Assembly: GCA_016169945.1 (NCBI GenBank)
Contig: JADLSH010000333.1
Coordinates: 496,001 to 560,000, forward strand
DNA length: 64,000 nt
Origin: Trachythela sp. YZ-2020
Lineage: Eukaryota > Cnidaria > Anthozoa > Malacalcyonacea > Clavulariidae
Reading direction: 5' to 3'
Positions 1-64,000 of the stretch are shown piece after piece (the stretch's first letter is position 1; every line of letters starts with the position of its first letter). The notes under the pieces were generated by a model. The model worked only from the letters and a program-made list of their open reading frames with translations. It was not told where the DNA came from and did no database searches. Both the position numbers and the translations under genes were made by a program.

Positions 1-35
1 ATCTGACCAATGAGTTTTAAGATGACCAAATTTGG
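1..35 (-). promoter_or_regulatory. CArG + inverted CCAAT module, copy 1
   Basis: On the minus strand this reads CCAAATTTGG (a perfect CC[A/T]6GG CArG palindrome), a short TCATCTTAAAA linker, then CTCATTGGTCAGAT, which contains an inverted CCAAT box fitting the NF-Y consensus. The same module recurs at 86-118, 2045-2080, 2136-2171, 8871-8906 and 8954-8989. It abuts the window edge and would drive a gene to the left. The promoter role is inferred. Confidence 0.55.
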
Positions 36-85
36 TCGTTTAATCAACTAACAATACATGTAAGCTAAGCTATCGGCACACAAGT

Positions 86-118
86 ATCTGACCGATAAGT
101 TTTAAGATGTGCAAATTT
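86..118 (-). promoter_or_regulatory. CArG/CCAAT module, degenerate copy
   Basis: This is a decayed version of the neighbouring module in the same minus orientation. The linker CATCTTAAAAC and the end GGTCAGAT are kept. The CCAAT core has become CCGAT and the CArG palindrome is lost. It overlaps the 3' end of the RING gene. Confidence 0.4.
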
Positions 119-576
119 AGTCAAGTTCATTCTCAAGTTCAGGTTCTTGAATTTTTTTAGTCATAATCTGACAACAACATATGCAAGAGTGTTGGTTTAA
201 ATCCTTTTTTTCTCTCATTTGAACAATACAGTCGGTGTGAGCGTACGAATTACAATAGTTCAACATAACCTCTTCGATGCCGCGCTCGTCGTTTTCATAT
301 TTTTCTAAACATATAGCGCAATAATCATCATACGCAATATGAAACGCTACACGACACATTCCGCATTCCGGATCTAAATTGTCAGCTTCGCGATATCACC
401 ATCGCCCATTTCTCCAGACATATAACATGACACGTATGTCCGCAGCACCACATTGTCAAACATGAAAATTGATCTTTAGCTATATCTTCGAGACAAAAAT
501 AACATTCGCCTCCTTTTTTCGCTTGCGATAGACATCCGAAAAGACTTGCGAAAACAGTCGGCTTATCCGTCATCAT
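117..576 (-). pseudogene. Double RING-finger protein gene, frameshifted
   Basis: Two overlapping minus-strand frames together look like one gene. The first frame (576 to 382) carries CYFCLED and CCGHTCHVICLEKW, the first part of a RING-H2 finger. It then runs into a stop. The second frame, open from upstream of its ATG at 359, begins with DPECGMC, which supplies the missing CxxC of that RING. It continues with a second Cys/His finger (CAICLEKYE, then NSYAHTDC, then CICC). RING proteins are usually E3 ubiquitin ligases, and many large DNA viruses carry them. The break lies at about 380-400. A less likely reading is two separate small genes. Confidence 0.55.
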
Positions 577-802
577 TCTTTTATGTCGGTGTTCTTGAAC
601 ATAACATTCCAGTTATTTTCATATCGTTATATAGGGTTGTTCATTAGTATTTTGTGATGATAAAAATATTTGTGCTCATTAACGTTGCGGCTCATTAGCG
701 TAGGTTCATTAGCAAATCTATATATATAGACATATAGTTATCGACAATATACGAAAGCCTCTCCAATATTTTGCAAGCAAAAAACACAATTATTTTTTTT
801 AA

Positions 803-882
803 GGTGTACACACACACCGCTAATATATTCACTGTTGTGTTTCTTTAAAAAAAGAAAAACGGGTTAGATTCCTGTTAATATA
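803..882 (+). ncRNA. T-arm-like structured element, copy 1
   Basis: A GGTGT/ACACC hairpin (803-818) precedes a closing stem TATATT (824-829) pairing with AATATA (877-882). Inside lies CACTGTTGTG, then an A/T hairpin TTTCTTT/AAAGAAA, then a stem AACGGG/CCTGTT (858-876) with loop TTAGATT. The last hairpin abuts the closing stem, as a tRNA T-arm abuts the acceptor stem. Four other copies share this layout with compensating stem changes. RNA expression is inferred. Confidence 0.55.
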
Positions 883-1032
883 CCTACAGTATATATACAT
901 TTGCATACGGTAGCACGCATTCCAGACATCTTTTAAATGTTACCGTTTGTGCTTTCCTAATTTTTTTAGGAGCTTTAACGCTCCGCGTCTATACTCGCTG
1001 TTGCGTCTCCTTAGGAGAAAACAGGTTTTATT
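883..1032. other. Non-coding spacer with hairpins
   Basis: No gene is seen here. The stretch contains the hairpin GGAGC/GCTCC (about 969-984), the palindrome CTCCTTAGGAG (about 1007-1017), and a TATACT...GGTATA pairing around CGCTGTTGCG. It vaguely resembles the structured elements but lacks their T-arm hairpin. Confidence 0.4.
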
Positions 1033-1879
1033 TCAGGATGGTATAAGAAAAACATATACATTCTTCATATTATTTACATCATAAATACTAGCTTCGCCGT
1101 ATAAATGAGTATCTCTATCAACAATCCAACCGTCTATGTCTATTATATGTGTTATACTATTTAATATTTCGTTTCTATTTTCTTCAATATAACTCCATTC
1201 TTCGTCGCATAACTGCGTAGGGTTTTTTCTCACAAATGCTGTACGCTTTCTCCGTGTTCATATCCGAACTTAGGAGGTTTTTTTCAATTTTTTGAACCGT
1301 CGTACAGGGCCGGTCCTCCGCTTCCAATTCTTTCAGAGTTTTTGGTTCGATATATTTATATTCGTATAGAACTTTGCTTATACAATACAATTTGATAGCG
1401 TCGTTTTTGTTTAACGTGTCTTTATATTTTTGTTGTAAAAATACGCGCCAACTCTTCTCGTTACATGCAAAGTTTTGTGATAATATTATAAAAAAACCTT
1501 TTCCATAACTATATAATGTGGATATTTTTTCATGTGGGTTATATATATTCGGTTGTTTAACATTTTTAAAAAACCTATATAAAAACTGCACGTCGTTAAA
1601 TATTTTCTTATCTATATAATAATAACAGTATTCGTCAAAAATTGTAAAAACATAGACGGGTAATACGGTATAGAACGGTGTTTGAGCTCCACTAGATATA
1701 ATAACTAGCTGATGAACTTTAAAATAATCGGTAATCTCAATTTTGCCAGTTTTTTTACATATACTTATACAATCTCGGATGTCTTTATAGTTTAAAAAAA
1801 CCCTTTCTATCAGATAAGTACGATTTAGAACTACTTTCAAAAAGGGTTTATAAGGTAATGGTTTTAATAATCCCGTCAC
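1033..1879 (-). pseudogene. Unknown virus-region gene, frameshifted near 1240
   Basis: A 231-codon frame (1879 to 1184) is rich in Tyr, Phe and Lys and has no motif I recognise. Near its end, around 1240, the reading shifts into a second frame that stays open to 1033. That frame encodes an acidic stretch ending in NVYVFLIPS. The two overlap in a way typical of a one-base indel, so I read one gene of about 280 residues with a single frameshift. Two independent genes are possible. It points the same way as the RING gene, and 300 bases of spacer lie between them. Confidence 0.45.
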
Positions 1880-2007
1880 ACGTAAAGAACATATGTCAAC
1901 TTTCGAGTTAATACTTGATCCATATCAAGGCTAAACGGTTCCGCATCGTGATCGTTATAAGCATTCTATAAAAATCAAAAACTATTTTAGAATCTAGAAA
2001 ACAAAAA

Positions 2008-2182
2008 TAGTTTCAACATTCCGTGTCTGCATGTGTTAAAACCCCCATATATGGACGTTTTAAATCTCATTGGTCAGATCTAAAAAATCAAAAATCGTTT
2101 CAACATTCTGTTTGTGTGTGTATGTGTTAAAACCGCCATATATGGACGTTTTAAATCTCATTGGTCAGATCTAAAAAATAAA
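2008..2182 (+). promoter_or_regulatory. Tandem promoter-like repeat with two CArG/CCAAT modules
   Basis: An approximately 90-bp unit is present twice. Each copy has TTTCAACATTC, a TGTGTTAAAAC segment, the perfect CArG palindrome CCATATATGG (2045-2054 and 2136-2145), a GACGTTTTAAAT linker, CTCATTGGTCAGATC with an inverted CCAAT box, and a TAAAAAAT tail. It lies 180 bases upstream of the plus-strand gene at 2348, suggesting its upstream control region. CCATATATGG could equally serve as a TATA-like element. Control function is inferred. Confidence 0.6.
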
Positions 2183-2347
2183 ATCGTTTTAAACTTTCCT
2201 TACTATATCAACATAAGACATTATCTTATTAGCCAATCGTGTCGCTGTATTTTTTCTAAAATAAGGATAAAAAAAGAGTTACTACAGTGTAAGAATCATT
2301 CGTACTCAAACACAATTACAAAACAGTGTTAGCAAAATATTTTCACA

Positions 2348-2998
2348 ATGGATGACTACTCTTTAAACAACGACGAGGAGGACGATATACCAAAAGCTCT
2401 ACAGGACTTATTATGTAAAGAAAAAAAATTAAAAGAAAAAATAAATAAAATGCATCGTGGCGATAAAAGAAAAAATAAAGAATCGGTAATTACATCGAAC
2501 AAGAAACCCAAAACGACCGCCGTCATTCCCAACATTGTACAGAAGAACAATGATATAGAAGCGGCAACGGCTCTTTTATTGAGTTTAAATCCGTCTAACG
2601 ATGAAAATTACGATGATTTTCTAATCCCTCCACAAACTCCTCTATCCAATTATCAGTTTGAAGAACCTCCGCTGTTTCTAAACACTCCGCCTCCACCTCA
2701 AATATCATTCCTCAACGCCACAGAAGCACCGAATCGTCCCGACGTCATGCAACAAACATTCACTCCGAGTCCACCTCAAACTCCTCCTCAAACATTCCTC
2801 AACGCTACAGAAACGGCGAATCAACCCAACATTACGCAACAAACATTCGCACAACACCTAGCTGTAGAAACGATCGCACACACGCCTATTACAATTCCTT
2901 CAACATCCATGTACGTACAACAACAACCGGCTGCAGTCGCACACCCATTATCATTCCAGATTTCTCGCACGAGACAAATTCAACATCCATGTACGTAG
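2348..2998 (+). CDS. Acidic then Pro/Gln-rich protein, 216 aa
   Basis: The frame opens with an acidic start (MDDYSLNNDEEDD), a Lys-rich helix-like segment (residues about 25-60), and a nuclear-localisation-like KKPK. From about residue 90 it becomes Pro, Thr and Gln rich, with repeated short units around FLNATE and QQTF. This composition suggests a nuclear regulatory or scaffold protein, but I recognise no family. Tandem CArG/CCAAT modules lie upstream. It overlaps the next ORF by 10 bases, and a 17-bp direct repeat (2901-2917 and 2981-2997, period 80) covers the overlap. The two ORFs may be one gene broken by a small duplication. Confidence 0.6.
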   Translation: MDDYSLNNDEEDDIPKALQDLLCKEKKLKEKINKMHRGDKRKNKESVITSNKKPKTTAVIPNIVQKNNDIEAATALLLSLNPSNDENYDDFLIPPQTPLSNYQFEEPPLFLNTPPPPQISFLNATEAPNRPDVMQQTFTPSPPQTPPQTFLNATETANQPNITQQTFAQHLAVETIAHTPITIPSTSMYVQQQPAAVAHPLSFQISRTRQIQHPCT

Positions 2999-3498
2999 CA
3001 GAAAAAACCACTAAACCAAAAAAAGTAAAGAAACCACGAAAAAGTTCGAGTAAAGGTAAAAATCTTGAGCAATATTCGAAAAACGTGTTCGACGAACTAT
3101 ATCATCAAAACTTAATAGACAGTAACAATACATATATAAACGAAAATAACGAAGAATCACACTTTGACGAAGACATCGACCCCTACGAAACAGCTGTCGA
3201 ATTAGACGAAGTGTTAGACTTAAAAACTGTCGGCGCTCGAGCAAAAATTATGTACGTACAAAAAAAAGACCACAAAACCAAATGTGAATACAATATACTA
3301 ACACAGAACAAAACAACTGCCGAATATATAGTTCATAGTAAATTAGCGTACGATGCCATGAAAGGTGTAGCTATAGTATTAAAAAAAAAGGTATTAGAAC
3401 GTGCAAAACTCTCTAGAGATTGTCAAATTTTAAGTAAAACTTTAAATAACATTCATCAAATGTATATTCGTCACGAAAAGGCAAAAGCCGATAAATAA
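2989..3498 (+). CDS. Lys-rich unknown protein, 169 aa
   Basis: The first ATG sits inside the second copy of a 17-bp direct repeat, just before the stop of the previous ORF. The N-terminus is strongly basic (KPKKVKKPRKSSSKGK), like a nuclear or nucleic-acid-binding tail. An acidic middle (residues about 50-75) and a predicted helical C-terminus follow. The upstream ORF reads the first repeat copy in the same register as this ORF reads the second. The 80-base duplication is not a multiple of three, so it would break one original frame. I do not recognise the family. Confidence 0.6.
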   Translation: MYVAEKTTKPKKVKKPRKSSSKGKNLEQYSKNVFDELYHQNLIDSNNTYINENNEESHFDEDIDPYETAVELDEVLDLKTVGARAKIMYVQKKDHKTKCEYNILTQNKTTAEYIVHSKLAYDAMKGVAIVLKKKVLERAKLSRDCQILSKTLNNIHQMYIRHEKAKADK

Positions 3499-3602
3499 TT
3501 TATGTGTATATATTACGGTTTTTATATAATTATTCAATGTTTTTGTTTATAATAATAATTATTCACTGCGTTTTACTTGTTTTTGTATCGTTTTTTAATA
3601 AA

Positions 3603-3929
3603 TTATAACCGATCTTTCTCCGGCTCCATATATCTTGTACCGACCAAAGTTATTGTATCTTTACATACATAACATCCCCAAGTTATTCTTACATAACCTT
3701 CCATAGCGCGAAAATACATTTCAATTTTGTTCTTTATTTTATCAAACGTATATGTTGCCAAGTGTGTAGAAAGCCGACCATCCTGTACTACACCGTCACT
3801 ATCTCTTGTAAAACACGCCATAACTTTTATTTTATATCCACAACTATTACAACGAACGCTATATTCTTTAATATCTAATTTAAAAAATTCAATAAAAACT
3901 AATTGTGTGTCCACACCTACTAACTCCAT
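3603..3929 (-). CDS. Small zinc-ribbon-like protein, 108 aa
   Basis: Two CxxC pairs stand out: RCNSCG at residues 27-30 and WGCYVCKD in the last third. Together they could hold one zinc ion. The rest is beta-like and unremarkable. It is transcribed leftward, 28 bases downstream of the gene at 3957-4553, in a run of four minus-strand genes (5923 to 3603) that could share transcripts. Its 3' end faces the 3' end of the plus gene ending at 3498. The family is unknown; a DNA/RNA-binding or transcription-related role is a guess. Confidence 0.55.
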   Translation of the reverse strand: MELVGVDTQLVFIEFFKLDIKEYSVRCNSCGYKIKVMACFTRDSDGVVQDGRLSTHLATYTFDKIKNKIEMYFRAMEGYVRITWGCYVCKDTITLVGTRYMEPEKDRL

Positions 3930-3956
3930 GTTCGTTTTTTCACTGCACGATTTTAT

Positions 3957-4553
3957 TTACACGTCTTTTATACTCTCCTCTAATCTAGCACTTTTACGTT
4001 TTCTATTCTCCCCTACGGTTTTTTTAAATTTGTCTTGATATCGTTCAAGCGCAGCGTCATAATTAAACACCATATCTACAAACGGTTCAATATTTTCGTC
4101 TGCTAAAACCAACATCAATTTCCAATCATATCGCATAGATTCGTTCATCTTCTCATATTGCATCACCACATCTTGATTTACAGTACTCATTGCCAATAAT
4201 TCGTACGTAGAAAGCGAAGTATGTGTGTAGAATTTTATACGTGAATCATCGAGAGATTCGGGCAGCTCGACAATCTCTTCAGATAATAAATCTTCGTCAT
4301 CTTTCTCCTCCTGCTCACTTAGAATGCCATGAAAATGAACTCTTTTATTCACCTCGTTTCCCATCATTTTAGAACACGCATTAGAACTGTGACGGTAGAT
4401 TATAAAGAAAGAACATGTGTCAATATAAGGTGTATATTTAGTAAGTTCGTCACAGGTCAAATTAATTTCGCGAATATTAGTGCACGGTAATGTGGGACCG
4501 GCAGGACGGAAAAAATTCTCTTCGGCATATCGTTTTTTGTTACAAGACAACAT
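3957..4553 (-). CDS. Unknown virus-region protein, 198 aa
   Basis: This is an intact frame starting MLSCNKKRYAEENFF. It has an acidic central stretch (EEKDDEDLLSEEIVELPESLD, about residues 80-100) and a basic tail (GENRKRKSARLEESIKDV) that resembles a nuclear localisation signal. I recognise no family. It lies 24 bases downstream of the preceding minus-strand gene and 27 bases before the next one, so the cluster is compact. The intact frame and absence of introns fit a viral rather than a host gene. Confidence 0.55.
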   Translation of the reverse strand: MLSCNKKRYAEENFFRPAGPTLPCTNIREINLTCDELTKYTPYIDTCSFFIIYRHSSNACSKMMGNEVNKRVHFHGILSEQEEKDDEDLLSEEIVELPESLDDSRIKFYTHTSLSTYELLAMSTVNQDVVMQYEKMNESMRYDWKLMLVLADENIEPFVDMVFNYDAALERYQDKFKKTVGENRKRKSARLEESIKDV

Positions 4554-4577
4554 TTCGCATTCAAAAAAGTTAAACGT

Positions 4578-5171
4578 TTAAAGCACTGGTAAGTGCTTCA
4601 AAGCTTTTATAGTTTTTTCGCTCTTTAGATAACGTAGTACCGTATAAATCATTTTATGATAAGTCTCTGGAATATTTTCTTGAAAAACACTGTCGCCATA
4701 CGCACGTATTATTATTCCCATTAAAGACGTAATATTTGTTTTACTACCAGATAACGGATTTAAACACATCGATGTCCGTTGCCTAAACTTAGTAAGCCAA
4801 ACGCCAAAAACATCCTCTTTTACTATAAACACATTTTGTACTTCAACAAATCTTGGTTTATCTTGAAAATATATGTATATATCGGAGAATATATAAAAAC
4901 AAATATAAAACAATCCCTGAAATTGATGTGTAAAATATCGTTGTATTATATCGCAATTTTCCTCTTTTATTTTTCGAGTATTTTCAGGATTTTCCTCCAA
5001 AGTAAACGGGAGATCTTTTTTATGTATAACTAATAAATACAGCGATGAGTCATCTTTTGGAAAACCAGATTGAAAATAACGTATATCAAACTCGATACTT
5101 TTTTTCACAATCTCTTTCACCGCATAAACGTAATCAAAAAGACCGTCGTCAACAGAACTATAGCGTGCCAT
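4578..5171 (-). CDS. Unknown virus-region protein, 197 aa
   Basis: This intact frame starts MARYSSVDDGLFDY and is rich in Phe, Tyr and Ile. A hydrophobic, aromatic stretch at about residues 83-105 may be a buried beta region or a membrane-associated segment. I recognise no motif. The next gene upstream (5923 to 5302) also starts with MAR, has similar composition and about the same length. The two could be diverged paralogues, but this is a visual impression only. Confidence 0.55.
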   Translation of the reverse strand: MARYSSVDDGLFDYVYAVKEIVKKSIEFDIRYFQSGFPKDDSSLYLLVIHKKDLPFTLEENPENTRKIKEENCDIIQRYFTHQFQGLFYICFYIFSDIYIYFQDKPRFVEVQNVFIVKEDVFGVWLTKFRQRTSMCLNPLSGSKTNITSLMGIIIRAYGDSVFQENIPETYHKMIYTVLRYLKSEKTIKALKHLPVL

Positions 5172-5301
5172 TTTGTAATAAACATAAAAAATCCTCGTGT
5201 TTATATAACCTACCTCAAAATCTTTCCACTTTCCTGTATATCCTTCTTGCGATCGTATCCAAAATCTATCGTTGTAGTCTTTTAATAATAACGAATAAGG
5301 A

Positions 5302-5923
5302 CTAATCTAGTTTATTATTCTCATCTCTTTTTAAAATCTTATTTTCGTCTGCATATCTGACAATTTTACATATCAAACTTAAAAAAAATTTCTCTTTCTT
5401 TTCCGGCACGGTGACGTACATAACACAGTTTATAAATTGATCGTGCAGCATTTGTTCAAAATGTTCATCATCCTGCTCAATTTCTATAGAATCTTTTAAT
5501 ATTTCCGTATCGCTCACATAATAAACGCGTAAATCTCCATGTATATGATGAAACGCAAATGAAAAATTTTCGGGAAGCACTTTTTTTAAATAACTGTTAA
5601 CATTATCACAATAAAACATTTTATTCTCCTCGTCAGGAATGTATGGAAAAAGATCGTATTTTTTACAAAATATTTTCTCTTCAAAATCTTTTCTATAATG
5701 TAATATATCCATCCACATAATACACATCATATCGTTATTCCATTTTCCCGCCATATTTTGCAGATATATACAATGATATTCGTCGTAAATTTTCACTTAT
5801 ATACGTGTTTTTATCCTCAAAATTACAAAACGGAATTCTAATCATGCTTTCATAACCTATAAAATAATTCACACCGTATAAAATAGTCATAAAATTATAA
5901 AAGAAATATCTTAGCCTAGCCAT
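5302..5923 (-). pseudogene. Unknown gene, possible paralogue of its neighbour, frameshifted
   Basis: A 62-codon frame starts MARLRYFFYN at 5923 and stops at 5735. A second frame opens at 5796 and runs to 5302, giving 164 codons rich in aromatic and acidic residues. The 62-base overlap of two incomplete frames suggests one gene of roughly 200 codons with an indel around 5740-5800. The length and MAR start match the neighbouring 197-residue gene. A plus-strand gene starts just 50 bases away (5973), so the interval is probably a bidirectional promoter. Confidence 0.45.
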
Positions 5924-5972
5924 TTAAAAAAACATATAAATATCAAAAAACAAAACACCGTGCATAGGAGAT

Positions 5973-6329
5973 ATGGAGACCATACGTAAAACTGCTCAAA
6001 TCGTTATAACAAAAATCGGTCCTGTACCTCAGCAACCGCATAAACCGGTATATTTTTATAGAACAAATGTTGGCGATCATTTCTCATCTTATGAGAATAG
6101 TATTGAGAAAGCTTGGGGCGTATATATAGGTAAAAAAATGCAAAAAAACTGTAGCGGTAGATGTGATTGCGAAAAATGTATCCTTCAGGAAATGCAAATA
6201 TACGAAGAAATACAACATAATAATGAAAAAGAAAGACTAGCACGGTTACTAAACGAAAAGCTAGCGGTTAAAGAAAAAAGGTTAAAAGAAAAGACGGTTG
6301 TTGAAATTGTTGATAATGGAAGCAGTTGA
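5973..6329 (+). CDS. Unknown protein with Cys cluster and coiled coil, 118 aa
   Basis: This intact frame has a central Cys cluster (NCSGRCDCEKC, about residues 59-69), which may bind zinc. A charged helix of Glu, Lys, Arg and Leu follows (about residues 70-110) and is likely a coiled coil. It is divergent from the minus-strand gene starting at 5923. No family is recognised. The short spacing fits compact viral gene packing. Confidence 0.5.
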   Translation: METIRKTAQIVITKIGPVPQQPHKPVYFYRTNVGDHFSSYENSIEKAWGVYIGKKMQKNCSGRCDCEKCILQEMQIYEEIQHNNEKERLARLLNEKLAVKEKRLKEKTVVEIVDNGSS

Positions 6330-6640
6330 AAAAATATATAGTAAAAAACAATGATGATTTGCAAAAATACATACAGTCTTTAATAGTTATGCGCTGTATC
6401 AAATAGAAGATTATAATTAAAAAATGTTTATTTTTTTGCATTTTTCATTTTACATTTTAATTCGTACAATATTATCTTAAATTTTATACTACTCTCCATT
6501 CTGTCTATATTCTTTGCTTAATTGTTCTATAGTATAATTGTTTTTTCCGTAAGTATAATAATTCTCTCGTTCCATCTATAAAAGAAATAAAAATTAAATT
6601 AAATTAAAAGAAGAGGTCGTATTAGCAGGTTTATCTGTGT
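6330..6640. other. AT-rich spacer
   Basis: I see no gene or repeat here beyond short AT runs (TTAAATTAAATTAAA near 6590). It separates the gene ending at 6329 from the array of tiny basic ORFs. Confidence 0.5.
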
Positions 6641-6721
6641 ATAAAATCCGAACAACGCAGTGCAGGATTTTGGACTAAAGCTGAACTTGTACACACAATA
6701 AATAATACCCACAATAAATAA
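6641..6721 (+). pseudogene. pX-like mini-ORF remnant a
   Basis: A short open stretch without an ATG reads EQRSAGFWTKAEL and ends at 6719-6721. The Q-R-x-A-G-F core matches the K-Q-x-G-G-F motif of the following mini-ORFs, so this looks like a decayed first member of a tandem family. It is too short to be convincing alone; the neighbouring copies give it weight. Confidence 0.35.
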
Positions 6722-6738
6722 AGTGTTTAAACCATAAG

Positions 6739-6939
6739 ATGAGAAGAAAAAGAACCGTACAATGTCGTCGTCCATGACGTTCTTATAAAAAAAAACAACG
6801 AGGCGGATTTTTGGTCCGTATGATGAATTCGCTTATAAGAAACGGTGCTAAAGCTGGTATGCGGTTAAAGGGTCATGGTAGTGAATACGATAAACGAATA
6901 AATAAAGAGTTCCCTCATTCTAGCCGTCTAACCGTCTAA
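6739..6939 (+). pseudogene. pX-like mini-ORF b, in-frame stop
   Basis: The frame starts MRRKRTVQCRR, meets a TGA at 6775-6777, and stays open in the same frame to 6937-6939. After the stop it encodes SYKKKQRGGFLVRMMNS and then a basic, Gly-containing segment. This is an Arg/Lys-rich start, a Q-R-G-G-F motif and a short, less charged tail. Adenovirus-type pX (mu) core precursors have that layout, with protease cleavage near a GG. The relationship is by layout only, and this copy is broken by the stop. Confidence 0.45.
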
Positions 6940-6959
6940 TCGTATATTAAAAAAATAAA

Positions 6960-7109
6960 ATGTATAAACAACGATCAAGTAAAAAACGTTCTCGACGCAA
7001 ATACAATTACCACAATTCTGGAATGATTTCGTCCAATCGTAAGCGAAAATATAAGCAACGTGGCGGTCTTTTTGGCCTAGTACCTCTTCTATTGTCCCAA
7101 GTGCTATAA
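6960..7109 (+). CDS. pX-like mini-ORF c, 49 aa
   Basis: This intact ORF has a very basic N-terminal half (SSKKRSRRK, then NRKRKYKQR), the motif Q-R-G-G-L, and a hydrophobic C-terminus (FGLVPLLLSQVL). A basic part, a GG motif and a hydrophobic tail fit a small virion core or membrane-active peptide of the adenovirus pX type. The stop codon lies at the start of a 13-unit 9-bp repeat that follows directly, so the original C-terminus may have been changed by repeat expansion. This is the best preserved of five tandem relatives. Confidence 0.5.
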   Translation: MYKQRSSKKRSRRKYNYHNSGMISSNRKRKYKQRGGLFGLVPLLLSQVL

Positions 7110-7216
7110 GTGCTATAAGTGGTATAAGTGGTATAAGTGTTATAAGTGCTATAAGTGTTATAAGTGCTATAAGTGCTATAAGTGCTATAAGTGCTATAAG
7201 TGCTATAAGTGCTATA
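7100..7216. repeat. 9-bp tandem repeat, 13 units
   Basis: The unit AGTGCTATA is repeated without gaps, with a few units reading AGTGGTATA or AGTGTTATA. It begins at the stop codon of mini-ORF c and ends just before remnant d. Because the unit is a multiple of three, it creates spurious long antisense frames made of Leu-Ile-Ala. Confidence 0.9.
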
Positions 7217-7230
7217 TATCCTGTCAAAAT

Positions 7231-7281
7231 AAAAATATTATCGTTATAAAAAAACAACACGGTGCGGGATTTGTGGACTAA
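7231..7281 (+). pseudogene. pX-like mini-ORF remnant d
   Basis: Downstream of the 9-bp repeat, an open stretch reads VIKKQHGAGFVD and stops at 7279-7281. KKQHGAGF is the same as in mini-ORF e and close to KKQRGGF of b. The 5' part seems to have been replaced by the repeat. Confidence 0.35.
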
Positions 7282-7283
7282 AA

Positions 7284-7455
7284 ATGAGAAGAAAAAAAAC
7301 GTTCTAAAAAAATGAAAGGCTGTTCTTTATATCGTGAACAATATTTAGACAATCTAGGAATCTTCTCAAATAATCGTCGAAAACTATTATCAAAAAGGTA
7401 TAAAAAACAACACGGAGCAGGTTTTTGGAATAACTTATTTAGTAAAAAACGATAA
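7284..7455 (+). pseudogene. pX-like mini-ORF e
   Basis: An ATG at 7284 gives MRRKKTF and then a stop, matching the start of copy b. A second frame from the ATG at 7312 runs 47 codons and contains KKQHGAGFWNNLFSKKR before its stop at 7453. The start and the motif-bearing part are in different frames, so this copy probably has a one-base indel near 7300. Alternatively the 7312 ORF is used as it stands. Confidence 0.4.
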
Positions 7456-7485
7456 AATGGAACTTTCAATATACCTCGTGGTCTC

Positions 7486-7719
7486 GTGGCAAAACGTGTT
7501 AAAAAATATGAGAATCTTCTAGAACAAAAAGAGAAAATGGCTACGTCTATACCGTCACCAATCTATCATCATTACGTAAAAGATCAAGTAAAGAAAATTG
7601 AACACAAACTATTCGAACATAGAATAAAACATGAATTTGAAGAAGAAGGTTTAATCGCTTTCTACAATGTTATATATAGAAAAGATAAATTCATTTATGT
7701 GTCAAAATTTATTTACTAA
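7486..7719 (+). CDS. Lys/Glu-rich unknown protein, start uncertain
   Basis: The frame is open from 7456 to 7719 and encodes a helical, charged protein with a likely coiled coil (KRVKKYENLLEQKEK) followed by IYHHYVKDQVKKIEHKLF. The first in-frame ATG is at 7537. The open upstream part, with similar composition, suggests the real start was lost or lies in another frame: an ATG at 7457 is out of frame. It follows the pX-like array directly. The function is unknown; a small virion component would fit the position. Confidence 0.4.
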   Translation: MAKRVKKYENLLEQKEKMATSIPSPIYHHYVKDQVKKIEHKLFEHRIKHEFEEEGLIAFYNVIYRKDKFIYVSKFIY

Positions 7720-7750
7720 TAAATTATACAAAATCTGTTTTTGTTTTTTA

Positions 7751-7826
7751 TTTATACATACAGGAATCTAACCTGTACAAATAAGAGTGCTACAGCATGT
7801 ATATTTGACGAGTTTTTTAAAAACTC
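7751..7826 (-). ncRNA. T-arm-like structured element, copy 4 (minus)
   Basis: Read on the minus strand, a perfect palindrome GAGTTTTTTAAAAACTC-type hairpin (7826-7810) precedes a closing stem TATACA (7803-7798) that pairs with TGTATA (7758-7753). Between them lie GCTGTAGCAC and a hairpin TACAGG/CCTGTA with loop TTAGATT (7777-7759). The hairpin abuts the closing stem exactly as in the other copies. It sits between two convergent genes. Confidence 0.55.
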
Positions 7827-8009
7827 TTACAAAAATTGATAAATAACAATAGGCGATTTAAACACTTTGAAATTCTGATCGTTCACGCGCATCTCACACG
7901 CTTATATACATACGGACTAATAAAAATCACTACCCCAATGTCGCGGTAATTTTCTATAATCTTCGTCGCCGTTATCACAACTACCGTCTAATAATAGAAA
8001 TTTTTTTAT

Positions 8010-8434
8010 TCATTTTTCACAAAAATCATATCTCATCAACGTGTCCGATATTGTAGTAATATAAAATTTCTCTGAGAACACTTGTTCGATCATGGTTTTG
8101 ATTTTTACAACGCTTCGTCTTCCATCGCACTCAAACAATATCCAATAACGTCGCGTATCATTCACTTTTAAAGTATACAACGGGAGTACGCGAACGGTTT
8201 CAAAAAGATGCTTCTTTCTTGTTTAAAATTCTTCCCCCATTCGTCGGCTATTAATTGTATCACGCCGCCGTTGTTAACGTCTACATACTCTGCATGTTTC
8301 ACATCCAATATAATCTCATAACCGTCAGTTCTGTCTTTCTCCATTTTTAATTTTTTATTTCTACATAGTGTCTTATATAAGGTAAAAAATATTTTTTGAT
8401 TTTTTAGATTACGGCTACGATATTGTTTCGTCAT
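8010..8434 (-). pseudogene. Unknown virus-region gene, frameshifted near 8200
   Basis: An 88-codon frame starts MTKQYRSRNLKNQK at 8434. At about 8200-8215, around a run of five A, the reading moves to another frame that stays open to the TGA at 8010-8012. That frame carries ORF-like sequence such as RYWILFECDGRRSVVKIK. This is most simply one gene of about 140 residues with a one-base indel. No family is recognised. Confidence 0.4.
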
Positions 8435-8526
8435 CTTTTTCCTTGGACGAACAATAAAATTTTTATATCTTAAGTAGATCTGTAGTAGTCAGTAATGCTC
8501 GAGCTAATTGTCAAGTAATTTTTTAA

Positions 8527-8608
8527 GGGTTTTTAAAAAACCCACACACATATATACCTACTGTCGTGCTTTGTAAAAAAAGAACAGGTTAGATTCCTGT
8601 TGGTATAT
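8527..8608 (+). ncRNA. T-arm-like structured element, copy 2
   Basis: A palindromic hairpin GGGTTTTT/AAAAACCC (8527-8543) leads into a perfect 7-bp closing stem ATATACC (8552-8558) with GGTATAT (8602-8608). The interior has TACTGTCGTGCT, a small CTTT/AAAG hairpin, and AACAGG/CCTGTT with loop TTAGATT (8583-8601) abutting the closing stem. GGTTAGATTCC matches a pol III B-box (GGTTCGANTCC) except at one conserved position. Confidence 0.6.
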
Positions 8609-8694
8609 AAAATATCTCCTATATAACCGAAGTGCATTCGCTTATTCATAATTCAGTAAACTATCAGCAAATCACTTTTCAATTTTTGCATAAA

Positions 8695-8768
8695 GGGTTC
8701 TCACAAAACCCCACACACACGCTGTCGTGCTTTTTTTAAAAGAAAAGGTTAGATTCCTTTTTGTATGT
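8695..8768 (+). ncRNA. T-arm-like structured element, copy 3
   Basis: The upstream hairpin is GGGTT/AACCC (8695-8711). The closing stem ACACACA (8713-8719) pairs with TGTATGT (8762-8768) with one mismatch. Inside are GCTGTCGTGCT, a CTTTT/AAAAG hairpin, and AAAAGG/CCTTTT with loop TTAGATT (8743-8761). The stem differs from copies 1, 2 and 4 by paired changes. Confidence 0.55.
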
Positions 8769-8811
8769 AAATTTATAATCATTTTTAAAAAATTTTCACT
8801 ATCTAACACAT
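8757..8811. repeat. 55-bp direct repeat, left copy
   Basis: CTTTTTGTATGTAAATTTAT and the following AATCATTTTTAAAAAATTTT are repeated almost exactly at 9616-9670. The pair flanks the promoter repeats and the repeat-protein ORF (9066-9443) as a direct repeat about 860 bases apart, as if the gene cassette had been inserted or duplicated between them. Confidence 0.7.
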
Positions 8812-8826
8812 GTACACGACACATAT

Positions 8827-8990
8827 TTTGTTAATGATAGTGTAAGTGTACAGAAGATATATTTTGCTGTCTATATATGGTCATCTTAAGCCTCATTGGT
8901 CAGATTAATCTTGTTAATAATAGTGTAAGTGTACAGAAGATATATTTTGCTGTCTATATATGGTCATCTTAAGCCTCATTGGTCAGATTA
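8827..8990 (+). promoter_or_regulatory. Tandem 83-bp promoter-like repeat with two modules
   Basis: Two nearly identical 83-bp units each carry TGTAAGTGTACAGAAGATAT, the CArG-like CTATATATGG, a TCATCTTAAGC linker and CTCATTGGTCAGATTA with an inverted CCAAT box. They lie just upstream of the plus-strand ORF at 9066. The module is the same as at 2045-2171 and 1-35, while the surrounding unit sequence differs. Promoter function is inferred from position and repetition. Confidence 0.6.
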
Positions 8991-9065
8991 AATTTATTAG
9001 TGTGAGTAAGAGATCAGAAATCTTCCCAACACATAGTTACAAGTTATAGCTTTCAATACAACAGC

Positions 9066-9443
9066 ATGGATAAACGTTTACCCAAGACAAGCAGTACCTA
9101 TCTCGCCGACAAGAAATATCTCGATATGCAAGCGGCATGGTCTCGAGCCGACAAGAAATATCTCGATATGCAAGCGGCATGGTCTCGAGCAGGGATCTCA
9201 AGTGAGAATAAGAAGAGCTTTCAAAACAACAACATGGATAAACGTTTACCCAAGACACCAAGCCGTATCTATCTCACCGACAAGAAATATCTCGATATGC
9301 AAGCGGCATGGTCTCGAGAACGGATCTCAAGTGAGAATAAGAAGGAGTCATGGTCTCGAGCATGGTTGGAGGGATTAAAATATTCACACCTATACCCACC
9401 ATCATCATCGGAAAAACCCCGACACCCAAATATCCTGCCTTAA
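9066..9443 (+). CDS. Internally repeated basic protein, 125 aa
   Basis: The ORF is built from repeats. The unit DKKYLDMQAAWSR occurs three times, and a larger block starting MDKRLPKT and ending in ISSENKK occurs twice. The C-terminus ends HLYPPSSSEKPRHPNILP. The protein is Lys/Arg rich with amphipathic helical repeats. A tandem promoter-like repeat lies upstream (8827-8990) and AATAAA signals lie at 9565-9577, so this looks like a complete transcription unit. No family is recognised. The DNA repeats are almost identical, so the expansion is recent. Confidence 0.55.
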   Translation: MDKRLPKTSSTYLADKKYLDMQAAWSRADKKYLDMQAAWSRAGISSENKKSFQNNNMDKRLPKTPSRIYLTDKKYLDMQAAWSRERISSENKKESWSRAWLEGLKYSHLYPPSSSEKPRHPNILP

Positions 9444-9564
9444 TATCTTCAAGTCATGCATTGAAGAAGAACAGCATTATTCGAGAAGAACAATTTTAAC
9501 GAACAGTTTGCAGCATATAAACTGTAAATTAAGACCTATATCGCATAAGTATATAAACAAAAAC

Positions 9565-9577
9565 AATAAATAATAAA
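9565..9577 (+). terminator. Overlapping polyadenylation signals
   Basis: Two AATAAA hexamers (9565-9570 and 9572-9577) lie about 120 bases downstream of the repeat-protein stop codon and fit cleavage and polyadenylation of that gene. Confidence 0.45.
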
Positions 9578-9615
9578 GAAAATCTCCTGTAATTGATGTG
9601 TCTTAGTATGGATTT

Positions 9616-9670
9616 CTTTTTGTATGTAAATTTATAATCATTTTTAAAAAATTTTCACTATATAACACAC
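9616..9670. repeat. 55-bp direct repeat, right copy
   Basis: This is the second copy of the sequence at 8757-8811, with few differences. It lies just past the polyadenylation signals of the repeat-protein gene. Confidence 0.7.
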
Positions 9671-9772
9671 GTACGCGTTTTCTTTCACAGATTTTGTAAA
9701 AGCTTAAAGTGATCGGAGTTCTTGGCCGAAATTCTTAACTACCCGAGGTTCTTTACAACCCCCAATTTTTTT

Positions 9773-9853
9773 GCGCACACGCGCGTTCGCATACACATAC
9801 CGGCGTGCTCGCGCGAAGGTTCGACTCCTTCGTGTGTATCCACGCGTGTGTGC
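9773..9853 (+). ncRNA. T-arm-like structured element, copy 5 (GC-rich, canonical T-loop)
   Basis: An outer stem GCGCACACGCG/CGCGTGTGTGC (9773-9783, 9843-9853; one mismatch) encloses a perfect 7-bp stem ATACACA/TGTGTAT (9791-9797, 9833-9839). Inside are TACCGGCGTGCT and a 6-bp hairpin CGAAGG/CCTTCG with loop TTCGACT, the standard tRNA T-loop. GGTTCGACTCC is a full pol III B-box match. Order and abutting stems equal those of copies 1-4, but the base composition is very different. Confidence 0.55.
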
Positions 9854-10411
9854 CTACTCATCCCACGCGCATCCAATTACCGTCTACGTCACGACCGTAA
9901 TACAAATGCCAACAAAGCGCCAACGAGACTGTTCACCCCATTTTGGCAGCCATTTTGAATGCTAATTTGATTTCTACACCCCCCGTCCGTGGAGGCCTTT
10001 TTTTGATGATTATGCTCTTTTTTTAAATATTATTTCGCAATAATTACTATAGATTATTAGGCGTTCTCAAAAAAATATTCACACCCCCCCAAAAAAAAGT
10101 GGTATCCAATACATAATACTACTCATATTAATATTAATGGTATTTGGTGCATTATTGCTCTACTTGTTGCCAATTCAGTTGAAATAAAATTTCGTTATGT
10201 TATGAATAGGCAAAAGAATAATAGCGTTGCACTAGTGTTACAAGACGTTTTATTTACTAAATTTCTATCAGAACACTTAAATTAAAAAGTCATGGCAAAA
10301 TGTTACTTTTTCATTATGCAAAGTTTTTATTACCAAGAATGCCTATATACAGCATAACGTCCTTATACAGCTGCGTACTAGCAGAGTGTAACCTTTGTAT
10401 ATGACATAACT
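9854..10411. other. Non-coding stretch at the edge of the virus-like block
   Basis: I see no gene. Homopolymer runs (CCCCCCC followed by A8 near 10085) and AT-rich sequence are present. The right boundary of the virus-like region is probably between 9.67 and 10.4 kb, but I see no clear terminal repeat. Confidence 0.4.
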
Positions 10412-11326
10412 TTATAATTTGTCTAACCCTGGACTGCTTAGGATACATTCATTAAGTAGTTGAGCAAATTCATCCGGATTTTCCATTCCTCTGGGAAGGT
10501 TCAAGGAAAGTGCGCACGTTGACGTCCATGGTCTTCTCTTGCAATTACTTTCCAAATCATAATCGTAGAAATGAATGTCGTTTTTTTTTGGGAAATCCAA
10601 GAGGAAGAATGTGATCAGCGCCTGTGATAAATGCAAGTACGTCTTCAATGGTAATGTCCCCTGGGTTTTCTTCCCGATCCTGTAGGTAAGCTTCCCAACA
10701 GTAAATCGTTGAATCCTCTCTGGTTCTCTAGCATTTGATCCGTCTAACGACCAGAAAATGTTGAACAACATCTTAAATTGGCTAAGTGTAAATGGATCAA
10801 CGTTTGCGCTGAAAAAGGATGCAAACACAGGTGGATGCTTCTTTACGAGAGCGCCAAGACCAGCAACATGGTTCAGCCCACTAAAGAACTGTTCGACCTC
10901 CACGTGAACACGAAAAACGAAATACTGTAGAAGTAACCCGGAAATTATGTCATCCTTGTCTTTAAAGTTGGACAAATAAATTCTTGAGAATCTGTGGCCT
11001 GATATTTCTTCACTGTATTTTTGGACAAGTAGAGCAAAATCTTCTTCAGTAGCGCAGTTGTTGATGTCACACAGAACTGTGTTGAGTTGTTCGTCAGACA
11101 CGTGTTGGATAGCAGCATCAGGAGAGTAGGACTTTTCACATAGTAGATTGTATCCTTCGTCTGACATGCATCTAGGTCCTGGACCACCCTGTAGTATGCT
11201 CCAGCCTATCATCTTTCCAGCAAACCCATATTTGCCATCTTTCAGAAGAGATATATCATGCGATATATACCCATCTCTTTCACGCTTTTCATGCTGGAAG
11301 ACAAAGTTGAAGACTCGTTGGTAGAT
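10412..11326 (-). CDS. HECT-type ubiquitin ligase-like, terminal exon
   Basis: The frame is open from a splice acceptor (CTAG, exon start 11326) to the stop at 10412, about 304 codons. It begins IYQRVFNFVFQHEKRERDGY and has AGKMIGWSILQGGPGPRC, typical of HECT domains, in the first third. Near the end, TSTCALSLNLP supplies the conserved catalytic Cys region of the HECT C-lobe. HECT ligases pass ubiquitin from E2 to substrate through that Cys. This resembles G2E3-like multi-copy genes of cnidarians. Other exons lie upstream (11602-11690, 12970-13169, 15399-15908), and the first is broken by a stop. Confidence 0.6.
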   Translation of the reverse strand: MYQRVFNFVFQHEKRERDGYISHDISLLKDGKYGFAGKMIGWSILQGGPGPRCMSDEGYNLLCEKSYSPDAAIQHVSDEQLNTVLCDINNCATEEDFALLVQKYSEEISGHRFSRIYLSNFKDKDDIISGLLLQYFVFRVHVEVEQFFSGLNHVAGLGALVKKHPPVFASFFSANVDPFTLSQFKMLFNIFWSLDGSNAREPERIQRFTVGKLTYRIGKKTQGTLPLKTYLHLSQALITFFLLDFPKKNDIHFYDYDLESNCKRRPWTSTCALSLNLPRGMENPDEFAQLLNECILSSPGLDKL

Positions 11327-11601
11327 CTAGGACCAAATTAAATTATAGTTATTAGCATATTTACAGCGCGAATGGTTGGTAATGCAAAATTTACGGACAG
11401 AGACTTACAAGAACAAAACCTACAAAAGAAGGAATTAATGCAAAGTCTTTGAATTAATTAAAAGGATATCTCCTCACAAATATATTCGCTTGAAATTGCA
11501 TGCATACAATAGGCTGTTCATCGCCACCTTAGGAAAATTCCAAAACGTGAGAAGAAAGAAATGTTGTTTTACTATTTTTCTAACAGTAACCTTGTACTTA
11601 C

Positions 11602-11690
11602 CCAACTGTAGGCATAGAGGTACAGTTGTTGCCAAAGGTGCTACCAGATGCACCAAATCCATCATTTGTCAAGCCAATTTCTTCACAATC
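11602..11690 (-). CDS. Short internal exon of the HECT-like gene
   Basis: An 89-base open exon is flanked by a good acceptor (TGTGTAG) and donor (GTAAGT). It encodes DCEEIGLTNDGFGASGSTFG and more, a linker-like Cys/Gly stretch. Its end phase does not join directly to the terminal exon, so another small exon or a different acceptor is implied. Confidence 0.4.
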
Positions 11691-12969
11691 CTACACAAAA
11701 ATGTTTTAACAATGACACAATTCTGTGATGTTGAGATCATACTACCCAACATACCAATCGCATAGGTCAATGTACATCCCATTTTTACAAACAATTTAGG
11801 TGACAAATTTTGTAGTTTAGTTCAAGCACACAGTACATGCACATGTACTGTTGTAGCTCATTGTGAATTTTCTGATGAGTGCAATAGGGTGCGATAATTC
11901 ACATACTTTAATAAGTACTGGAATTCCTCCGATAATACAGTCTGGTATTTCTGTGTACTTACGTTTTGCTGGTACCAGATGACCTTTCCAAACCCAAGGT
12001 ATTCAAAACCGTAATGCATTCGGTATATGTGTAAGTCTAACATGTCATAACTGCCTTGGAATGAAACATGATTGGACTGATGGGACTGAGAAATGCTGCA
12101 ATGAAGTTTGCTCATTGTTCTAACTCGTAGTTTTCAATACCTTTCAGAAAACTATTCATTACGTACTATATTTTCAAGACCACGCACACATCGACTATCA
12201 AGTTTGTACAAGCGCTATACGCGGTAATAATCATTGGAGTACCAGTTACGTACAAGCAAAAATTATCGCACCCTGAATTTTGTAGCTGGTATTCACGACA
12301 CACACATGTTACACAATGGCGGATAAACAATTGAAGTGAATCCGCATAGTTCATTGATGTTATTACGCTGTGACACAACTATAAATATAACTAAAGTTTG
12401 TATTTGCGAGCTCAAGGCAACCAAGTGTAATATCGGTCATGTTTTCGCTCACTACGTTTGTTTAAACCAGAGTAGCGAGCGAAAACATTACTAAATGAGT
12501 ATCTAAATGAAGTATCTAATCTGTGTCATACAACATTGTCCGTGATTGTTTTAAGAAGGTTGTCACATGACATGGCTAGCAACACTCTATGGCAACAATG
12601 ACGTTTCAATATGGCGATACTGTTTTTGGTTTTAATTTGAAAATAAGGTCTGTGACCCCAATTTTTTGTTTTATAGCATAATTTCTTTTAGTATGTTGAA
12701 TCACTTGTGATTTTTAAAAAATCTGCCATTCACTCTCCTTGATATTAAATTTCAACAGGTCTTCAAGGCACTTCCTAAGAGCATGACTGAAAAATCCCAA
12801 GTGAGACCTCTGTATGTAAATACTCTGTGGTTGCGTTCATGCTGTCTGCAAAAGTTAACAGGAGTAGATCGACGTGTTGACATCCTTGCAATGAAAATGG
12901 TAGTTTTGTGCATGCATGTTATTATTTGCTGTGACATGAGTTGTGCATATTCTGTTTCTGAACACTTAC
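11691..12969. other. Intronic sequence of the HECT-like gene
   Basis: No clear exon is seen. A donor-like GTAAGT on the minus strand near 11955 follows an open stretch (FEYLGFGKVIWYQQN) that may be an unrecognised exon. An inverted repeat GTTTTCGCTC...GAGCGAAAAC lies at 12441-12486. Confidence 0.35.
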
Positions 12970-13169
12970 AGGTGTTGTTTCTTCTCCAGAAACATCATTC
13001 TGGTATGACTGATTATTTCTTGTCTCAGTATTCTCTAGTACAGGCTTACTAGCTTGACTGGTGAGATTTAGAGTTGACTGTCTATGTCTCTTTGTTCCTC
13101 TTGAATGACTGTGACTACTTGAGCTTGTAGACATACTAGTTGCTTCATCTTCAGTTCCGCTGATATTCT
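12970..13169 (-). CDS. Putative Ser-rich exon of the HECT-like gene
   Basis: An open stretch between an AG acceptor (13170-13171) and a CCT|GTAAGT donor (12969) encodes SMSTSSSSHSHSRGTKRHR and a polar, disordered continuation ending VSGEETTP. Low-complexity linkers of this kind are common between the N-terminal part and HECT domain of such ligases. It is supported only by splice sites, frame and composition. Confidence 0.4.
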
Positions 13170-13218
13170 CTGATGTTCAATCTGATTCAAAAAGTTAATT
13201 GAGTGCCCACACCTTCAA

Positions 13219-15011
13219 CAGTGCTTCCATTACGAAAATCGAAATTTCCGATTTCGATGGTTAGAATTTCCTGATATTTCCTGATTTTTTTTCCAGATTT
13301 CCTGATATTTCCCTTAAATCTCCAGCTTAAAACAAACTTGAAATGTTGGCTCAATGCACAGCATTTAGGCCATTTCAAAATAGGAAGTATCAAAGACGAC
13401 TAAAAATATAAATTTTCCCACACTTATTGTTTCAAATTTTATCTTCAACACTTCAACTCAATATAAAATAGGCTATACTATAGTATAACAACTGCATTAA
13501 AACAGTAGATTTATAACATAATATCAAAACCTTACAATGTTACTATTGATGTCAATATGTAAAATTAATGTCAATATATAACAATCCAGCTCATGGATAT
13601 GGCATTACAAATCTTTAAGTTTCTTAATAAACTCTTCTCTCAGTTCAGCTACTTCGTTATTGTCAGCATCTGTCTTCATTGCTTTGTGGAGATTTAGCAT
13701 TTCTTTTGGTGGCTCAAGTTTAGCAGCCTTCTGTGTCCCCTGGGATTTATCAAATGCCAATTTTGTTGTTAGGAGGGCCAGCAGACTTTCCTGTTTAAGG
13801 GAAGTTCTGTGGTCACTTTTAATTAACTTCAACTGACTGAATAACCTTTCTGCAGCTACATTTGAGAAGAGCAATGATAGAAGGACTTTCATAACCTTTG
13901 CTAAATTTGGATATCTCAGCTTCCCAGTAGGATCTCTCTCCTTAAAGACCACCTGCCAGTACTCTTCTGGGGTCTGTTTTTCACTGAGGCTTGGATTGAT
14001 AGCATGATCTCTCCATTCTTAATCCACACTCTGCAACTCAGCAACTCTTTCCAGATGTGGCATTTCTTTATATAATGAACTCAGGGAAGGAATTTTCAAA
14101 TTGTAAGCTACAATGGGTGATAGACAAGACAGATGATCCAGATTTTGGCAGTCTGAAAATCTGTCCTGAATTTGTGTGACTGCTTCAATAAGGAAATCTC
14201 TGCAGTGTGTCTGGAAAAGTAGAATATCCTCATGGCTGGATCCCAAATTACTCTCAATGTCTCGAATTGTTTCTGTTGCTGAAATTCCTACATACACTTG
14301 ATTGAGAGGCACTTGGTGATCTTTGTTACTTGGATCAATTTTGAAAGCATTGGTGCTTCTGACATATGGCATCTTCAAAAAATCACCACACATGGACACT
14401 ATCAGCCTTTCAACCTCATCTTTAAGTTGATGAAGAAGAGGTATTTCACTCTGAAAAAGGACATTGAAGGATGCAAATCTACCCAAGGAATAGTCCATGA
14501 ACTCTAAATAGGCTTGTGTAAATTTGTTGTTAAGGCTTTTGAGGATAGAGTCATTTGTGTGAGTAGGATCTTCCTTGTGCCGTTTTAGCGCACGAAAGAT
14601 GGGTTTTACAAACTTTACAATAAGGCGCTTTGTCTCGTTCTTCAATCCAGTCTTTAAACTGCTCATCACTCAGCCAGCGTTTCTGAAACTTCGTGTCATA
14701 TCTTTTCTTTTTTATAGTTGGTGGTTTAGCCATTGTTCCTTTCTCACTGTCCGTATCGATATCAACCATTTCAACCTCATCTTCATCGGACTCTTCGTTG
14801 GAATCGTTATTATTTCATTATTCAAGATTCTTAAGGATGCAATTTACATTTCAAATTTTAATACAGAACACAATAAACCAAAAAGTTTCGAATTCAGCAG
14901 CTGCCCTAGAATTTCCTGAGATTTCCTGCGATTTTTACTTATCCTGAGAATTTCCTTTTTAGCTCAGGATTTCCTGAGAATCAGGAAATTTCCTTAGAAA
15001 TGGAAGCACTG
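13219..15011 (-). mobile_element. hAT element with 13-bp TIRs and 8-bp TSD
   Basis: Perfect inverted ends CAGTGCTTCCATT (13219-13231) and AATGGAAGCACTG (14999-15011) are flanked by the direct 8-bp target duplication ACCTTCAA (13211-13218 and 15012-15019). Subterminal TTTCCTGA-type motifs are repeated at both ends. It contains a decayed hAT transposase on the minus strand and lies within the HECT-like gene, probably in an intron. Confidence 0.9.
13605..14769 (-). pseudogene. hAT transposase, internally deleted
   Basis: The N-terminal piece (14769 to 14551) has RYDTKFQKRWLSDEQFKDW and YCKVCK, the BED/TTF-type zinc-finger entry of hAT proteins. It then jumps frame into a middle region (14669 to 14019). 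The C-terminal piece (13952 to 13605) has the hAT dimerisation motif, with YPNLAKVMKVLLSLLFSNVA and AERLFSQLKLIKS. The catalytic core between zinc finger and middle region is mostly missing, so the element cannot move itself. Full members of this type exceed 600 residues. Confidence 0.8.
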
Positions 15012-15398
15012 ACCTTCAATGTCTTACTTGCCCGTACATAAATTGAACCTTGCTTACACATAGCATGGATATTTTCACCTGAGGGCTCTTTATTTAGATA
15101 CAAATTTAGAGGATTAATAGGGCTGATTCAACTTTGATTAAATCATATTTGAAAATATGCTGTCAACATTAGCTGATGTGCAACCAATCCCATTGCCATG
15201 AGATTCAAAGGACAAAGAGATTTTCGCCATGTTGGATGATATTTGCATTGCAAACAAGCAAAATCCTTTGTAAATGTCATCCAACATGGCGTGATGGCGA
15301 CGGTGACATAACTTGCACACCATCTATACATATGTAGTTGTATAAACAGTGCAAAAAAGAAACAATTTCATTCTCAAAATAACAAAATAAAAAATTAC

Positions 15399-15908
15399 CT
15401 TCAACCGCAGTTGGTTAGCATCCCATGATTTGTCAAAGGGAAAGCCATAAATTATTAAACCAAGTTCTTGCAGTTTCCGCTTATTCTCATAACGGGGCAC
15501 TTCTGTATATGTTGGGGATGGAAGCAGAATTAACTCTTTCCTGTTCAAAACTGTCTCCTTGCCCTTGGATTTACCAGACTTGCCTTTACCTTTCCCGTTG
15601 GCTACACTACCGTGCCCGTAGTTTAGTTGTGGATTATATCTAGGCCTTTAATTATAAAAACTAGGACGGTTTCCTTGTTGTGGTCTTTGCTCTTGTCCTA
15701 GACCTGGTTGCCCACGGCATGGCAAACTAAATCGCTGTGAAATTTCGTCTTCTACAGAGGTATTATTTATAGTAGCACGAGTTCCTGGACTAGGCCTTTC
15801 TTCATTTGCGGACTGCATTGAGTCATAAACCCTTCTAACGATTGCTGTTATGGTTGACTCATTTAGTTCCATTGTATTATCACTAGAACATGACGGCCTG
15901 TCCGCCAT
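15399..15908 (-). pseudogene. First exon of the HECT-like gene with in-frame stop
   Basis: The exon starts MADRPSCSSDNTMELNESTI at 15908 and reads through an acidic/Ser region and QRFSLPCRGQPGLGQEQRP. It meets a TAA at 15648-15650, then continues in the same frame with RPRYNPQLNYGHG, a Gly/Lys-rich stretch and LPSPTYTEVPRYENKRKLQE up to a GTAATT donor (15398). The unbroken frame after the stop shows a recent nonsense change in a once-coding exon. I link it to the HECT exons because this N-terminal region and HECT domains occur together in repeated cnidarian genes (recollection). Confidence 0.5.
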
Positions 15909-16028
15909 ATTTAGACTATTTACATAAGCGCGGTAACCGCGTAGTTAAGTAACGGTGATATTAATTAACATAATTTATAATAATTTATGATAACCATTAC
16001 TTATTTGGTCAGCGGTATATCATACATT

Positions 16029-16255
16029 ATATTCTTGACATACATATATGAATCTTGACATACATATACAAATCTTAATACATATATATGAATCTTTAAA
16101 TACGTATATGAATCTTTAAATACGTATATGAATCTTAACATACATATATGAATCTTGACATATATATATGAATCTTGACATACATATATGGTTTTTAATA
16201 AATATATATGAATCTTAATACATATATATATATCAAATTTTGACATATTATATAT
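16029..16255. repeat. AT-rich tandem repeat
   Basis: An approximately 20-bp unit close to ACATACATATATGAATCTTG is repeated about eleven times with drift. It ends near a degenerate hammerhead sequence at 16276. Confidence 0.8.
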
Positions 16256-16275
16256 GGATCTTAATATAGTCAAAT

Positions 16276-16313
16276 CTGCGGACATGCATGTTTCGCCGTT
16301 CAACGGCTCGTCC
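16276..16313 (-). ncRNA. Degenerate hammerhead ribozyme
   Basis: On the minus strand the helix II hairpin GCCG/CGGC, GAAA and ACATGCATGTC are the same as in the three good copies (20386, 23427, 23714). The first core strand is GGGACGA instead of CTGACGA, and helix I is lost. It is probably inactive. Confidence 0.6.
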
Positions 16314-16578
16314 CTTTTTAACAAGCATAATTTAATTTAATATTGTTATAAGTTAAAATTGTACTTTCCTGCGAGTGTCCTGGCTAATGTAATCTCAACT
16401 CCCATGTAAATATCATAAATTGGTTTTCTAAAAACAGAATTTCTGTTTTATGCTCACTGAATTATTCCATGCATGTGCTTTCTGCCATTTGTTTCACAGA
16501 AAGATTAGTACCTATTAAAATTGTACAAACACACTGTGATTTGACAACAGTTTACCTATAGGCTATAGACCATTTCTC

Positions 16579-16707
16579 CAGACATGCCAACCTAGCTTGG
16601 TTAAAAATCGTGAGATTTGTGTTTTTCTCAAGTATAAAAGCGTGAGACAGCGAGATTGTGTCAAAAGCGTGAGTCTCATGCTAAAAGCGTGAGACTTGGT
16701 ATGTCTG
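16579..16707. mobile_element. 129-bp hAT-type MITE
   Basis: Inverted ends CAGACATGCCAA and TTGGTATGTCTG (one mismatch) are flanked by the direct repeat ATTTCTC (16572-16578 and 16708-16714). The interior has repeated AAAAGCGTGAGAC units and no coding capacity. Confidence 0.75.
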
Positions 16708-16714
16708 ATTTCTC

Positions 16715-17813
16715 ATACTCAAATTGTAATGAATTCATGGTATGTTTAAAACATTTTAGGGCTACTCCTATATGGGGGCAGGACTGTGCTTTGTCTTTCA
16801 CATTAGGATTTCAATGACCGACAGGGCCATGCTACCCTTTACCCAGGGTCCCTGAAAGATATTTTTATCAGGCTCTAAAAAAGTTCAGCAAATAACATTC
16901 AAACAAGACATGGAAGTAATTTGCTGGGCTATTACTGTATATCCAAGTTTTCTCAGGTTTGTTATTGTATTAATCGCTTCAAAATCTCATACTATATATT
17001 AAAGCAAAATAAAACACCCTAATTTACTGTCTACTTATTATGCAGACCAGAGACATAAAATGATTTCTACAAAAATTATAATGCATTATGCTACAAACAT
17101 TAAATTTATAGCATCTACAAATATACTTTTTAGGCATGTAGACAGAATAATTTTACAAAATACACATTTGTTCACATTCAAACATTGATTTTCAATGATT
17201 TCTCATAAGTATATTGTATATTACGTCTATATATACAAATAGTATTTTAAGAAGTTTGTGCATCATCAAAGCATGTTTTTCCCCCACCACTGGGAGTTTT
17301 CCACCACCACTGGGAGTTTTCCACCAAAGCTATTGTCAATTTACTGGTGTAAAGTATCGTCTAAGACAATAGTGCAACTCCAATTACAGGCAATTTTCTA
17401 TATTTCTAATGTATTGCAATGACTAATAACGTATAGTCAAATTCCTCTTTGTGCCAGGGTCGTTAGCTATAGCCGGTTGAACTCGAAAATAATCTTAATA
17501 AAGGCCGTTTTCCACTTCAAACGTATCGTAGAGTACCCTACAGTTCGACTGAATATGTTTCAAAACTCACATCATATATCTGATGATAGCCTGTGTTGCA
17601 GCGCGCTCTAAAAAAAAGCATGCACTCTAAACAAAACGCGCTCTAAACAAAACTCCCTCACGCTCTAAACAAAACTCCCTCGCACTCTAAACAAGACTCC
17701 CTCCCCCACAATAGAACGCCTGCCACACAGGCTAATCGGATGATGGCATTAATCTTTTCTCTAATGATAAACTTGTTTTATGACCATGTGCTTTGTTGTT
17801 CAAAAGGAAACAG
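16715..17813. other. Non-coding stretch with short repeats
   Basis: No gene is seen. A 23-bp unit with CCACTGGGAGTTTTCCACCA is duplicated near 17285-17328, and CTCTAAACAAAACTCCCTC is repeated three to four times near 17625-17703. Confidence 0.5.
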
Positions 17814-17972
17814 TGCACGCTTGCTATGCGCAGAATACAAATTTTAAACTCGCTCAGTTCCATGTGCAGATGTGCTTTTCGAATTTCTAAAGCTTTTTCA
17901 AGTCTATTTTGATCATTCAAGGTGAGATATTTTGTTGTTTGTTTATATGTTACGTTTACATTTGTTTACTCC
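17814..17972. repeat. Direct repeat pair around the Bcl-2-like exon, left copy
   Basis: About 150 bp from GCTTGCTATGCGCAGAA to TTTGTTTACTCC recurs at 18774-18963. The right copy has 36 extra bases, a multiple of three. On the minus strand both copies are open across NDQNRLEKALEIR and KAHLHMELSEFK, a coiled-coil-like stretch. Confidence 0.7.
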
Positions 17973-18349
17973 TTTTTTAAAAACACGCGCTGTAATTCTA
18001 TAGTCTGACAGATGCAAACACCCAGAATTGTATCTTAAAATTTCGGGTTTTATAGGCTTGCGTTGCTATGATGCTTTCTACAGCTAAAACGGGTGTGAAA
18101 ATCTATACAACATAGTCGGATTTCGAAAGTAGTGTATAACAGGGCTTAATGGCCCGGTTTTATGCAAGATTCAATAATTCATGAGCTTATGCATATTAAT
18201 TAGAATATATAAGTATGCAAATTAATTATAATTTATAATTATTTCGAAGATAATCCGAACTATATCCGACTGTGATAAAACAACAAGAGCTTTCCGATAT
18301 CACATCATTTTGTTTCAAGATGTCAGAACAGGCAATTTGGGATGTTTGA

Positions 18350-18660
18350 AGGGCAAATAACATAGACTTAAGTGAGAGTGCTTTATGTTTTTATATAAAT
18401 GTGTGTTCGAAAAGGCATGAAGATTCGTATGGATCCATGCTGTGTCATATTAGAAGGGGTAATGTGTTTGACAATTTATATCAAATTTATGAAGAGCTAA
18501 AACCTTTGAATTCTGGTAGAATTATGGCTTACTTGACTTTAGTTTATAAAGTGAGTGAATTTTGTGACAGTGAAACAGTTTGTAAAGCCGTTCAAATATC
18601 TGTAGAAGATTTAAGACAAATTGATTTAGTGTGGCATGATATAGAATTGTCATGGCCTTG
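18350..18660 (+). CDS. Bcl-2-like exon (putative)
   Basis: The frame is open from 18350 and ends exactly at a strong donor (CCTTG|GTGAGT, 18661). It encodes a helical segment with ELKPLNSGRIMAYLTLVYKV, which resembles a BH1 motif (the N-x-G-R-I core), and ends VWHDIELSWPW, resembling the start of BH2. Bcl-2 family genes commonly have an intron splitting BH2, matching the donor here. Bcl-2 proteins control mitochondrial apoptosis. The downstream exon was not identified, and BH3/BH4 are not seen. It might be another all-helical protein. Confidence 0.4.
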
Positions 18661-18773
18661 GTGAGTAATATCGTGGTTTTTTGGCTTCAATAGCAAAAGT
18701 CAATAAGAAGTAATGTGTGCAGAGAGGGAGTTTGAAGTAAATTTTATTTAGCGCATGGAATTGTGGTCGTGCG

Positions 18774-18963
18774 CACTTGCTATGCGCAGAACACAAATTT
18801 TAAACTCGCTCAATTCCATGTGCAGATGTGCTTTTCGATTTTGACGGACGGAGTCTTCCAATTTTTATCGAATTTCTAAAGCTTTTTCAAGTCTATTTTG
18901 ATCATTCAAGGTAAGATATTTTGTCGTTTGTTTATATGTTACGTTTACATTTGTTTACTCCTT
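18774..18963. repeat. Direct repeat pair around the Bcl-2-like exon, right copy
   Basis: This is the longer copy of the 17814-17972 repeat. It lies downstream of the putative exon, so the two copies bracket it about 960 bases apart. Confidence 0.7.
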
Positions 18964-19015
18964 TTCAAAATGAACTCATTTATAAATATATTTTTTACTG
19001 CTTAGAATATGTTCC

Positions 19016-19098
19016 TTTAGGATGGCCGAGTTGGTAAAGGCATTCGACTTAAGATCTATGTGCACAGCACATCGTGGGTTCGATCCCCACTTCTGGCA
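19016..19098 (+). tRNA. tRNA-Leu(TAA)-like gene
   Basis: A-box GATGGCCGAGTTGG, anticodon loop CTTAAGA (anticodon TAA), a long variable arm hairpin ATGTGC/GCACAT, and T-arm GTGGG TTCGATC CCCAC follow the class II tRNA-Leu pattern. A T8 run at 19107 would end pol III transcription. The acceptor stem (TTTAGGA with TTCTGGC) and anticodon stem contain mismatches or wobbles, so it may be a decaying or tRNA-derived copy. Confidence 0.7.
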
Positions 19099-19106
19099 AA
19101 AATACC

Positions 19107-19114
19107 TTTTTTTT
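19107..19114 (+). terminator. Pol III T8 terminator
   Basis: Eight consecutive T begin nine bases after the tRNA-Leu-like gene, as expected for pol III termination. Confidence 0.6.
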
Positions 19115-19165
19115 CTTTTGTTTTTACATTAATCCGCAAACAATAGCTAAAAATTTGCCTCTTTC

Positions 19166-19259
19166 CAGGGACGCCGTAACGACGAGAGGGCAAGGGGTGC
19201 AGGTTTTCATCGAAGGGCACTTTTACCCTTCCTGCCTGCCCCCAGTTCCGGCGTCCTTG
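19166..19259. mobile_element. 94-bp hAT-type MITE
   Basis: Ends CAGGGACGCCG and CGGCGTCCTTG are inverted with one mismatch. Flanks CCTCTTTC (19158-19165) and CCTCTTTT (19260-19267) match in 7 of 8 positions. The interior is GC-richer than its surroundings. Confidence 0.6.
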
Positions 19260-19403
19260 CCTCTTTTTCTGTCAGACCTTTTCAAATTCCTCCTGGAAAC
19301 CTTTTTTCATAATTGACGACAAAATGCATGAAATTATACAACCCGCAATAGTAGAAATTGTCGCTTTCACAAATATCACATATGGATTATTGTGGATGTA
19401 GCC

Positions 19404-19649
19404 TTATACATTACTTACTTTATACATGCCTTTTCCAAACACGGCACGATCTTCGTTACGATATTGTATGTCGACGATGTTTTTTACCTCTTGAATGAAT
19501 TCATGTGGCTTCTTTGGATCGAACTGAAGCGAATGCTTTATGATAAAATTCGCCGATTCCGGGTCATTGTTTAGGTACTCCTTTGGAGGATCTCTCAGTC
19601 CAGCTTCCATCCTTACAGGCTTTAGCATCGATGTTTTAACATCATTTGC
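19404..19649 (-). CDS. Terminal exon of an unidentified spliced gene
   Basis: From an acceptor (exon start 19649) the frame reads ANDVKTSMLKPVRMEAGLRD and continues with NNDPESANFIIKHSL and KPHEFIQEVKNIVDIQYRNE to a stop at 19404. The next exon upstream (19779-19895) joins in phase 0 across a 129-base GT-AG intron. The sequence recalls an uncharacterised multi-copy family in cnidarians, possibly transposon-related. No function can be given. Confidence 0.45.
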   Translation of the reverse strand, partial: ANDVKTSMLKPVRMEAGLRDPPKEYLNNDPESANFIIKHSLQFDPKKPHEFIQEVKNIVDIQYRNEDRAVFGKGMYKVSNV

Positions 19650-19778
19650 CTAAACGACATTAAACCAATTTCGGTTTTAGTACTACAATTTTAAGTTTCT
19701 AGTAATATAACTTTTACGTGCCATACTCCACGGAAAATTACCCATAGGGACGACCATTGTTTACATATTGCTACTTAC

Positions 19779-19895
19779 CATAGTCGAGGTTTGGCCAAGA
19801 CGCATCTCTATTGAACCATTATTTGCGACTATTTCTGCGTTGTCCTGGTTTGTTGGTATTTCTGCCGTTATATATGCAACTTGATTCCACCCTGT
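19779..19895 (-). CDS. Internal exon of the same gene
   Basis: A 39-codon open exon between an AG acceptor (19896-19897) and a GTAAGT donor (19778) encodes TGWNQVAYITAEIPTNQD, then NGSIEMRLGQTSTM. Phase and spacing fit the terminal exon at 19404-19649. Confidence 0.4.
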
Positions 19896-20385
19896 CTGAA
19901 GCCGGTAAATAATTTTAACCGTTTCGGCTTAAATACTAGGTTACCTGTATAAGAATAGAGTACTTGATGGAAAGCTTGAGCTTCAAATCCCTTATGACGT
20001 TATGCACTTTGAAAGTTCTGTATCTATTCATCAACTGATTTGTGTGTATGTTCATAATTTTGTCCACTTTGGACGCCCATAGACTCATTTGATTTTTCAG
20101 ACATGATGATTACTGTCGTGCCAATGGAAGTGTTCCTAAAATATTCTATTAATTCATTTGCTCACACGAACCAATTCATTTGAGACGTTTGTGCAACTTC
20201 GTGTATTTGATCATACTTTGTCACTTCCTGCTTCTTTATGATTGGTCAATTGCACCAAAACCAAAGGTGATTGGTGCATTAAACAGGACATTCTTGAATT
20301 ATACAGGAATTAAGTTATCAAATTTTCAAATAACTCCGCAAATGAATTTATATAGTCAAATCATATTGAGCATATATAGTCAAAT

Positions 20386-20429
20386 CTGCAGACATGCATG
20401 TTTCGCCGTTCAACGGCTCGTCAGTGCAG
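20386..20429 (-). ncRNA. Hammerhead ribozyme, copy 1
   Basis: The minus strand has helix I CTGCA/TGCAG, core CTGACGA, helix II GCCG-TTGAA-CGGC, core GAAA, then ACATGCATGTC with cleavage expected after GTC (between 20391 and 20390). All conserved hammerhead positions I know are present. Helix III is minimal and palindromic (ATGCAT), as in PLE-type hammerheads. It lies upstream of, and antisense to, the GIY-YIG ORF. Confidence 0.85.
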
Positions 20430-20741
20430 CTTGTAACGCAGTCTAGATGCGACAACAAATATTGCTCAATACCAATGTTGATAGAGAAAAATGTAGTTCA
20501 TGCTTATTTTTTGAGCTGGTTCAAATTTTGATGCGTGTTTTTGCACGTTTGACCAGTACGTACGGTAACATCAACTCTCATCAACTCTCATTGATCAGGA
20601 CTTAAGGCTTTGCCCTAAGTCAGAGACTGGTTTTGTAAGCTAAGATATACCTTCTCCTAAGGACGTTTACCGTGAAGCCGTTTACCTTTATCTTTTGTTA
20701 TTAAACTAACTATATTTATACTAGTTTTATCATTTGGTAAT

Positions 20742-20808
20742 TACTCTGCTCTAACCCGCGGCCCTGCGATTCCGATGCAGCGCTCTAACCAACTGAGCTA
20801 CAGAGTCC
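20742..20808 (-). tRNA. tRNA-like sequence linked to PLE, copy A
   Basis: The minus strand has acceptor GACTCTG pairing with CAGAGTA (6 of 7), a D-arm/A-box TAGCTCAGTTGGTTAGAGC, and an anticodon-type hairpin CTGCA/CGCAG with loop TCGGAAT. The T-arm is cut short (GCGGGTTAGAG). Base 33 is C rather than T. It is likely a tRNA pseudogene or tRNA-derived part of the repeat. Confidence 0.45.
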
Positions 20809-21031
20809 AGTTGCTGAGCGATAACCGCAAGTTCTGCATGTATATATGATGAGAGGGATGCCAGTATAGGGTGTATGGGTAAATCTCAAGGTTGCATTTT
20901 TCGCAACTGCTCCTGGTCAGGTCTAAAAACTGTATATAAATTTTCGTTCGACTATTCCATCTACAAACACCTTCCACTATTAGTTTCATGGAACGAGATG
21001 GGAAGAAAATCTTAAGGTTAGCTATAGTTGC

Positions 21032-21535
21032 ATGAACAATGTCTGGTCCATCGTCACTAAGCATAACACACGCGTAACTAGGAACACCCAACCACAGGCA
21101 CTGGGCGATGACACTAACAATTGTAACTGCAGAGATGAGAATGCATGCCCACTCCAGAAACAGTGCATGACCAAGAACATAGTACACAGGGCAACTGTCA
21201 CCACAAACAACGCAAACAACACTAAACACTATATTGGCATGACTGCAGCAAGCACATTTAAAGAGCGTTACCGAAACTACACCAAGTCTTTCAATCACAA
21301 AAAAAAAACACTCAAACGATACCGAACTTTCGAAATATATATGGAAACTGAAGGAAAACTAAAACGATTTCACCATAACATGGTCAATAATGAAGCATGC
21401 AATTTCGTACACTGGAGGATAAAAAATATACAATTTATGTTTGGAAGAAAAACTTTGTATAATGAAAGAAAAGAACAAACAATTTTTACTAAACACAAAA
21501 TCGGAAATAATTTCAACATGTTTACACAAAAATAG
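21032..21535 (+). pseudogene. Penelope-like element GIY-YIG endonuclease, copy A
   Basis: The ORF carries the Cys-rich linker typical of PLEs (CNCRDENACPLQKQC), then VHRATV and HYIGMTAASTFKERY, the GIY-YIG endonuclease core that nicks DNA for target-primed insertion. The frame stays open upstream of the ATG (NLKVSYSC), so this is the 3' part of a longer polyprotein whose RT domain is missing here. It is almost identical to 24453-24956. Antisense frames of similar length are shadows. Confidence 0.75.
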
Positions 21536-21717
21536 ATTTCGAATAAAAAACGTATAGAAACGTAGCGTTTCAACCATCAGTATAAACGGAGTTTCAAAAT
21601 AATCGAATGCCCTCGCCGCTTGAATAATCGCTCCTTGCCTGAAACAGGCTGTAGTGGATTCCTTGAGGTAAGGGAAAAACTATATGATTATTGTTCACGA
21701 AATCCCAAAGAGTGCTC

Positions 21718-22073
21718 GATATCATCATAGTTAACAGAGAGGGCTTGTTTGGAAGCTTCATTAAAGTACAATAGAACTCATTATCTGTGTTATTGTGCAG
21801 GTTTATGCAAAAAATGTAGTCCTTCATTATCACGTGTGTATTGTATTTTCACACAAACAACCAATAGCTATGTTTTGGTTTATTTACCCATCCGTAACTT
21901 AAACAATTGCCCAGTTTTGACATGGTTATTGGTTGTTTAGGTGAAAATACAATTCACACGTGACGACGAAGAACTACATTTTTGCATAAACCTAACCCAA
22001 CATAGATAATCACTGTTTCATTGTACTTTCGTGAAGCTTCCAAACCAGCCCTCTCTATTAACTATGATATCAT
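21718..22073. repeat. Inverted repeat of PLE 3' tails
   Basis: Left arm 21718-21867 and right arm 21924-22073 are inverted copies (about 85-90% by eye) with a 56-base centre. Both arms contain AGAGAGGGC and TTTATGCAAAAA-type PLE tail sequence, giving a tail-to-tail arrangement. Confidence 0.75.
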
Positions 22074-22107
22074 ATAGATAGAGCAAATATATGTCTATAT
22101 ATATATA

Positions 22108-22155
22108 CTTCACGCATGTCTGGATGCGCATGTATTTGAGTACTATACCACATGA
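22108..22155. repeat. Inverted fragment of the hammerhead repeat unit
   Basis: CTTCACGCATGTCTGGATGC and the following bases are the reverse complement of 23540-23590, inside the 287-bp hammerhead unit, showing an inverted copy of that unit nearby. Confidence 0.6.
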
Positions 22156-22191
22156 GTAGTATTATAGGGGCCGTTCCACCCCCTTTTGGGG

Positions 22192-22316
22192 GGTGGAGCA
22201 AGGATGGAGCAAGGATGGAGCAAGGGTGGAGCAAGGGTGGAGCAAGGGTGGAGCAAGGGTGGAGCAAGGGTGGAGCAAGGGTGGAGCAAGGGTGGAGCAA
22301 GGGTGGAGCAAGGGTG
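22192..22316. repeat. 12-bp minisatellite, about 10 units
   Basis: GGTGGAGCAAGG is repeated nearly perfectly, with the first units reading GGATGGAGCAAG. All frames through it are open, so long ORFs here are artefacts. Confidence 0.95.
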
Positions 22317-22829
22317 AAAGCTAAATGTTTCTTCTATCGAACGCTAAGAAAGGTCAATGGTTATGCGTGTTAGTTTTCAAAATAAACACATGTTTTTTTA
22401 CAACAAAACCCCTGTCCTTTGCTGTGAATGCCATAAGCAAGTCATTAAAAAGTTTAATCGATCTGTTTGGCTATTATTTTATTAAAAACACAGAGCTATA
22501 TACTGCTGAACATTGTGTTCTCAAACTGATGTGGTCTACTGGAAAATATTTCGCATTGAAAACAATCGTTTTCATTTCTTCAATATGTCCTAAGAATAGA
22601 CTTCGTCTCCCACATACACCCCCACGTTTCGGCAGGAAGCATATAAGCGGTCATTTCTTTTGATACTTGTTACTTGTTACTGCCTGATGATTCTTTTACA
22701 GATGAAATAGTCTGTTGCAGACCAGTTTTTAGGTAAGCGAAAATCTATAATTTGCTCACTATATGTTGTCGAGCACTCTCTGCGTTTCGTAGACCTACAC
22801 CTACACGTATATATACATATATATATAAC

Positions 22830-22996
22830 AAATTAAATCTTAAAATATTCTTGTTGCAACTTCAAGCTTCATGCAACTGTGCAATCATCAGGCAACTGTA
22901 TCTGTAATTAGTCAAGAAACATGCATGCAGTTGCCTGATGATTGCACAATTGCATGAAACTTGAAGTTGCAACAAGAATATTTTAAGATTTAATTT
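22830..22996. repeat. Long near-perfect hairpin (69-bp arms)
   Basis: Arms 22830-22898 and 22928-22996 are inverted copies with few mismatches and a 29-base loop. The arms include TTGTTGCAACTTCAAG and GCAATCATCAGGCAACTG. The structure could be a foldback MITE or a pre-miRNA-like or siRNA-generating transcript. Confidence 0.85.
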
Positions 22997-23426
22997 CTTA
23001 TTTCGCTCTGCAAATATTGTTTTTGTATTGAGAACTCTCAAATATACTATACTAATATATATATATATATATATATAATTCAAGTTTGGTTTGTTTTTAG
23101 TAGAACAAAGAGTGCTCAACACTATTTGAAAGTAGAGGAACATTTATTTAGTGTTTCTATGTTAAAGTAAAGCCGTCGCCGTGTTGAAGCCGTACACGTT
23201 ATTCCAGTCGGTAAAAGACAACAAACAAATATTAAAACCTCGAGAAATGTGGCCGAGGACGATATTTGAAGCCAGTACAGCCGTACAGGTAAGAGACGAA
23301 TTATTTTAGTATTTCCTCGAGTATTTCACAGTTCACATGGTGCAAAATTGGCAGGCAAAACGATAATATACAAAACGACGGCTTTACTTTAAGATAGAAC
23401 CAATAAATATATATATATAGTCAAAT

Positions 23427-23470
23427 CTGCAGACATGCATGTTTCGCCGTTCAACGGCTCGTCAGTGCAG
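23427..23470 (-). ncRNA. Hammerhead ribozyme, copy 2
   Basis: It is identical in core and helices to copy 1 (CTGACGA, GCCG/CGGC, GAAA, GTC, helix I CTGCA/TGCAG). It is the downstream ribozyme of the tandem on the minus strand. Expected cleavage is between 23432 and 23431. Confidence 0.85.
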
Positions 23471-23713
23471 CTTGTAACGCAGTCTAGATGCGAGTGACTT
23501 CGTATTTATACACCATACTCTTGCCCTCACCAAGCGCATGCATGTGGTACAATACTCAGACACATGCGCATCCAGACATGCGTGAAGTGTCTTGGGGTCA
23601 GAGTGCTCAAACGACCACAAGGGAAGTGAGCTTTTGCATTATAGCTTATTAGCCACCAGTTAACCTCACAGAGTGCTCAACAACACAAAGTGAAGGAGCA
23701 TATATAGTCAAAT

Positions 23714-23757
23714 CTGCAGACATGCATGTTTCGCCGTTCAACGGCTCGTCAGTGCAG
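23714..23757 (-). ncRNA. Hammerhead ribozyme, copy 3
   Basis: It has the same sequence as copies 1 and 2 and lies 287 bases from copy 2. Cleavage at both sites of a minus-strand transcript would release a 287-nt RNA. Confidence 0.85.
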
Positions 23758-24162
23758 CTTGTAACGCAGTCTAGATGCGAGCGACTTCGTATTTATACAC
23801 CATACTCTTGCCCTCACCAAGCGCATGTGGTACAATACTCAGACACATGCGCATCCAGACATGCGTGAAGTGTCTTGGGGTCAACTTGACCAGTACGTAC
23901 GGTAACATCAACTCTCATCAACTCTCATTGATCAGGACTTAAGGCTTTGCCCTAAGTCAGAGACTGGTTTTGTAAGCTAAGATATACCTTCTCCTAAGGA
24001 CGTTTACCGTGAAGCCGTTTACCTTTATCTTTTGTTATTCCAGTGGCAGTTTCTGAAAGACAAAGAAACATATCTTTGTTAAATTTCATCGATTGTGGGA
24101 TCTTTTCTAACTAAAATAGAATTAAACTAACTATATTTATACTAGTTTTATCATTTGGTAAT

Positions 24163-24229
24163 TACTCTGCTCTAACCCGCGGCCCTGCGATTCCGATGCA
24201 GCGCTCTAACCAACTGAGCTACAGAGTCC
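24163..24229 (-). tRNA. tRNA-like sequence linked to PLE, copy B
   Basis: This is the copy of 20742-20808 within the duplicated PLE segment, with the same A-box-like TAGCTCAGTTGGTTAGAGC and the same truncated T-arm. Confidence 0.45.
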
Positions 24230-24452
24230 AGTTGCTGAGCGATAACCGCAAGTTCTGCATGTATATATGATGAGAGGGATGCCAGTATAGGGTGTATGGG
24301 TAAATCTCAAGGTTGCATTTTTCGCAACTGCTCCTGGTCAGGTCTAAAAACTGTATATAAATTTTCGTTCGACTATTCCATCTACAAACACCTTCCACTA
24401 TTAGTTTCATGGAACGAGATGGGAAGAAAATCTTAAGGTTGGCTATAGTTGC

Positions 24453-24956
24453 ATGAACAATGTCTGGTCCATCGTCACTAAGCATAACACACGCGTAACT
24501 AGGAACACCCAACCACAGGCACTGGGCGATGACACTAACAATTGTAACTGCAGAGATGAGAATGCATGCCCACTCCAGAAACAGTGCATGACCAAGAACA
24601 TAGTACACAGGGCAACTGTCACCACAAACAACGCAAACAACACTAAACACTATATTGGCATGACTGCAGCAAGCACATTTAAAGAGCGTTACCGAAAATA
24701 CACCAAGTCTTTCAATCACAAAAAAAAAACACTCAAACGATACCGAACTTTCGAAATATATATGGAAACTGAAGGAAAACTAAAACGATTTCACCATAAC
24801 ATGGTCAATAATGAAGCATGCAATTTCGTACACTGGAGGATAAAAAATATACAATTTATGTTTGGAAGAAAAACTTTGTATAATGAAAGAAAAGAACAAA
24901 CAATTTTTACTAAACACAAAATCGGAAATAATTTCAACATGTTTACACAAAAATAG
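24453..24956 (+). pseudogene. Penelope-like element GIY-YIG endonuclease, copy B
   Basis: It is nearly identical to the copy at 21032-21535; one visible change is Asn to Lys after FKERYR. It carries the same Cys-rich linker and YIGMT core. It is part of a duplicated block (20566-21833 against 23893-25254). Copy B has about 84 extra bases near 24039-24122. Immediately downstream, a second PLE RT fragment begins, giving a head-to-tail PLE order. Confidence 0.75.
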
Positions 24957-25254
24957 ATTTCGAATAAAAAACGTATAGAAACGTAGCGTTTCAACCATCA
25001 GTATAAATGGAGTTTCAAAATAATCGAATGCCCTCGCCGCTTGAATAATCGCTCCTTGTCTGAAACAGGCTGTAGTGGATTCCTTGAGGTAAGGGAAAAA
25101 CTATATGATTATTGTTCACGAAATCCCAAAGAGTGCTCGATATCATCATAGTTAACAGAGAGGGCTTGTTTGGAAGCTTCATTAAAGTACAATAGAACTC
25201 ATTATCTATGTTATTGTGCAGGTTTATGCAAAAAATGTAGTCCTTCATTATCAT

Positions 25255-25523
25255 CGAGAGAGATCGAGAACATTAAAAAACACATTTGCAAGATATTCAG
25301 CGACCACAACCTAAAGATCACCACTGAAGCTAACAACAAATGTGCCAACTATCTCGACATTACATTAGATCTAAGATCCGCATCTTGCAAACCTTATATG
25401 AAACCCGGAAACGTCCCACAATACGTCAACAGCCAAAGCAACCACCCACCATCAATACTCCGCAGCATATCAGAGGCAATCAACAGACGGCTATCCAATA
25501 TATCATCGGATAAGCAATCGTTT
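25255..25523 (+). pseudogene. PLE reverse transcriptase fragment, part 1
   Basis: The frame encodes IENIKKHICKIFSDHNLKIT, then NYLDITLDLRS, KPYMKPGNVPQYVNSQSNHPP and INRRLSNISSDKQSFDSA. This is the late RT region of Penelope-like elements. It is interrupted by a hAT insertion at 25532 and resumes in frame at 27509. The 5' part of RT is missing. Confidence 0.75.
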
Positions 25524-25531
25524 GACTCGGC

Positions 25532-27500
25532 CAGGGATGCCGGAACCACGGGTGCAGCGGGTGCAGTTGCACCCGTTGCCTTTCGTTTTTACCACTTTAC
25601 GGGTGCACTACGGGTGCACAACTGGGGTGCAACGGGTGCACAAAATTACAAAGTAACAACAGATTCCCTGTTTGAATACATCAAAGATATCTTAATAAGG
25701 TGTCAACTGGATGTGATAAGATTAGTTGGAATGACATTTGATGGCGCAATGACCATGAAATCTCTAGCAAAGAAAATCAAAAGTGAAATGAATGAATCAG
25801 CCATTTTCATTCACTGTTTAGCACATTGCCAAGAACTGATCTTTAAATATGCCACCAAGCATTGCCCAGCATTGGAAGATGCCCAGGCACTATGTGAAGA
25901 TCTGTATGTCATTGTTGGGGTTAGCCCTAAACGTGTGGCTCTGTTTGCCAAGATCCAGGATGAGATTGATGGGGATTATGTGTTGCGCCTCCAGAACCTC
26001 TCAAGGACTAGATGGACAACAAGAGGTGCTGCAGGGAATGTTATAACTTTAAAGCATGCAGAACTAATAGCAACTTTAAAGGTGATTTCTGAAGACAAAA
26101 ATACTGATAGCAAATCCAAAGCCAAAGCAAAGGGGCTTATGACAAAACTAGGAACTGCCAAGCACATGTTTAATATGTTTCTTATGAGAGATCTGGCAAA
26201 CATTCTGGAAATGAACTCAAAAAATCTACAAAAAAATTATGTTACAGCAGAAGAAGCAATGGACTGCATCCACAAGATTGAAATAAGGCTTGCAGAGATG
26301 AGATCTAGTGCTCAAGAATTTGAAAAGGTAATACAAAGTTAGAAAGACACGCCAACAAATAAACTATTAAATATGACTGGTGGTATGTGTTCTAACAATC
26401 ACCAATATTCAGTTATTCCAGCATGTGTACACTATTTAAGATGAAATCATATACTTTTTTATTTTCTAGCTAATTCAGAAAGTTAAAGAGTTGAAGCTAC
26501 AAATGAATGTAACTAATGAAAACAGACCAAGAAAGGCACCAAGAAGAGCCGAAGACTTCGTCGCCCACGATGTGGCACCCATGAGTGGACACGATTCAAA
26601 TGATCTCAAAACGGAACTCAAACGTGTATATATGTGTGCTATTGACAGCATCGTGAGTTCGATGAAGGAAAGGTTTGATCAAAACGACATTAAACCAGTC
26701 TGCGATATCAACCGAATGCTAATCTTGTGTGCCAACAACGAGGTCGATGTCACCACTGAGTATGTCATCAAGCACCTTGGCGTTGCTAAACAGTTTGTAC
26801 AAGTCGATTTGTTAATTCAAGAATTGAAAGACCTACATGTCCACATCAATTTGTACAACATGGAACTGAAACGAGAATCTATGCCTATCATTAAAAAGGT
26901 TACTGCTATCTCAACTATCCAAGGCGTGTTGAATACAAAGCCGGTCTCGAAAGCTTCACTCCCTGAGACGCATAAGCTGTTGATTCTCCTGTCCACGTAT
27001 GCAATGTCATCTGCAACAGCCGAAAGGACATTCAGTGTCATGAGACGTGTCAAGACTTGGCTCAGATCACGAATGTGTCCAGGAATGCTTACAAATTGCA
27101 TGTTTGCAGCAATTCACAAGGACAAAATTGACAACATTGACGCAAAGAAATTGGCAGCAGACTTTATTTCAAGGTCATCTCAAAGGAAGTGTTACTTTGG
27201 ATAACCACTTTAAATTTCACTAACTTACATAAAAACGCTAAGTGAAGACGAAATACTTTATGCATGGCAAAATTATGTGCCTCAATATATAGTTGCAGTT
27301 CAGTCTGTTTGAAATCAATTACTAAAGTTTTTTCGCTTATCGAATTCTTCATTTCTTTATTGGCTAACCTGTGCTTTTTCCAATAACTAAGTGCGTTGTA
27401 GTGCGTCTTATTATTCATCTATCTATGCCCTTTTGCAAAAAAATATGCCCTTTTCATACGAAACTGCACCCATTGCCCTGTATAACTTCCGGCATCCCTG
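25532..27500 (+). mobile_element. hAT element inserted in the PLE, exact TSD
   Basis: Perfect inverted ends CAGGGATGCCGGAA (25532-25545) and TTCCGGCATCCCTG (27487-27500) are flanked by the 8-bp duplication GACTCGGC (25524-25531 and 27501-27508). A GGGTGCA-type subterminal repeat is present. The PLE reading frame continues on both sides. Confidence 0.95.
25655..27204 (+). CDS. hAT transposase, 5'-truncated, one intron
   Basis: Exon 1 (to 26327) has RLVGMTFDGAMTMKSLAKKI and IHCLAHCQEL, the hAT catalytic-fold region. A 142-base GT-AG intron (26328-26469; GTAATA, TTTTCTAG) joins in phase 0 to exon 2 (26470-27204). Exon 2 contains the C-terminal dimerisation motif SATAERTFSVMRRVKTWLR. The N-terminal BED-type finger and first catalytic part are missing after an internal deletion, so it is probably nonautonomous. 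It belongs to the ZMYM1-like hAT group by recollection. Confidence 0.75.
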
Positions 27501-27508
27501 GACTCGGC

Positions 27509-27619
27509 CATTCCACGTTATCAAGAAACCCTGCAAAGAAGCGGTTACAACTACCCCCTAAGCTTCAAACCTCAACCTCCAAAGCCAAAACGCTCCAGAA
27601 GCAGAAACGTAATATTTAA
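27509..27619 (+). pseudogene. PLE reverse transcriptase fragment, part 2
   Basis: Directly after the hAT target duplication, the PLE frame resumes with RYQETLQRSGYNYPLSFKPQ and KRSRSRN, the typical end of the PLE RT domain before the linker. Confidence 0.65.
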
Positions 27620-27797
27620 TTTAATTTTTAATTTAAAAAGTATTTATATTGCGCTAAAACTATAAATATTCTAAAGCGCAGTTTACAACTTACAACTTTT
27701 GTTATCTAACTATATAAATAAATGTATGTATAAATATATATCTTTTACAGGAGTCCAAAATGTTATATCATAAAATTGCTAAAAACTACAAGTCTTT

Positions 27798-29290
27798 CTA
27801 TAAATCAAAGGCCTTTGTGAACAAAAAGGTCTTTAAGAGTTTCTTAAAAGTTGAAACATTGGAAGTTTCTCTTATATTAAGAGGCAAGCTATTCCACACA
27901 ACAGGACCAGCTTTTAGAAAAGCACGGTCTCCAAATGTTTTACAAGTTGTTCTTGGAACAACGAGTAGTTTCTGTTCACTAGATCTTAAACGATAAGTTC
28001 CTACGTCCTTTAATCGAAGCAAGTTCTCAAGGTATGCGGGTGCCTCCCCATGTAACACTTTAAAAACAATGAGAGCAATTTTAAACTCCACGCGATATCG
28101 AACAGGCAACCAATGCAGCTTCTTTAAGATTGGTGAGATATGCTCAAACTTAGGAACTACGCAGACGACTCGAGCAGCAGCGTTCAAAATTCTCTGTAAT
28201 CTATTAAATTGGCACTGGGGTATACCATATAACAAAGAGTTACAGTAGTCAAGATGTGATGTGACTAAGGCATGAATTAGTGTTTTCGTCGAGTCAGGAG
28301 TTAAAACTTCGAATTTGACGAATGTCAACAAAACTACGAAATGAAATGCTACAAACTTTTCTTTTCCAAGCACCATTGCGCATTTACATTATCAACCCAA
28401 AGGCCCAGGTTGCGCAATATACGCACAATCATAATCATGGATTCTCAACATTTATTAAACGAGTTAACACCTTAGTCAGCTGCTGTCTCGAACCAATGAT
28501 CAGAAACTGAGTCTTTGTATCATTAATTAACAGTTTATGTCCAATTAACCAGGCTCGAACTTCAGTTATGCATTCCTCCATTAGTCGAATAGCATCCGAC
28601 TGGGAGGACGAAGACGTTGGTTTAAATGAAAGGTATAATTGGGTGTCATCAGCGAAGCCGTGGGCGGAAGGGAGATGTTTTGAAACTATTTTAAATATTC
28701 CTGAAGCGTAGAGGAGAAATAGCACGATAGGACGACTGATGTGATGGCATAAGTGAGTTAATTGAACAATGATCTAACATGTCTGGCAGCACTGCCTTTT
28801 CAGCAATTTTGGAGACAAATGGTAAATTACTCACAGGTCTAAAGTTACAAAACACCAAGTCAAGATTCTGCTTTTTCAACGAAGGTAAAACAAGACCAAC
28901 TTTCCATTTATCGGGTACGATACAATCTTCTAGAGACAAATTCACCATTTTGGTAATGATTAGAACAAGAACATCACAACACGTCTTTACAAGTGATGTT
29001 GGAATAGGGTCCAGCTGACAAGAGGCATTGGATGAGTTCATAATAATTATTTGTGCATCTTCCTCTGAAAGGGGGCAGAAAGCCTCTAGTTTAGGAACAT
29101 GTTGTGGGTGTTCAACTGCAGGGGTCTCAACAACGATGCTGTCAATTTCTGTTTTAATTAGTTCTATCTTCCAACAGAAGTATTCTCCAAACTGATTAGC
29201 CAAGACAAGGGGATTATCGTGAGGTGGTAATACATCAGGTTGATGCTTTTTCGATATCATATTGATTACTCGAAAAAGTTTTTTCGCATA
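27798..29290 (-). pseudogene. CR1/L2-type LINE reverse transcriptase, decayed
   Basis: Three minus-strand frames cover one LINE ORF2. The first (to 28691) has the N-terminal RT part (LEAFCPLSEEDAQ, PDKWKVGLVLPSLKK, FRPVSNLPFVSKIAEK). The middle one has GFADDTQLYLSF, the catalytic Asp pair. The last has the C-terminal region (TSHLDYCNSLLYGIP, LHWLPVRYRVEFK, WNSLPLNIRE). The segment between the first and second, including the AFDTVDH region, is deleted. The 5' end abuts a PLE fragment at about 29290. Confidence 0.8.
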
Positions 29291-29329
29291 TGGTTCAACC
29301 CGCCCTACAGCGCCAATGTTGCTACCAAT

Positions 29330-29824
29330 ATTGGGCACAAATTTCTGCAAGCCATTGACGAATGTTTCCCGCAAAGCCATCCATTGCACAAAATACTCAA
29401 CCGAAACACGTTAAAGCTAAATTATAGCTGTATGCCAAACATACAGAACGTTATCTCGGCCCACAACAAAACCATACTCGCGAAACAGCCCCAGACCAAC
29501 AAAGAATGCAATTGCCGCCAGAAGGATTCCTGCCCCCTCTCTGGTAAATGCCTGACTGAGAGTGTAGTTTATCAAGCCACTGTGACGAGAGAAGATACCA
29601 CAGAAGAGAAGACCTATGTAGGACACACCGGGGGCCAATTCAAAACGTGCGTTAATAACCATACAAATTATTTTAGAAACGTTAAGCATAAGCATTCTAC
29701 CGAACTCAGCAAATACGTTTGGCATGAATCCAATGTACAACATTCAGTTAAGTGGAAAATCATCAAAAAATGCAAGAGTTACTCTAACAAAAAAACTAAG
29801 CGATGCAACCTGTGCTTTACATGA
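29330..29824 (+). pseudogene. Penelope-like GIY-YIG endonuclease, different subfamily
   Basis: LKLNYSCMPNIQNVISAHN, the linker CNCRQKDSCPLSGKC, VVYQATV and YVGHTGGQFKTCVNNH mark a PLE endonuclease end, diverged from the 21 and 24.5 kb copies. Its 5' side is replaced by the LINE. It ends in KKTKRCNLCFT with a stop, so it is truncated at the C-terminus. Confidence 0.7.
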
Positions 29825-30374
29825 AAAGTTTATTATATTATTTATTATCCGCAACTCCGTTCCTTGAACTCTAGAAACAATGAGACGATAAAAAGACCAT
29901 TATATGGCATGAACATTTTTATTTCAGAGAAAAATCAAATTATATCATGATATATTATTGTATAATAAAAGAGTTCGCAGTTTACGGTTTTGCTTAAAAG
30001 AGTTCGCAGTTTACGGTTTTGCTTATACTATAATACTAACGAGTAACGACATCACGCAATATGACATTATCAGAATATTCTAGATTTCAGAGTATTGATA
30101 TTTGATATGATATATTAATTTTGTTACGCTTGCGTAAGCTCCACGCTTGCGTAATAAGCTTCACGCTTGCATAAGCTTGAACTATAAATAGCATATCAAG
30201 TAATTTCTGATTATGGACATTATATAATTACATAAAATAGCTTTAGACGACTCTATAAAAGCGCGGCTAGCTCTGTAGCTCATACCCACAGCGTTGTTAA
30301 TTGTTGTTTGGTATTAAGAAGTTTTAGCGTTTTAAGTATTATTAAAAAAACCTAAAATTCCTCGACTACGATTC
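29825..30374. other. Non-coding stretch with tandem repeats
   Basis: A 29-bp unit containing GAGTTCGCAGTTTACGG is duplicated at 29967-30024. CACGCTTGCGTAA-type units recur two to three times at 30122-30180. No gene is seen. Confidence 0.6.
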
Positions 30375-33232
30375 TTGTTACGGGCTTACGGCGTTACAAA
30401 CTGTAATAAAAATTTAAAAAGACACAAGACGCTAATTGCTATTATGGATGGCAAACGATCTAAATTGTCTCAGAAGAATCAAAAGCACACTTACCGTCTT
30501 CGCGTCAGTTGTTCTGAATGCAGTAAGGTCATAGACTCCGATTACAAAGACCACCATGTCAAAAGTCAGCACCTTGGAAAAAATGTGAAATTTACCACAG
30601 TCATATCTCCTTCTCAAACCCAACTGAATTTCACCAGGAAAAGTGACGATGAACCCGTAGGCGTAGCCAAACGACCTAAACTACTAGATCCAGCTCCGGA
30701 TGATTCTGTTAAAAGTGTGGTAAACTCGTCTCAGAGTGTCCAGGATTCGTCGGAACAAAATAAACTTGTAGATCCGTCACAATGTGAAGACGACACAAAC
30801 AACTCGGATATATCACAATTTGATACAAATTCAATCTCGTCCGATGCCTTGCAGTTTAAATAATTTTCCTTATCTTTGGATCCCCCGATATGTGGCACAA
30901 ACTCAGAATCGTTAGAAGCACATACAGGTAATACAAATGTAGACTCATTGGATACCCCGTCACCTACTCTTCATTCGGTTTCGAATTATTTGCTCGATTC
31001 CCAGCCTGACAATATGGGCGATTTCCCTTCTCCACGGAGAGATAGCTCTCTGTCGCCGGAGATTACCCATATAATCGAGTCCCCTGAAACAAATCTTGAC
31101 GAGAAAAAAGATAAACCCTACGAACCCAATGCTCCAGTGGTGTCAAATAGCGACCAGGACGGCCCTCGTCAACCAGTACTGGGCAAGTACAATCCCACCA
31201 CGTTTGGCAATGATTCTTTCCAGAGAGATTTCCAAGCGGAGTGGTACAAACAGTACCCTTGGCTGAACTATTCGATTGACAATCACGAGGCGTCTTGTTT
31301 TGCATGTGAGCGATTTTCGAATGATGATTCTTTTCATTTCACCAACTGGAAGAAAACGGAGCGACTGAAGAAACACCATGTAAGCGTAAACCATGGAGTA
31401 GCCATGTCTAAATGGATAAGCTATCGATCGAAGACAAGACGGCAAACATCGGTCATGAAACAACTGCATACCGCTCACAAAGACTATGTTGAAATGAACC
31501 GCAAGTATATGAAAGTCATTATGGAATCTTTATTCTACACTGCCCAACAGAATATCGCCCAAAGAGGGCACGAAGAGAAACGTGATGATATTGGCAACTT
31601 CTCCGACGTAAATCGTGGTAACTTTTTGGAATTGTTACGTGTACGTTGCATCGACATTCCGTGGCTCGAACAAATGTTGAAAACTCACTTAGGAAAGCAT
31701 ACGCAATGGACAGCACCAGGGATTCAAAACGAAATTCTTCAAATATTAGCTGATCTTATCAACTAGAAAGAATTCAGCAGGATTGCATCGCCAGTGGGCC
31801 ATTTGGCGTGATCGTGGACGAGACATCCGACATCAGTCGTCATGAGCAAGTCTCCATATGCCTTAGTTTTATCGCCGATGGGGTTAAAAAAGAAGCGTTT
31901 GTCGGCTTTTACGAAACGAAAACAACCGACGGCAAAACGCTATACGATCTGATAACGAAGGCGATCTCGGATCTCAACCTGGACTTGACCAATATAGTTG
32001 GCAAATGTTTTGACGGTGCAGCTAACATGAGTGGCTAAGAGAAGGGAGTAGCCGCCCGGATGAAGGAGTGTTCTCCACTTGCTGTATATGTGCATTGTTA
32101 CGGTCATTTACTTAACCTAGCAATGCAAGACACGATGTCAGAAGTCGAACCACTACGAAATGCACTCGGAAATATTCAGAGTCTGTACAATTTACTTGAG
32201 GCAAGTTCGAAACGGCACGCCATGTTCGGTGATATTGAAGTTGAACGCGATCATCTGATGTTGACTCTTAAATCCCTAAGTGTAACGCGTTGGTCTTGTC
32301 GATGGGAAGCGGTCAAGGCTGTCACCGAACAGATCGAGCGAATTGTGAAGGCCCTCATTAAACTGGCCAACGACAAAGACCCAAAAACATATTCCGACAG
32401 CAGGGCCCTGCTAAATGTCATGTGCGATTTTGAGTTTGTTCTGAGACTTTGTATACTGAAAGTCATCTTGTCAAACACCAGTGCTCTGAGTACTTATTTA
32501 CAGGGTAAGGACGTTGATGTTATTAACGCTTGACGAAACGGAACACTTACTATCAAGACCTTGAAAGGCTGCCGAACCGAGGAAAGCTACGAACTAATTT
32601 GGAAACGAGCAAATCAAATCAGTGGTGACGTTAAATCTTGGACCCAGAATACTGTATTTGTTACCTTTCGTGATGCACGTGTACCACGGAAAAAGCCTTC
32701 CCGACGTGTACAATATCTCGCCGGTGAGTCAGCAACGTCCAACACGGAAGCAATGACACCTATGCAGCACTACAGAGTCAATACCTATTACAACTCTCTT
32801 GACCATGTTTTGGCAGAACTGGAAACTCGTTTTCAAGGAAATGACCAGGACGTGCTGTGTGCTTTGGGTGCGGTTATTCTGAGCGAAAAACCATCAGAGT
32901 CAGATTTTGAGCTCATTGGTAACTTCTATGGTCTCGACAAAGATCTAATAGAAGTCGATCAGAAACTCTTTAACCATTTCAAACAAAGTAACGCTGAGAT
33001 TTCTCGTGTACAACAGCTTCCAAGGTTATAGATCTGCTTTACAAAAACGAACTATGTGAAATGGTACCCGAGTTCACGAAAGCCGCTACCATTTTAGCAG
33101 TAATTCCAGCAACATCTTGTTCGGCCGAAAGGTCATTTAGTGGGCTCCGACGATTGAAGACGTACCTACGGAGTACCATGGGCGAGAAGAGGCTTAGCAA
33201 CATGGCATTGATAAACATTGAAAGGGAGTAAT
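30375..33232 (+). pseudogene. ZMYM1/TTF-type hAT transposase, decayed
   Basis: Successive plus-strand frames follow the order of ZMYM1-like hAT proteins. An N-terminal Ser/Asp-rich part comes first. The TTF zinc finger region follows (FQAEWYKQYPWLNYSIDN, CFACERF). The DUF4371-type core has GVIVDETSDISRHEQ, FDGAANMSG and YVHCYGHLLNLAM. The C-terminal dimerisation motif ATSCSAERSFSGLRRLKTYL ends near 33230. Stops at about 31764, 32036, 32531 and 33029, plus small shifts, break the frame. No TIR/TSD pair was found. Confidence 0.8.
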
Positions 33233-33746
33233 GAAATCGAGTGATAAGAGACGACATGGAAAGAATGATTGACATTTTTGGCAAGCGGAAAGGTCGCAAT
33301 GCTCATTTCTTTTAACTTGCATGGATAAGTGAAGATCTGTAAGAAATTGCATGAGAGATTCTCAGGCTGCTTGTGAAAAACTTTAAACTTGATAGCTGAA
33401 TTAGCTCCTGAGTCTTATTGAAGGGAGCATTTATATAGTATCAGAACAGTCAGGAACTTTGAAATAACGAAAATATACTGTACAGACGTTATAGGTCGTT
33501 CTAATGCTTGAATCGAAAAGATCTTAAGATATGTTAACATGTTGTAAATTTATTTATATTGTTTGTTTGTTTATAAAGACAATCGTCACAGCTCTGTGGA
33601 AAACATGTTTTAATTAATGACCGATACATTTTGAAAATTCACGTGATAAGGAACGAAAAATTTTCGGGCAATTAGCCGGAAATTTTCGGGCAACAAGCCT
33701 CAGCCCCCCCAATTGAGATTAGCCCCGTACGCCTATGGTGATAACT

Positions 33747-34432
33747 GAGTTTAACTGTAGCTGTAGCGTTAGGTTAGCTTATGTTATCTAACACCAATAT
33801 ATTTGCGAGTATGTCAATTTGCAAGATTTTAAAGATATCTCCTATAATTATGTACTCCTTACATAGAATATGTGCCGTACCGCAGCTTCAATAGTAACAA
33901 AGCTATATATGTTATTTTATGCACTGTAAATATCGCAGTGTTGGGCCAACACCGAAAAGGTGTACCATTTGTTCCGTTAACACTTCTTTGGTGTAAGGTA
34001 GAAAATTACCCTAATTACACCAAATTTAGTGCAAATTTACCTTAGAACAGTGTAATATCACCTCACTCCCCTGTTATATTACACGTTGCGATAGTGTAAA
34101 TATACACTTATTCAGTGTTAGATATGCCTACACTTGAGAAGTGTAAATCTACACTTACGTTGGTGTATCATAACCAAGAACATGTCAACATGCACCGATC
34201 TGGTGTAATATAAAAACTGCTTTATTGCGTCGTAAATTTACTTTCAAACGGTGTATATTTACCAAACCAGAGTGTTCCAGTCTTCCAGACAACACCGCGA
34301 TGGCGCAAACATACGCCTGGATGGTGTACAAAATGTAGCCACTCATGCAGTGTAAATCTACACTTGACTCGGGGGCGGATCCAAACTGATGCAACTGATG
34401 CGAATGCATCAGTCAAACGAACTGACATACAA
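33747..34432. repeat. GTGTAAA-rich element, copy 1
   Basis: About 690 bp from GTGATAACTGAGTTTAAC to AACGAACTGACAT recurs at 56668-57330 with few differences. Inside are many short motifs GTGTAAAT, GGTGTA and TTACAC in both directions, spaced 15-40 bases, making a cluster of small inverted repeats. It has no coding capacity that I trust. Confidence 0.8.
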
Positions 34433-35384
34433 TATGTATACTAGTTTATACAAAATAGTGACTATATTAAAATATAGCATATCGAAGGTTACGTTCGTTT
34501 CTTTTTATCCTAAACACCTTAAAATTCATTACTTACGCTCTTATTGACTTATACTACTCAATAATTCTTAAAAACGATATATTTTCATCTTAAAAAATCA
34601 AAACAAAGCCAAAGTGGACACGATGTACAAAATTTCGCCTTTCTCAAGTGGTACGGTTTGTTGTCGCGAATTTATTTCGCTAAATATGTCTCTGTTTTTG
34701 TATAGATTAATCCACTGAGTTGTATTTAACTCAGTCGATGCGTCATACGTCACGTTGGGTAAGGAGTGCACACTGAGCTATATTATCTTACAATGGGAGT
34801 GCATCAGTGATATTATATTACAGTGAGAGTGCATCAGTGATATTATATTACAGTGGGAGTGCATCAGTGGTGCAACAGTCCCGAGTCCTCTTGGCCGAGT
34901 TTTCGCAACGAGACGTCATGAAAATGTTCCTGCCTACGTAACGTTGGGAGATGAATGCTGACTGCATGTGACTGATGCATTTCGCCCGCAATCAGAATAG
35001 TCAGTGAATCAGTAATGCAAGAAATTTGATCCATGTCTAATCAAGAATAATGCGCGGATCTTTGCCCACGTTTCTCGAACATCATGGCAGAACGTATGCA
35101 AATTTTAATAACTACGACCTTTGTTCGTTGTTTCGAGATAACAAGGCTGTCGAAATCGATGCAGTAAGGAAGAACTGTGAAATGAAAGCTTCCTCAGTCA
35201 TTTCACAAACTGATTGAATCTGAATTACTTATCCCTAAGCATATAACCAATGTATGGCAACGTGGAGAACTGCGGGTATAAAAGTAAGTGTTGACTTTGT
35301 ATCAATAATACATATTATTATACATTGTAGTCACTGCGTGTCTTCTGATTGGCTAATTGCTTACAGTTAAATATGGGAATCACG

Positions 35385-35440
35385 CAACCTACAGATAACT
35401 GAGTTATCTGCTAGCAGATAACTCAGTTATCTGTAGGTTG
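35385..35440. repeat. Perfect 56-bp palindrome
   Basis: The sequence is its own exact reverse complement with no spacer, centred at 35412/35413 (CTGCTAGCAG). Each 28-base arm contains two inverted GATAACT/AGTTATC motifs, so smaller palindromes are nested within it. Confidence 0.95.
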
Positions 35441-35755
35441 AGCCAGCAGTACGTACTTTTTTAGCAGGCGGCAGCTCTACATACAAGAATAAAAACAAGA
35501 AAAACAACATGAATAAACGATGTCTTTTTGAAAGTTTTTGCGTAAAAAATACACTCTTTTGAAACTTTTATCAGAACTATAGTAAGTAAATTAGATTTAT
35601 AATATTTTGTCGTTCTTGTTTTATTTTTATAATTGGTTTTTACCCCAATATTTTAGAACCAAACGCAGTTTTGCGCGACAGAATTTAAATCGTTGTTTAT
35701 CGAAGGAGTATGTTGAATGACAATGCAATGTATAATAAAACAATTATTGAATTCG

Positions 35756-35868
35756 GTTTTTGTTATATTCGGAATTATCAAGGTCTCGGTAAGTGTTATC
35801 AGTCTCAGCCTTAGGCTTCGCCTGATAACACTTACCTTGACCTTGATAATTCCAGATATCACAAAAAC
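35756..35868. repeat. Inverted repeat, 47-bp arms
   Basis: Arms 35756-35802 and 35822-35868 (GTTTTTGTTATATTC... and ...GATATCACAAAAAC) pair with few mismatches around a 19-base loop. It is probably a foldback element or transposon end. Confidence 0.8.
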
Positions 35869-36314
35869 CTCATCCAATAATTGTTAATTATATTATTGTG
35901 TAAATATTGATCGTTGAAATTAAAACATTTAACAGTATATTTTGTCACAAACAGACTGTGTCTGTATAAAATATGAAATGTTACCAATGTGGTTATTGCT
36001 ACCGAGCGTCAGCGAGGCAGCACGCTATTCTTGACGTGCTAAGGTTTCTCCAGAGTTAACTTGCCCCAGTCTTTTACCCTACCAATATATTGTCGAGATT
36101 TGGATTTGGCGTCGGTCAGATGGATGGATGTTTATCGTAATTCCGGGGCAAAAGGTCGAGCTTTAAGTCATTTTTAAAATTAGGGGGAGTGAACGAGATA
36201 TTGTAATTGTATGCGCACGCATGCATGTTTCTTTCCATGTGCTCGATCAAGATTTTGAAAACTTTATATACGAATGCGAAAAGATCGAAATTTTCCAGAA
36301 AATCTTAGGTAAGT

Positions 36315-37263
36315 ATGGCTCTGTTTATTTCTACTGACATACATCAAGGCGATGAACTATTTAGTGTTCAATCTAGAGGGAAGCAATGTGCTTTCATGAG
36401 TTTATCGGCTATTTTAACACCCCAAAATAACCCGCTGATCGATTGGTCAAAAACAACATTAATTAAATGTCTTATTGCAAGGAGACAAAATGTACTTAAA
36501 AGCACTAGATAATGGCTTAATTGTACTAGACCCAGGTGTAGAATTTGTGTCAATAGATAACTTACCAACAGTTGTCAGTGTTTCATGTGGTAAGAACATG
36601 TTTTCTTACGAGATCTGTGGATCTGTGATATCGCCTGTACAGGCAAAAACAGATGCATTATCTGTGATGGCGACAAATAGTGATCTACCTGTTGTTGTAG
36701 AGTCGGCTGAGGCACTATAAAGCATTGATTTGCCCGTTGAGGCACAGACTACATCGACCTGCCCGTTGATGCACAAAATAACATTGATCTGCCCATTGTG
36801 GCGGAAAGTAACATTGATCTGCCCATGGTGGCAGAGCCCACTGAGGCACAAAATAATATTGATCTGCCCATTGTGGTAGAGCCCATTGAGGCACAAAATA
36901 ACATTGATTTACCCATTGGGCTATTCCAATTTTAATCTGAACCCCCTGTTGAGCAACCCCCCATATTTTCGTATTTCCATGGGAGATAGCACCATTGAGC
37001 ACAAAATAATATTGATCTGCCCATTGTGGTAGAACCTGTTGAGGCTGAAAATGAAAACCAAATTTGGTTCAAAAATTATAAAAAAGAGCTTCAAGGTCTT
37101 GTTATAACTGATCGAGAAATTGAGTCTCACTACTATGATATTCATACAGCACGTTTGAATACATTTTTGAATGGTAGTCATGCTATTTTAATAATATTAT
37201 AAGGTTATATGATGGCATTAATAAAGCAAATGGATGATTTCTTTTTATTTGACTCACATAAAC
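36315..37263 (+). pseudogene. Cysteine peptidase-like (C76/USP-type) ORF with internal repeats
   Basis: The ORF starts MALFISTDIHQGDELFSVQS and has SRGKQCAFMSLSAIL, a Cys box like those in herpes-tegument-type deubiquitinases. The frame shifts near 36480, continues with GLIVLDPGVEFVSIDNLP, and enters a 45-nt tandem repeat (36720-37060, units around NIDLPIVVEPIEAQ) with stops. It ends with ELQGLVITDREIESHYYDIH and MDDFFLFDSH, supplying the Asp-x-His box. Cys and His boxes in this order support a papain-like peptidase, likely from a large transposon or virus-like element. It is broken by several indels. Confidence 0.45.
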
Positions 37264-37765
37264 AAACCATTGAGTTTGAATAAGAGATGGGATTACAATC
37301 ATGGATCCCTATTACAACATAGTATGTACTGCAAGTATATATATTCCCTAATCAAATGTTTAACACATTTCATTTTCAAATTAATTTTATCAATCTATTT
37401 TAATCAATTTTACTCTTTATCACTGACACTGTATGTATGAAAATGTGATAGTTTTCCCCATCTTAGCTTGCTTAAATGGGCCACATATTTATCAGACCTC
37501 GGTGACCTGGTCACTGGCATATAAACTGTAATGTGTCTTACCTTGCTATTCTATTCTAGCTGTCTAAAGCCAATAAAATGCCATACAATTTCAGGGACAG
37601 AATGGTTTAATTTAGTTGTATGTTTGGTTTTCACCAGAGAATTGTATAATCTTTCTAGTTTAGTTGTTTGGTTTTCACAAGAGAATTGTATAATTTTGAT
37701 TTGTGAGGAATGTGTTATGCCGCAAAATCCCAGCGTCATTTGATTGGTCGCGATACGAGAAAAAC
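37264..37765. other. Non-coding stretch
   Basis: A TTTGGTTTTCACAAGAGAAT-type unit is present twice near 37622-37700. No gene is seen. Confidence 0.5.
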
Positions 37766-38909
37766 CTAATATTTTATCCTCTGACCTCGGCGCTTAATAA
37801 TAAGTCCTACTCTTTTGTCCATAGACTCGATGATCGTATCAATTGTTTTGGCACTAAAGTTGAGCATGCAATTCTTTACTCTTTCGCTGAATTCATCAAA
37901 ATTTTCCTTTGCGATTTGTCTGGTGATGACCTCTTTCTTTAGCTCTTTGCATACGAGATGAAAAAAGTTTTCAATTGGATTTAGATCCGGACTGCGTGAC
38001 GGAATGGTGAAAAGTTCTGCGCCTATTCTTGTCCACGTATTGCGTGCAATTGCAGCATTTTGACGAGGACAACCATCCATTAGAAAAACTTTGTCGATTG
38101 GGTTCGAGCTCGCAGCAAATGCTTGTTTAAATCCTTGTCTTATTATTTTTGCGAACTTAGGGCCATCCATGATCCGAAATATTGCCTGGCAAAAATAACT
38201 CCTTTCCCATAGGAGACTGCAACCATAAAATTAGCATTTCTTCGACCTTCTTTTTTCCCTCTTGATACACAGTTTATGTCAAGACCCTCATTTCCTTTTC
38301 TCCATTCGCGTGCAGTAGGTGCTCGTGCCTGATCCAATGGGTTTGTTTTAAATTCAAATCCCACTCCGTCGAGGTAAAATGAGATTCCATGGTTCCAGAA
38401 CTCTTGTCCTAAATTGCGTTTTTTAATATTTCGACAGTATTTCAACCGCGCTTTAAGATCAGCTTCCGTCAGAAGACCCTTTTTTCTAGACTGTAAGTAT
38501 TTGTAACCACTGACATTTAGGTACCTGCGAAATGTTCGATTTGATACTTGGGACACACCAGATTCTAACTGTAGACGTTGCGAAGTAAACGATCCATCGC
38601 TTTTCCGTAGCTTGGGAATTGTCCGAATAATTCTGCGCTTGTCTTGCGAAGAAAGCTTACTAGGCCTCCCCTTGTTACGTTTTCGCTTGTCGAATAAAGG
38701 TTCTCCATTTAGCGGTTTTTTGCATGAACATAAATTTGGGCTTTTGAATATTGCGGAAACATTTCTAACAGTTTTTTGCCTCTGACGTTGCAAAGTTGAT
38801 AAATAGATCTTATCTGACAGGAGTGTTTCATTGATATTTTAGCCTTCTTAGGCCTTATCTGCTCAATTTTGTTGTTCGGCATAGCTGTACTGCAAAGTCT
38901 TTTATACAA
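37766..38909 (-). pseudogene. Tc1/mariner-like DD34E transposase
   Basis: Minus-strand frames give an N-terminal HTH part (38909 to 38709), a Lys/Arg GRPS box, FYLDGVGF with the first catalytic Asp, FLMDGCPRQNAAIARNTW with the second, and SPDLNPIENFF with the catalytic Glu 34 residues later. Frameshifts lie near 38750 and 38165; the rest is intact, ending RRGQRIKY. The protein cuts and pastes DNA at TA sites. It is related to the copies at 50.6 and 57.3 kb, and its C-terminus is uninterrupted where theirs is shifted. Confidence 0.8.
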
Positions 38910-39186
38910 ATGCTAAAGGCAAACATTTATTCATCAAATATTGGATAGTGATTTATATGGAAAGTACAAAAGAACCACAAGATTGATATTTAGCGCAAAG
39001 TAATATCCGCATGTTATCTTTTTTCTAAGATAAATTATACGTCTTTACGTTATAAAGTGGATTTTTTACAAATACACTCTAGTTATAACTATAATATCTT
39101 TTGTGAAAAGCAAGAAAATTGTGCGTAAGATACCATATATCAAATTGTTGAGTCGGTGAAAATATGAGTAGGTATCAGAGACAGAG

Positions 39187-39398
39187 AAAATCTTGGACAA
39201 AATATATCCAGACAAGTCACATTTCACCCCTCCCCCCTTCCACAGTGTTGTAAATTCATGAAAACATTTGGATTTTGGACATTTCTACAACCTACAACTG
39301 CTACAACAACATTGCAAGAGGGGAAGCGGGGATTTCGCACTTGTCTGGTAATTTGCGGGGATTTAGCACTTCTCTGGTAATTTTTGGCCAAGATTGTA
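39187..39398. mobile_element. MITE of about 212 bp
   Basis: The left end AATCTTGGACAAAATATATCCAGA pairs in inverted order with the right end (TCTGGTAATTTTTGGCCAAGATT), with three to four differences. It has a GC-rich centre with CCCCTCCCCCC. Layout and size are like the MITEs at 48001 and 52607. Confidence 0.55.
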
Positions 39399-39596
39399 GT
39401 TTACATTCTTGAACGCAAAGCCTTACGAGATAGCCTTGGAAAGTGCCATGACTGAGGGCGACTAGTACACGTTGCATTGACTTGGGATATAGAACACGCT
39501 TAACCCGTTAAGATATATTGCGCCTTTTATTGCCTTTTATTATTTTATTTTTATCGCCTTTTATTGCCTTTTTTTTATTGCCTTTTTTTTAAATTT

Positions 39597-40280
39597 ATGA
39601 TGTTCGGAAGCAATGCCAAACTTACCAAACTACATGATATAAATCTACTCATTAACGACCGCCCACTAAATCGTGTTCAATCTTTTAAATATCTTGGTAT
39701 AACCTTAAATCAGACATTATCGTGGTCAGATCATGTTGAAACACTTTGTAACAAAGTCTATCAACGCCTTGGTGTCATTCGAAGAGTTAAACACCTCTTA
39801 ACACGCGAATCCCGGCTTACTTTAGTCAATAGCCTTGTCATGCCGATATTTGACTACGCTGATTTTGTATGGGGTGATAAAAACAACTCCGTCCTCATGG
39901 ATCATCTTCAAATCCTCCACAATAAAGCCGCAAAAATCATTCTTGACGCTCATCCACTTTCGTCAGCTTCGGAATCACTAAAATCGTTAGACTGGCAGCC
40001 GTTATCAATGCGCAGACACTTTCACCGTTGCCTCATCATGCATAAGTGTTTAAACAATAACGTCGACTTTAAATTTAACTTCAAGTACTCGTCCGACATC
40101 CACAGCTACAACACCCGAAACAAACAAAACTTACATTTGGAGCGCGTCAAGAGAAATTGGGGGAAACAGGCTTTCAGCTACCATGCTGCTAACGACTGGA
40201 ACAGTCTACCGATTGACATCCGGGATACAGAACAATTTACAACATTTAAAAATAAACTTAAGAATCATTTGTCACTATAA
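39597..40280 (+). pseudogene. LINE reverse transcriptase C-terminal part, 5'-truncated
   Basis: The frame encodes VQSFKYLGITLNQTLSWSDH, RLGVIRRVKHLL, PIFDYADFVWG, LHNKAAKIIL and YHAANDWNSLPIDIRD, the thumb and C-terminal region of LINE ORF2. Everything upstream is missing, typical of 5' truncation during target-primed insertion. About 190 bases later an (ATT)n run (40473-40500) forms the 3' tail. Confidence 0.8.
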
Positions 40281-40472
40281 AACACTATACCGCAGTAATG
40301 GGACGCACTAAGACATTATAAGCTTTAACATTAATATTATCATTATTATTGGTAGTATATAGTATATGTGATGAAACTTTTAGTATATAGTATTATATAT
40401 AGTTTGTTTTTTTTGTTGCTCAGGGCTCCGCTGAAAATCACTTTTGTGAGCGGACCTCCTGATTAAATATTG

Positions 40473-40474
40473 TA

Positions 40475-40500
<26 letters not shown>
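40473..40500 (+). repeat. (ATT)n tail of LINE
   Basis: About nine ATT units end the truncated LINE. Microsatellite tails of this kind mark the 3' ends of several LINE clades. Confidence 0.7.
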
Positions 40501-40502
<2 letters not shown>

Positions 40503-40505
<3 letters not shown>

Positions 40506-42621
40506 CGCCTTACCTTATCATTTTACTCGGCGAGGGGTATCAGTTAGGATATAGTTATGTGTGACAGATTAGTCTAAAGATTTCTATTTGTCCGATCTGT
40601 CCATTCACAAATAGGGGTTTTGTTAATCTGCCGACATTAGTGTGCTGGCAAGATTGAGGTAGGCTTCATTACCAGAAATATGGGACATTTTGCGACTGCG
40701 TTTGGTCAGCGGGTATTCACTTCATAATAGCATTCTACGGGGAATTTTCCTACCGCAGACGGCTTGCAAAGCCTAAATATTTCTAAAAAAGCCTATTTTT
40801 CCTACCAAAATGTTCGCCAGAACCCAGTCGTTTTGAATCTGCGAATATATTTTAACATTACGCACGGCAAAACAGCGTTAAGACGCTTCACACACGGGGC
40901 GCAGGCTTATTTCGCGATAATTTTATAGGAATGGACGCAAAGTCATGCGACTTTGAGGCCAAAAGTACGGCACTTTTTTATCACTTCCAAACCAAACATC
41001 CGCAACAGGAGATAGCGCAATATCGCAGGAGTATAAAGCTGTGCGTATATTTTAAGAATGTTATATATAAAGCGAGAAATTTAAAGGGGAAAATGCATGT
41101 TTTTATCCCGCGATTGTAGTATGAAATCCAAGCATGACCTGACACCTGATACTTGCTGACCTTTTGTCTGTACATGTTTTGCCATGGAAAATAGATCGAA
41201 ATATATGCACCCAAATTACTAATTCGACACGAAACCAAGTCACCAGATCACGCTTATTTTAGCTAAATTAACAGTTCAAACATCACCAAATACATAGCGA
41301 GCTCCGCACTTTACATCGCTCGAGAGGATGTTGGACTATTCGACGAAGTTTTATCTCATGTGCGACCTAAGTTACTATAGATTCTATTGACGATTTTGCA
41401 AAATCTCAAAATTGCGCAATGTAAGTTGTTTTGGGGGGTTTGGGAATATATATGGAGAATATATGAGGCTATATTAGGCTATATTAGGCTATATGGGGCT
41501 ATATCTTAGCGGGTAGGAAATGCCAAAGAAGCAACAAGAAACATGGCGGCCTTCATACAAAAAAGTACTTCGCGTGCGTCGCTTTGTGGTGAATTTGACA
41601 TCGGGGAAAGCCATCCGTCAAGTGCTCAACAGAGCAATAAAAGCCGAATATTCAAAGGCTTCGGGAACAATGTGTGTAAACAAAAATATACGCTTTACGA
41701 GTTCTACGGAAAGCTTGAACACTGTTGAATGTATATCGAGCTACGATCCTCACATTGCTAATGCGAATGATGGCCAAACCGGACAATTTCTGGGACAGGT
41801 TTAGCAAGTTTATTATGGCGTCTATGGTAGAATAGATGAAATTAGTGGAGAAAATGCATTGAGCTCGGGAACAATGTTTGTAGAGTTTTTTTGTTAAAGA
41901 GGTACCTTAGACATGGCATAAGACATATCGAGCTACGATCTCTGGAAAAATAAGCGAGAACTATAGGAAAATTTGGGGGATTTCTTTCTCCCCATTGTTT
42001 CTCCTATATGCTAGCCGCCATCTTGAGCCGCCATCTTGTCCCATATTTCTGGTAATGTAAAATATGTATTGCTTCATCTTGAAATCTTTGCACGTGCAGT
42101 ACAGTATTTTTTTGTAAAAAGATCACACAATTAGATATACATAAAACATATCCCTGTTAAGTAATGTTCGGTTATAGGGATTAGATTTGCATCATAAACT
42201 GTGTGGACATGTTTTGAACATGCATGGAAAATGCATGAACAAACCTCAATTTTCATAGCACCCCTAACTGAACTTTATGGCTCGTACCTGCATGTACCTC
42301 GTCTTTCTTGAAGAACCTGATATGAAATAATGGATACGCAAACCGTACTGAAAAAAAACAATAAAAAGAAAACTGAAAGAAATTCATTACGTGCGTTTAG
42401 TAAAGATATAGGTATGCAGTTTGAAACTGAAAAGTATGTTGTATAATGTCAGTTTTGTGAAAGGGAGAAAAAATTAGGTTACAATGGAATAGAGCTAGCA
42501 GATAAGGAGGTGCTACAATCTCTAGGGGAAAGCCGAGGATAATAAAGTACTTAGGTGTGTTGAAGGCAGACGAGTTGTTGGTCCAGGATTCAGGTTTTTT
42601 CTTGACGTGTCAAGTGTCAAC
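40503..42621. other. Stretch without a recognisable gene
   Basis: Short open frames (for example 41520-41804) lack recognisable features. GGCTATATT is repeated four times at 41466-41505. Nothing else stands out. Confidence 0.4.
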
Positions 42622-43053
42622 ATGGCGGTAGCACTTGATTCGTGTAGCTCTTCAAATTCACAATTTTTTTCTGATTCTATCAGCGAAGAGAACACACAAA
42701 AATCTCTGGTAACCTCAAGGTTACATTTTAACAGCAACGAATTTGTCTGGGATGGAAATTTAGATGAGTTAAAGCAATTTGTTCAGGATGACCTTCAGCT
42801 AAACGGGAAATGGTCGTCACCAGGTGGCGATGTGAAATTGTTCACAAATCCTTCCTCCGTGTTCAAATGGTATGGCCCTACCAAGAAGAAAATTGTCATT
42901 GTAACAGACAACGAAGAGTTATATCTAGCCGAAATGCTTTGGGAACATGCTAACGAGGATAGCGGAGAGAGTGATAATGAACATATTGCGGTAGAATTTG
43001 AGAATTCCAACGACGAGACTAAATCAATCCGACATGTCATCGAATTGCAATAA
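42622..43053 (+). CDS. LINE upstream ORF, 143 aa
   Basis: This intact frame, MAVALDSCSSSNSQFF, has a central FVWDGNLDELKQFV and GPTKKKIVIVTDNEELYLAE and an acidic end. It overlaps the start of the esterase ORF (ATG at 43034) by 20 bases, so both belong to the same LINE. The family is unknown. A nucleic-acid-binding or small ORF1 role is inferred from position. Confidence 0.5.
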   Translation: MAVALDSCSSSNSQFFSDSISEENTQKSLVTSRLHFNSNEFVWDGNLDELKQFVQDDLQLNGKWSSPGGDVKLFTNPSSVFKWYGPTKKKIVIVTDNEELYLAEMLWEHANEDSGESDNEHIAVEFENSNDETKSIRHVIELQ

Positions 43054-44197
43054 TTGCCAAAAACACAGAGAAGAATTGGATGAAATTAAATTTAAGCTAG
43101 ATACATTATTGTCGCTTTATAACGTAGTTGAAATCAAGAAAAACGAACTCGAAATTGAGAGAAATAGATACCAATTAATCGAAGGCGAAGATGGCGTTAT
43201 CGAAATGCTTATAAACAAAAACAGGAAATTGGACAGTGAACTTGATAACATGAAAGTGACCGTAGAGCAGGTGAAGCTTGACAATGAACTAATCCAAAAG
43301 GCATTTGACATGAAACAGAATATCTGGATAAAGGCGAAATCTTCAAACCATTATAACCACATGCCAGTTTCTGACTCTCCAGTACAGGGGCCCTCTACTT
43401 CTAATCGTTTTGATACGTTGACTGTTGAAGATGACAACATACCAGTCAATACTTCAGACAGTGGCTCAGACAGTGGCTTTCAAGGGCAGACTAACGAATA
43501 CCGTAGTACGCAGACATCTAAATTTGTTAAAAAATCTCGAAAAACAAAACAAAATATGTCAAGTGTTGCTAGTCATAGTGAAGGTCCCACAAATAAACAG
43601 TCACCATCAGAACAGAAAAAAGTACTCATCATTGGTGACTCCATGGTCAAGAACATTGACAATTTAAAAATATCCAGAGCGGCCAAAATTGATTCGACCC
43701 GGTGTCACTCTTATAGTGGAGCAAGAATACAGCATCTTGAAGAAAAGATCAAGGAACATTGGTCAGAAGATCGTCAAAATTATGAAGCAGTAATTATCCA
43801 TGCGGGGACCAATAACTTAGTCAACGAAAGTCCACAACAAGTTGCTCGACGTATGGAAAGCCTCATACAAGTGGTAAAAGTCCATTCAAGTGATGTCGCG
43901 GTGTCAAGTGTGGTAAAAAGGTATGATAGTGAAGTATCCCACCAAAAAATTAAAGAAGCAAACAACCTATTACTCAGCTTGTGTCAGAGGTATGAAGTAG
44001 CATTTTTAGACAACAGTGAGATAGATCAATCCCATCTCAATAGATCCAACCTCCATTTGAACAGAAATGGAGACAAATTGTTGGGCAAGCAATTTTGCTC
44101 TTACTTAAATTTAGTTAAAATTAGCCGCAATGCTGTTAATCAAAGCCGCATGGCAAAAATAAGCCTTTTTTTCGGCTTGCACTGGGCCATCGAATGA
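43034..44197 (+). CDS. LINE ORF1 with coiled coil and SGNH esterase domain
   Basis: MSSNCNNCQKHREELDEIKF leads a Cys pair and a long coiled coil (residues about 10-105), then a Ser/Thr-rich linker. The C-terminal half is an SGNH/GDSL hydrolase: LIIGDSMVKNI (Ser block), IHAGTNNL (Asn block), and SNLHLNRNGDKLLG (Asp/His region). CR1/L2-clade LINEs carry such an esterase ORF1, thought to aid membrane or RNP interaction. The frame is intact, unlike the downstream RT. Confidence 0.8.
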   Translation: MSSNCNNCQKHREELDEIKFKLDTLLSLYNVVEIKKNELEIERNRYQLIEGEDGVIEMLINKNRKLDSELDNMKVTVEQVKLDNELIQKAFDMKQNIWIKAKSSNHYNHMPVSDSPVQGPSTSNRFDTLTVEDDNIPVNTSDSGSDSGFQGQTNEYRSTQTSKFVKKSRKTKQNMSSVASHSEGPTNKQSPSEQKKVLIIGDSMVKNIDNLKISRAAKIDSTRCHSYSGARIQHLEEKIKEHWSEDRQNYEAVIIHAGTNNLVNESPQQVARRMESLIQVVKVHSSDVAVSSVVKRYDSEVSHQKIKEANNLLLSLCQRYEVAFLDNSEIDQSHLNRSNLHLNRNGDKLLGKQFCSYLNLVKISRNAVNQSRMAKISLFFGLHWAIE

Positions 44198-44403
44198 TGG
44201 AATGGTCAGATCACCTGAAGCTAGTAACCGATATAATAAAGAAATAAATACTATTGATAGTTGCTCTCTAGCCCAAAACATGAGCAGCAATTTTTTCAAT
44301 GAAATTAGTTCTATTCAGTTCTATTCCTAATGAAAGAGGCTTTAAAATGGCCTTTTTAAATATTGTTAGCTTGCCAAAACGATATGATTAAATTAGCTTT
44401 TCC

Positions 44404-47104
44404 TTGTCAAACAAATTCATCGATTTAATCGCATTTAATGAAACAAGGCTTGATTCATCAATATCAGATAATCAAATGTATATTGATGGATATGATACTA
44501 TTCGAAAAGATGGTGTTGTTGAAATGGAGGTGGTGTTTGTATGTATTTGCGTAGCTCCATTAATTATCGTATTAGGCATGATCTAGTGCCTAATAATCTT
44601 TAGGCTGTTTGTATTGAAATCATTAAGCCTCAAAGTCAGCCATTTGTTGTAGTAACAGCTTATAGACCTCCAAATTCGTCATCCGAATTTTTTGTTGATT
44701 TAGAAAATCTTGTGAAAAAAATAGATGATGAAAACAAAGAAATTCACATTCTTGGTGATTTAAACTGTGATTTACTTAAAACAAATCCAGACCAATTAAC
44801 TAAAAAACTCAAATCCATATATGAACTATATCAATTGTCACAAATGATTGATGAAGCCACGCGTATAACATCAACAACATCCACCCTTATCGATCATTTT
44901 ATTACAAATAGACCAGAGAAAATTTCTGACTCTGGGGTAATACATACTGGAATTAGTGATCATAGTATGATTTTTGCTATAAGAAAAATCAACTTTTCAG
45001 TAAAACGTCATGAAAATATTGTTGAAATTAGAAACATGAAGAAATTCAATGGTCAAAAATTTCTTAAGGATTTGCAGAATCAGCCCTGGGATCATATCTA
45101 TTATTTTCCTGATAATCCAAATAGTATGTGGGAGATGTGGAAAAAAATCTTTTTAGAGGTCCTGGATAAGCATGCACCACTTCAAAACAAAAAGGTAAAA
45201 TCAAAAAATGTCCCTTGGATTACAAGCAAAATTAAAATGCTCATAACCGAAAGAGATAAATTGAAAAGAAAAGCAATTATTACAAAACAAGAATCTGATT
45301 GGCTCAATTAGAAAAAAGCCAGAAATCAAACAAATACCGAAATAAGAAAAGCCAAAACAGACTATTCTAAAAAGATTGCTAATCAAATGTGCGACCCAAA
45401 ACAGGCTTGGAAAACTATAAATAGTTTGATTGGAAAGGGAAAGAAACCCACCATTTTAAATGAACTAATTATCAATGAATCTAAATTAACAAATCCTACA
45501 GACATTGCAGAAGGGTTAAATGAATTCTTTGCAAATGTTGGACCAAACTTGGCAAACAATTTGGATGAACCCAGCTGTTATTTTCAAAATTATACTAAAA
45601 GTTCCGAATCCGAGTTCACTGCATTTACACCAATTGCGGTCAACAAAATTTATGATCTTTTAGGAGGGCTGTCTTGTAACAAAGCATGTGGTGTTGACAA
45701 AATTTCCAGTAAAATTATTAAATTAGCATCACCAGCTATTTCTACTACACTTACATATATTTTTAATCAAAGTATTACTCTGCAGCTTTCCAGATGAATG
45801 GAAAGTAGCTAGAGTTTTACCTCTTTCTAAAAGTGGTCATCGTCATATTCCTGGTAATTACAGGCCAATATCGATACTACCATGCAGTCATAAGCAAAAT
45901 CATGGAAAGAATACTGTACGACCAGCTGTATGAATATTTAACTAAAAACGAAATTCTTTCTGATAACCAGTTTGGCTTTCTTAAGTTTCACTCCACCGCT
46001 ACGTCCCTATTAGATTCAACAAATAGTTGGTACGTTAACATGGATAGAAAAATGTTTATCTTAGTAGTTTTTATAGATCTGAAAAAGCATTTGACACCGT
46101 AGATCATCAAATTCTACTTGAGAAGATGAGAATTTATGGTATTAAGGATAAGGCACATTCGTTGTTGAGATCATATCTTAAATGTGGTGTTCCTCAAGGC
46201 TCCATTTTAGGTCGTTTATTTTTCCTAATATACATAAATGATTTATCTGAATGCCTAAATAGGACAAAGCCAAGACTTTTTGCAGATGACACAAACCTAA
46301 CTGCTTCTGGTGGATCAATAAATGATGTTGAAAATGCAATGAACTCTGATTTGGAAAACCTCAGAATGTGGCTAAACGCAAACAAACTGAGCCTAAACAT
46401 TGCTAAAACTTAATTTATGCTTATTTGGAACAAGATCTCTAGTGCATACTGTTTCAGATTCACATTTAAACATAATGATTGAAAACAAACCAATTAAACA
46501 AGTGCAGGAATATAAGACACTAGGAGTAATAGTTGATCAGCATCTATCTTGGAAAAGCAACACTGAGAGTATATCTGTAAGAAAATCACATCAGGCATTT
46601 CTGTTATTAGAAAACTAAAAGAATTTGTTGACCGTGATACACTTGTTTCTATATTTAATGCAATTGTACAACCATACTTTACTTACTGTTGTGAAGTGTG
46701 GGACATTTTTGGTGAAACTCAATCACAACAATTACAAAAGCTCCAAAATAGGTGCGCTCGAATTATTATGGACATGGGAAATGAAGTTAATGCTCAAATT
46801 GCATTAAATTCGTTGGGATGGGAGACACTAAAAGTACAGAGAACTAAAGCCAAAATTAATGTTCAAAATTTTAAATAAGTCTGGGCAAAAAAGCCTAACA
46901 GACCTTTTTAGCTACAAGAATGAGAATACACATTACTGTCTTCGTGACAATGAAACAACACGCGTTTTGCCACAGCCTCGCACAAATAGCATGAAAAAGA
47001 GTTTCATGTTTGATGGGGCAAAAAAATATTTAACTCAGTCCATAAAGAAATCAGAGGGATTGGGTCCCAGTCTCTATTTGAAAGAAAAATTGCTGCTCAT
47101 GTAG
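44404..47104 (+). pseudogene. LINE ORF2: APE endonuclease and reverse transcriptase
   Basis: The series of frames reads in order. APE-type endonuclease comes first (DLIAFNETRLDSSI, then TAYRPPNSSSEFF, HILGDLNCDLL, TLIDHFITNRP, SGISDHS-like HTGISDHSMIF). RT follows, with NKACGVDKISSKIIK, a VDHQILLEKM-type segment, GVPQGSILG and FADDTNL. A C-terminal region ends near 47104. At least six stops or shifts break it (about 44586, 45311, 45797, 46102, 46413, 46618). Together with ORF1 it is a nearly full-length CR1/L2-type element. Confidence 0.85.
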
Positions 47105-47301
47105 TCATGTTGCTAAATAATATATTTATATATATAAATCCTTTATTGTAAATAGTTAACTATATGTTTTGTTAGTTGTCTATATTGTCAATTTTGTCAA
47201 TTGGAACAGTTACATTATTTCTATAATAACTTTAGAACACACGCCCTTCGTGGAAATCAATATTTTTAATTGACGTAGTTAGCGTGTCAAAATAAAATGT
47301 T

Positions 47302-47320
47302 CTATCTATCTATCTATCTG
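47302..47320 (+). repeat. (TCTA)n tail of the LINE
   Basis: Four to five TCTA units close the LINE, marking its 3' end. Confidence 0.8.
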
Positions 47321-47393
47321 CCCGTTTACAGTGTATTAATTATCAAGAATATGTGACAGCTGACCTCTGAACTCTAATAAATAGGCCTAGTGC

Positions 47394-47648
47394 GTGACGG
47401 ATATCAGCATGGTTTGTACGTTTCTCGTTCGTATTGCACTTGCATTTATCATATCGTTCCCTTGCTGCGTTATTGATCTGGTTAAAACACAATTACGTAA
47501 CTCAAAATGCGCAAGTATTCTAAGATGCACACAAGAAAATTGCATGCGTTTTGTGCGGGTGACTTGGGTGACCGTGGAAGTGCAAGTTTGTAATCACACT
47601 CACAAAAAGCCACGACGACGACGAAGAAAACAGACAGGGGGATATTAA
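47394..47648 (+). CDS. Hypothetical small ORF with basic C-terminus
   Basis: An 84-codon frame has a hydrophobic start (VRIALAFIISFPCCVIDLV, possible signal or membrane segment) and ends KKPRRRRRKQTGGY. Three bases after the stop lies a strong hairpin (47652-47678). It may be a host peptide gene or chance; no family is recognised and the start codon is not ATG in the longest form. Confidence 0.25.
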   Translation: MTDISMVCTFLVRIALAFIISFPCCVIDLVKTQLRNSKCASILRCTQENCMRFVRVTWVTVEVQVCNHTHKKPRRRRRKQTGGY

Positions 47649-47651
47649 ACC

Positions 47652-47678
47652 TTACTGCGGCTCTGCCAGCCGCAGTAA
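47652..47678. repeat. Perfect 11-bp hairpin
   Basis: TTACTGCGGCT and AGCCGCAGTAA pair perfectly around a five-base loop, just after the small ORF. Confidence 0.85.
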
Positions 47679-48000
47679 CTATATACACCTCGTCCCAATG
47701 GGAATACTTGTCCCTAGAGTCATGCTATTGTTGCTTTATTGTGTTTGCCCCCTTTGCAAAATGGCGCCCGTAATTACGAAATTGCCTATTGTTGAATATT
47801 ACTCATTCATGGGAAGCTGTGGCATCACCATGAGCAGATACATGTACGCTTAGCGTACCTATTTTTACGGGCTGTATATATAGATCATACACACTCGTAA
47901 TGGGGGGCAATAAGAAACGTGCATTTACACTGTATCTTTATGGCATTTCTGTTAAATTGTCTCTATATTTAATCTATCACAAATCTATCAGGGGCAGATC

Positions 48001-48196
48001 TACAATCCCGGACAAAAACTGTTGTGACACTGCCCGAATATTAAATGAAAGCTTTATCCCCCTTCCCCCCTTCCTCAATGTTGGTAAAAAGCGGCAAATC
48101 ATCAGGTGAACAGCGACAATATCATGAGTTTGCAACATTGAATAGGGGTAGCAGGGGAAAACCATATGTGTCACAAGATTTTTGACGCAGATTGTA
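48001..48196. mobile_element. 196-bp MITE, copy 1
   Basis: Ends TACAATCCCGGACAAAAA and the inverse of TTTTTGACGCAGATTGTA give imperfect TIRs of about 30 bp starting with TA. The interior is identical in layout to 52607-52802. It is probably a Tc1/mariner-type nonautonomous element. Confidence 0.75.
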
Positions 48197-50074
48197 TAAA
48201 TAATATGATTAGGAAATTTCGAGAGGAATTGTTGCGTCGCGTCACTCCGTTCATGAGAAAGCGTGAGGTATATTCTTTACTCTTTAGGCGTGTATTTTAC
48301 GTTGGTTCACTGTAAACAGAATTTTCCACATTAATCTAGCTAAAATGAATGCTAACCTGTGCTGCCTATTTAAGGGGGTCTTATACAAAATTTTAAAAGA
48401 AAATCCTATTTTGAAATTAGCCATATCATGCATCATTAATGATCCCTTTTTCGTTTTCTGGTGTTAATTGTTCTATTTGTTTGGCGGAAAATGGATAAAT
48501 AGGGGGAAATAGCAGCTTGTTTGAAATTTTGTCCCGTAGCAACCACCATAGCAACGACATGTTATTGGAAAATCGCGAGCATTGGAGCATTTACGAAAAA
48601 GGTTTTTCTCCAAATGACTATGCACCTACCCCCCCCCCTAGCTATATAGTGATTTTAAACGATTTTATTTCAAATTACACCAAGTACAAGTAGGTTATAT
48701 TTAGGCGGGAGAGGCGTTATAATGGCGTGAAAGCAAATTGTGTTCACGCTATATATTTTGTATAATTACGGTTCCACTTCAAGGCTTTGACTGATTGAGG
48801 ACATCATGTAAAGTCCGACGAAAGTCGATCTGCCATAACCTTTCAAAGAACCGAAGGGTTAAACATTGGTGTCTTTTTAAAGACGGCGGAGGTCACAGCT
48901 GGGAACCAAACTTAGATGTTGAAATAGTACGTGTTAAACATTTTTGAAAAATCTAGCATGGTATTTTCATGATATATATGCCTACCTCTCCCGTTTAGGA
49001 TATGTTTGGGTATGTGATTTCGACCCCGAATTAGTCTTAGTATATTTTGCTAACAAACGAAAATATAGGGGAGCTCCATGCCCAATTTTTCATTTGTGCG
49101 TATAATATAAGTAAATAAAAGGTTTCCCAATATAAGGCGCATACACTTGCAAATATGTTGTTTATTTAAACTGGCATATACAAATATAACTTTTACATAA
49201 TTTCCAAATATCTATATGGGCACATTTATATACCGAATATATAAACTATAATCAACTATCTATCACTAAAAATTGTAACACTAATCCACAAATTGTATAT
49301 AAACAGTGAGTGATTTTGTGTCAGCCACCCATATTCTATCACTAAAAATTGTAACACTAATCCACAAATTGTATAACAGTGAGTGATTTTGTGTCAGCCA
49401 CCCATATTCTATAATATTAGAGGAAAAATGAGGAAAAAAAATAGTTTTCAATATATAAGAGAACTTTAAATGCATTTTTCTCGAATTAGCAAAACTAGCG
49501 ATTTCCGTTATTGCGCGCAGGATATCTGAAGAGGCATTGAAGCTATCTTGATGAAATTTTCAGCATAGACTCATCATATCAAGCTCTAGGAGTTGAACTA
49601 ACATAATTGAGTTATGTTGAATAGTTTTGAAGTGGTGACAGTTTCCATGCGAGTCGTCAAATGCCCTTCCAGTTTTTGACCTATAAAACTGGTGATAATG
49701 TTTCAATGTTGATTGTTTTAGTTCAACTCCTAGACAATGTTATTTGTTAGTAAATAAAAGTTATTCCAGAATTTTATCATTAATGCTTATTTAGTTATTG
49801 TGTTTATAAAATTGCATGAATTTCACCACAGAGGGTGCTTTATCTCGGTAACCATGGCAACAATGTTTTGCAGCAACATATTTTTTTTGTCAGAGTGTTG
49901 AGCCTGACAACATATTAGCAGTAGAGATTCAATAGTAATAAAAGATAGAAAAAAAAAATTTTTGTAGTGGACCCCCTTAAAGAGATTCATGACCTTATTT
50001 TATAATAACATAAAAATCGATTTTGATATACAATGGTCTTTACTACTGCACGTATTGACAGTGATACTCGTGCT
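48197..50074. other. Non-coding stretch with a tandem duplication
   Basis: A 76-bp unit starting TATCACTAAAAATTGTAACA is duplicated in tandem at 49261-49410. No gene is seen until the N-terminal coding part of the Tc1-like transposase just before 50067. Confidence 0.6.
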
Positions 50075-50600
50075 CAGGGGTGCCGGAACGTAGCCGAAGT
50101 GGAGGGGGCAGCGCCATGAAAAGGGTACGAGCGCCGAAGGCGCGAGAAATTTGTAGGGGGGTCCGGGATATCCTCCCCGGAAAATATTTTAATCTACACT
50201 CTACAATCTACACTGCATTATGAGTGGAGATTTTACATAATTCTGAATATTATAAAACGATAACACACAGGAATTAGCTAAGGGAAGTGCGTTATTGCGG
50301 AGCTTAACTGCGCTAATCGACCACTGAAAACTAGGCGTGTGTGAGGAAACCAGAAAAATCTAGATAACTTATCAAGAAGATAACTAGTCAATTAACGTAA
50401 TCTAGTTAAACTGCACGGTCATAATTCTTATTAAACCTACGAGGGCTAGCCCGGTCACAATAATAATAATTTATTCATTACAATGCACATTATTGTTAAG
50501 AAAAAGGGCAACCGGTTGCCCCCGCGTGCCCCCGTACTATAAGGGCAGCGGGGGCAGCTGCCCCCGTGGCTCAGCTGCCCCCGTGGCTCCGGCGCCCCTG
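50075..50600. mobile_element. 526-bp nonautonomous hAT in a Tc1-like transposase gene
   Basis: Inverted ends CAGGGGTGCCGGA and TCCGGCGCCCCTG (one mismatch) are flanked by the 8-bp duplication CTCGTGCT (50067-50074 and 50601-50608). The transposase frame is open on both sides (TARIDSDT before, VYYLRNVK after), so the insertion splits its coding sequence. Confidence 0.9.
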
Positions 50601-50611
50601 CTCGTGCTCGA

Positions 50612-51660
50612 GTGTATTACTTAAGAAATGTGAAATGTTTGTCTACACGTAAGGTAGCAGAGTTGTGTGATGTTTCACGTGGAAGCGTTGTCAGAATAAG
50701 CAGAGAAAAACGTGCCATTCACTCGTTACAAACAAGCAAGAAAACCAAAGGCCGTCCGATAAAACTGACATGCCGACAGATGCGTTTGCTTCTTAGATGC
50801 CTGCGGACTCTGCGTAGTGAAGAAGGCCACTTCTCCGCAAAGCGTGTGATGGAACGAGCTGGAATTGATCAGTCAGAAATTTCGGTTCGGTCAGTGACAC
50901 GATTTCTAAATCAGCATGGTTATTTCTACTTACAAGCGCGGAAAAAGGGTCTGATGAAAAAGGAAGATTTGAAAAAGAGAGTTAAATTCGCGAAATGTTC
51001 CAAAAACAGTTATGCGGACGACTTCTGGACACATCATGTCTCATTCTATTTGGATGGAACTGGATTTGCCCATAAAACAAATCAACTCGATCAAGCACGT
51101 GCGCCAAAAGGAAGGACATGGAGAAAGAAATCAGAGGGCCTTTTACTGGGGTGCACTGGAAAGGGACGTAAGGAAGGGACAGGCGGACGTGTACTGAAAA
51201 TAATGGTTGCAATTAGCTACGGAAAGGGTGTGATTGCGTGTGAGCCATATGAGAAAATGTGTGGAAATTATTTTTCGGATTTCATGGACAGAAACTTTGA
51301 TATCATGTTTCGAATGGCAGACAAAGGAGATAGTCGCATTTGGGTTGAAGATGGAGATCCATCTCAAAACTCGGCCAAGGCTAGAGCAGCCATGTTGCGG
51401 GCACGATGTGAGCTATTAAAACTACCTCCGCGAAGCCCAGATTTAAACCCCATTGAAAATCTATTCAATATGACCTCTCAACTACTAAAAAAAGATGCCA
51501 ATATCGCTCAACATAACAAAAGAAACCTTCGAAGAGTTTAAACAAAGAGTTATAAAAACCATGAAGTCGATTCCAACAGAATATATTAACAATTTAATTA
51601 CATCCATGAATAAACGTTTACATCTTGTCATTGCGAATAAGGGAAATCGCATCAAATACT
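50612..51660 (+). pseudogene. Tc1-like DD34E transposase, copy 1
   Basis: An HTH domain (STRKVAELCDVSRGSVVRIS) and a GRP box precede SFYLDGTGF (first Asp), WVEDGDPSQNSAKARA (second Asp) and SPDLNPIENLF (Glu, 34 residues after the second Asp). At an A7 run near 51490 the reading shifts. The shifted frame continues with ITKETFEEFKQRVIKTM to NKGNRIKY at 51660, the normal C-terminus. The start is displaced by the hAT MITE. Confidence 0.85.
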
Positions 51661-53290
51661 AAACTGAAACTGGACGTTGCCAACAGATCTTTTAGGACAA
51701 TCTTTTTCTCGCGTTTACGTGGGAGGTCTAACCTCTAAGTATAGTGTGATTGCATGATGGTTTTACCTGTAAAAGCGTGCATTGCAATGAACTGAGTTGT
51801 GTATTATAATTTAATATAAAATTAATGTGTAAGTACAGTACAAGTTATAAAAAGCTAAACAGAAAATGCTGTATGTGTTGGTAAAAATATTCAGCTATCT
51901 GTGAAATATTAAAGCAAATTTACTGAAATAAACTATTATAACTTGTCACGCCTTCCTATCGTTACTGTCAGGGACTTCCGGCATTCTCAAACGGAACGAA
52001 TAACCTTGACGATTATCCATTTTGGAAGGGCAGTATTCGCGATTTTTAAGTTTATTGTAAGTACTTTTTAGTTATCATAAAACTGCTAACACATGCCTTC
52101 CTTTTAATATATAAAATATACAGACTATACTTAATAATACAATTTAAATCGTACTTGTTTTGGTTAATCGTCTCATTGCATAAAAAGATTTTAACTATTT
52201 ACTCTTAACATTGCCAGACGAATAACCAAAACAATGTGTTCCTCAACGTTTGTTTTAGGCGCAAACCACTGATGAAAATAGGAAATCAGTATTTCAACAT
52301 AACAAGAATTACTATTTACAATAACCATGGTAGAGCTGTCTTTTAGTCAAAAGTTATCTGTCTAATAAAGTGTTAATCGTATGTTGGTTGTCCGTATCTA
52401 TTAAATAATCACTAAGGATTTCTATTAATAGATACCCTATTAGCGCCTAAAATAGTATTGTTTTTATATGAATCTAATATAATACATTTAACAACTAAAA
52501 CCATGTTAGAATCATAATTGATGTATTCATTATCTCTATCTGTCAAAGTCCCTTATAGTATCAAATACTTTTTATAATGAGATTTATCTTATTACATCAC
52601 AGTATACACAATCCCGGACAAAAACTGTTGTGACACTGCCCGAATATTAAATGAAAGCTTTATCCCCCTTCCCTCCTTCCTCAATGTTGGTAAAAATCGG
52701 CAAATCATCAGGTGAACAGCGACAATATCATGAGTTTGCAACATTGAATAGGGGTAGCAGGGGAAAACCCTATGTGTCGCAAGATTTTTGACGCAGATTG
52801 TAGCTATAAACTACAAGCACATGACAATGTGGCATGGCTTTGTGTAATGCGATCTCTACAACATGTTACATGTATACAACAAGTAAAATGGATCATGTTG
52901 CCATTGTGAATACTTATTCATGGCACATGTTTCTGCTATGAATAAAACTCGAGAAGCAACTATATTTTGTTATTCAATGCTATAGATTACAGATACTAGA
53001 AAGCTGGGTTAATATTTTACTTACACAATAATCAATACTTTGTAACCCCAGTTTGTTTAATCTTCGCTTGGCGAACCCCCCCCCCCGGTCAAAAGTAACC
53101 GCCCCCCGATGTTCAGCAACGAAATTTTTGGCTAACGTACGAAAAATCCTAGATCCGCCCCTGGAGTCTATGTAGTCATAAATACTTAAAACCAGACAAA
53201 TAGATATAGAACGTGCGGTGCCAGTGTGGGTAGAGTATAGCAAATACGGCGGTTGACTGTTGTGTAAAACTACCTGAAAAATACAATAAG
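51661..53290. other. Transposon 3' flank and MITE
   Basis: About 900 bases (to 52567) match 58144-59038, the same flank of the second transposase copy. A MITE (52607-52802) follows. No further gene is seen. Confidence 0.6.
52607..52802. mobile_element. 196-bp MITE, copy 2
   Basis: It is nearly identical to 48001-48196, including GTGAACAGCGACAATATCAT and the terminal GACGCAGATTGTA. Confidence 0.75.
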
Positions 53291-53330
53291 AACTTCGACG
53301 TTTCGAGCGAAGGCCCTTCGTCTGGAAGTT
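53291..53330 (-). ncRNA. Hammerhead-like sequence at PLE 3' end
   Basis: On the minus strand helix I AACTTC/GAAGTT is perfect, helix II is GGGC-CTTC-GCTC, and the cores are CAGACGA (U4 replaced by A) and GAAA, with cleavage triplet GTC. Helix III is only ACGT, a palindrome. It lies downstream of and in the same sense as the PLE endonuclease. The U4 change probably lowers activity. Confidence 0.6.
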
Positions 53331-53585
53331 AGTAGAATGGGTCGGGGAAAAACATGTGCTTTTATAGTGAATACAAAAGCGATCACGTGATAAAAAATAA
53401 ACCAATCAGATGGATTTAATCAAAACAAACTATAAACAAAATATGGAAATCACATGACAAAATATATTAGCATATAAGGAGCAGCGAACAAAGCAAGAAA
53501 GACAGAAAACAAGGAACTATATATGAGAGCGAGGAGGTGAGATATAGAGTATCTGCTGATGGCGCTAGGCATAAACAGATAGGAG

Positions 53586-54190
53586 TTAAATGTAAGAGAG
53601 GCGCTCATTAATGCCGAGAGGATGAATGGTGCCAAGTTGGGAAATGAGACGCATTTCTTGGCTTTTGCGGCTATCATTACTACTAGAAATGGAACACAGA
53701 GCTCGAATTTTCATATCTGAAACACTGTGATTGCCAGTGTTGAAATGTCTGGCAACAAGCTGTTTAGGATCATTGTTTACGACAGCACGACGATGCTCAC
53801 CAAACCTTATCCCTAAATATCTACCAGTTTCACCAATATAGAGCATGCCACATTTACTGCATGAAATACAGTAGATGAGATGAGAGGAGGCGCACGTGAA
53901 ATGGTGCTTAATAGTGTACTTAGATTTTTGTGCCGAAATTGTAGTGGAAGAATTTATATACTTACAGGTCTTACACAGCTTCACACCACAAGGAAACGTG
54001 CCATTATAGGTGACGACGAGTCTTGTGGTAGAGAGCTGTGGACTAGGGTTTCACAGATTTTTTACTATGTCGAAACGAGACTAAGGGATTATCGGTGAAA
54101 ATGGAAGATGTTTCAGGGTCGTTTTTCAAGATATGAAAATTCTTCCTAATGACATCCCTTACTTTGAAATTGAAGGGAAGGTAACCGAGA
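53586..54190 (-). pseudogene. Penelope-like element linker and GIY-YIG endonuclease
   Basis: The frame from 53984 has KLCKTCKYINS, the Cys-rich CISCSKCGMLYIGETGRYLG with the YIG core, RFGEHRRAV and ARHFNTGNHSVSDMKI, ending INERLSYI. Upstream, in a broken frame to about 54190, lie PLE RT-end fragments (a GTFPCG-type motif before CKTC). It is a subfamily different from the 21 kb copies, followed by a hammerhead-like 3' repeat. Confidence 0.8.
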
Positions 54191-55339
54191 ACTAGGGGTA
54201 TATAATCGGATATAACGGATCGGTTATATTAGTATAACAATGTACGGATTTCTTTCAAGCATACATGAAACTGTTAAGTTTAATGAACAGAATTTATTTT
54301 ATAGAGGTTAATATTTCACGACCACCATGGAAAGTCTGGCCGATGCATACTTGATATTTTTCAGTACATGAACAGGTTGCACACTGTTACTGTATTGTTA
54401 AATGTTAAGTTAAATGTTTTAAAACAATACTGAAAATGCATGAGAAACAACACGCAAATTTGCAGTGCACTTGCCACAATTTTGGACACTACACACTTGA
54501 ATTTTTTACCTGCTGCATAAATTTTTCCTTGTCGAAATCTGCCATATATAACCCAGTCTGGTCTCATGATCTCCCCGGGAAAAGCCTAATCAATATAACG
54601 ATCAGAATTCTTCCTTTCATGAGTAATGCTGTCTGCCATTTCATACAGTGAGTTCAAACAGGCTGCATTGCATCTTCATAAATGTTTTAATATTTAATAT
54701 TTCCATCCTTGAAATACCGTTCCATGTTTGTGTGTCAAATTTCACCTCTAGGTGATATTTGGCGTCAGTTAACTGTGGACTAAAACCTTCACGTTTTTAA
54801 AGCTCTATAAAACGGTGTATTAGCGAAAATCACACGGTTTTTAAAACAGAAGTTATAATCGACCAAAGGTACTGAATATATAATTAGTTTACCAATAATT
54901 AAAATGTATCAGATTACTAAGGTTAAAACTCACGGAGATCTGTAAAACAATGTGTTTAGCGATTTATTTGGCATTAGCCAAGACCTGTTTTGTTTGCTGA
55001 ATCGATTGGTGGTATTTTCGTCCGTTTTGGGTGAGGGGCGCCAAAGATACGAGCGCTCAAAATCATCATCCTCTGGAGGATGATATTCGACGGTACCATT
55101 TAGAATATGTTTACTAAAACAACTTTTAAGATTAGTCAATGTTGTATTCATGTATTGACCACCCAGGATGAACTACGCATGTTCAAAAAGCAAGTATGCA
55201 AAATAAACACTTACCCGTTTAAAACGCTTTAAAAGGAAAGTTTCTTTCATATGCTGCAGAGAACAAGTCAAATAATTCATTATAGGATTCATTATAAAAA
55301 GTACATTTCCCCATGATATACTTTTACTTGTGTTATTAT
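54191..55339. other. Stretch without a recognisable gene
   Basis: Short frames only, for example 55151 to 54930 (minus), which I cannot identify. Nothing else stands out. Confidence 0.35.
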
Positions 55340-55657
55340 TTAATTGAATATTGGAGTCATTGATAATCCTTTTACAAATGAATTCATTTGTTGGTTCATT
55401 TTTACAATAAATTGGTTTATTTTATGGACAATAGGTAAGGGATCAGAGATAGCAGAGAAAATTATTCCATTTGTGCTGGATTCGACAGTGTCAATATCAT
55501 TGGTAAAAATATTGCCAATAAGTGTGGCCGTATGTTGTGTGATTCCTGTTGGTCTCAACACACGTGGAATATATGATGACGTAAACAGTTGTTCTAGAAA
55601 TCTGTTAGTGTAATTACAAGATTCTAATTTTAATAGATCAATATTGAAACACTCCAT
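55340..55657 (-). pseudogene. LINE APE endonuclease fragment
   Basis: FNIDLLKLESCNYTNRFLEQ, RPTGITQHTATLIGNIFTND and GIIFSAISDPLPIVH follow the late part of an APE-type endonuclease (DFN, TLIDNIFTN and SDHLP motifs; the last two are altered here to GNIF and SDPLP). Both 5' and 3' parts are missing. Confidence 0.7.
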
Positions 55658-55743
55658 AAGATAGCAAATTTTGTTTTCTTTTGAAATACCCCATAAGATA
55701 GCAAAGATTGTTGTTCAAGCTTTGTGTATTCAGAAAAATCATC

Positions 55744-55816
55744 TGAAATCCCAACAGGAATCGAATCCGTGTCTCCCGATTGCTGGGTGTTTTCCCACTA
55801 GACTATAGGGTTTCAG
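55744..55816 (-). tRNA. tRNA-like sequence, probably pseudogene
   Basis: On the minus strand the A-box-like ATAGTCTAGTGGG and T-arm ACGGATTCGATTCCTGT are recognisable. GAAACCC can pair with GGGATTTC with one bulge or mismatch. The anticodon-type loop AGCAATC lacks T at position 33, so it is unlikely to be a working tRNA; it could be a SINE head. Confidence 0.4.
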
Positions 55817-56667
55817 ATAGCAATGCGATGTTATTGGGAGACCTAGTTCCTACTAATAATATGCGTAGTATTACTTTGTGCTAATATAACATTGAAACGG
55901 GAGAGAGGGGTTTAGCTGTGAATTTGCGCAAATATTTGCAAAAGTAACGTTTTAATCTAAGTGTCCCACCTTTCAATGTCACAGATTGTCAGTTATTTTC
56001 AAGGGCTTGCTGTTTGTATAGTTCCTGTTAAAATTTATGCGCAGTATATTGAGTGTTGTAAATTGAAAATGGACAGATTTGAAAGATTTTTCTAGCATAT
56101 ACTGGTATCATGCATATAAAATTTTATCGTAAAATGCTTTAACATGAGTACTGAAATATATCTACATGCTATTTTGTACGGAGCGTGTGCTTTATTAATA
56201 TGCTATTAATCTATTATGTTTATAGACCATACACACTTGTAATGGAGGGCAATAAGAAACGTGCATTCATACTGTATCTTTATGGCATTTCTGTTAAAAT
56301 GTCGCTATATTTAACATCTATTCACCAGTCTATGTAGTCATAAACACAGCACTATAAAAAATAGTTCTTCATAGCTTGTCAAAACAATACAAATAAGGTA
56401 GGTAAGCACGAATTATGGAAATTCGAAGAATGGAAATTCCATACGTATATTTGTTAATCTATATAATTATAGTCTGATAACCACGAGTAACCATCGTTAG
56501 CATTATTAGAAGAACTTTCGTATATTGATTAGTTACTCGTTGTTTCTTGCGGTTACTATAGTGCAAAAGGGCAGTAGTATACGGATATACTAGTGCCATC
56601 TTGTATAAAATTTGGCAGACATGTTTGTAGTTGTTTTATGACGTTTCAAAGGCATGATGATTGTTAA
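55817..56667. other. Stretch with a diverged repeat
   Basis: 56222-56330 is a diverged copy of 47883-47990 (GGGCAATAAGAAACGTGCAT). No gene is seen. Confidence 0.5.
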
Positions 56668-57330
56668 AAGTGATAACTGAGTTTAACAGTAGCTGTAGCG
56701 TTAGGTTAGCTTATGTTATCTAACGTCAATTTGCAAGATTTTAAAGATATCTCCTATATGTACTCCTTACATAGAATATATGCCGTACCGCAGCTTCAAT
56801 AGTAACAAAGCTTTATGTGTTATTTTATGCACTGTAAATATCGCAGTGTTGGGCCAACACCGAAAAGGTGTACCATTTGTTCCGTTAACACTTCTTTGGT
56901 GTAAGGTAGAAAATTACCCTAATTACACCAAATTTAGTGCAAATTTACCTTATAAACAGTGTAATATCACCTCACTCCCCTGTTATATTACACGTTGCGA
57001 TAGTGTAAATATACACTTATTCAGTGTTAGATATGCCTACACTTGAGAAGTGTAAATCTACACTTACGTTGGTGTATCATAACACCAAGAACATGTCAAC
57101 ATGCACCGATCTGGTGTAATATAAAAACTGCTTTATTGCGTCGTAAATTTACTTTCAAACGGTGTATATTTACCAAACCAGAGTGTTCCAGTCTTCCAGA
57201 CAACACCGCGATGGCGCAAACATACGCCTGGATGGTGTACAAAATGTAGCCACTCATGCAGTGTAAATCTACACTTGACTCGGGGGCGGATCCAAACTGA
57301 TGCGAATGCATCAGTCAAACGAACTGACAT
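56668..57330. repeat. GTGTAAA-rich element, copy 2
   Basis: It matches 33747-34432 closely. Its right end (AACTGACAT) joins directly to a truncated Tc1-like transposase. Confidence 0.8.
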
Positions 57331-58146
57331 GCGATGGAACGAGCTGGAATTCATCAGTCTGAAATTTCGGTTCGGTCAGTGACACGATTTCTAAATCAAC
57401 ATGGTTATTTCTACTTAGTGATCGCGGAAAAAGGGTGTGATGAAAAAGGAAGATTTTATAAAGAGAGTTAAATTCGCGAAATGTTCCAAAAACAGTTATG
57501 CGGACGACTTCTGGACACATCATGTCTCATTCTATTTGGATGGAACTGGATTTGCCCATAAAACAAATCCACTCGATCAAGCACGTGCGCCAAAAGGACG
57601 GACATAGAGAAAGAAATCAGAGGCCCTTTTACTGGGGTGCACTGGAAAGGGACGTAAGGAAGGGACAGGCGGACGTGTACTGAAAATAATGGTTGCAATT
57701 AGCTACGGAAAGGGGGTCATTGCGTGTGAGCCATATGAGAAAATGTGTGGAAATTATTTTTCGGATTTCATAGACAGAAACTTTGATATCTTGTTTCGAA
57801 TGGCAGACAAAGGCGATAGTCGCATTTGGGTTCAAGATGGAGATCCATCTCAAGACTCGGCCAAGGCTAGAGCAGCCATGTTGCGGGCACGATGTGAGCT
57901 ATTAAAACTACCTCCGCGAAGCCCAGATTTAAACCCCATTGAAAATCTATTCAATATGACCTCTCAACTACTAAAAAAAGATGCCAATATCGCTCAACAT
58001 AACAAAAGAAACCTTCGAAGAGTTTAAACAAAGAGTTATAAAAACCATGAAGTCGATTCCAACAGAATGTATTAACAATTTAATTGCATCCATGAATAAA
58101 CGTTTACATCTTGTCATTGCGAATAAGGGAAATCGCATCAAATACT
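57331..58146 (+). pseudogene. Tc1-like DD34E transposase, copy 2, 5'-truncated
   Basis: It is nearly identical to 50846-51660. The HTH part is absent, replaced by the GTGTAAA element. A stop is created near 57607 (ACATAG). The DDE part (MVAISYGKGVIA, WVQDGDPSQ, SPDLNPIENLF) is kept, as is the A7-linked frameshift before the C-terminus seen in copy 1. Confidence 0.8.
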
Positions 58147-59078
58147 AAACTGAAACTGAACGTTGCCAACAGATCTTTTAGGACAATCTTTTTCTCGTGT
58201 GTACGTGGGACTTCTAACCTCTAAGTATAGTGTGATTGCATGATGGTTTTACCTGAAAAAGCGTGCATTGCAATGAACTGAGTTATGTATAATAATTTAA
58301 TATCAAATTAATGTATAAGTACAGTACATGTTATAACAAAGCTAAACAGGAAAATGCCTGTATGTGTTTGTAAAAATATTCAGCTATCTGTGAAATATTA
58401 AAGCTTCAATAAACTATTATAACTTGCACGTCATCCTATCGTTACTGTCATGAACTTCCGGCATTCTCAAGCGGAACAAATAACCTTGACGATTATCCCT
58501 TATAGGGCAGTATTCGCGATTTTTAAGTTTATTGTAAGTACTTTTTTGTTATCATAAAACTGCTAACACATGCCTTCCTTTTAATATATAAAATATACAG
58601 ACTATACTTAATAATACAATTTAAATCGTACTTGTTTTGATTAATTGTGTCACTGCATAAAAATATTTTAACTATTTACTCTTAGCATTGCCAGACGAAT
58701 GACCAAAACAATGTGTTCCTGAACGTTTGTTTTAGGCGCAAACCACTAATGAAAATAGGAAATCAGTATTTCAACATAACAAGAATTACTATTTACAATA
58801 ATCATGGTCTGAGAGATGTCTTTTAATCAAAAGTTATCTGTGTAATAAAGTGTTATTCGTTTGTTGGTTGTCCGTATCACTAATTAACGCTATATATGTC
58901 AATTAAAAATATACTCGTGTAAACTTTGCAGCCACATGCTTGGAAAGTACACAGTTTACACAACTAAAAACCATGTTAGAATCATAATTGATGTATTAAA
59001 TATCTCTATCTGTCAAAGCCCCTTGTAGTATCAAACAAATTGAGGGTTGCTTCGCGTGTGCCTAAAATATATACAAAA
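58147..59078. other. 3' flank of the second transposase copy
   Basis: It matches 51661-52567 over about 890 bases with scattered substitutions and small indels. No gene is seen. Confidence 0.6.
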
Positions 59079-59114
59079 TCTCGACGTTTCGAGCTAAAGC
59101 CCTTCGTCAGGAGA
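59079..59114 (-). ncRNA. Hammerhead ribozyme-like sequence
   Basis: The minus strand has an intact CTGACGA core, helix II GGGC-TTTA-GCTC (with one extra A), GAAA, palindromic ACGT and GTC. Helix I is short (TCTC/GAGA). A perfect 12-bp hairpin GCTTTTATAGC/GCTATAAAAGC lies at 59142-59170, as in PLE terminal repeats. Confidence 0.6.
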
Positions 59115-59194
59115 AATTAGTAGACAGATAAACACATTACATCAGCTTTTATAGCAACGCTATAAAAGCTGTCACGTGAACAAAATATTAACCA

Positions 59195-59815
59195 ATGAAA
59201 ATAAAGTAGTCATAACAATCATAACAAAATAGAATTAATATGTAAAGATATAGCCTGCGTGCAGGCTTCGGCCCGATTATAGGGTCGAAGGCCTGTGCAC
59301 AGGCGTTACACTAACCAAAGCGCTATAAATGTCGTACAAGGGAAGGGAAGAGGGGAGATAGAATAAACGAAGAGCAGGTTGGGCAATGGACGGCAAAAAT
59401 AGTGAAATGTAACATACCATTTCTTTCCGGCACACGCGAAGTAACCCTCAATTTGTTCTATATGTCCGTGGCCGACGCTGAATTAAAGTCTACGATATCC
59501 TTCACGAAGAACAGCGACAATGGTGAATCTCAAGAGCGTACGTCGAGAACTCCGGAAAGAAATGGTATGTTACATTTCACTATTTTTGCCGTCCATTGCC
59601 CAACCTGCTCTTCGTTTATTCGATCTCCCCTCTTCCCTTCCCTTGTACGACATTTATAGCGCTTTGGTTAGTGTAACGCACTGAGCTATACTATATTACT
59701 GGAGGTAGTGCTCGGCATAAAAAAGTGAAGCAAAAAACATGGCGGATATTTGCCTTGCTGACGCCATATATGGTCCCAAATGCCCATGGTAATTACCACT
59801 GACGGGCTCAATTTT
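59195..59815. repeat. Left arm of a 4-kb inverted repeat
   Basis: 59195-59312 and 59680-59815 are inverted copies of 63060-63180 and 62945-63075. The arm is split by a foldback element (59306-59678). The centre of the arm includes GCCTGCGTGCAGGC and GCCTGTGCACAGGC palindromes. Confidence 0.7.
59306..59678. mobile_element. Foldback MITE with 125-bp inverted ends
   Basis: 59306-59431 and 59554-59678 are near-perfect inverted copies (starting CGTTACACTAACCAAAGCGC) around a roughly 120-bp centre. It is inserted into the left arm of the larger inverted repeat, since the right arm at 63 kb lacks it. Confidence 0.8.
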
Positions 59816-60541
59816 GAGCCCGCTACAAATTTTACCCCCCCTGGATTTGGTAAAAAAAATATTTTAGCTCTTTGCACTGTTTGCAGTATTATAAAATTCT
59901 CGTTGTTTACGACTTTTCAACATATTTTTCTGACCTTTGACCATTTGTTCAAAGATTTGCAAGTCGTACACGTTATTCTCATCCTTTAAAGACGGCAAAC
60001 AAATACTAAAACCACTAAAACCTCAAAACTGATGTCTGATGTGGGCAAAGATGATATTTGAAACTAGAGCAAACAGGTATTACAAATTCCGTATGAAAAA
60101 ATTTGTCGAAATACATGCTAGAATATACTTTATTCGAGCCCGGCTTAGAGGCTCTTGTATATGGTACAATTTTGGATTGTGTATGCTTGTATAGTATATT
60201 ATTTGGGCCACAAGTACAGTATTTACAGTGTGGTTCAGGTTGCAGGAAATAGATATATTTAATAATCACAATGTCAATTTCTTCCCTCAAACTCAAAGCA
60301 ATGGAGTGCTTTGTGTTATGTGCCAAATTTACACATAAGCTAAGTGGTGCCATAAGGTCAGGGTGGTGGTGGCAGCTGATCTTGGAAAGGCGATTTCTAC
60401 CTAGATTTCTGGTCAGATTTCTTAGGTTGGGCTGGGGATATACTTTCCATATTTGAAGCAGCACTAGGATTGTAGTTCCTGTGTCTGATAGGTTTTGACT
60501 ATCACTTTGAATGAGCAACATATCCTTAAAAGGCCACTACA

Positions 60542-60983
60542 GCAGGGGCGGCGTGGCTTAAAAATAGGGCCCGGGAAAACTTTCGCTAGAGGTCCACTGC
60601 TCACGTTGGGAGAGTTGGGGGGGATGTCATTTGCTGAGAAGAAAAATAGGATTAAATACAAAATTAAATTTTTGTTCATTACTAGTGATTTATCGCAAAT
60701 ATTTAATGAAGGCCCCAAACTTTATATACATTGTAGACCTTTGCATGCTTGGGCTGGGACATAGCCAGAGCTTTCAAAGGGGGGGAGCCCTGTGGGGATT
60801 AAAGGTAGTTGTGGCTATATGTGGGGCATAATTCCTGATTTTGCAGTAAGTATTAGTACTAAATGTTACCAAAGGGGGGGGGGAGCCGTGGCTCCCTTGG
60901 CTCCCTCCCTGTGCTTGGGGCCCAAAATTGGCAGATTTCCATGGGCCCACCAGGAAATCGTCCCATGGGCCATGCCGCCCCTG
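60542..60983. mobile_element. 442-bp nonautonomous hAT element
   Basis: Ends CAGGGGCGGC and GCCGCCCCTG are inverted. Flanks CACTACAG (60534-60541) and CACTACCG (60984-60991) match in 7 of 8 positions. The interior is G-rich and non-coding. Confidence 0.75.
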
Positions 60984-62749
60984 CACTACCGTAGCTTATA
61001 AACCCTCCACTGCCCCAATAATTTGTAACTTCCCCCAGTCCACCCATAATTCTGGTGTTCCCAGCTTAAAATAGTTTGTTTTTCTCTTGTCCCCCCCCTG
61101 TGAGTCTACTGAAAACTTTACATATTACATAAATACATGGTTGCAGAATTTATCCCAAAATAACACAGTCCTTTCTGTAATTGGTGAAACATGCAACATG
61201 TTTGGAAATCGAAGATACAACAGCGTAATAAATTTTGTTTTATTTTAATTTGACATTTTCAAAGAATAATTACTAATTAGCAGTACTGTAAATAATTTTA
61301 AGAACCAAGCTGTATAATCAAGTTATTATGGTATTATCAGTGGCATACCGAGCAGGGAAGTATAGGGGATGTTAAACCCAAATGAATCTGTCAGTAAGTT
61401 GACCTTGGTCTACCAAAATGAGTAACAGACTAGTAACATAATTTTGCTCTCGCTAGCAACCAACACTACTGACATCAGTTTTTCTTCCTTTTTACCCTGT
61501 GTCATCGGTACATTTTGGAATGGGTACCATTGATAGTAGAAATGTTAGAACACAGTATGCCACTGGGTATTACTATAACTTTGTATCCCAATGGTCTATG
61601 ATTTTGCTGTGCCTGTTCAGCATTTTGATGCCTTGTGTCATTTCTTGTGGTACCTATAACAGATGATACCTGCAAAAGAGAAGAGAATAGTCATACCATA
61701 TTATTATACATCCTTATACCACAATATCATATACATCGATGTTAACTATGCATGATACAATACATGACCTGTTAAAAATACTTTTTGCTCAAATTAGTTA
61801 TTTGTATATCACATTAGTTATTTGTGTATCATTTCTGTAATGGAACTGTAATCTGTAATGTTAATGTTTATAAACAATGGTGTGAGAAAATTGCTTACTT
61901 AGGGGTGCACCAGAACTTAGTTCCAAGTTCTGGCCAGAGCCCCATTCACACATCTCAGATTTGTTTACATTTTTGTATCCAAATAATAACCCATTAGCTT
62001 ACAATGCACCCTACTTTAGCATAATTTTTACCCTGTCTAATGCCAGATGATTATACTTGTCAATGGCAGGGTACAGCATAGTTAATGGATTAATGAACTG
62101 GTAATTATGAGGGCACTTTGAAGATATATTGGGTCATTCCAGAAAAGATCCAGACTCCCACTATGGAGGAATTTCTGCCATTCTGAGGGGAAAGTGGGTA
62201 AATCTATTTTTATTATATAACTAAAAACTATGGTAAAATGTACTAAGTAAGATGTCTGTTTACTAGGGCATCTGTTTAATAGGATATCAATCAATCGAGC
62301 TCATAGCCATAAAACTTAACTATGCAACAGGTAACTGCTGCTACAAAAATACCTGGAAAAACTAGCAAGTTTGCCAAGGACAAGTTGCTTGTCTTAGACT
62401 TAGTTGTCTATATAATCTGTGTTACAAAGCTTATGTATGGCAAGTGTAAGGATTTTGACAATTGGCACCATATATTAACTGTATTTATGAAAGGACTGCA
62501 CGTATAAAAAACAACTTGAAGTATAAAATTAATTATACTATAAAACTTTTAAAACTAATTAAAAACACAAAGGCCCAAGCAACATGGCCAGCTCTGAATA
62601 AAAAAACAAGATTTTATGTACATTACAAGTTTTTTATGTCTGTTTTTAAAATATTTCTATCCAAGTCGACTGAGTTACTGAGTATAATTATATCGAAAGC
62701 CGATCGAGTTGAAAGCTAGAAAATAAATGCAAATCTTACCGGTGAGAAG
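60984..62749. other. Stretch without a recognisable gene
   Basis: AT-rich sequence with only short frames. I see no repeat or RNA gene. Confidence 0.4.
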
Positions 62750-62767
62750 CAATATTCATCCTTTATA

Positions 62768-63180
62768 GTGAATTGTTGCATCCACAAGCGGAACAAAAAG
62801 GTAATCGTTCCGACATTCCTCGACTTTGCGAAACAAGCAAAAATAGGAGAAAAATATCAAGATTTAAAGGTCGAAAGCATAAAATATTATAGTGCAAAAC
62901 CCAGGAGGGTGAAGAATTCGTCGAAAGCACAGTATCGCGGTTGTCAGTGGTAAATACCATGGGCATTTGGGACCATATATGGCGTCAGCAAGCCAAAATC
63001 CGCCATGTTTTTTGCTTCACTTTTCTGCCTGGCGAACATTAGCGGCACGTCCTCCAGATATATAAAGCTCAGTGGTGTAACGCCTGTGCACAGGCCTTCG
63101 ACCCTATAATTGGGCCGAAGCCTGCACGCAGGCTATATCTTTACATATTAATTCTATTTTGTTATGATTGTTATGACCTC
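62768..63180. repeat. Right arm of the 4-kb inverted repeat
   Basis: 62945-63180 is inverted relative to the left arm at 59.2-59.8 kb. Just before it, a plus frame (62768-62953) encodes VIVPTFLDFAKQAKIGEKYQ and a basic tail. The matching part of the left arm is diverged, so the arms may be the ends of one transposon of about 4 kb. Confidence 0.6.
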
Positions 63181-63343
63181 GACGAAAAGGTCGATTTATT
63201 TTACGGGAAATTTCGTTCCTCGTTGCGAGTCGCAGCTTATAGTCCTTATAGGATGAAATTTCATTGTATTTTGTGAAAATTAAGCACCCAGATAATATGA
63301 AATCAACAGTAAAGTCAGATTTCCAGATAGCAGGCCAGCTAGA

Positions 63344-63960
63344 AGCCGGCTATTTCCGGCTGCTCAAATTTCAGCAGTCGGAAGTAGTTCTGCGTGCAGA
63401 TTTTACAAGTCTCTCTCTCGCTCCTTCTATTTTTCCATACGTCATGTAAACAACAATATAGTAGGTCTATATAGAAAGAGGGACTTGGAGCAAGTCTACC
63501 AAGGTATACTTGGAGCAAGTCTACCCAAGGTATACTTGGAGCAAGTCTACCCAAGGTATACTTGGAGCAAGTCTACCCCCTGCCGGCTATTTCTGGCTGC
63601 TCAAATTTGAGCAGCCGGAAGTAATTCTGCGTGCAGATTTTACAAGTCTCTCTCTCGCTCCTTCTATTTTTCCATACGTCATGTAAACAACAATATAGTA
63701 GGTCTATATAGAAAGAGGGACTTGGAGCAAGTCTACCAAGGTATACTTGGAGCAAGTCTACCCCCTGCCGGCTATTTCTGGCTGCTCGAATTTGAGCAGC
63801 CGGAAGTAATTCTGCGTGCAGATTTTACAAGTCCCTCTTTCGCTCCTTCGATTTTTCTGTACGTCATGTAAAAACAATATAGTAGCCCTACTCAGAAAGA
63901 GGGACTTGGGGCAAGTCTACCCAAGGTATACTTGAAGCAAGTCTATCCTTGGAGCAAGTC
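63344..63960. repeat. Tandem array of three units, 185-240 bp
   Basis: The units start near 63344, 63588 and 63772. Each begins CCGGCTATTT, has an inverted GGCTGCTCAAATTTGAGCAGCC core, a conserved middle (TCTGCGTGCAGATTTTACAA), and a tail of CTTGGAGCAAGTCTACC-type 26-bp units whose number varies, explaining the length differences. It continues to near the window end. Confidence 0.85.
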
Positions 63961-64000
63961 TACCCAAATCTACCTTTCATCCTGCTATTGTACCTAGCAA

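Follow-up and report, generated by a model that had tools for sequence, protein, structure and literature searches.

The window, which is the whole 64-kb stretch of DNA that was analyzed, carries five intact copies (c1 to c5) and one decayed copy (c6) of an element that, judged from its sequence, is a tRNA-like RNA fold and not cruciform DNA, as its elbow and stems covary beyond controls. The copies are part of an endogenous virus of the Maverick/Polinton type and stand at the ends of short, similarly arranged units. The reading that we prefer, and to which we give a probability of about one in two, is that these units encode viral small RNAs made by RNA polymerase II (pol II), whose 3′ ends RNase P would generate at an expendable tRNA-like element.

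tRNA-like elements in the window

A structural descriptor was used that called for at least six of seven acceptor pairs, an abutting 3-bp D arm with a 4-nt loop of the form N-G-N-N, and a 6-bp T arm with the loop TTNRANN. Over both strands of the 64 kb it returned five sites, versus a mean of 0.04 and a maximum of one in 150 rounds of dinucleotide shuffling in 4-kb blocks. These were c1 (823–883, plus strand; acceptor 824–829/877–882, D arm 830–839, a middle hairpin and T arm 858–876), c2 (8552–8608, plus), c3 (8713–8768, plus), c4 (7752–7804, minus) and c5 (9791–9839, plus), the last of which has a G19-C56 elbow. The initial annotation had counted four copies, missing both c5 and the decayed c6 (989–1046, plus; E 0.064), which has a damaged T arm and has intact relatives among the genome copies (L131:243 and L166:297). 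The four copies it described are present together with their stems, save that the closing stem of c3 has six of seven pairs and one C-A mismatch. It had also considered the D and anticodon arms to be absent; this holds for the anticodon arm, but all five copies have a D arm, in which 3 bp enclose a 4-nt loop (CAC-TGTT-GTG, TAC-TGTC-GTG, CGC-TGTC-GTG, TGC-TGTA-GCA and TAC-CGGC-GTG). Nor is the T loop TTAGATT invariant, as had been proposed, for it varies jointly with the D loop, both in c5 and genome-wide.

Single-sequence folding gave the full fold for c2 only, and in the minimum-energy folds of the copies at 824, 8713 and 7753 the acceptor stem was not closed in the way depicted (z of -2.2, -0.4 and -1.2, respectively). 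Because the minimum-energy folds of most copies leave the acceptor open, the structural case is one of covariation and not of energy. No tRNA was called at the element sites by ARAGORN or by the Rfam tRNA model.

Covariation among copies across the genome

Many further copies were found in the 578-Mb genome to which the window belongs. Among 95 distinct exact sites of the T-core (a tally that skipped sites within 110 nt of a stretch end on the 5′ side or within 60 nt on the 3′ side), 53 are units, 22 are without the full fold, some of them resembling damaged units, 16 are another repeat family and four are host tRNA/SINE-like (L136, L149, L154 and L157). Two sets of copies were used: a non-redundant set of 55, assembled after removal of the C33 repeat family and of sites resembling host SINEs, and a set of 33 (32 distinct), restricted to sites with the listed T and D loops. 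Any copies with over 88% similarity were merged into one, and thus the class of L217 is counted once. The selection of copies required D-arm pairing, G18 and at least five of seven acceptor pairs, so that D-arm pairs and G18 are not independent evidence; pairing at the elbow, 19:56, was not a criterion. An A at base 19 was excluded in the work on the 33 copies (covariation and hairpins) and allowed in the 55-copy, D-arm-free and c5-class recheck counts.

In the 33 sequences (32 distinct), 95.8% of cells were paired, versus 81.0% in column shuffles and 24–61% in slid controls, and the covariation score was 0.460 versus 0.177, a value reached by none of 500 shuffles. Two of the five measures taken were less extreme: the 11 pairs changed on both sides and the 23 further pair types were reached by one and nine of 500 shuffles, respectively. 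The elbow 19:56 was a standard pair, of four kinds, in 53 of the 55 non-redundant copies (T-A in 46, G-C in four, C-G in two and G-T in one). Of the two unpaired exceptions, L235 is a register artefact and L213 a real A-C mismatch; mismatched elbows are present in otherwise good folds in L213 and L217. When the D arm was omitted from the search pattern, the elbow was Watson-Crick at 25 of 29 places. Within the c5 class, fold and elbow were kept at 17 of 22 places, the other five of which do not fold, and in one member, L197, both elbow bases have changed (G-C to C-G). Acceptor pairs 2–7 were kept in 50–55 of the 55 copies and the outermost in 36, selection having needed at least five of seven. 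Acceptor and 6-bp T arm make a stack of about 12 bp, and the middle region spans 3–22 nt, so an anticodon arm is not required. The elements thus have the acceptor/T stack, D arm and elbow pair of a tRNA-like fold, and these patterns of change strongly support selection on RNA structure.

Association with a Maverick/Polinton-type virus

The viral assignment comes from matches to PolB of the viral/organellar type (PF03175; E 2.2e-13, 1.5e-13 and 1e-9), accompanied by candidates for a retrovirus-like integrase (rve; E 9.6e-7, 29.4 bits, below the cut-off of 32.6) and a packaging ATPase (AAA_14; E 5.1e-5, below the family cut-off). When the position of a c5-class copy was used to predict how far away PolB should lie, PolB was there in three of the four pieces tested, and the host part of the window gave no match. 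On two contigs, c5-class copies lie ~30 kb apart and face outwards, as if near element ends. Any model of the structure of the element is provisional, since the orientation of PolB relative to the c5 copy in C126 differs from that at two of three other loci. The Pfam matches obtained in general searches included no capsid family. Protein searches with the ORFs at 4578–5171 and 1184–1879 gave no match at E ≤ 1, and no related viral contigs were found by tblastn with the ORFs at 5973–6329 and 3957–4553 or with PolB.

Architecture of the units

Each unit runs in the order TATA box, body, AAUUUUU tract, hairpin and, at its end, the tRNA-like element. In 48 of 55 copies a T tract of at least five lies between -50 and -22. 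Of these 48 tracts, 39 are preceded by AA, whereas among T runs elsewhere upstream the figure is 33 of 139 (p 2.7e-12). A TATA box was present at -140 to -101 in 37 of 54 units versus 5–13 of 54 in four other 40-nt windows; in the unit-layout listing, TATA was sought only at -150 to -90, which bounds its TATA distances. Before the TATA box, a PSE-like motif (ATSATTTTT) occurs in 8 of 45 units versus 0 of 45 in a control window, and a column scan there gave no strong signal beyond the TATA box itself. Host U1 carries TATATAAA as well, 31 nt upstream of the 5′ end that the U1 model assigns to it, so a promoter of this kind is in keeping with a small RNA gene of pol II. In 18 of 29 units the hairpin, of varied stem sequence, exceeded mononucleotide shuffles in stability (p < 0.05); the copies are not independent, and a further four of the 33 units in this test lacked a usable tract. 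In the six GC-rich c5-class units the difference was not significant (p 0.10–0.58).

The consensus of an Sm site is PuAU4-6GPu, followed by a 3′ stem-loop. In the 48 copies with a tract it is followed by G in 16 and by AA in 23, and a purine comes next in 44 of 48, no more often than behind other T runs (125 of 139). A reading of tract and hairpin as Sm-class, suggested by their sequence, is therefore weak in detail.

In the window, the short hairpin that had been noted ahead of each copy was found upstream of c1, c2, c3 and c4. Unit c1 (plus strand) has a TATA-like box at 719–729, 104 to 100 nt upstream, a T tract at 793–800 (TTATTTTTTTTAAG) and a hairpin at 803–818 (GGTGT/ACACC), which forms when the window segment is folded and also in the relative L124. 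Unit c6 (plus) has a TATA-like box at 890–896, 99 nt upstream, and a T tract at 961–967; a GGAGC/GCTCC hairpin 3′ of this tract forms in the fold of L124, but the window segment does not show it at minimum energy. A hairpin 3′ of c1 (about 903–955), at one stage read as a pre-miRNA, falls inside the body of unit c6, and that reading was dropped for this reason. On the minus strand, unit c4 has a TATATAA box at 7902–7908, 104 nt upstream, an Sm-site-like T tract at 7831–7835 (AATTTTTG) and a hairpin at 7810–7826 (GAGTTTT/AAAACTC). The remaining three are on the plus strand. Unit c2 has its T tract at 8519–8524 and hairpin GGGTTTT/AAAACCC at 8527–8543, with no TATA match in the 170 nt searched upstream. 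Unit c3 has T tract 8683–8687 (AATTTTTG), hairpin GGGTT/AACCC at 8695–8711 and a TATA-like box at 8620–8626, 93 nt upstream, with more such matches at 8604–8611, overlapping the end of c2. Unit c5 (L188 among the genome copies) has T tract 9766–9772 (AATTTTTTTG), a GC-rich hairpin at 9773–9784 and a TATA-like box at 9659–9665, 132 nt upstream. Folds of whole units c3 and c5 were no better than shuffles (z -0.16 and -0.27); two other units gave -2.50 and -1.68.

Proposed mechanism and alternatives

The fold with its covariation, the layout of the units and the viral link are observed; from them we infer transcription, cleavage by RNase P/Z, Sm binding and a function for the RNAs. The endogenous virus would carry several short non-coding genes, each probably transcribed by pol II from a TATATAA-type box into a body of some 25–83 nt, an AAUUUUU tract, a short hairpin, a few nucleotides and a minimal tRNA-like structure (an acceptor of about 6 bp, a 6-bp T arm, a 3-bp D arm and a D-loop/T-loop elbow, no anticodon arm being needed). 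This structure would most likely recruit RNase P, and a cut at its 5′ side would create the 3′ end of an RNA of roughly 60–120 nt finishing in the hairpin. RNase Z may cut at the 3′ side. RNase P is described as stacking on the elbow and the flexible arm of RNase Z as binding it (PMC4810234). On this model the tRNA-like piece would act as a processing signal or be left as a by-product, in the way that mascRNA relates to MALAT1, and the end made of tract and hairpin would resemble an HSUR-like small nuclear RNA of the Sm class. Among the readings put forward in the initial annotation, that of a mascRNA-like substrate for RNase P/Z, or of a processing signal, is the best.

The initial annotation had also suggested a viral pol III RNA. 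On this reading the units would be transcribed from internal A and B boxes into tRNA-like viral RNAs like the TMERs of MHV68, which begin with the tRNA-like part. The tandem arrangement of tRNA-like units, in a DNA virus of an animal, would suit this, as would the T arm of c5 (GGTTCGACTCC), which is a perfect pol III B box. However, 50 of 55 copies lack a C at position 56 of the B box, where the base is mostly A and shifts to C or G with base 19, and runs of at least five T inside 36 of 55 elements would end transcription (TTTT lies inside 39 of 55 cores), so that neither the conserved B box nor the lack of internal T4+ runs of a type-2 gene is found. TMERs also resemble the present units in being viral and tRNA-like, and are described as pol III RNAs with the tRNA-like part 5′ and miRNA hairpins after it (PMC8223928), whereas the conserved hairpin here precedes the tRNA-like part, and TATA boxes stand about 100–140 nt upstream with a T tract between. 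Because base 56 covaries away from C and T runs lie within or just upstream of the elements, we consider a pol III RNA quite improbable. We also think it unlikely that the tRNA-like element stays on as the mature 3′ end, in the manner of the tRNA-like ends of plant viruses, protecting the RNA or binding a tRNA-handling protein, with tract and hairpin a separate protein site. Conservation of the elbow and acceptor/T stack across the classes examined is what any tRNA-binding protein would need, but the acceptor is weak and AU-rich with its outer pair often open, CCA follows only c5 among the five elements, and in several tandem units the 3′ strand of the acceptor continues into the next TATA box.

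There is likewise a low probability that the 3′-end signal is a U-A-U triple helix, formed by the upstream U tract and the A strand of the hairpin as in a MALAT1-like ENE, in place of an Sm site; many units have the form U6-AAGGG-U5-A5-CCC, but hairpins of the c5 class and the L161 type have no A tract while the U tract is still present. A cruciform DNA element, serving for example replication or integration, was the other half of the earlier proposal of selection on RNA or cruciform DNA. The outward-facing c5-class copies would be in keeping with it, but we consider it very improbable, as the covarying D-loop/T-loop contact 19:56 is a tertiary pair that would be meaningless in a cruciform, and T54 and A58 of the T loop are also RNA features; the RNA half is upheld by the covariation against controls. 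Least credible is an origin from tRNA-derived repeats of the host (SINEs) or from hairpins arising by chance in AT-rich sequence. The four T-core matches resembling host tRNA or SINEs speak for such an origin, but it is already contradicted by the covariation, with compensatory change at secondary and tertiary pairs, and also by the 0.04 sites expected per window, the common TATA-tract-hairpin layout and the link to viral genes.

Relation to known systems

HSURs, the viral Sm-class U RNAs of Herpesvirus saimiri, have an AUUUUU-type tract and then a 3′ stem-loop. The present units share both features, along with the presence of several small viral RNA genes (predicted size here about 60–120 nt), but their tract is often without a following G. 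Whereas HSUR 3′ ends are reported to be made by Integrator at a 3′-box-like signal (PMC9006982), those of the present RNAs would probably be made via the tRNA-like signal. For tRNA-like 3′-end processing, MALAT1 is described as a precedent (PMC12016569). MALAT1/mascRNA and NEAT1/menRNA have in common with the units a pared-down tRNA-like structure that lies 3′ to a U-rich/hairpin region, and a pol II RNA 3′ end made by an RNase P cut, which is proposed here; the units differ in being viral, in occurring in several copies per element as short units with their own TATA box, and in having a 3-bp D arm with a 4-nt loop, a middle region down to 3–4 nt and a swapped elbow pair. The mascRNA-menRNA family was not among the five (7600–10000) and eight (600–1200) weak Rfam matches at E ≤ 10, of which those over c4 (PreQ1, E 2.1) and c5 (mir-3149, E 4) look like chance.

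With tRNAs, including phage tRNAs that have a CTGTNG D loop and a TTAGATT T loop, the elements share the T arm, T-loop rules, the stack of about 12 bp and the elbow, but they have no anticodon arm or anticodon and no linker between acceptor and D arm, and their T arm is 6 bp and acceptor 6–7 bp. T19-A56 is also found in phage tRNAs called by ARAGORN, which shows only that the combination exists, because the contigs were chosen by the CTGTNG/TTAGATT pattern and are biased. A DNA pattern scan of viral contigs gave at least 120 stretches; among the best 40 sites many are phage tRNAs and the rest look like chance, and the unit layout is absent from these 40. A tighter pattern gave two matches in viral contigs and one in genome contigs, with the fold absent in all three. 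In the portions available to us of the literature searched, we found nothing of this kind on tRNA-like or non-coding RNA of Mavericks/adintoviruses or in corals, and no comparable system among viral snRNA- or tRNA-like RNAs.

Implications

If the preferred reading is true, the units would make up a family of non-coding RNA genes in Mavericks/Polintons, one for which we found no earlier report in the accessible portions of the literature searched, and a viral counterpart of the MALAT1/mascRNA 3′-end trick. A fuller version is that animal Mavericks have their own multigene family of pol II small RNAs, of the Sm class and processed by RNase P instead of Integrator, through a previously undescribed 3′-end system of U tract, hairpin and disposable tRNA-like element whose freely covarying elbow shows what RNase P needs of a substrate; this we hold tentatively and with some doubt. 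The copies would also amount to a natural mutation series in which T-A, G-C and C-G replace one another at elbow 19:56, and the role of this pair in recognition by RNase P/Z is therefore directly testable with natural variants. Matched mutations have preserved a stripped-down tRNA shape in these old viral insertions, probably so that the tRNA-trimming enzymes of the host release small viral RNAs.

Structure of the tRNA-like element

The four elements that the initial annotation had reported at 824-882 (+), 8552-8608 (+), 8713-8768 (+) and 7753-7803 (-), here c1 to c4, are present at exactly those positions, and a fifth, c5 (9791-9839, +), was first spotted as a two-mismatch match to the T core, our T-arm search pattern. 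A structural descriptor returned five sites in the window versus 0.04 expected. The covariance model that had been called for was built from these five copies and also picked out a copy (L180; E 1e-14) near the opposite end of the same carrier element and a decayed sixth copy, c6 (989-1046; E 0.064), whose intact relatives lie at two other loci, L131 and L166. Separately, the segment 8752-8818, which covers the 3' portion of the T arm of c3 and ~60 nt downstream of it, is duplicated at 9611-9677, 859 nt further on, at 94% identity and without the remaining part of the element.

The D arm had been described as absent. The clue to its presence came from phage tRNAs whose D loop reads CTGTNG and whose T loop reads TTAGATT. 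The CTGTNG-type segment of the window elements forms the loop of an arm of 3 bp that directly abuts the acceptor stem. This loop contains G18 and T19, the latter able to pair with A56, and in the tRNA elbow as described in PMC4810234 residue 19 of the D loop pairs with residue 56 of the T loop. Because c5 (D loop CGGC, T loop TTCGACT) has G19 with C56, the elbow pair is altered on both sides even inside the window. The phage tRNAs themselves (at L021, L049, L059, L063 and other phage loci; several are tRNA-Met) combine the TTAGATT T loop with a CTGTNGA D loop and have T19-A56 in place of G19-C56.

Among 55 copies selected for at least five of seven acceptor pairs, pairs 3-7 are formed in 52-55 and pair 2 in 50, with pair 1 in just 36, so the working stem is ~6 bp. 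The tRNA acceptor/T-arm stack is 12 bp, a length matched here by the ~6-bp acceptor plus a 6-bp T arm. The middle region spans 3-22 nt in these copies, and an anticodon arm is therefore not needed. Simple energetics speak against the fold in some copies: c1, c3 and c4 did not reach the complete structure at minimum energy, and c3 and c5 folded as whole units were ordinary.

Genome-wide copies and covariation

The window is positions 496001-560000 of contig C126 in a 578-Mb genome, judged to be eukaryotic from its size and content. In this genome the T core with at most one mismatch occurs 1501 + 1602 times versus 292 + 300 for the reversed pattern; units account for only part of these occurrences. 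Exact matches were classified in the stretches surrounding the first 100 places listed: among 95 distinct sites, 53 had the full fold, 22 had no full fold, 16 belonged to another repeat on contig C33 and four were host tRNA/SINE-like. That second repeat (L137-L144) has a tRNA-like fold of its own, with acceptor AAAATGT/ACATTTT, hairpin CCATGC..GCGTGG and T loop TTAGATT, and lies partly in opposed arrays spaced ~180-230 nt; its D loop is without T19, and no T tract was found in the upstream flanks examined.

Thirty-three non-redundant copies (32 distinct) were aligned with MAFFT. The paired stem changes claimed earlier were borne out, with 95.8% of cells paired and a covariation score of 0.460, reached in none of 500 shuffles; 11 of 17 pairs were changed on both sides (equalled in 1/500) and there were 23 further pair types (reached in 9/500). 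The elbow column pair was T-A in 25, G-C in four, C-G in two and G-T in one. The D-arm stem, being a selection criterion, was excluded from independent evidence. With the D arm left free in the search pattern, the elbow was Watson-Crick in 25 of 29 cases, with one mismatch (L217) and three without a fold; in the 55-copy set, where A19 was also admitted, it was a standard pair in 53, the exceptions being a register artefact (L235) and a true A-C mismatch (L213). The c5 class, found without the D arm in the pattern, kept fold and elbow in 17 of 22 copies (14 G-C, two G-T, one C-G), and five had no fold. A C-G elbow was attained by two separate classes: TGCC/TTGAATT, at four places (C24, C79, C385 and C182, the last with base 18 altered), and L197 within the c5 class. 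We put the probability that a tRNA-like RNA fold is under selection at about 0.97.

Organization of the upstream unit

Going upstream from the tRNA-like element, the order is hairpin, T tract and TATA box. Hairpin stems include GGTGT/ACACC, GGGTT/AACCC, GAGTTTT/AAAACTC, GGAGC/GCTCC, GTAGGTC/GGCCTGC and GCGCG/CGCGC. Forty-eight of the 55 units carry a tract of 5-8 T, and in 39 of these AA precedes it. A TATA box lies between -140 and -101 in 37 of 54 units, and box and tract are 56-114 nt apart in the 42 units with both; in the window, five of six units have a match 93-132 nt upstream, and none was found upstream of c2. Where units follow one another in tandem, the 3' strand of the acceptor in several cases overlaps the TATA box of the following unit. 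Host U1 genes (L240-L242) carry TATATAAA 31 nt ahead of the 5' end, as placed by the U1 model, and the site AATTTCTGG ahead of the final stem-loop. Applied to the viral units, the U1 spacing would place RNA starts 25-83 nt ahead of the T tract and give RNAs of ~60-120 nt up to the tRNA-like element. The host U1 snRNA matches, 42 in all, are in many cases clustered on C100 (~1.46 kb apart) and C82.

The carrier virus

In the 20 kb to the left of the window there are genes for PolB (PF03175), an integrase-like protein with an rve match just below the cut-off and an AAA ATPase (weak match); a SET-domain protein (L183:2751-3431, +; PF00856, E 6.9e-7) adjoins the viral PolB. A PolB piece has its nearest named relatives, among 120 listed of the 189 found, in the octocoral Paramuricea clavata, at 43-49% identity. 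Linkage was assessed in four 4.5-kb pieces chosen at a set distance from other c5-class copies, and the carrier PolB was present in three: L238 on C385 (95-97%), L239 on C379 (89-100%) and L236 on C79, where three short pieces match at 94-97% but a 323-residue stretch at 46%. No PolB was found in the fourth piece (L237 on C11) or in the host portion of the window (52 kb). Loci differ in how PolB is oriented with respect to the c5 copy. On C79 and C110, c5-class copies face outward ~30 kb apart and, from this arrangement, may mark the two ends of an element. Given the three PolB-positive pieces and the viral genes left of the window, the units almost certainly belong to a Maverick/Polinton-type endogenous virus.

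Other features were seen in the viral region. A promoter-like block containing CCATATATGG or similar, which we take to be CArG-like, and CTCATTGGTCAGAT, presumably CCAAT-like, recurs near viral ORF starts (1-31 and 86-116, -; 2046-2079, 2137-2170, 8875-8905 and 8958-8988, +). The stretch 6740-7455 (+) has several very small basic peptides that carry KKQ[RH]G[GA]-type motifs and recall, to our eye, the adenovirus core peptide pX, and a 9-bp tandem repeat (AAGTGCTAT and variants; 7072-7243) lies within this small basic ORF region. The ORF at 2348-2998 (+) has LLCKE close to its N terminus, presumably an LxCxE-type motif as in pRb-binding viral proteins, and a cysteine-rich, RING-finger-like gene at ~150-571 (-) is apparently interrupted.

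Transcription and 3' end formation

A viral pol III RNA had been among the readings proposed for these elements. Pol III would be halted by the T tract and by the T runs within 36 of the 55 elements, and the B box does not keep its base 56; judged from these sequence features, transcription by pol II is more likely. Sm-class RNAs end in an AAUUUUU tract and 3' hairpin. MALAT1/mascRNA has the same arrangement as the units, in which a hairpin is followed immediately by a tRNA-like fold whose elbow is intact, and its 3' end is processed by RNase P (PMC12016569). The elbow is described as recognized through stacking in the case of RNase P and through a flexible arm in that of RNase Z (PMC4810234). 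The tRNA-like elements would probably be processed by RNase P/Z. Membership of the Sm class is more doubtful, at somewhat under even odds, and is weakened by the bases after the T tract, which are G in only 16 of 48 units and AA in 23. The viral precedent for Sm-class RNAs, the HSURs, is reported to use Integrator (PMC9006982), whereas RNase P is proposed here. From the MALAT1/mascRNA arrangement, the AAUUUUU tract and the 3' hairpin, we propose that the viral unit may give rise to a pol II, Sm-like RNA whose 3' end would be made by RNase P at the tRNA-like fold.
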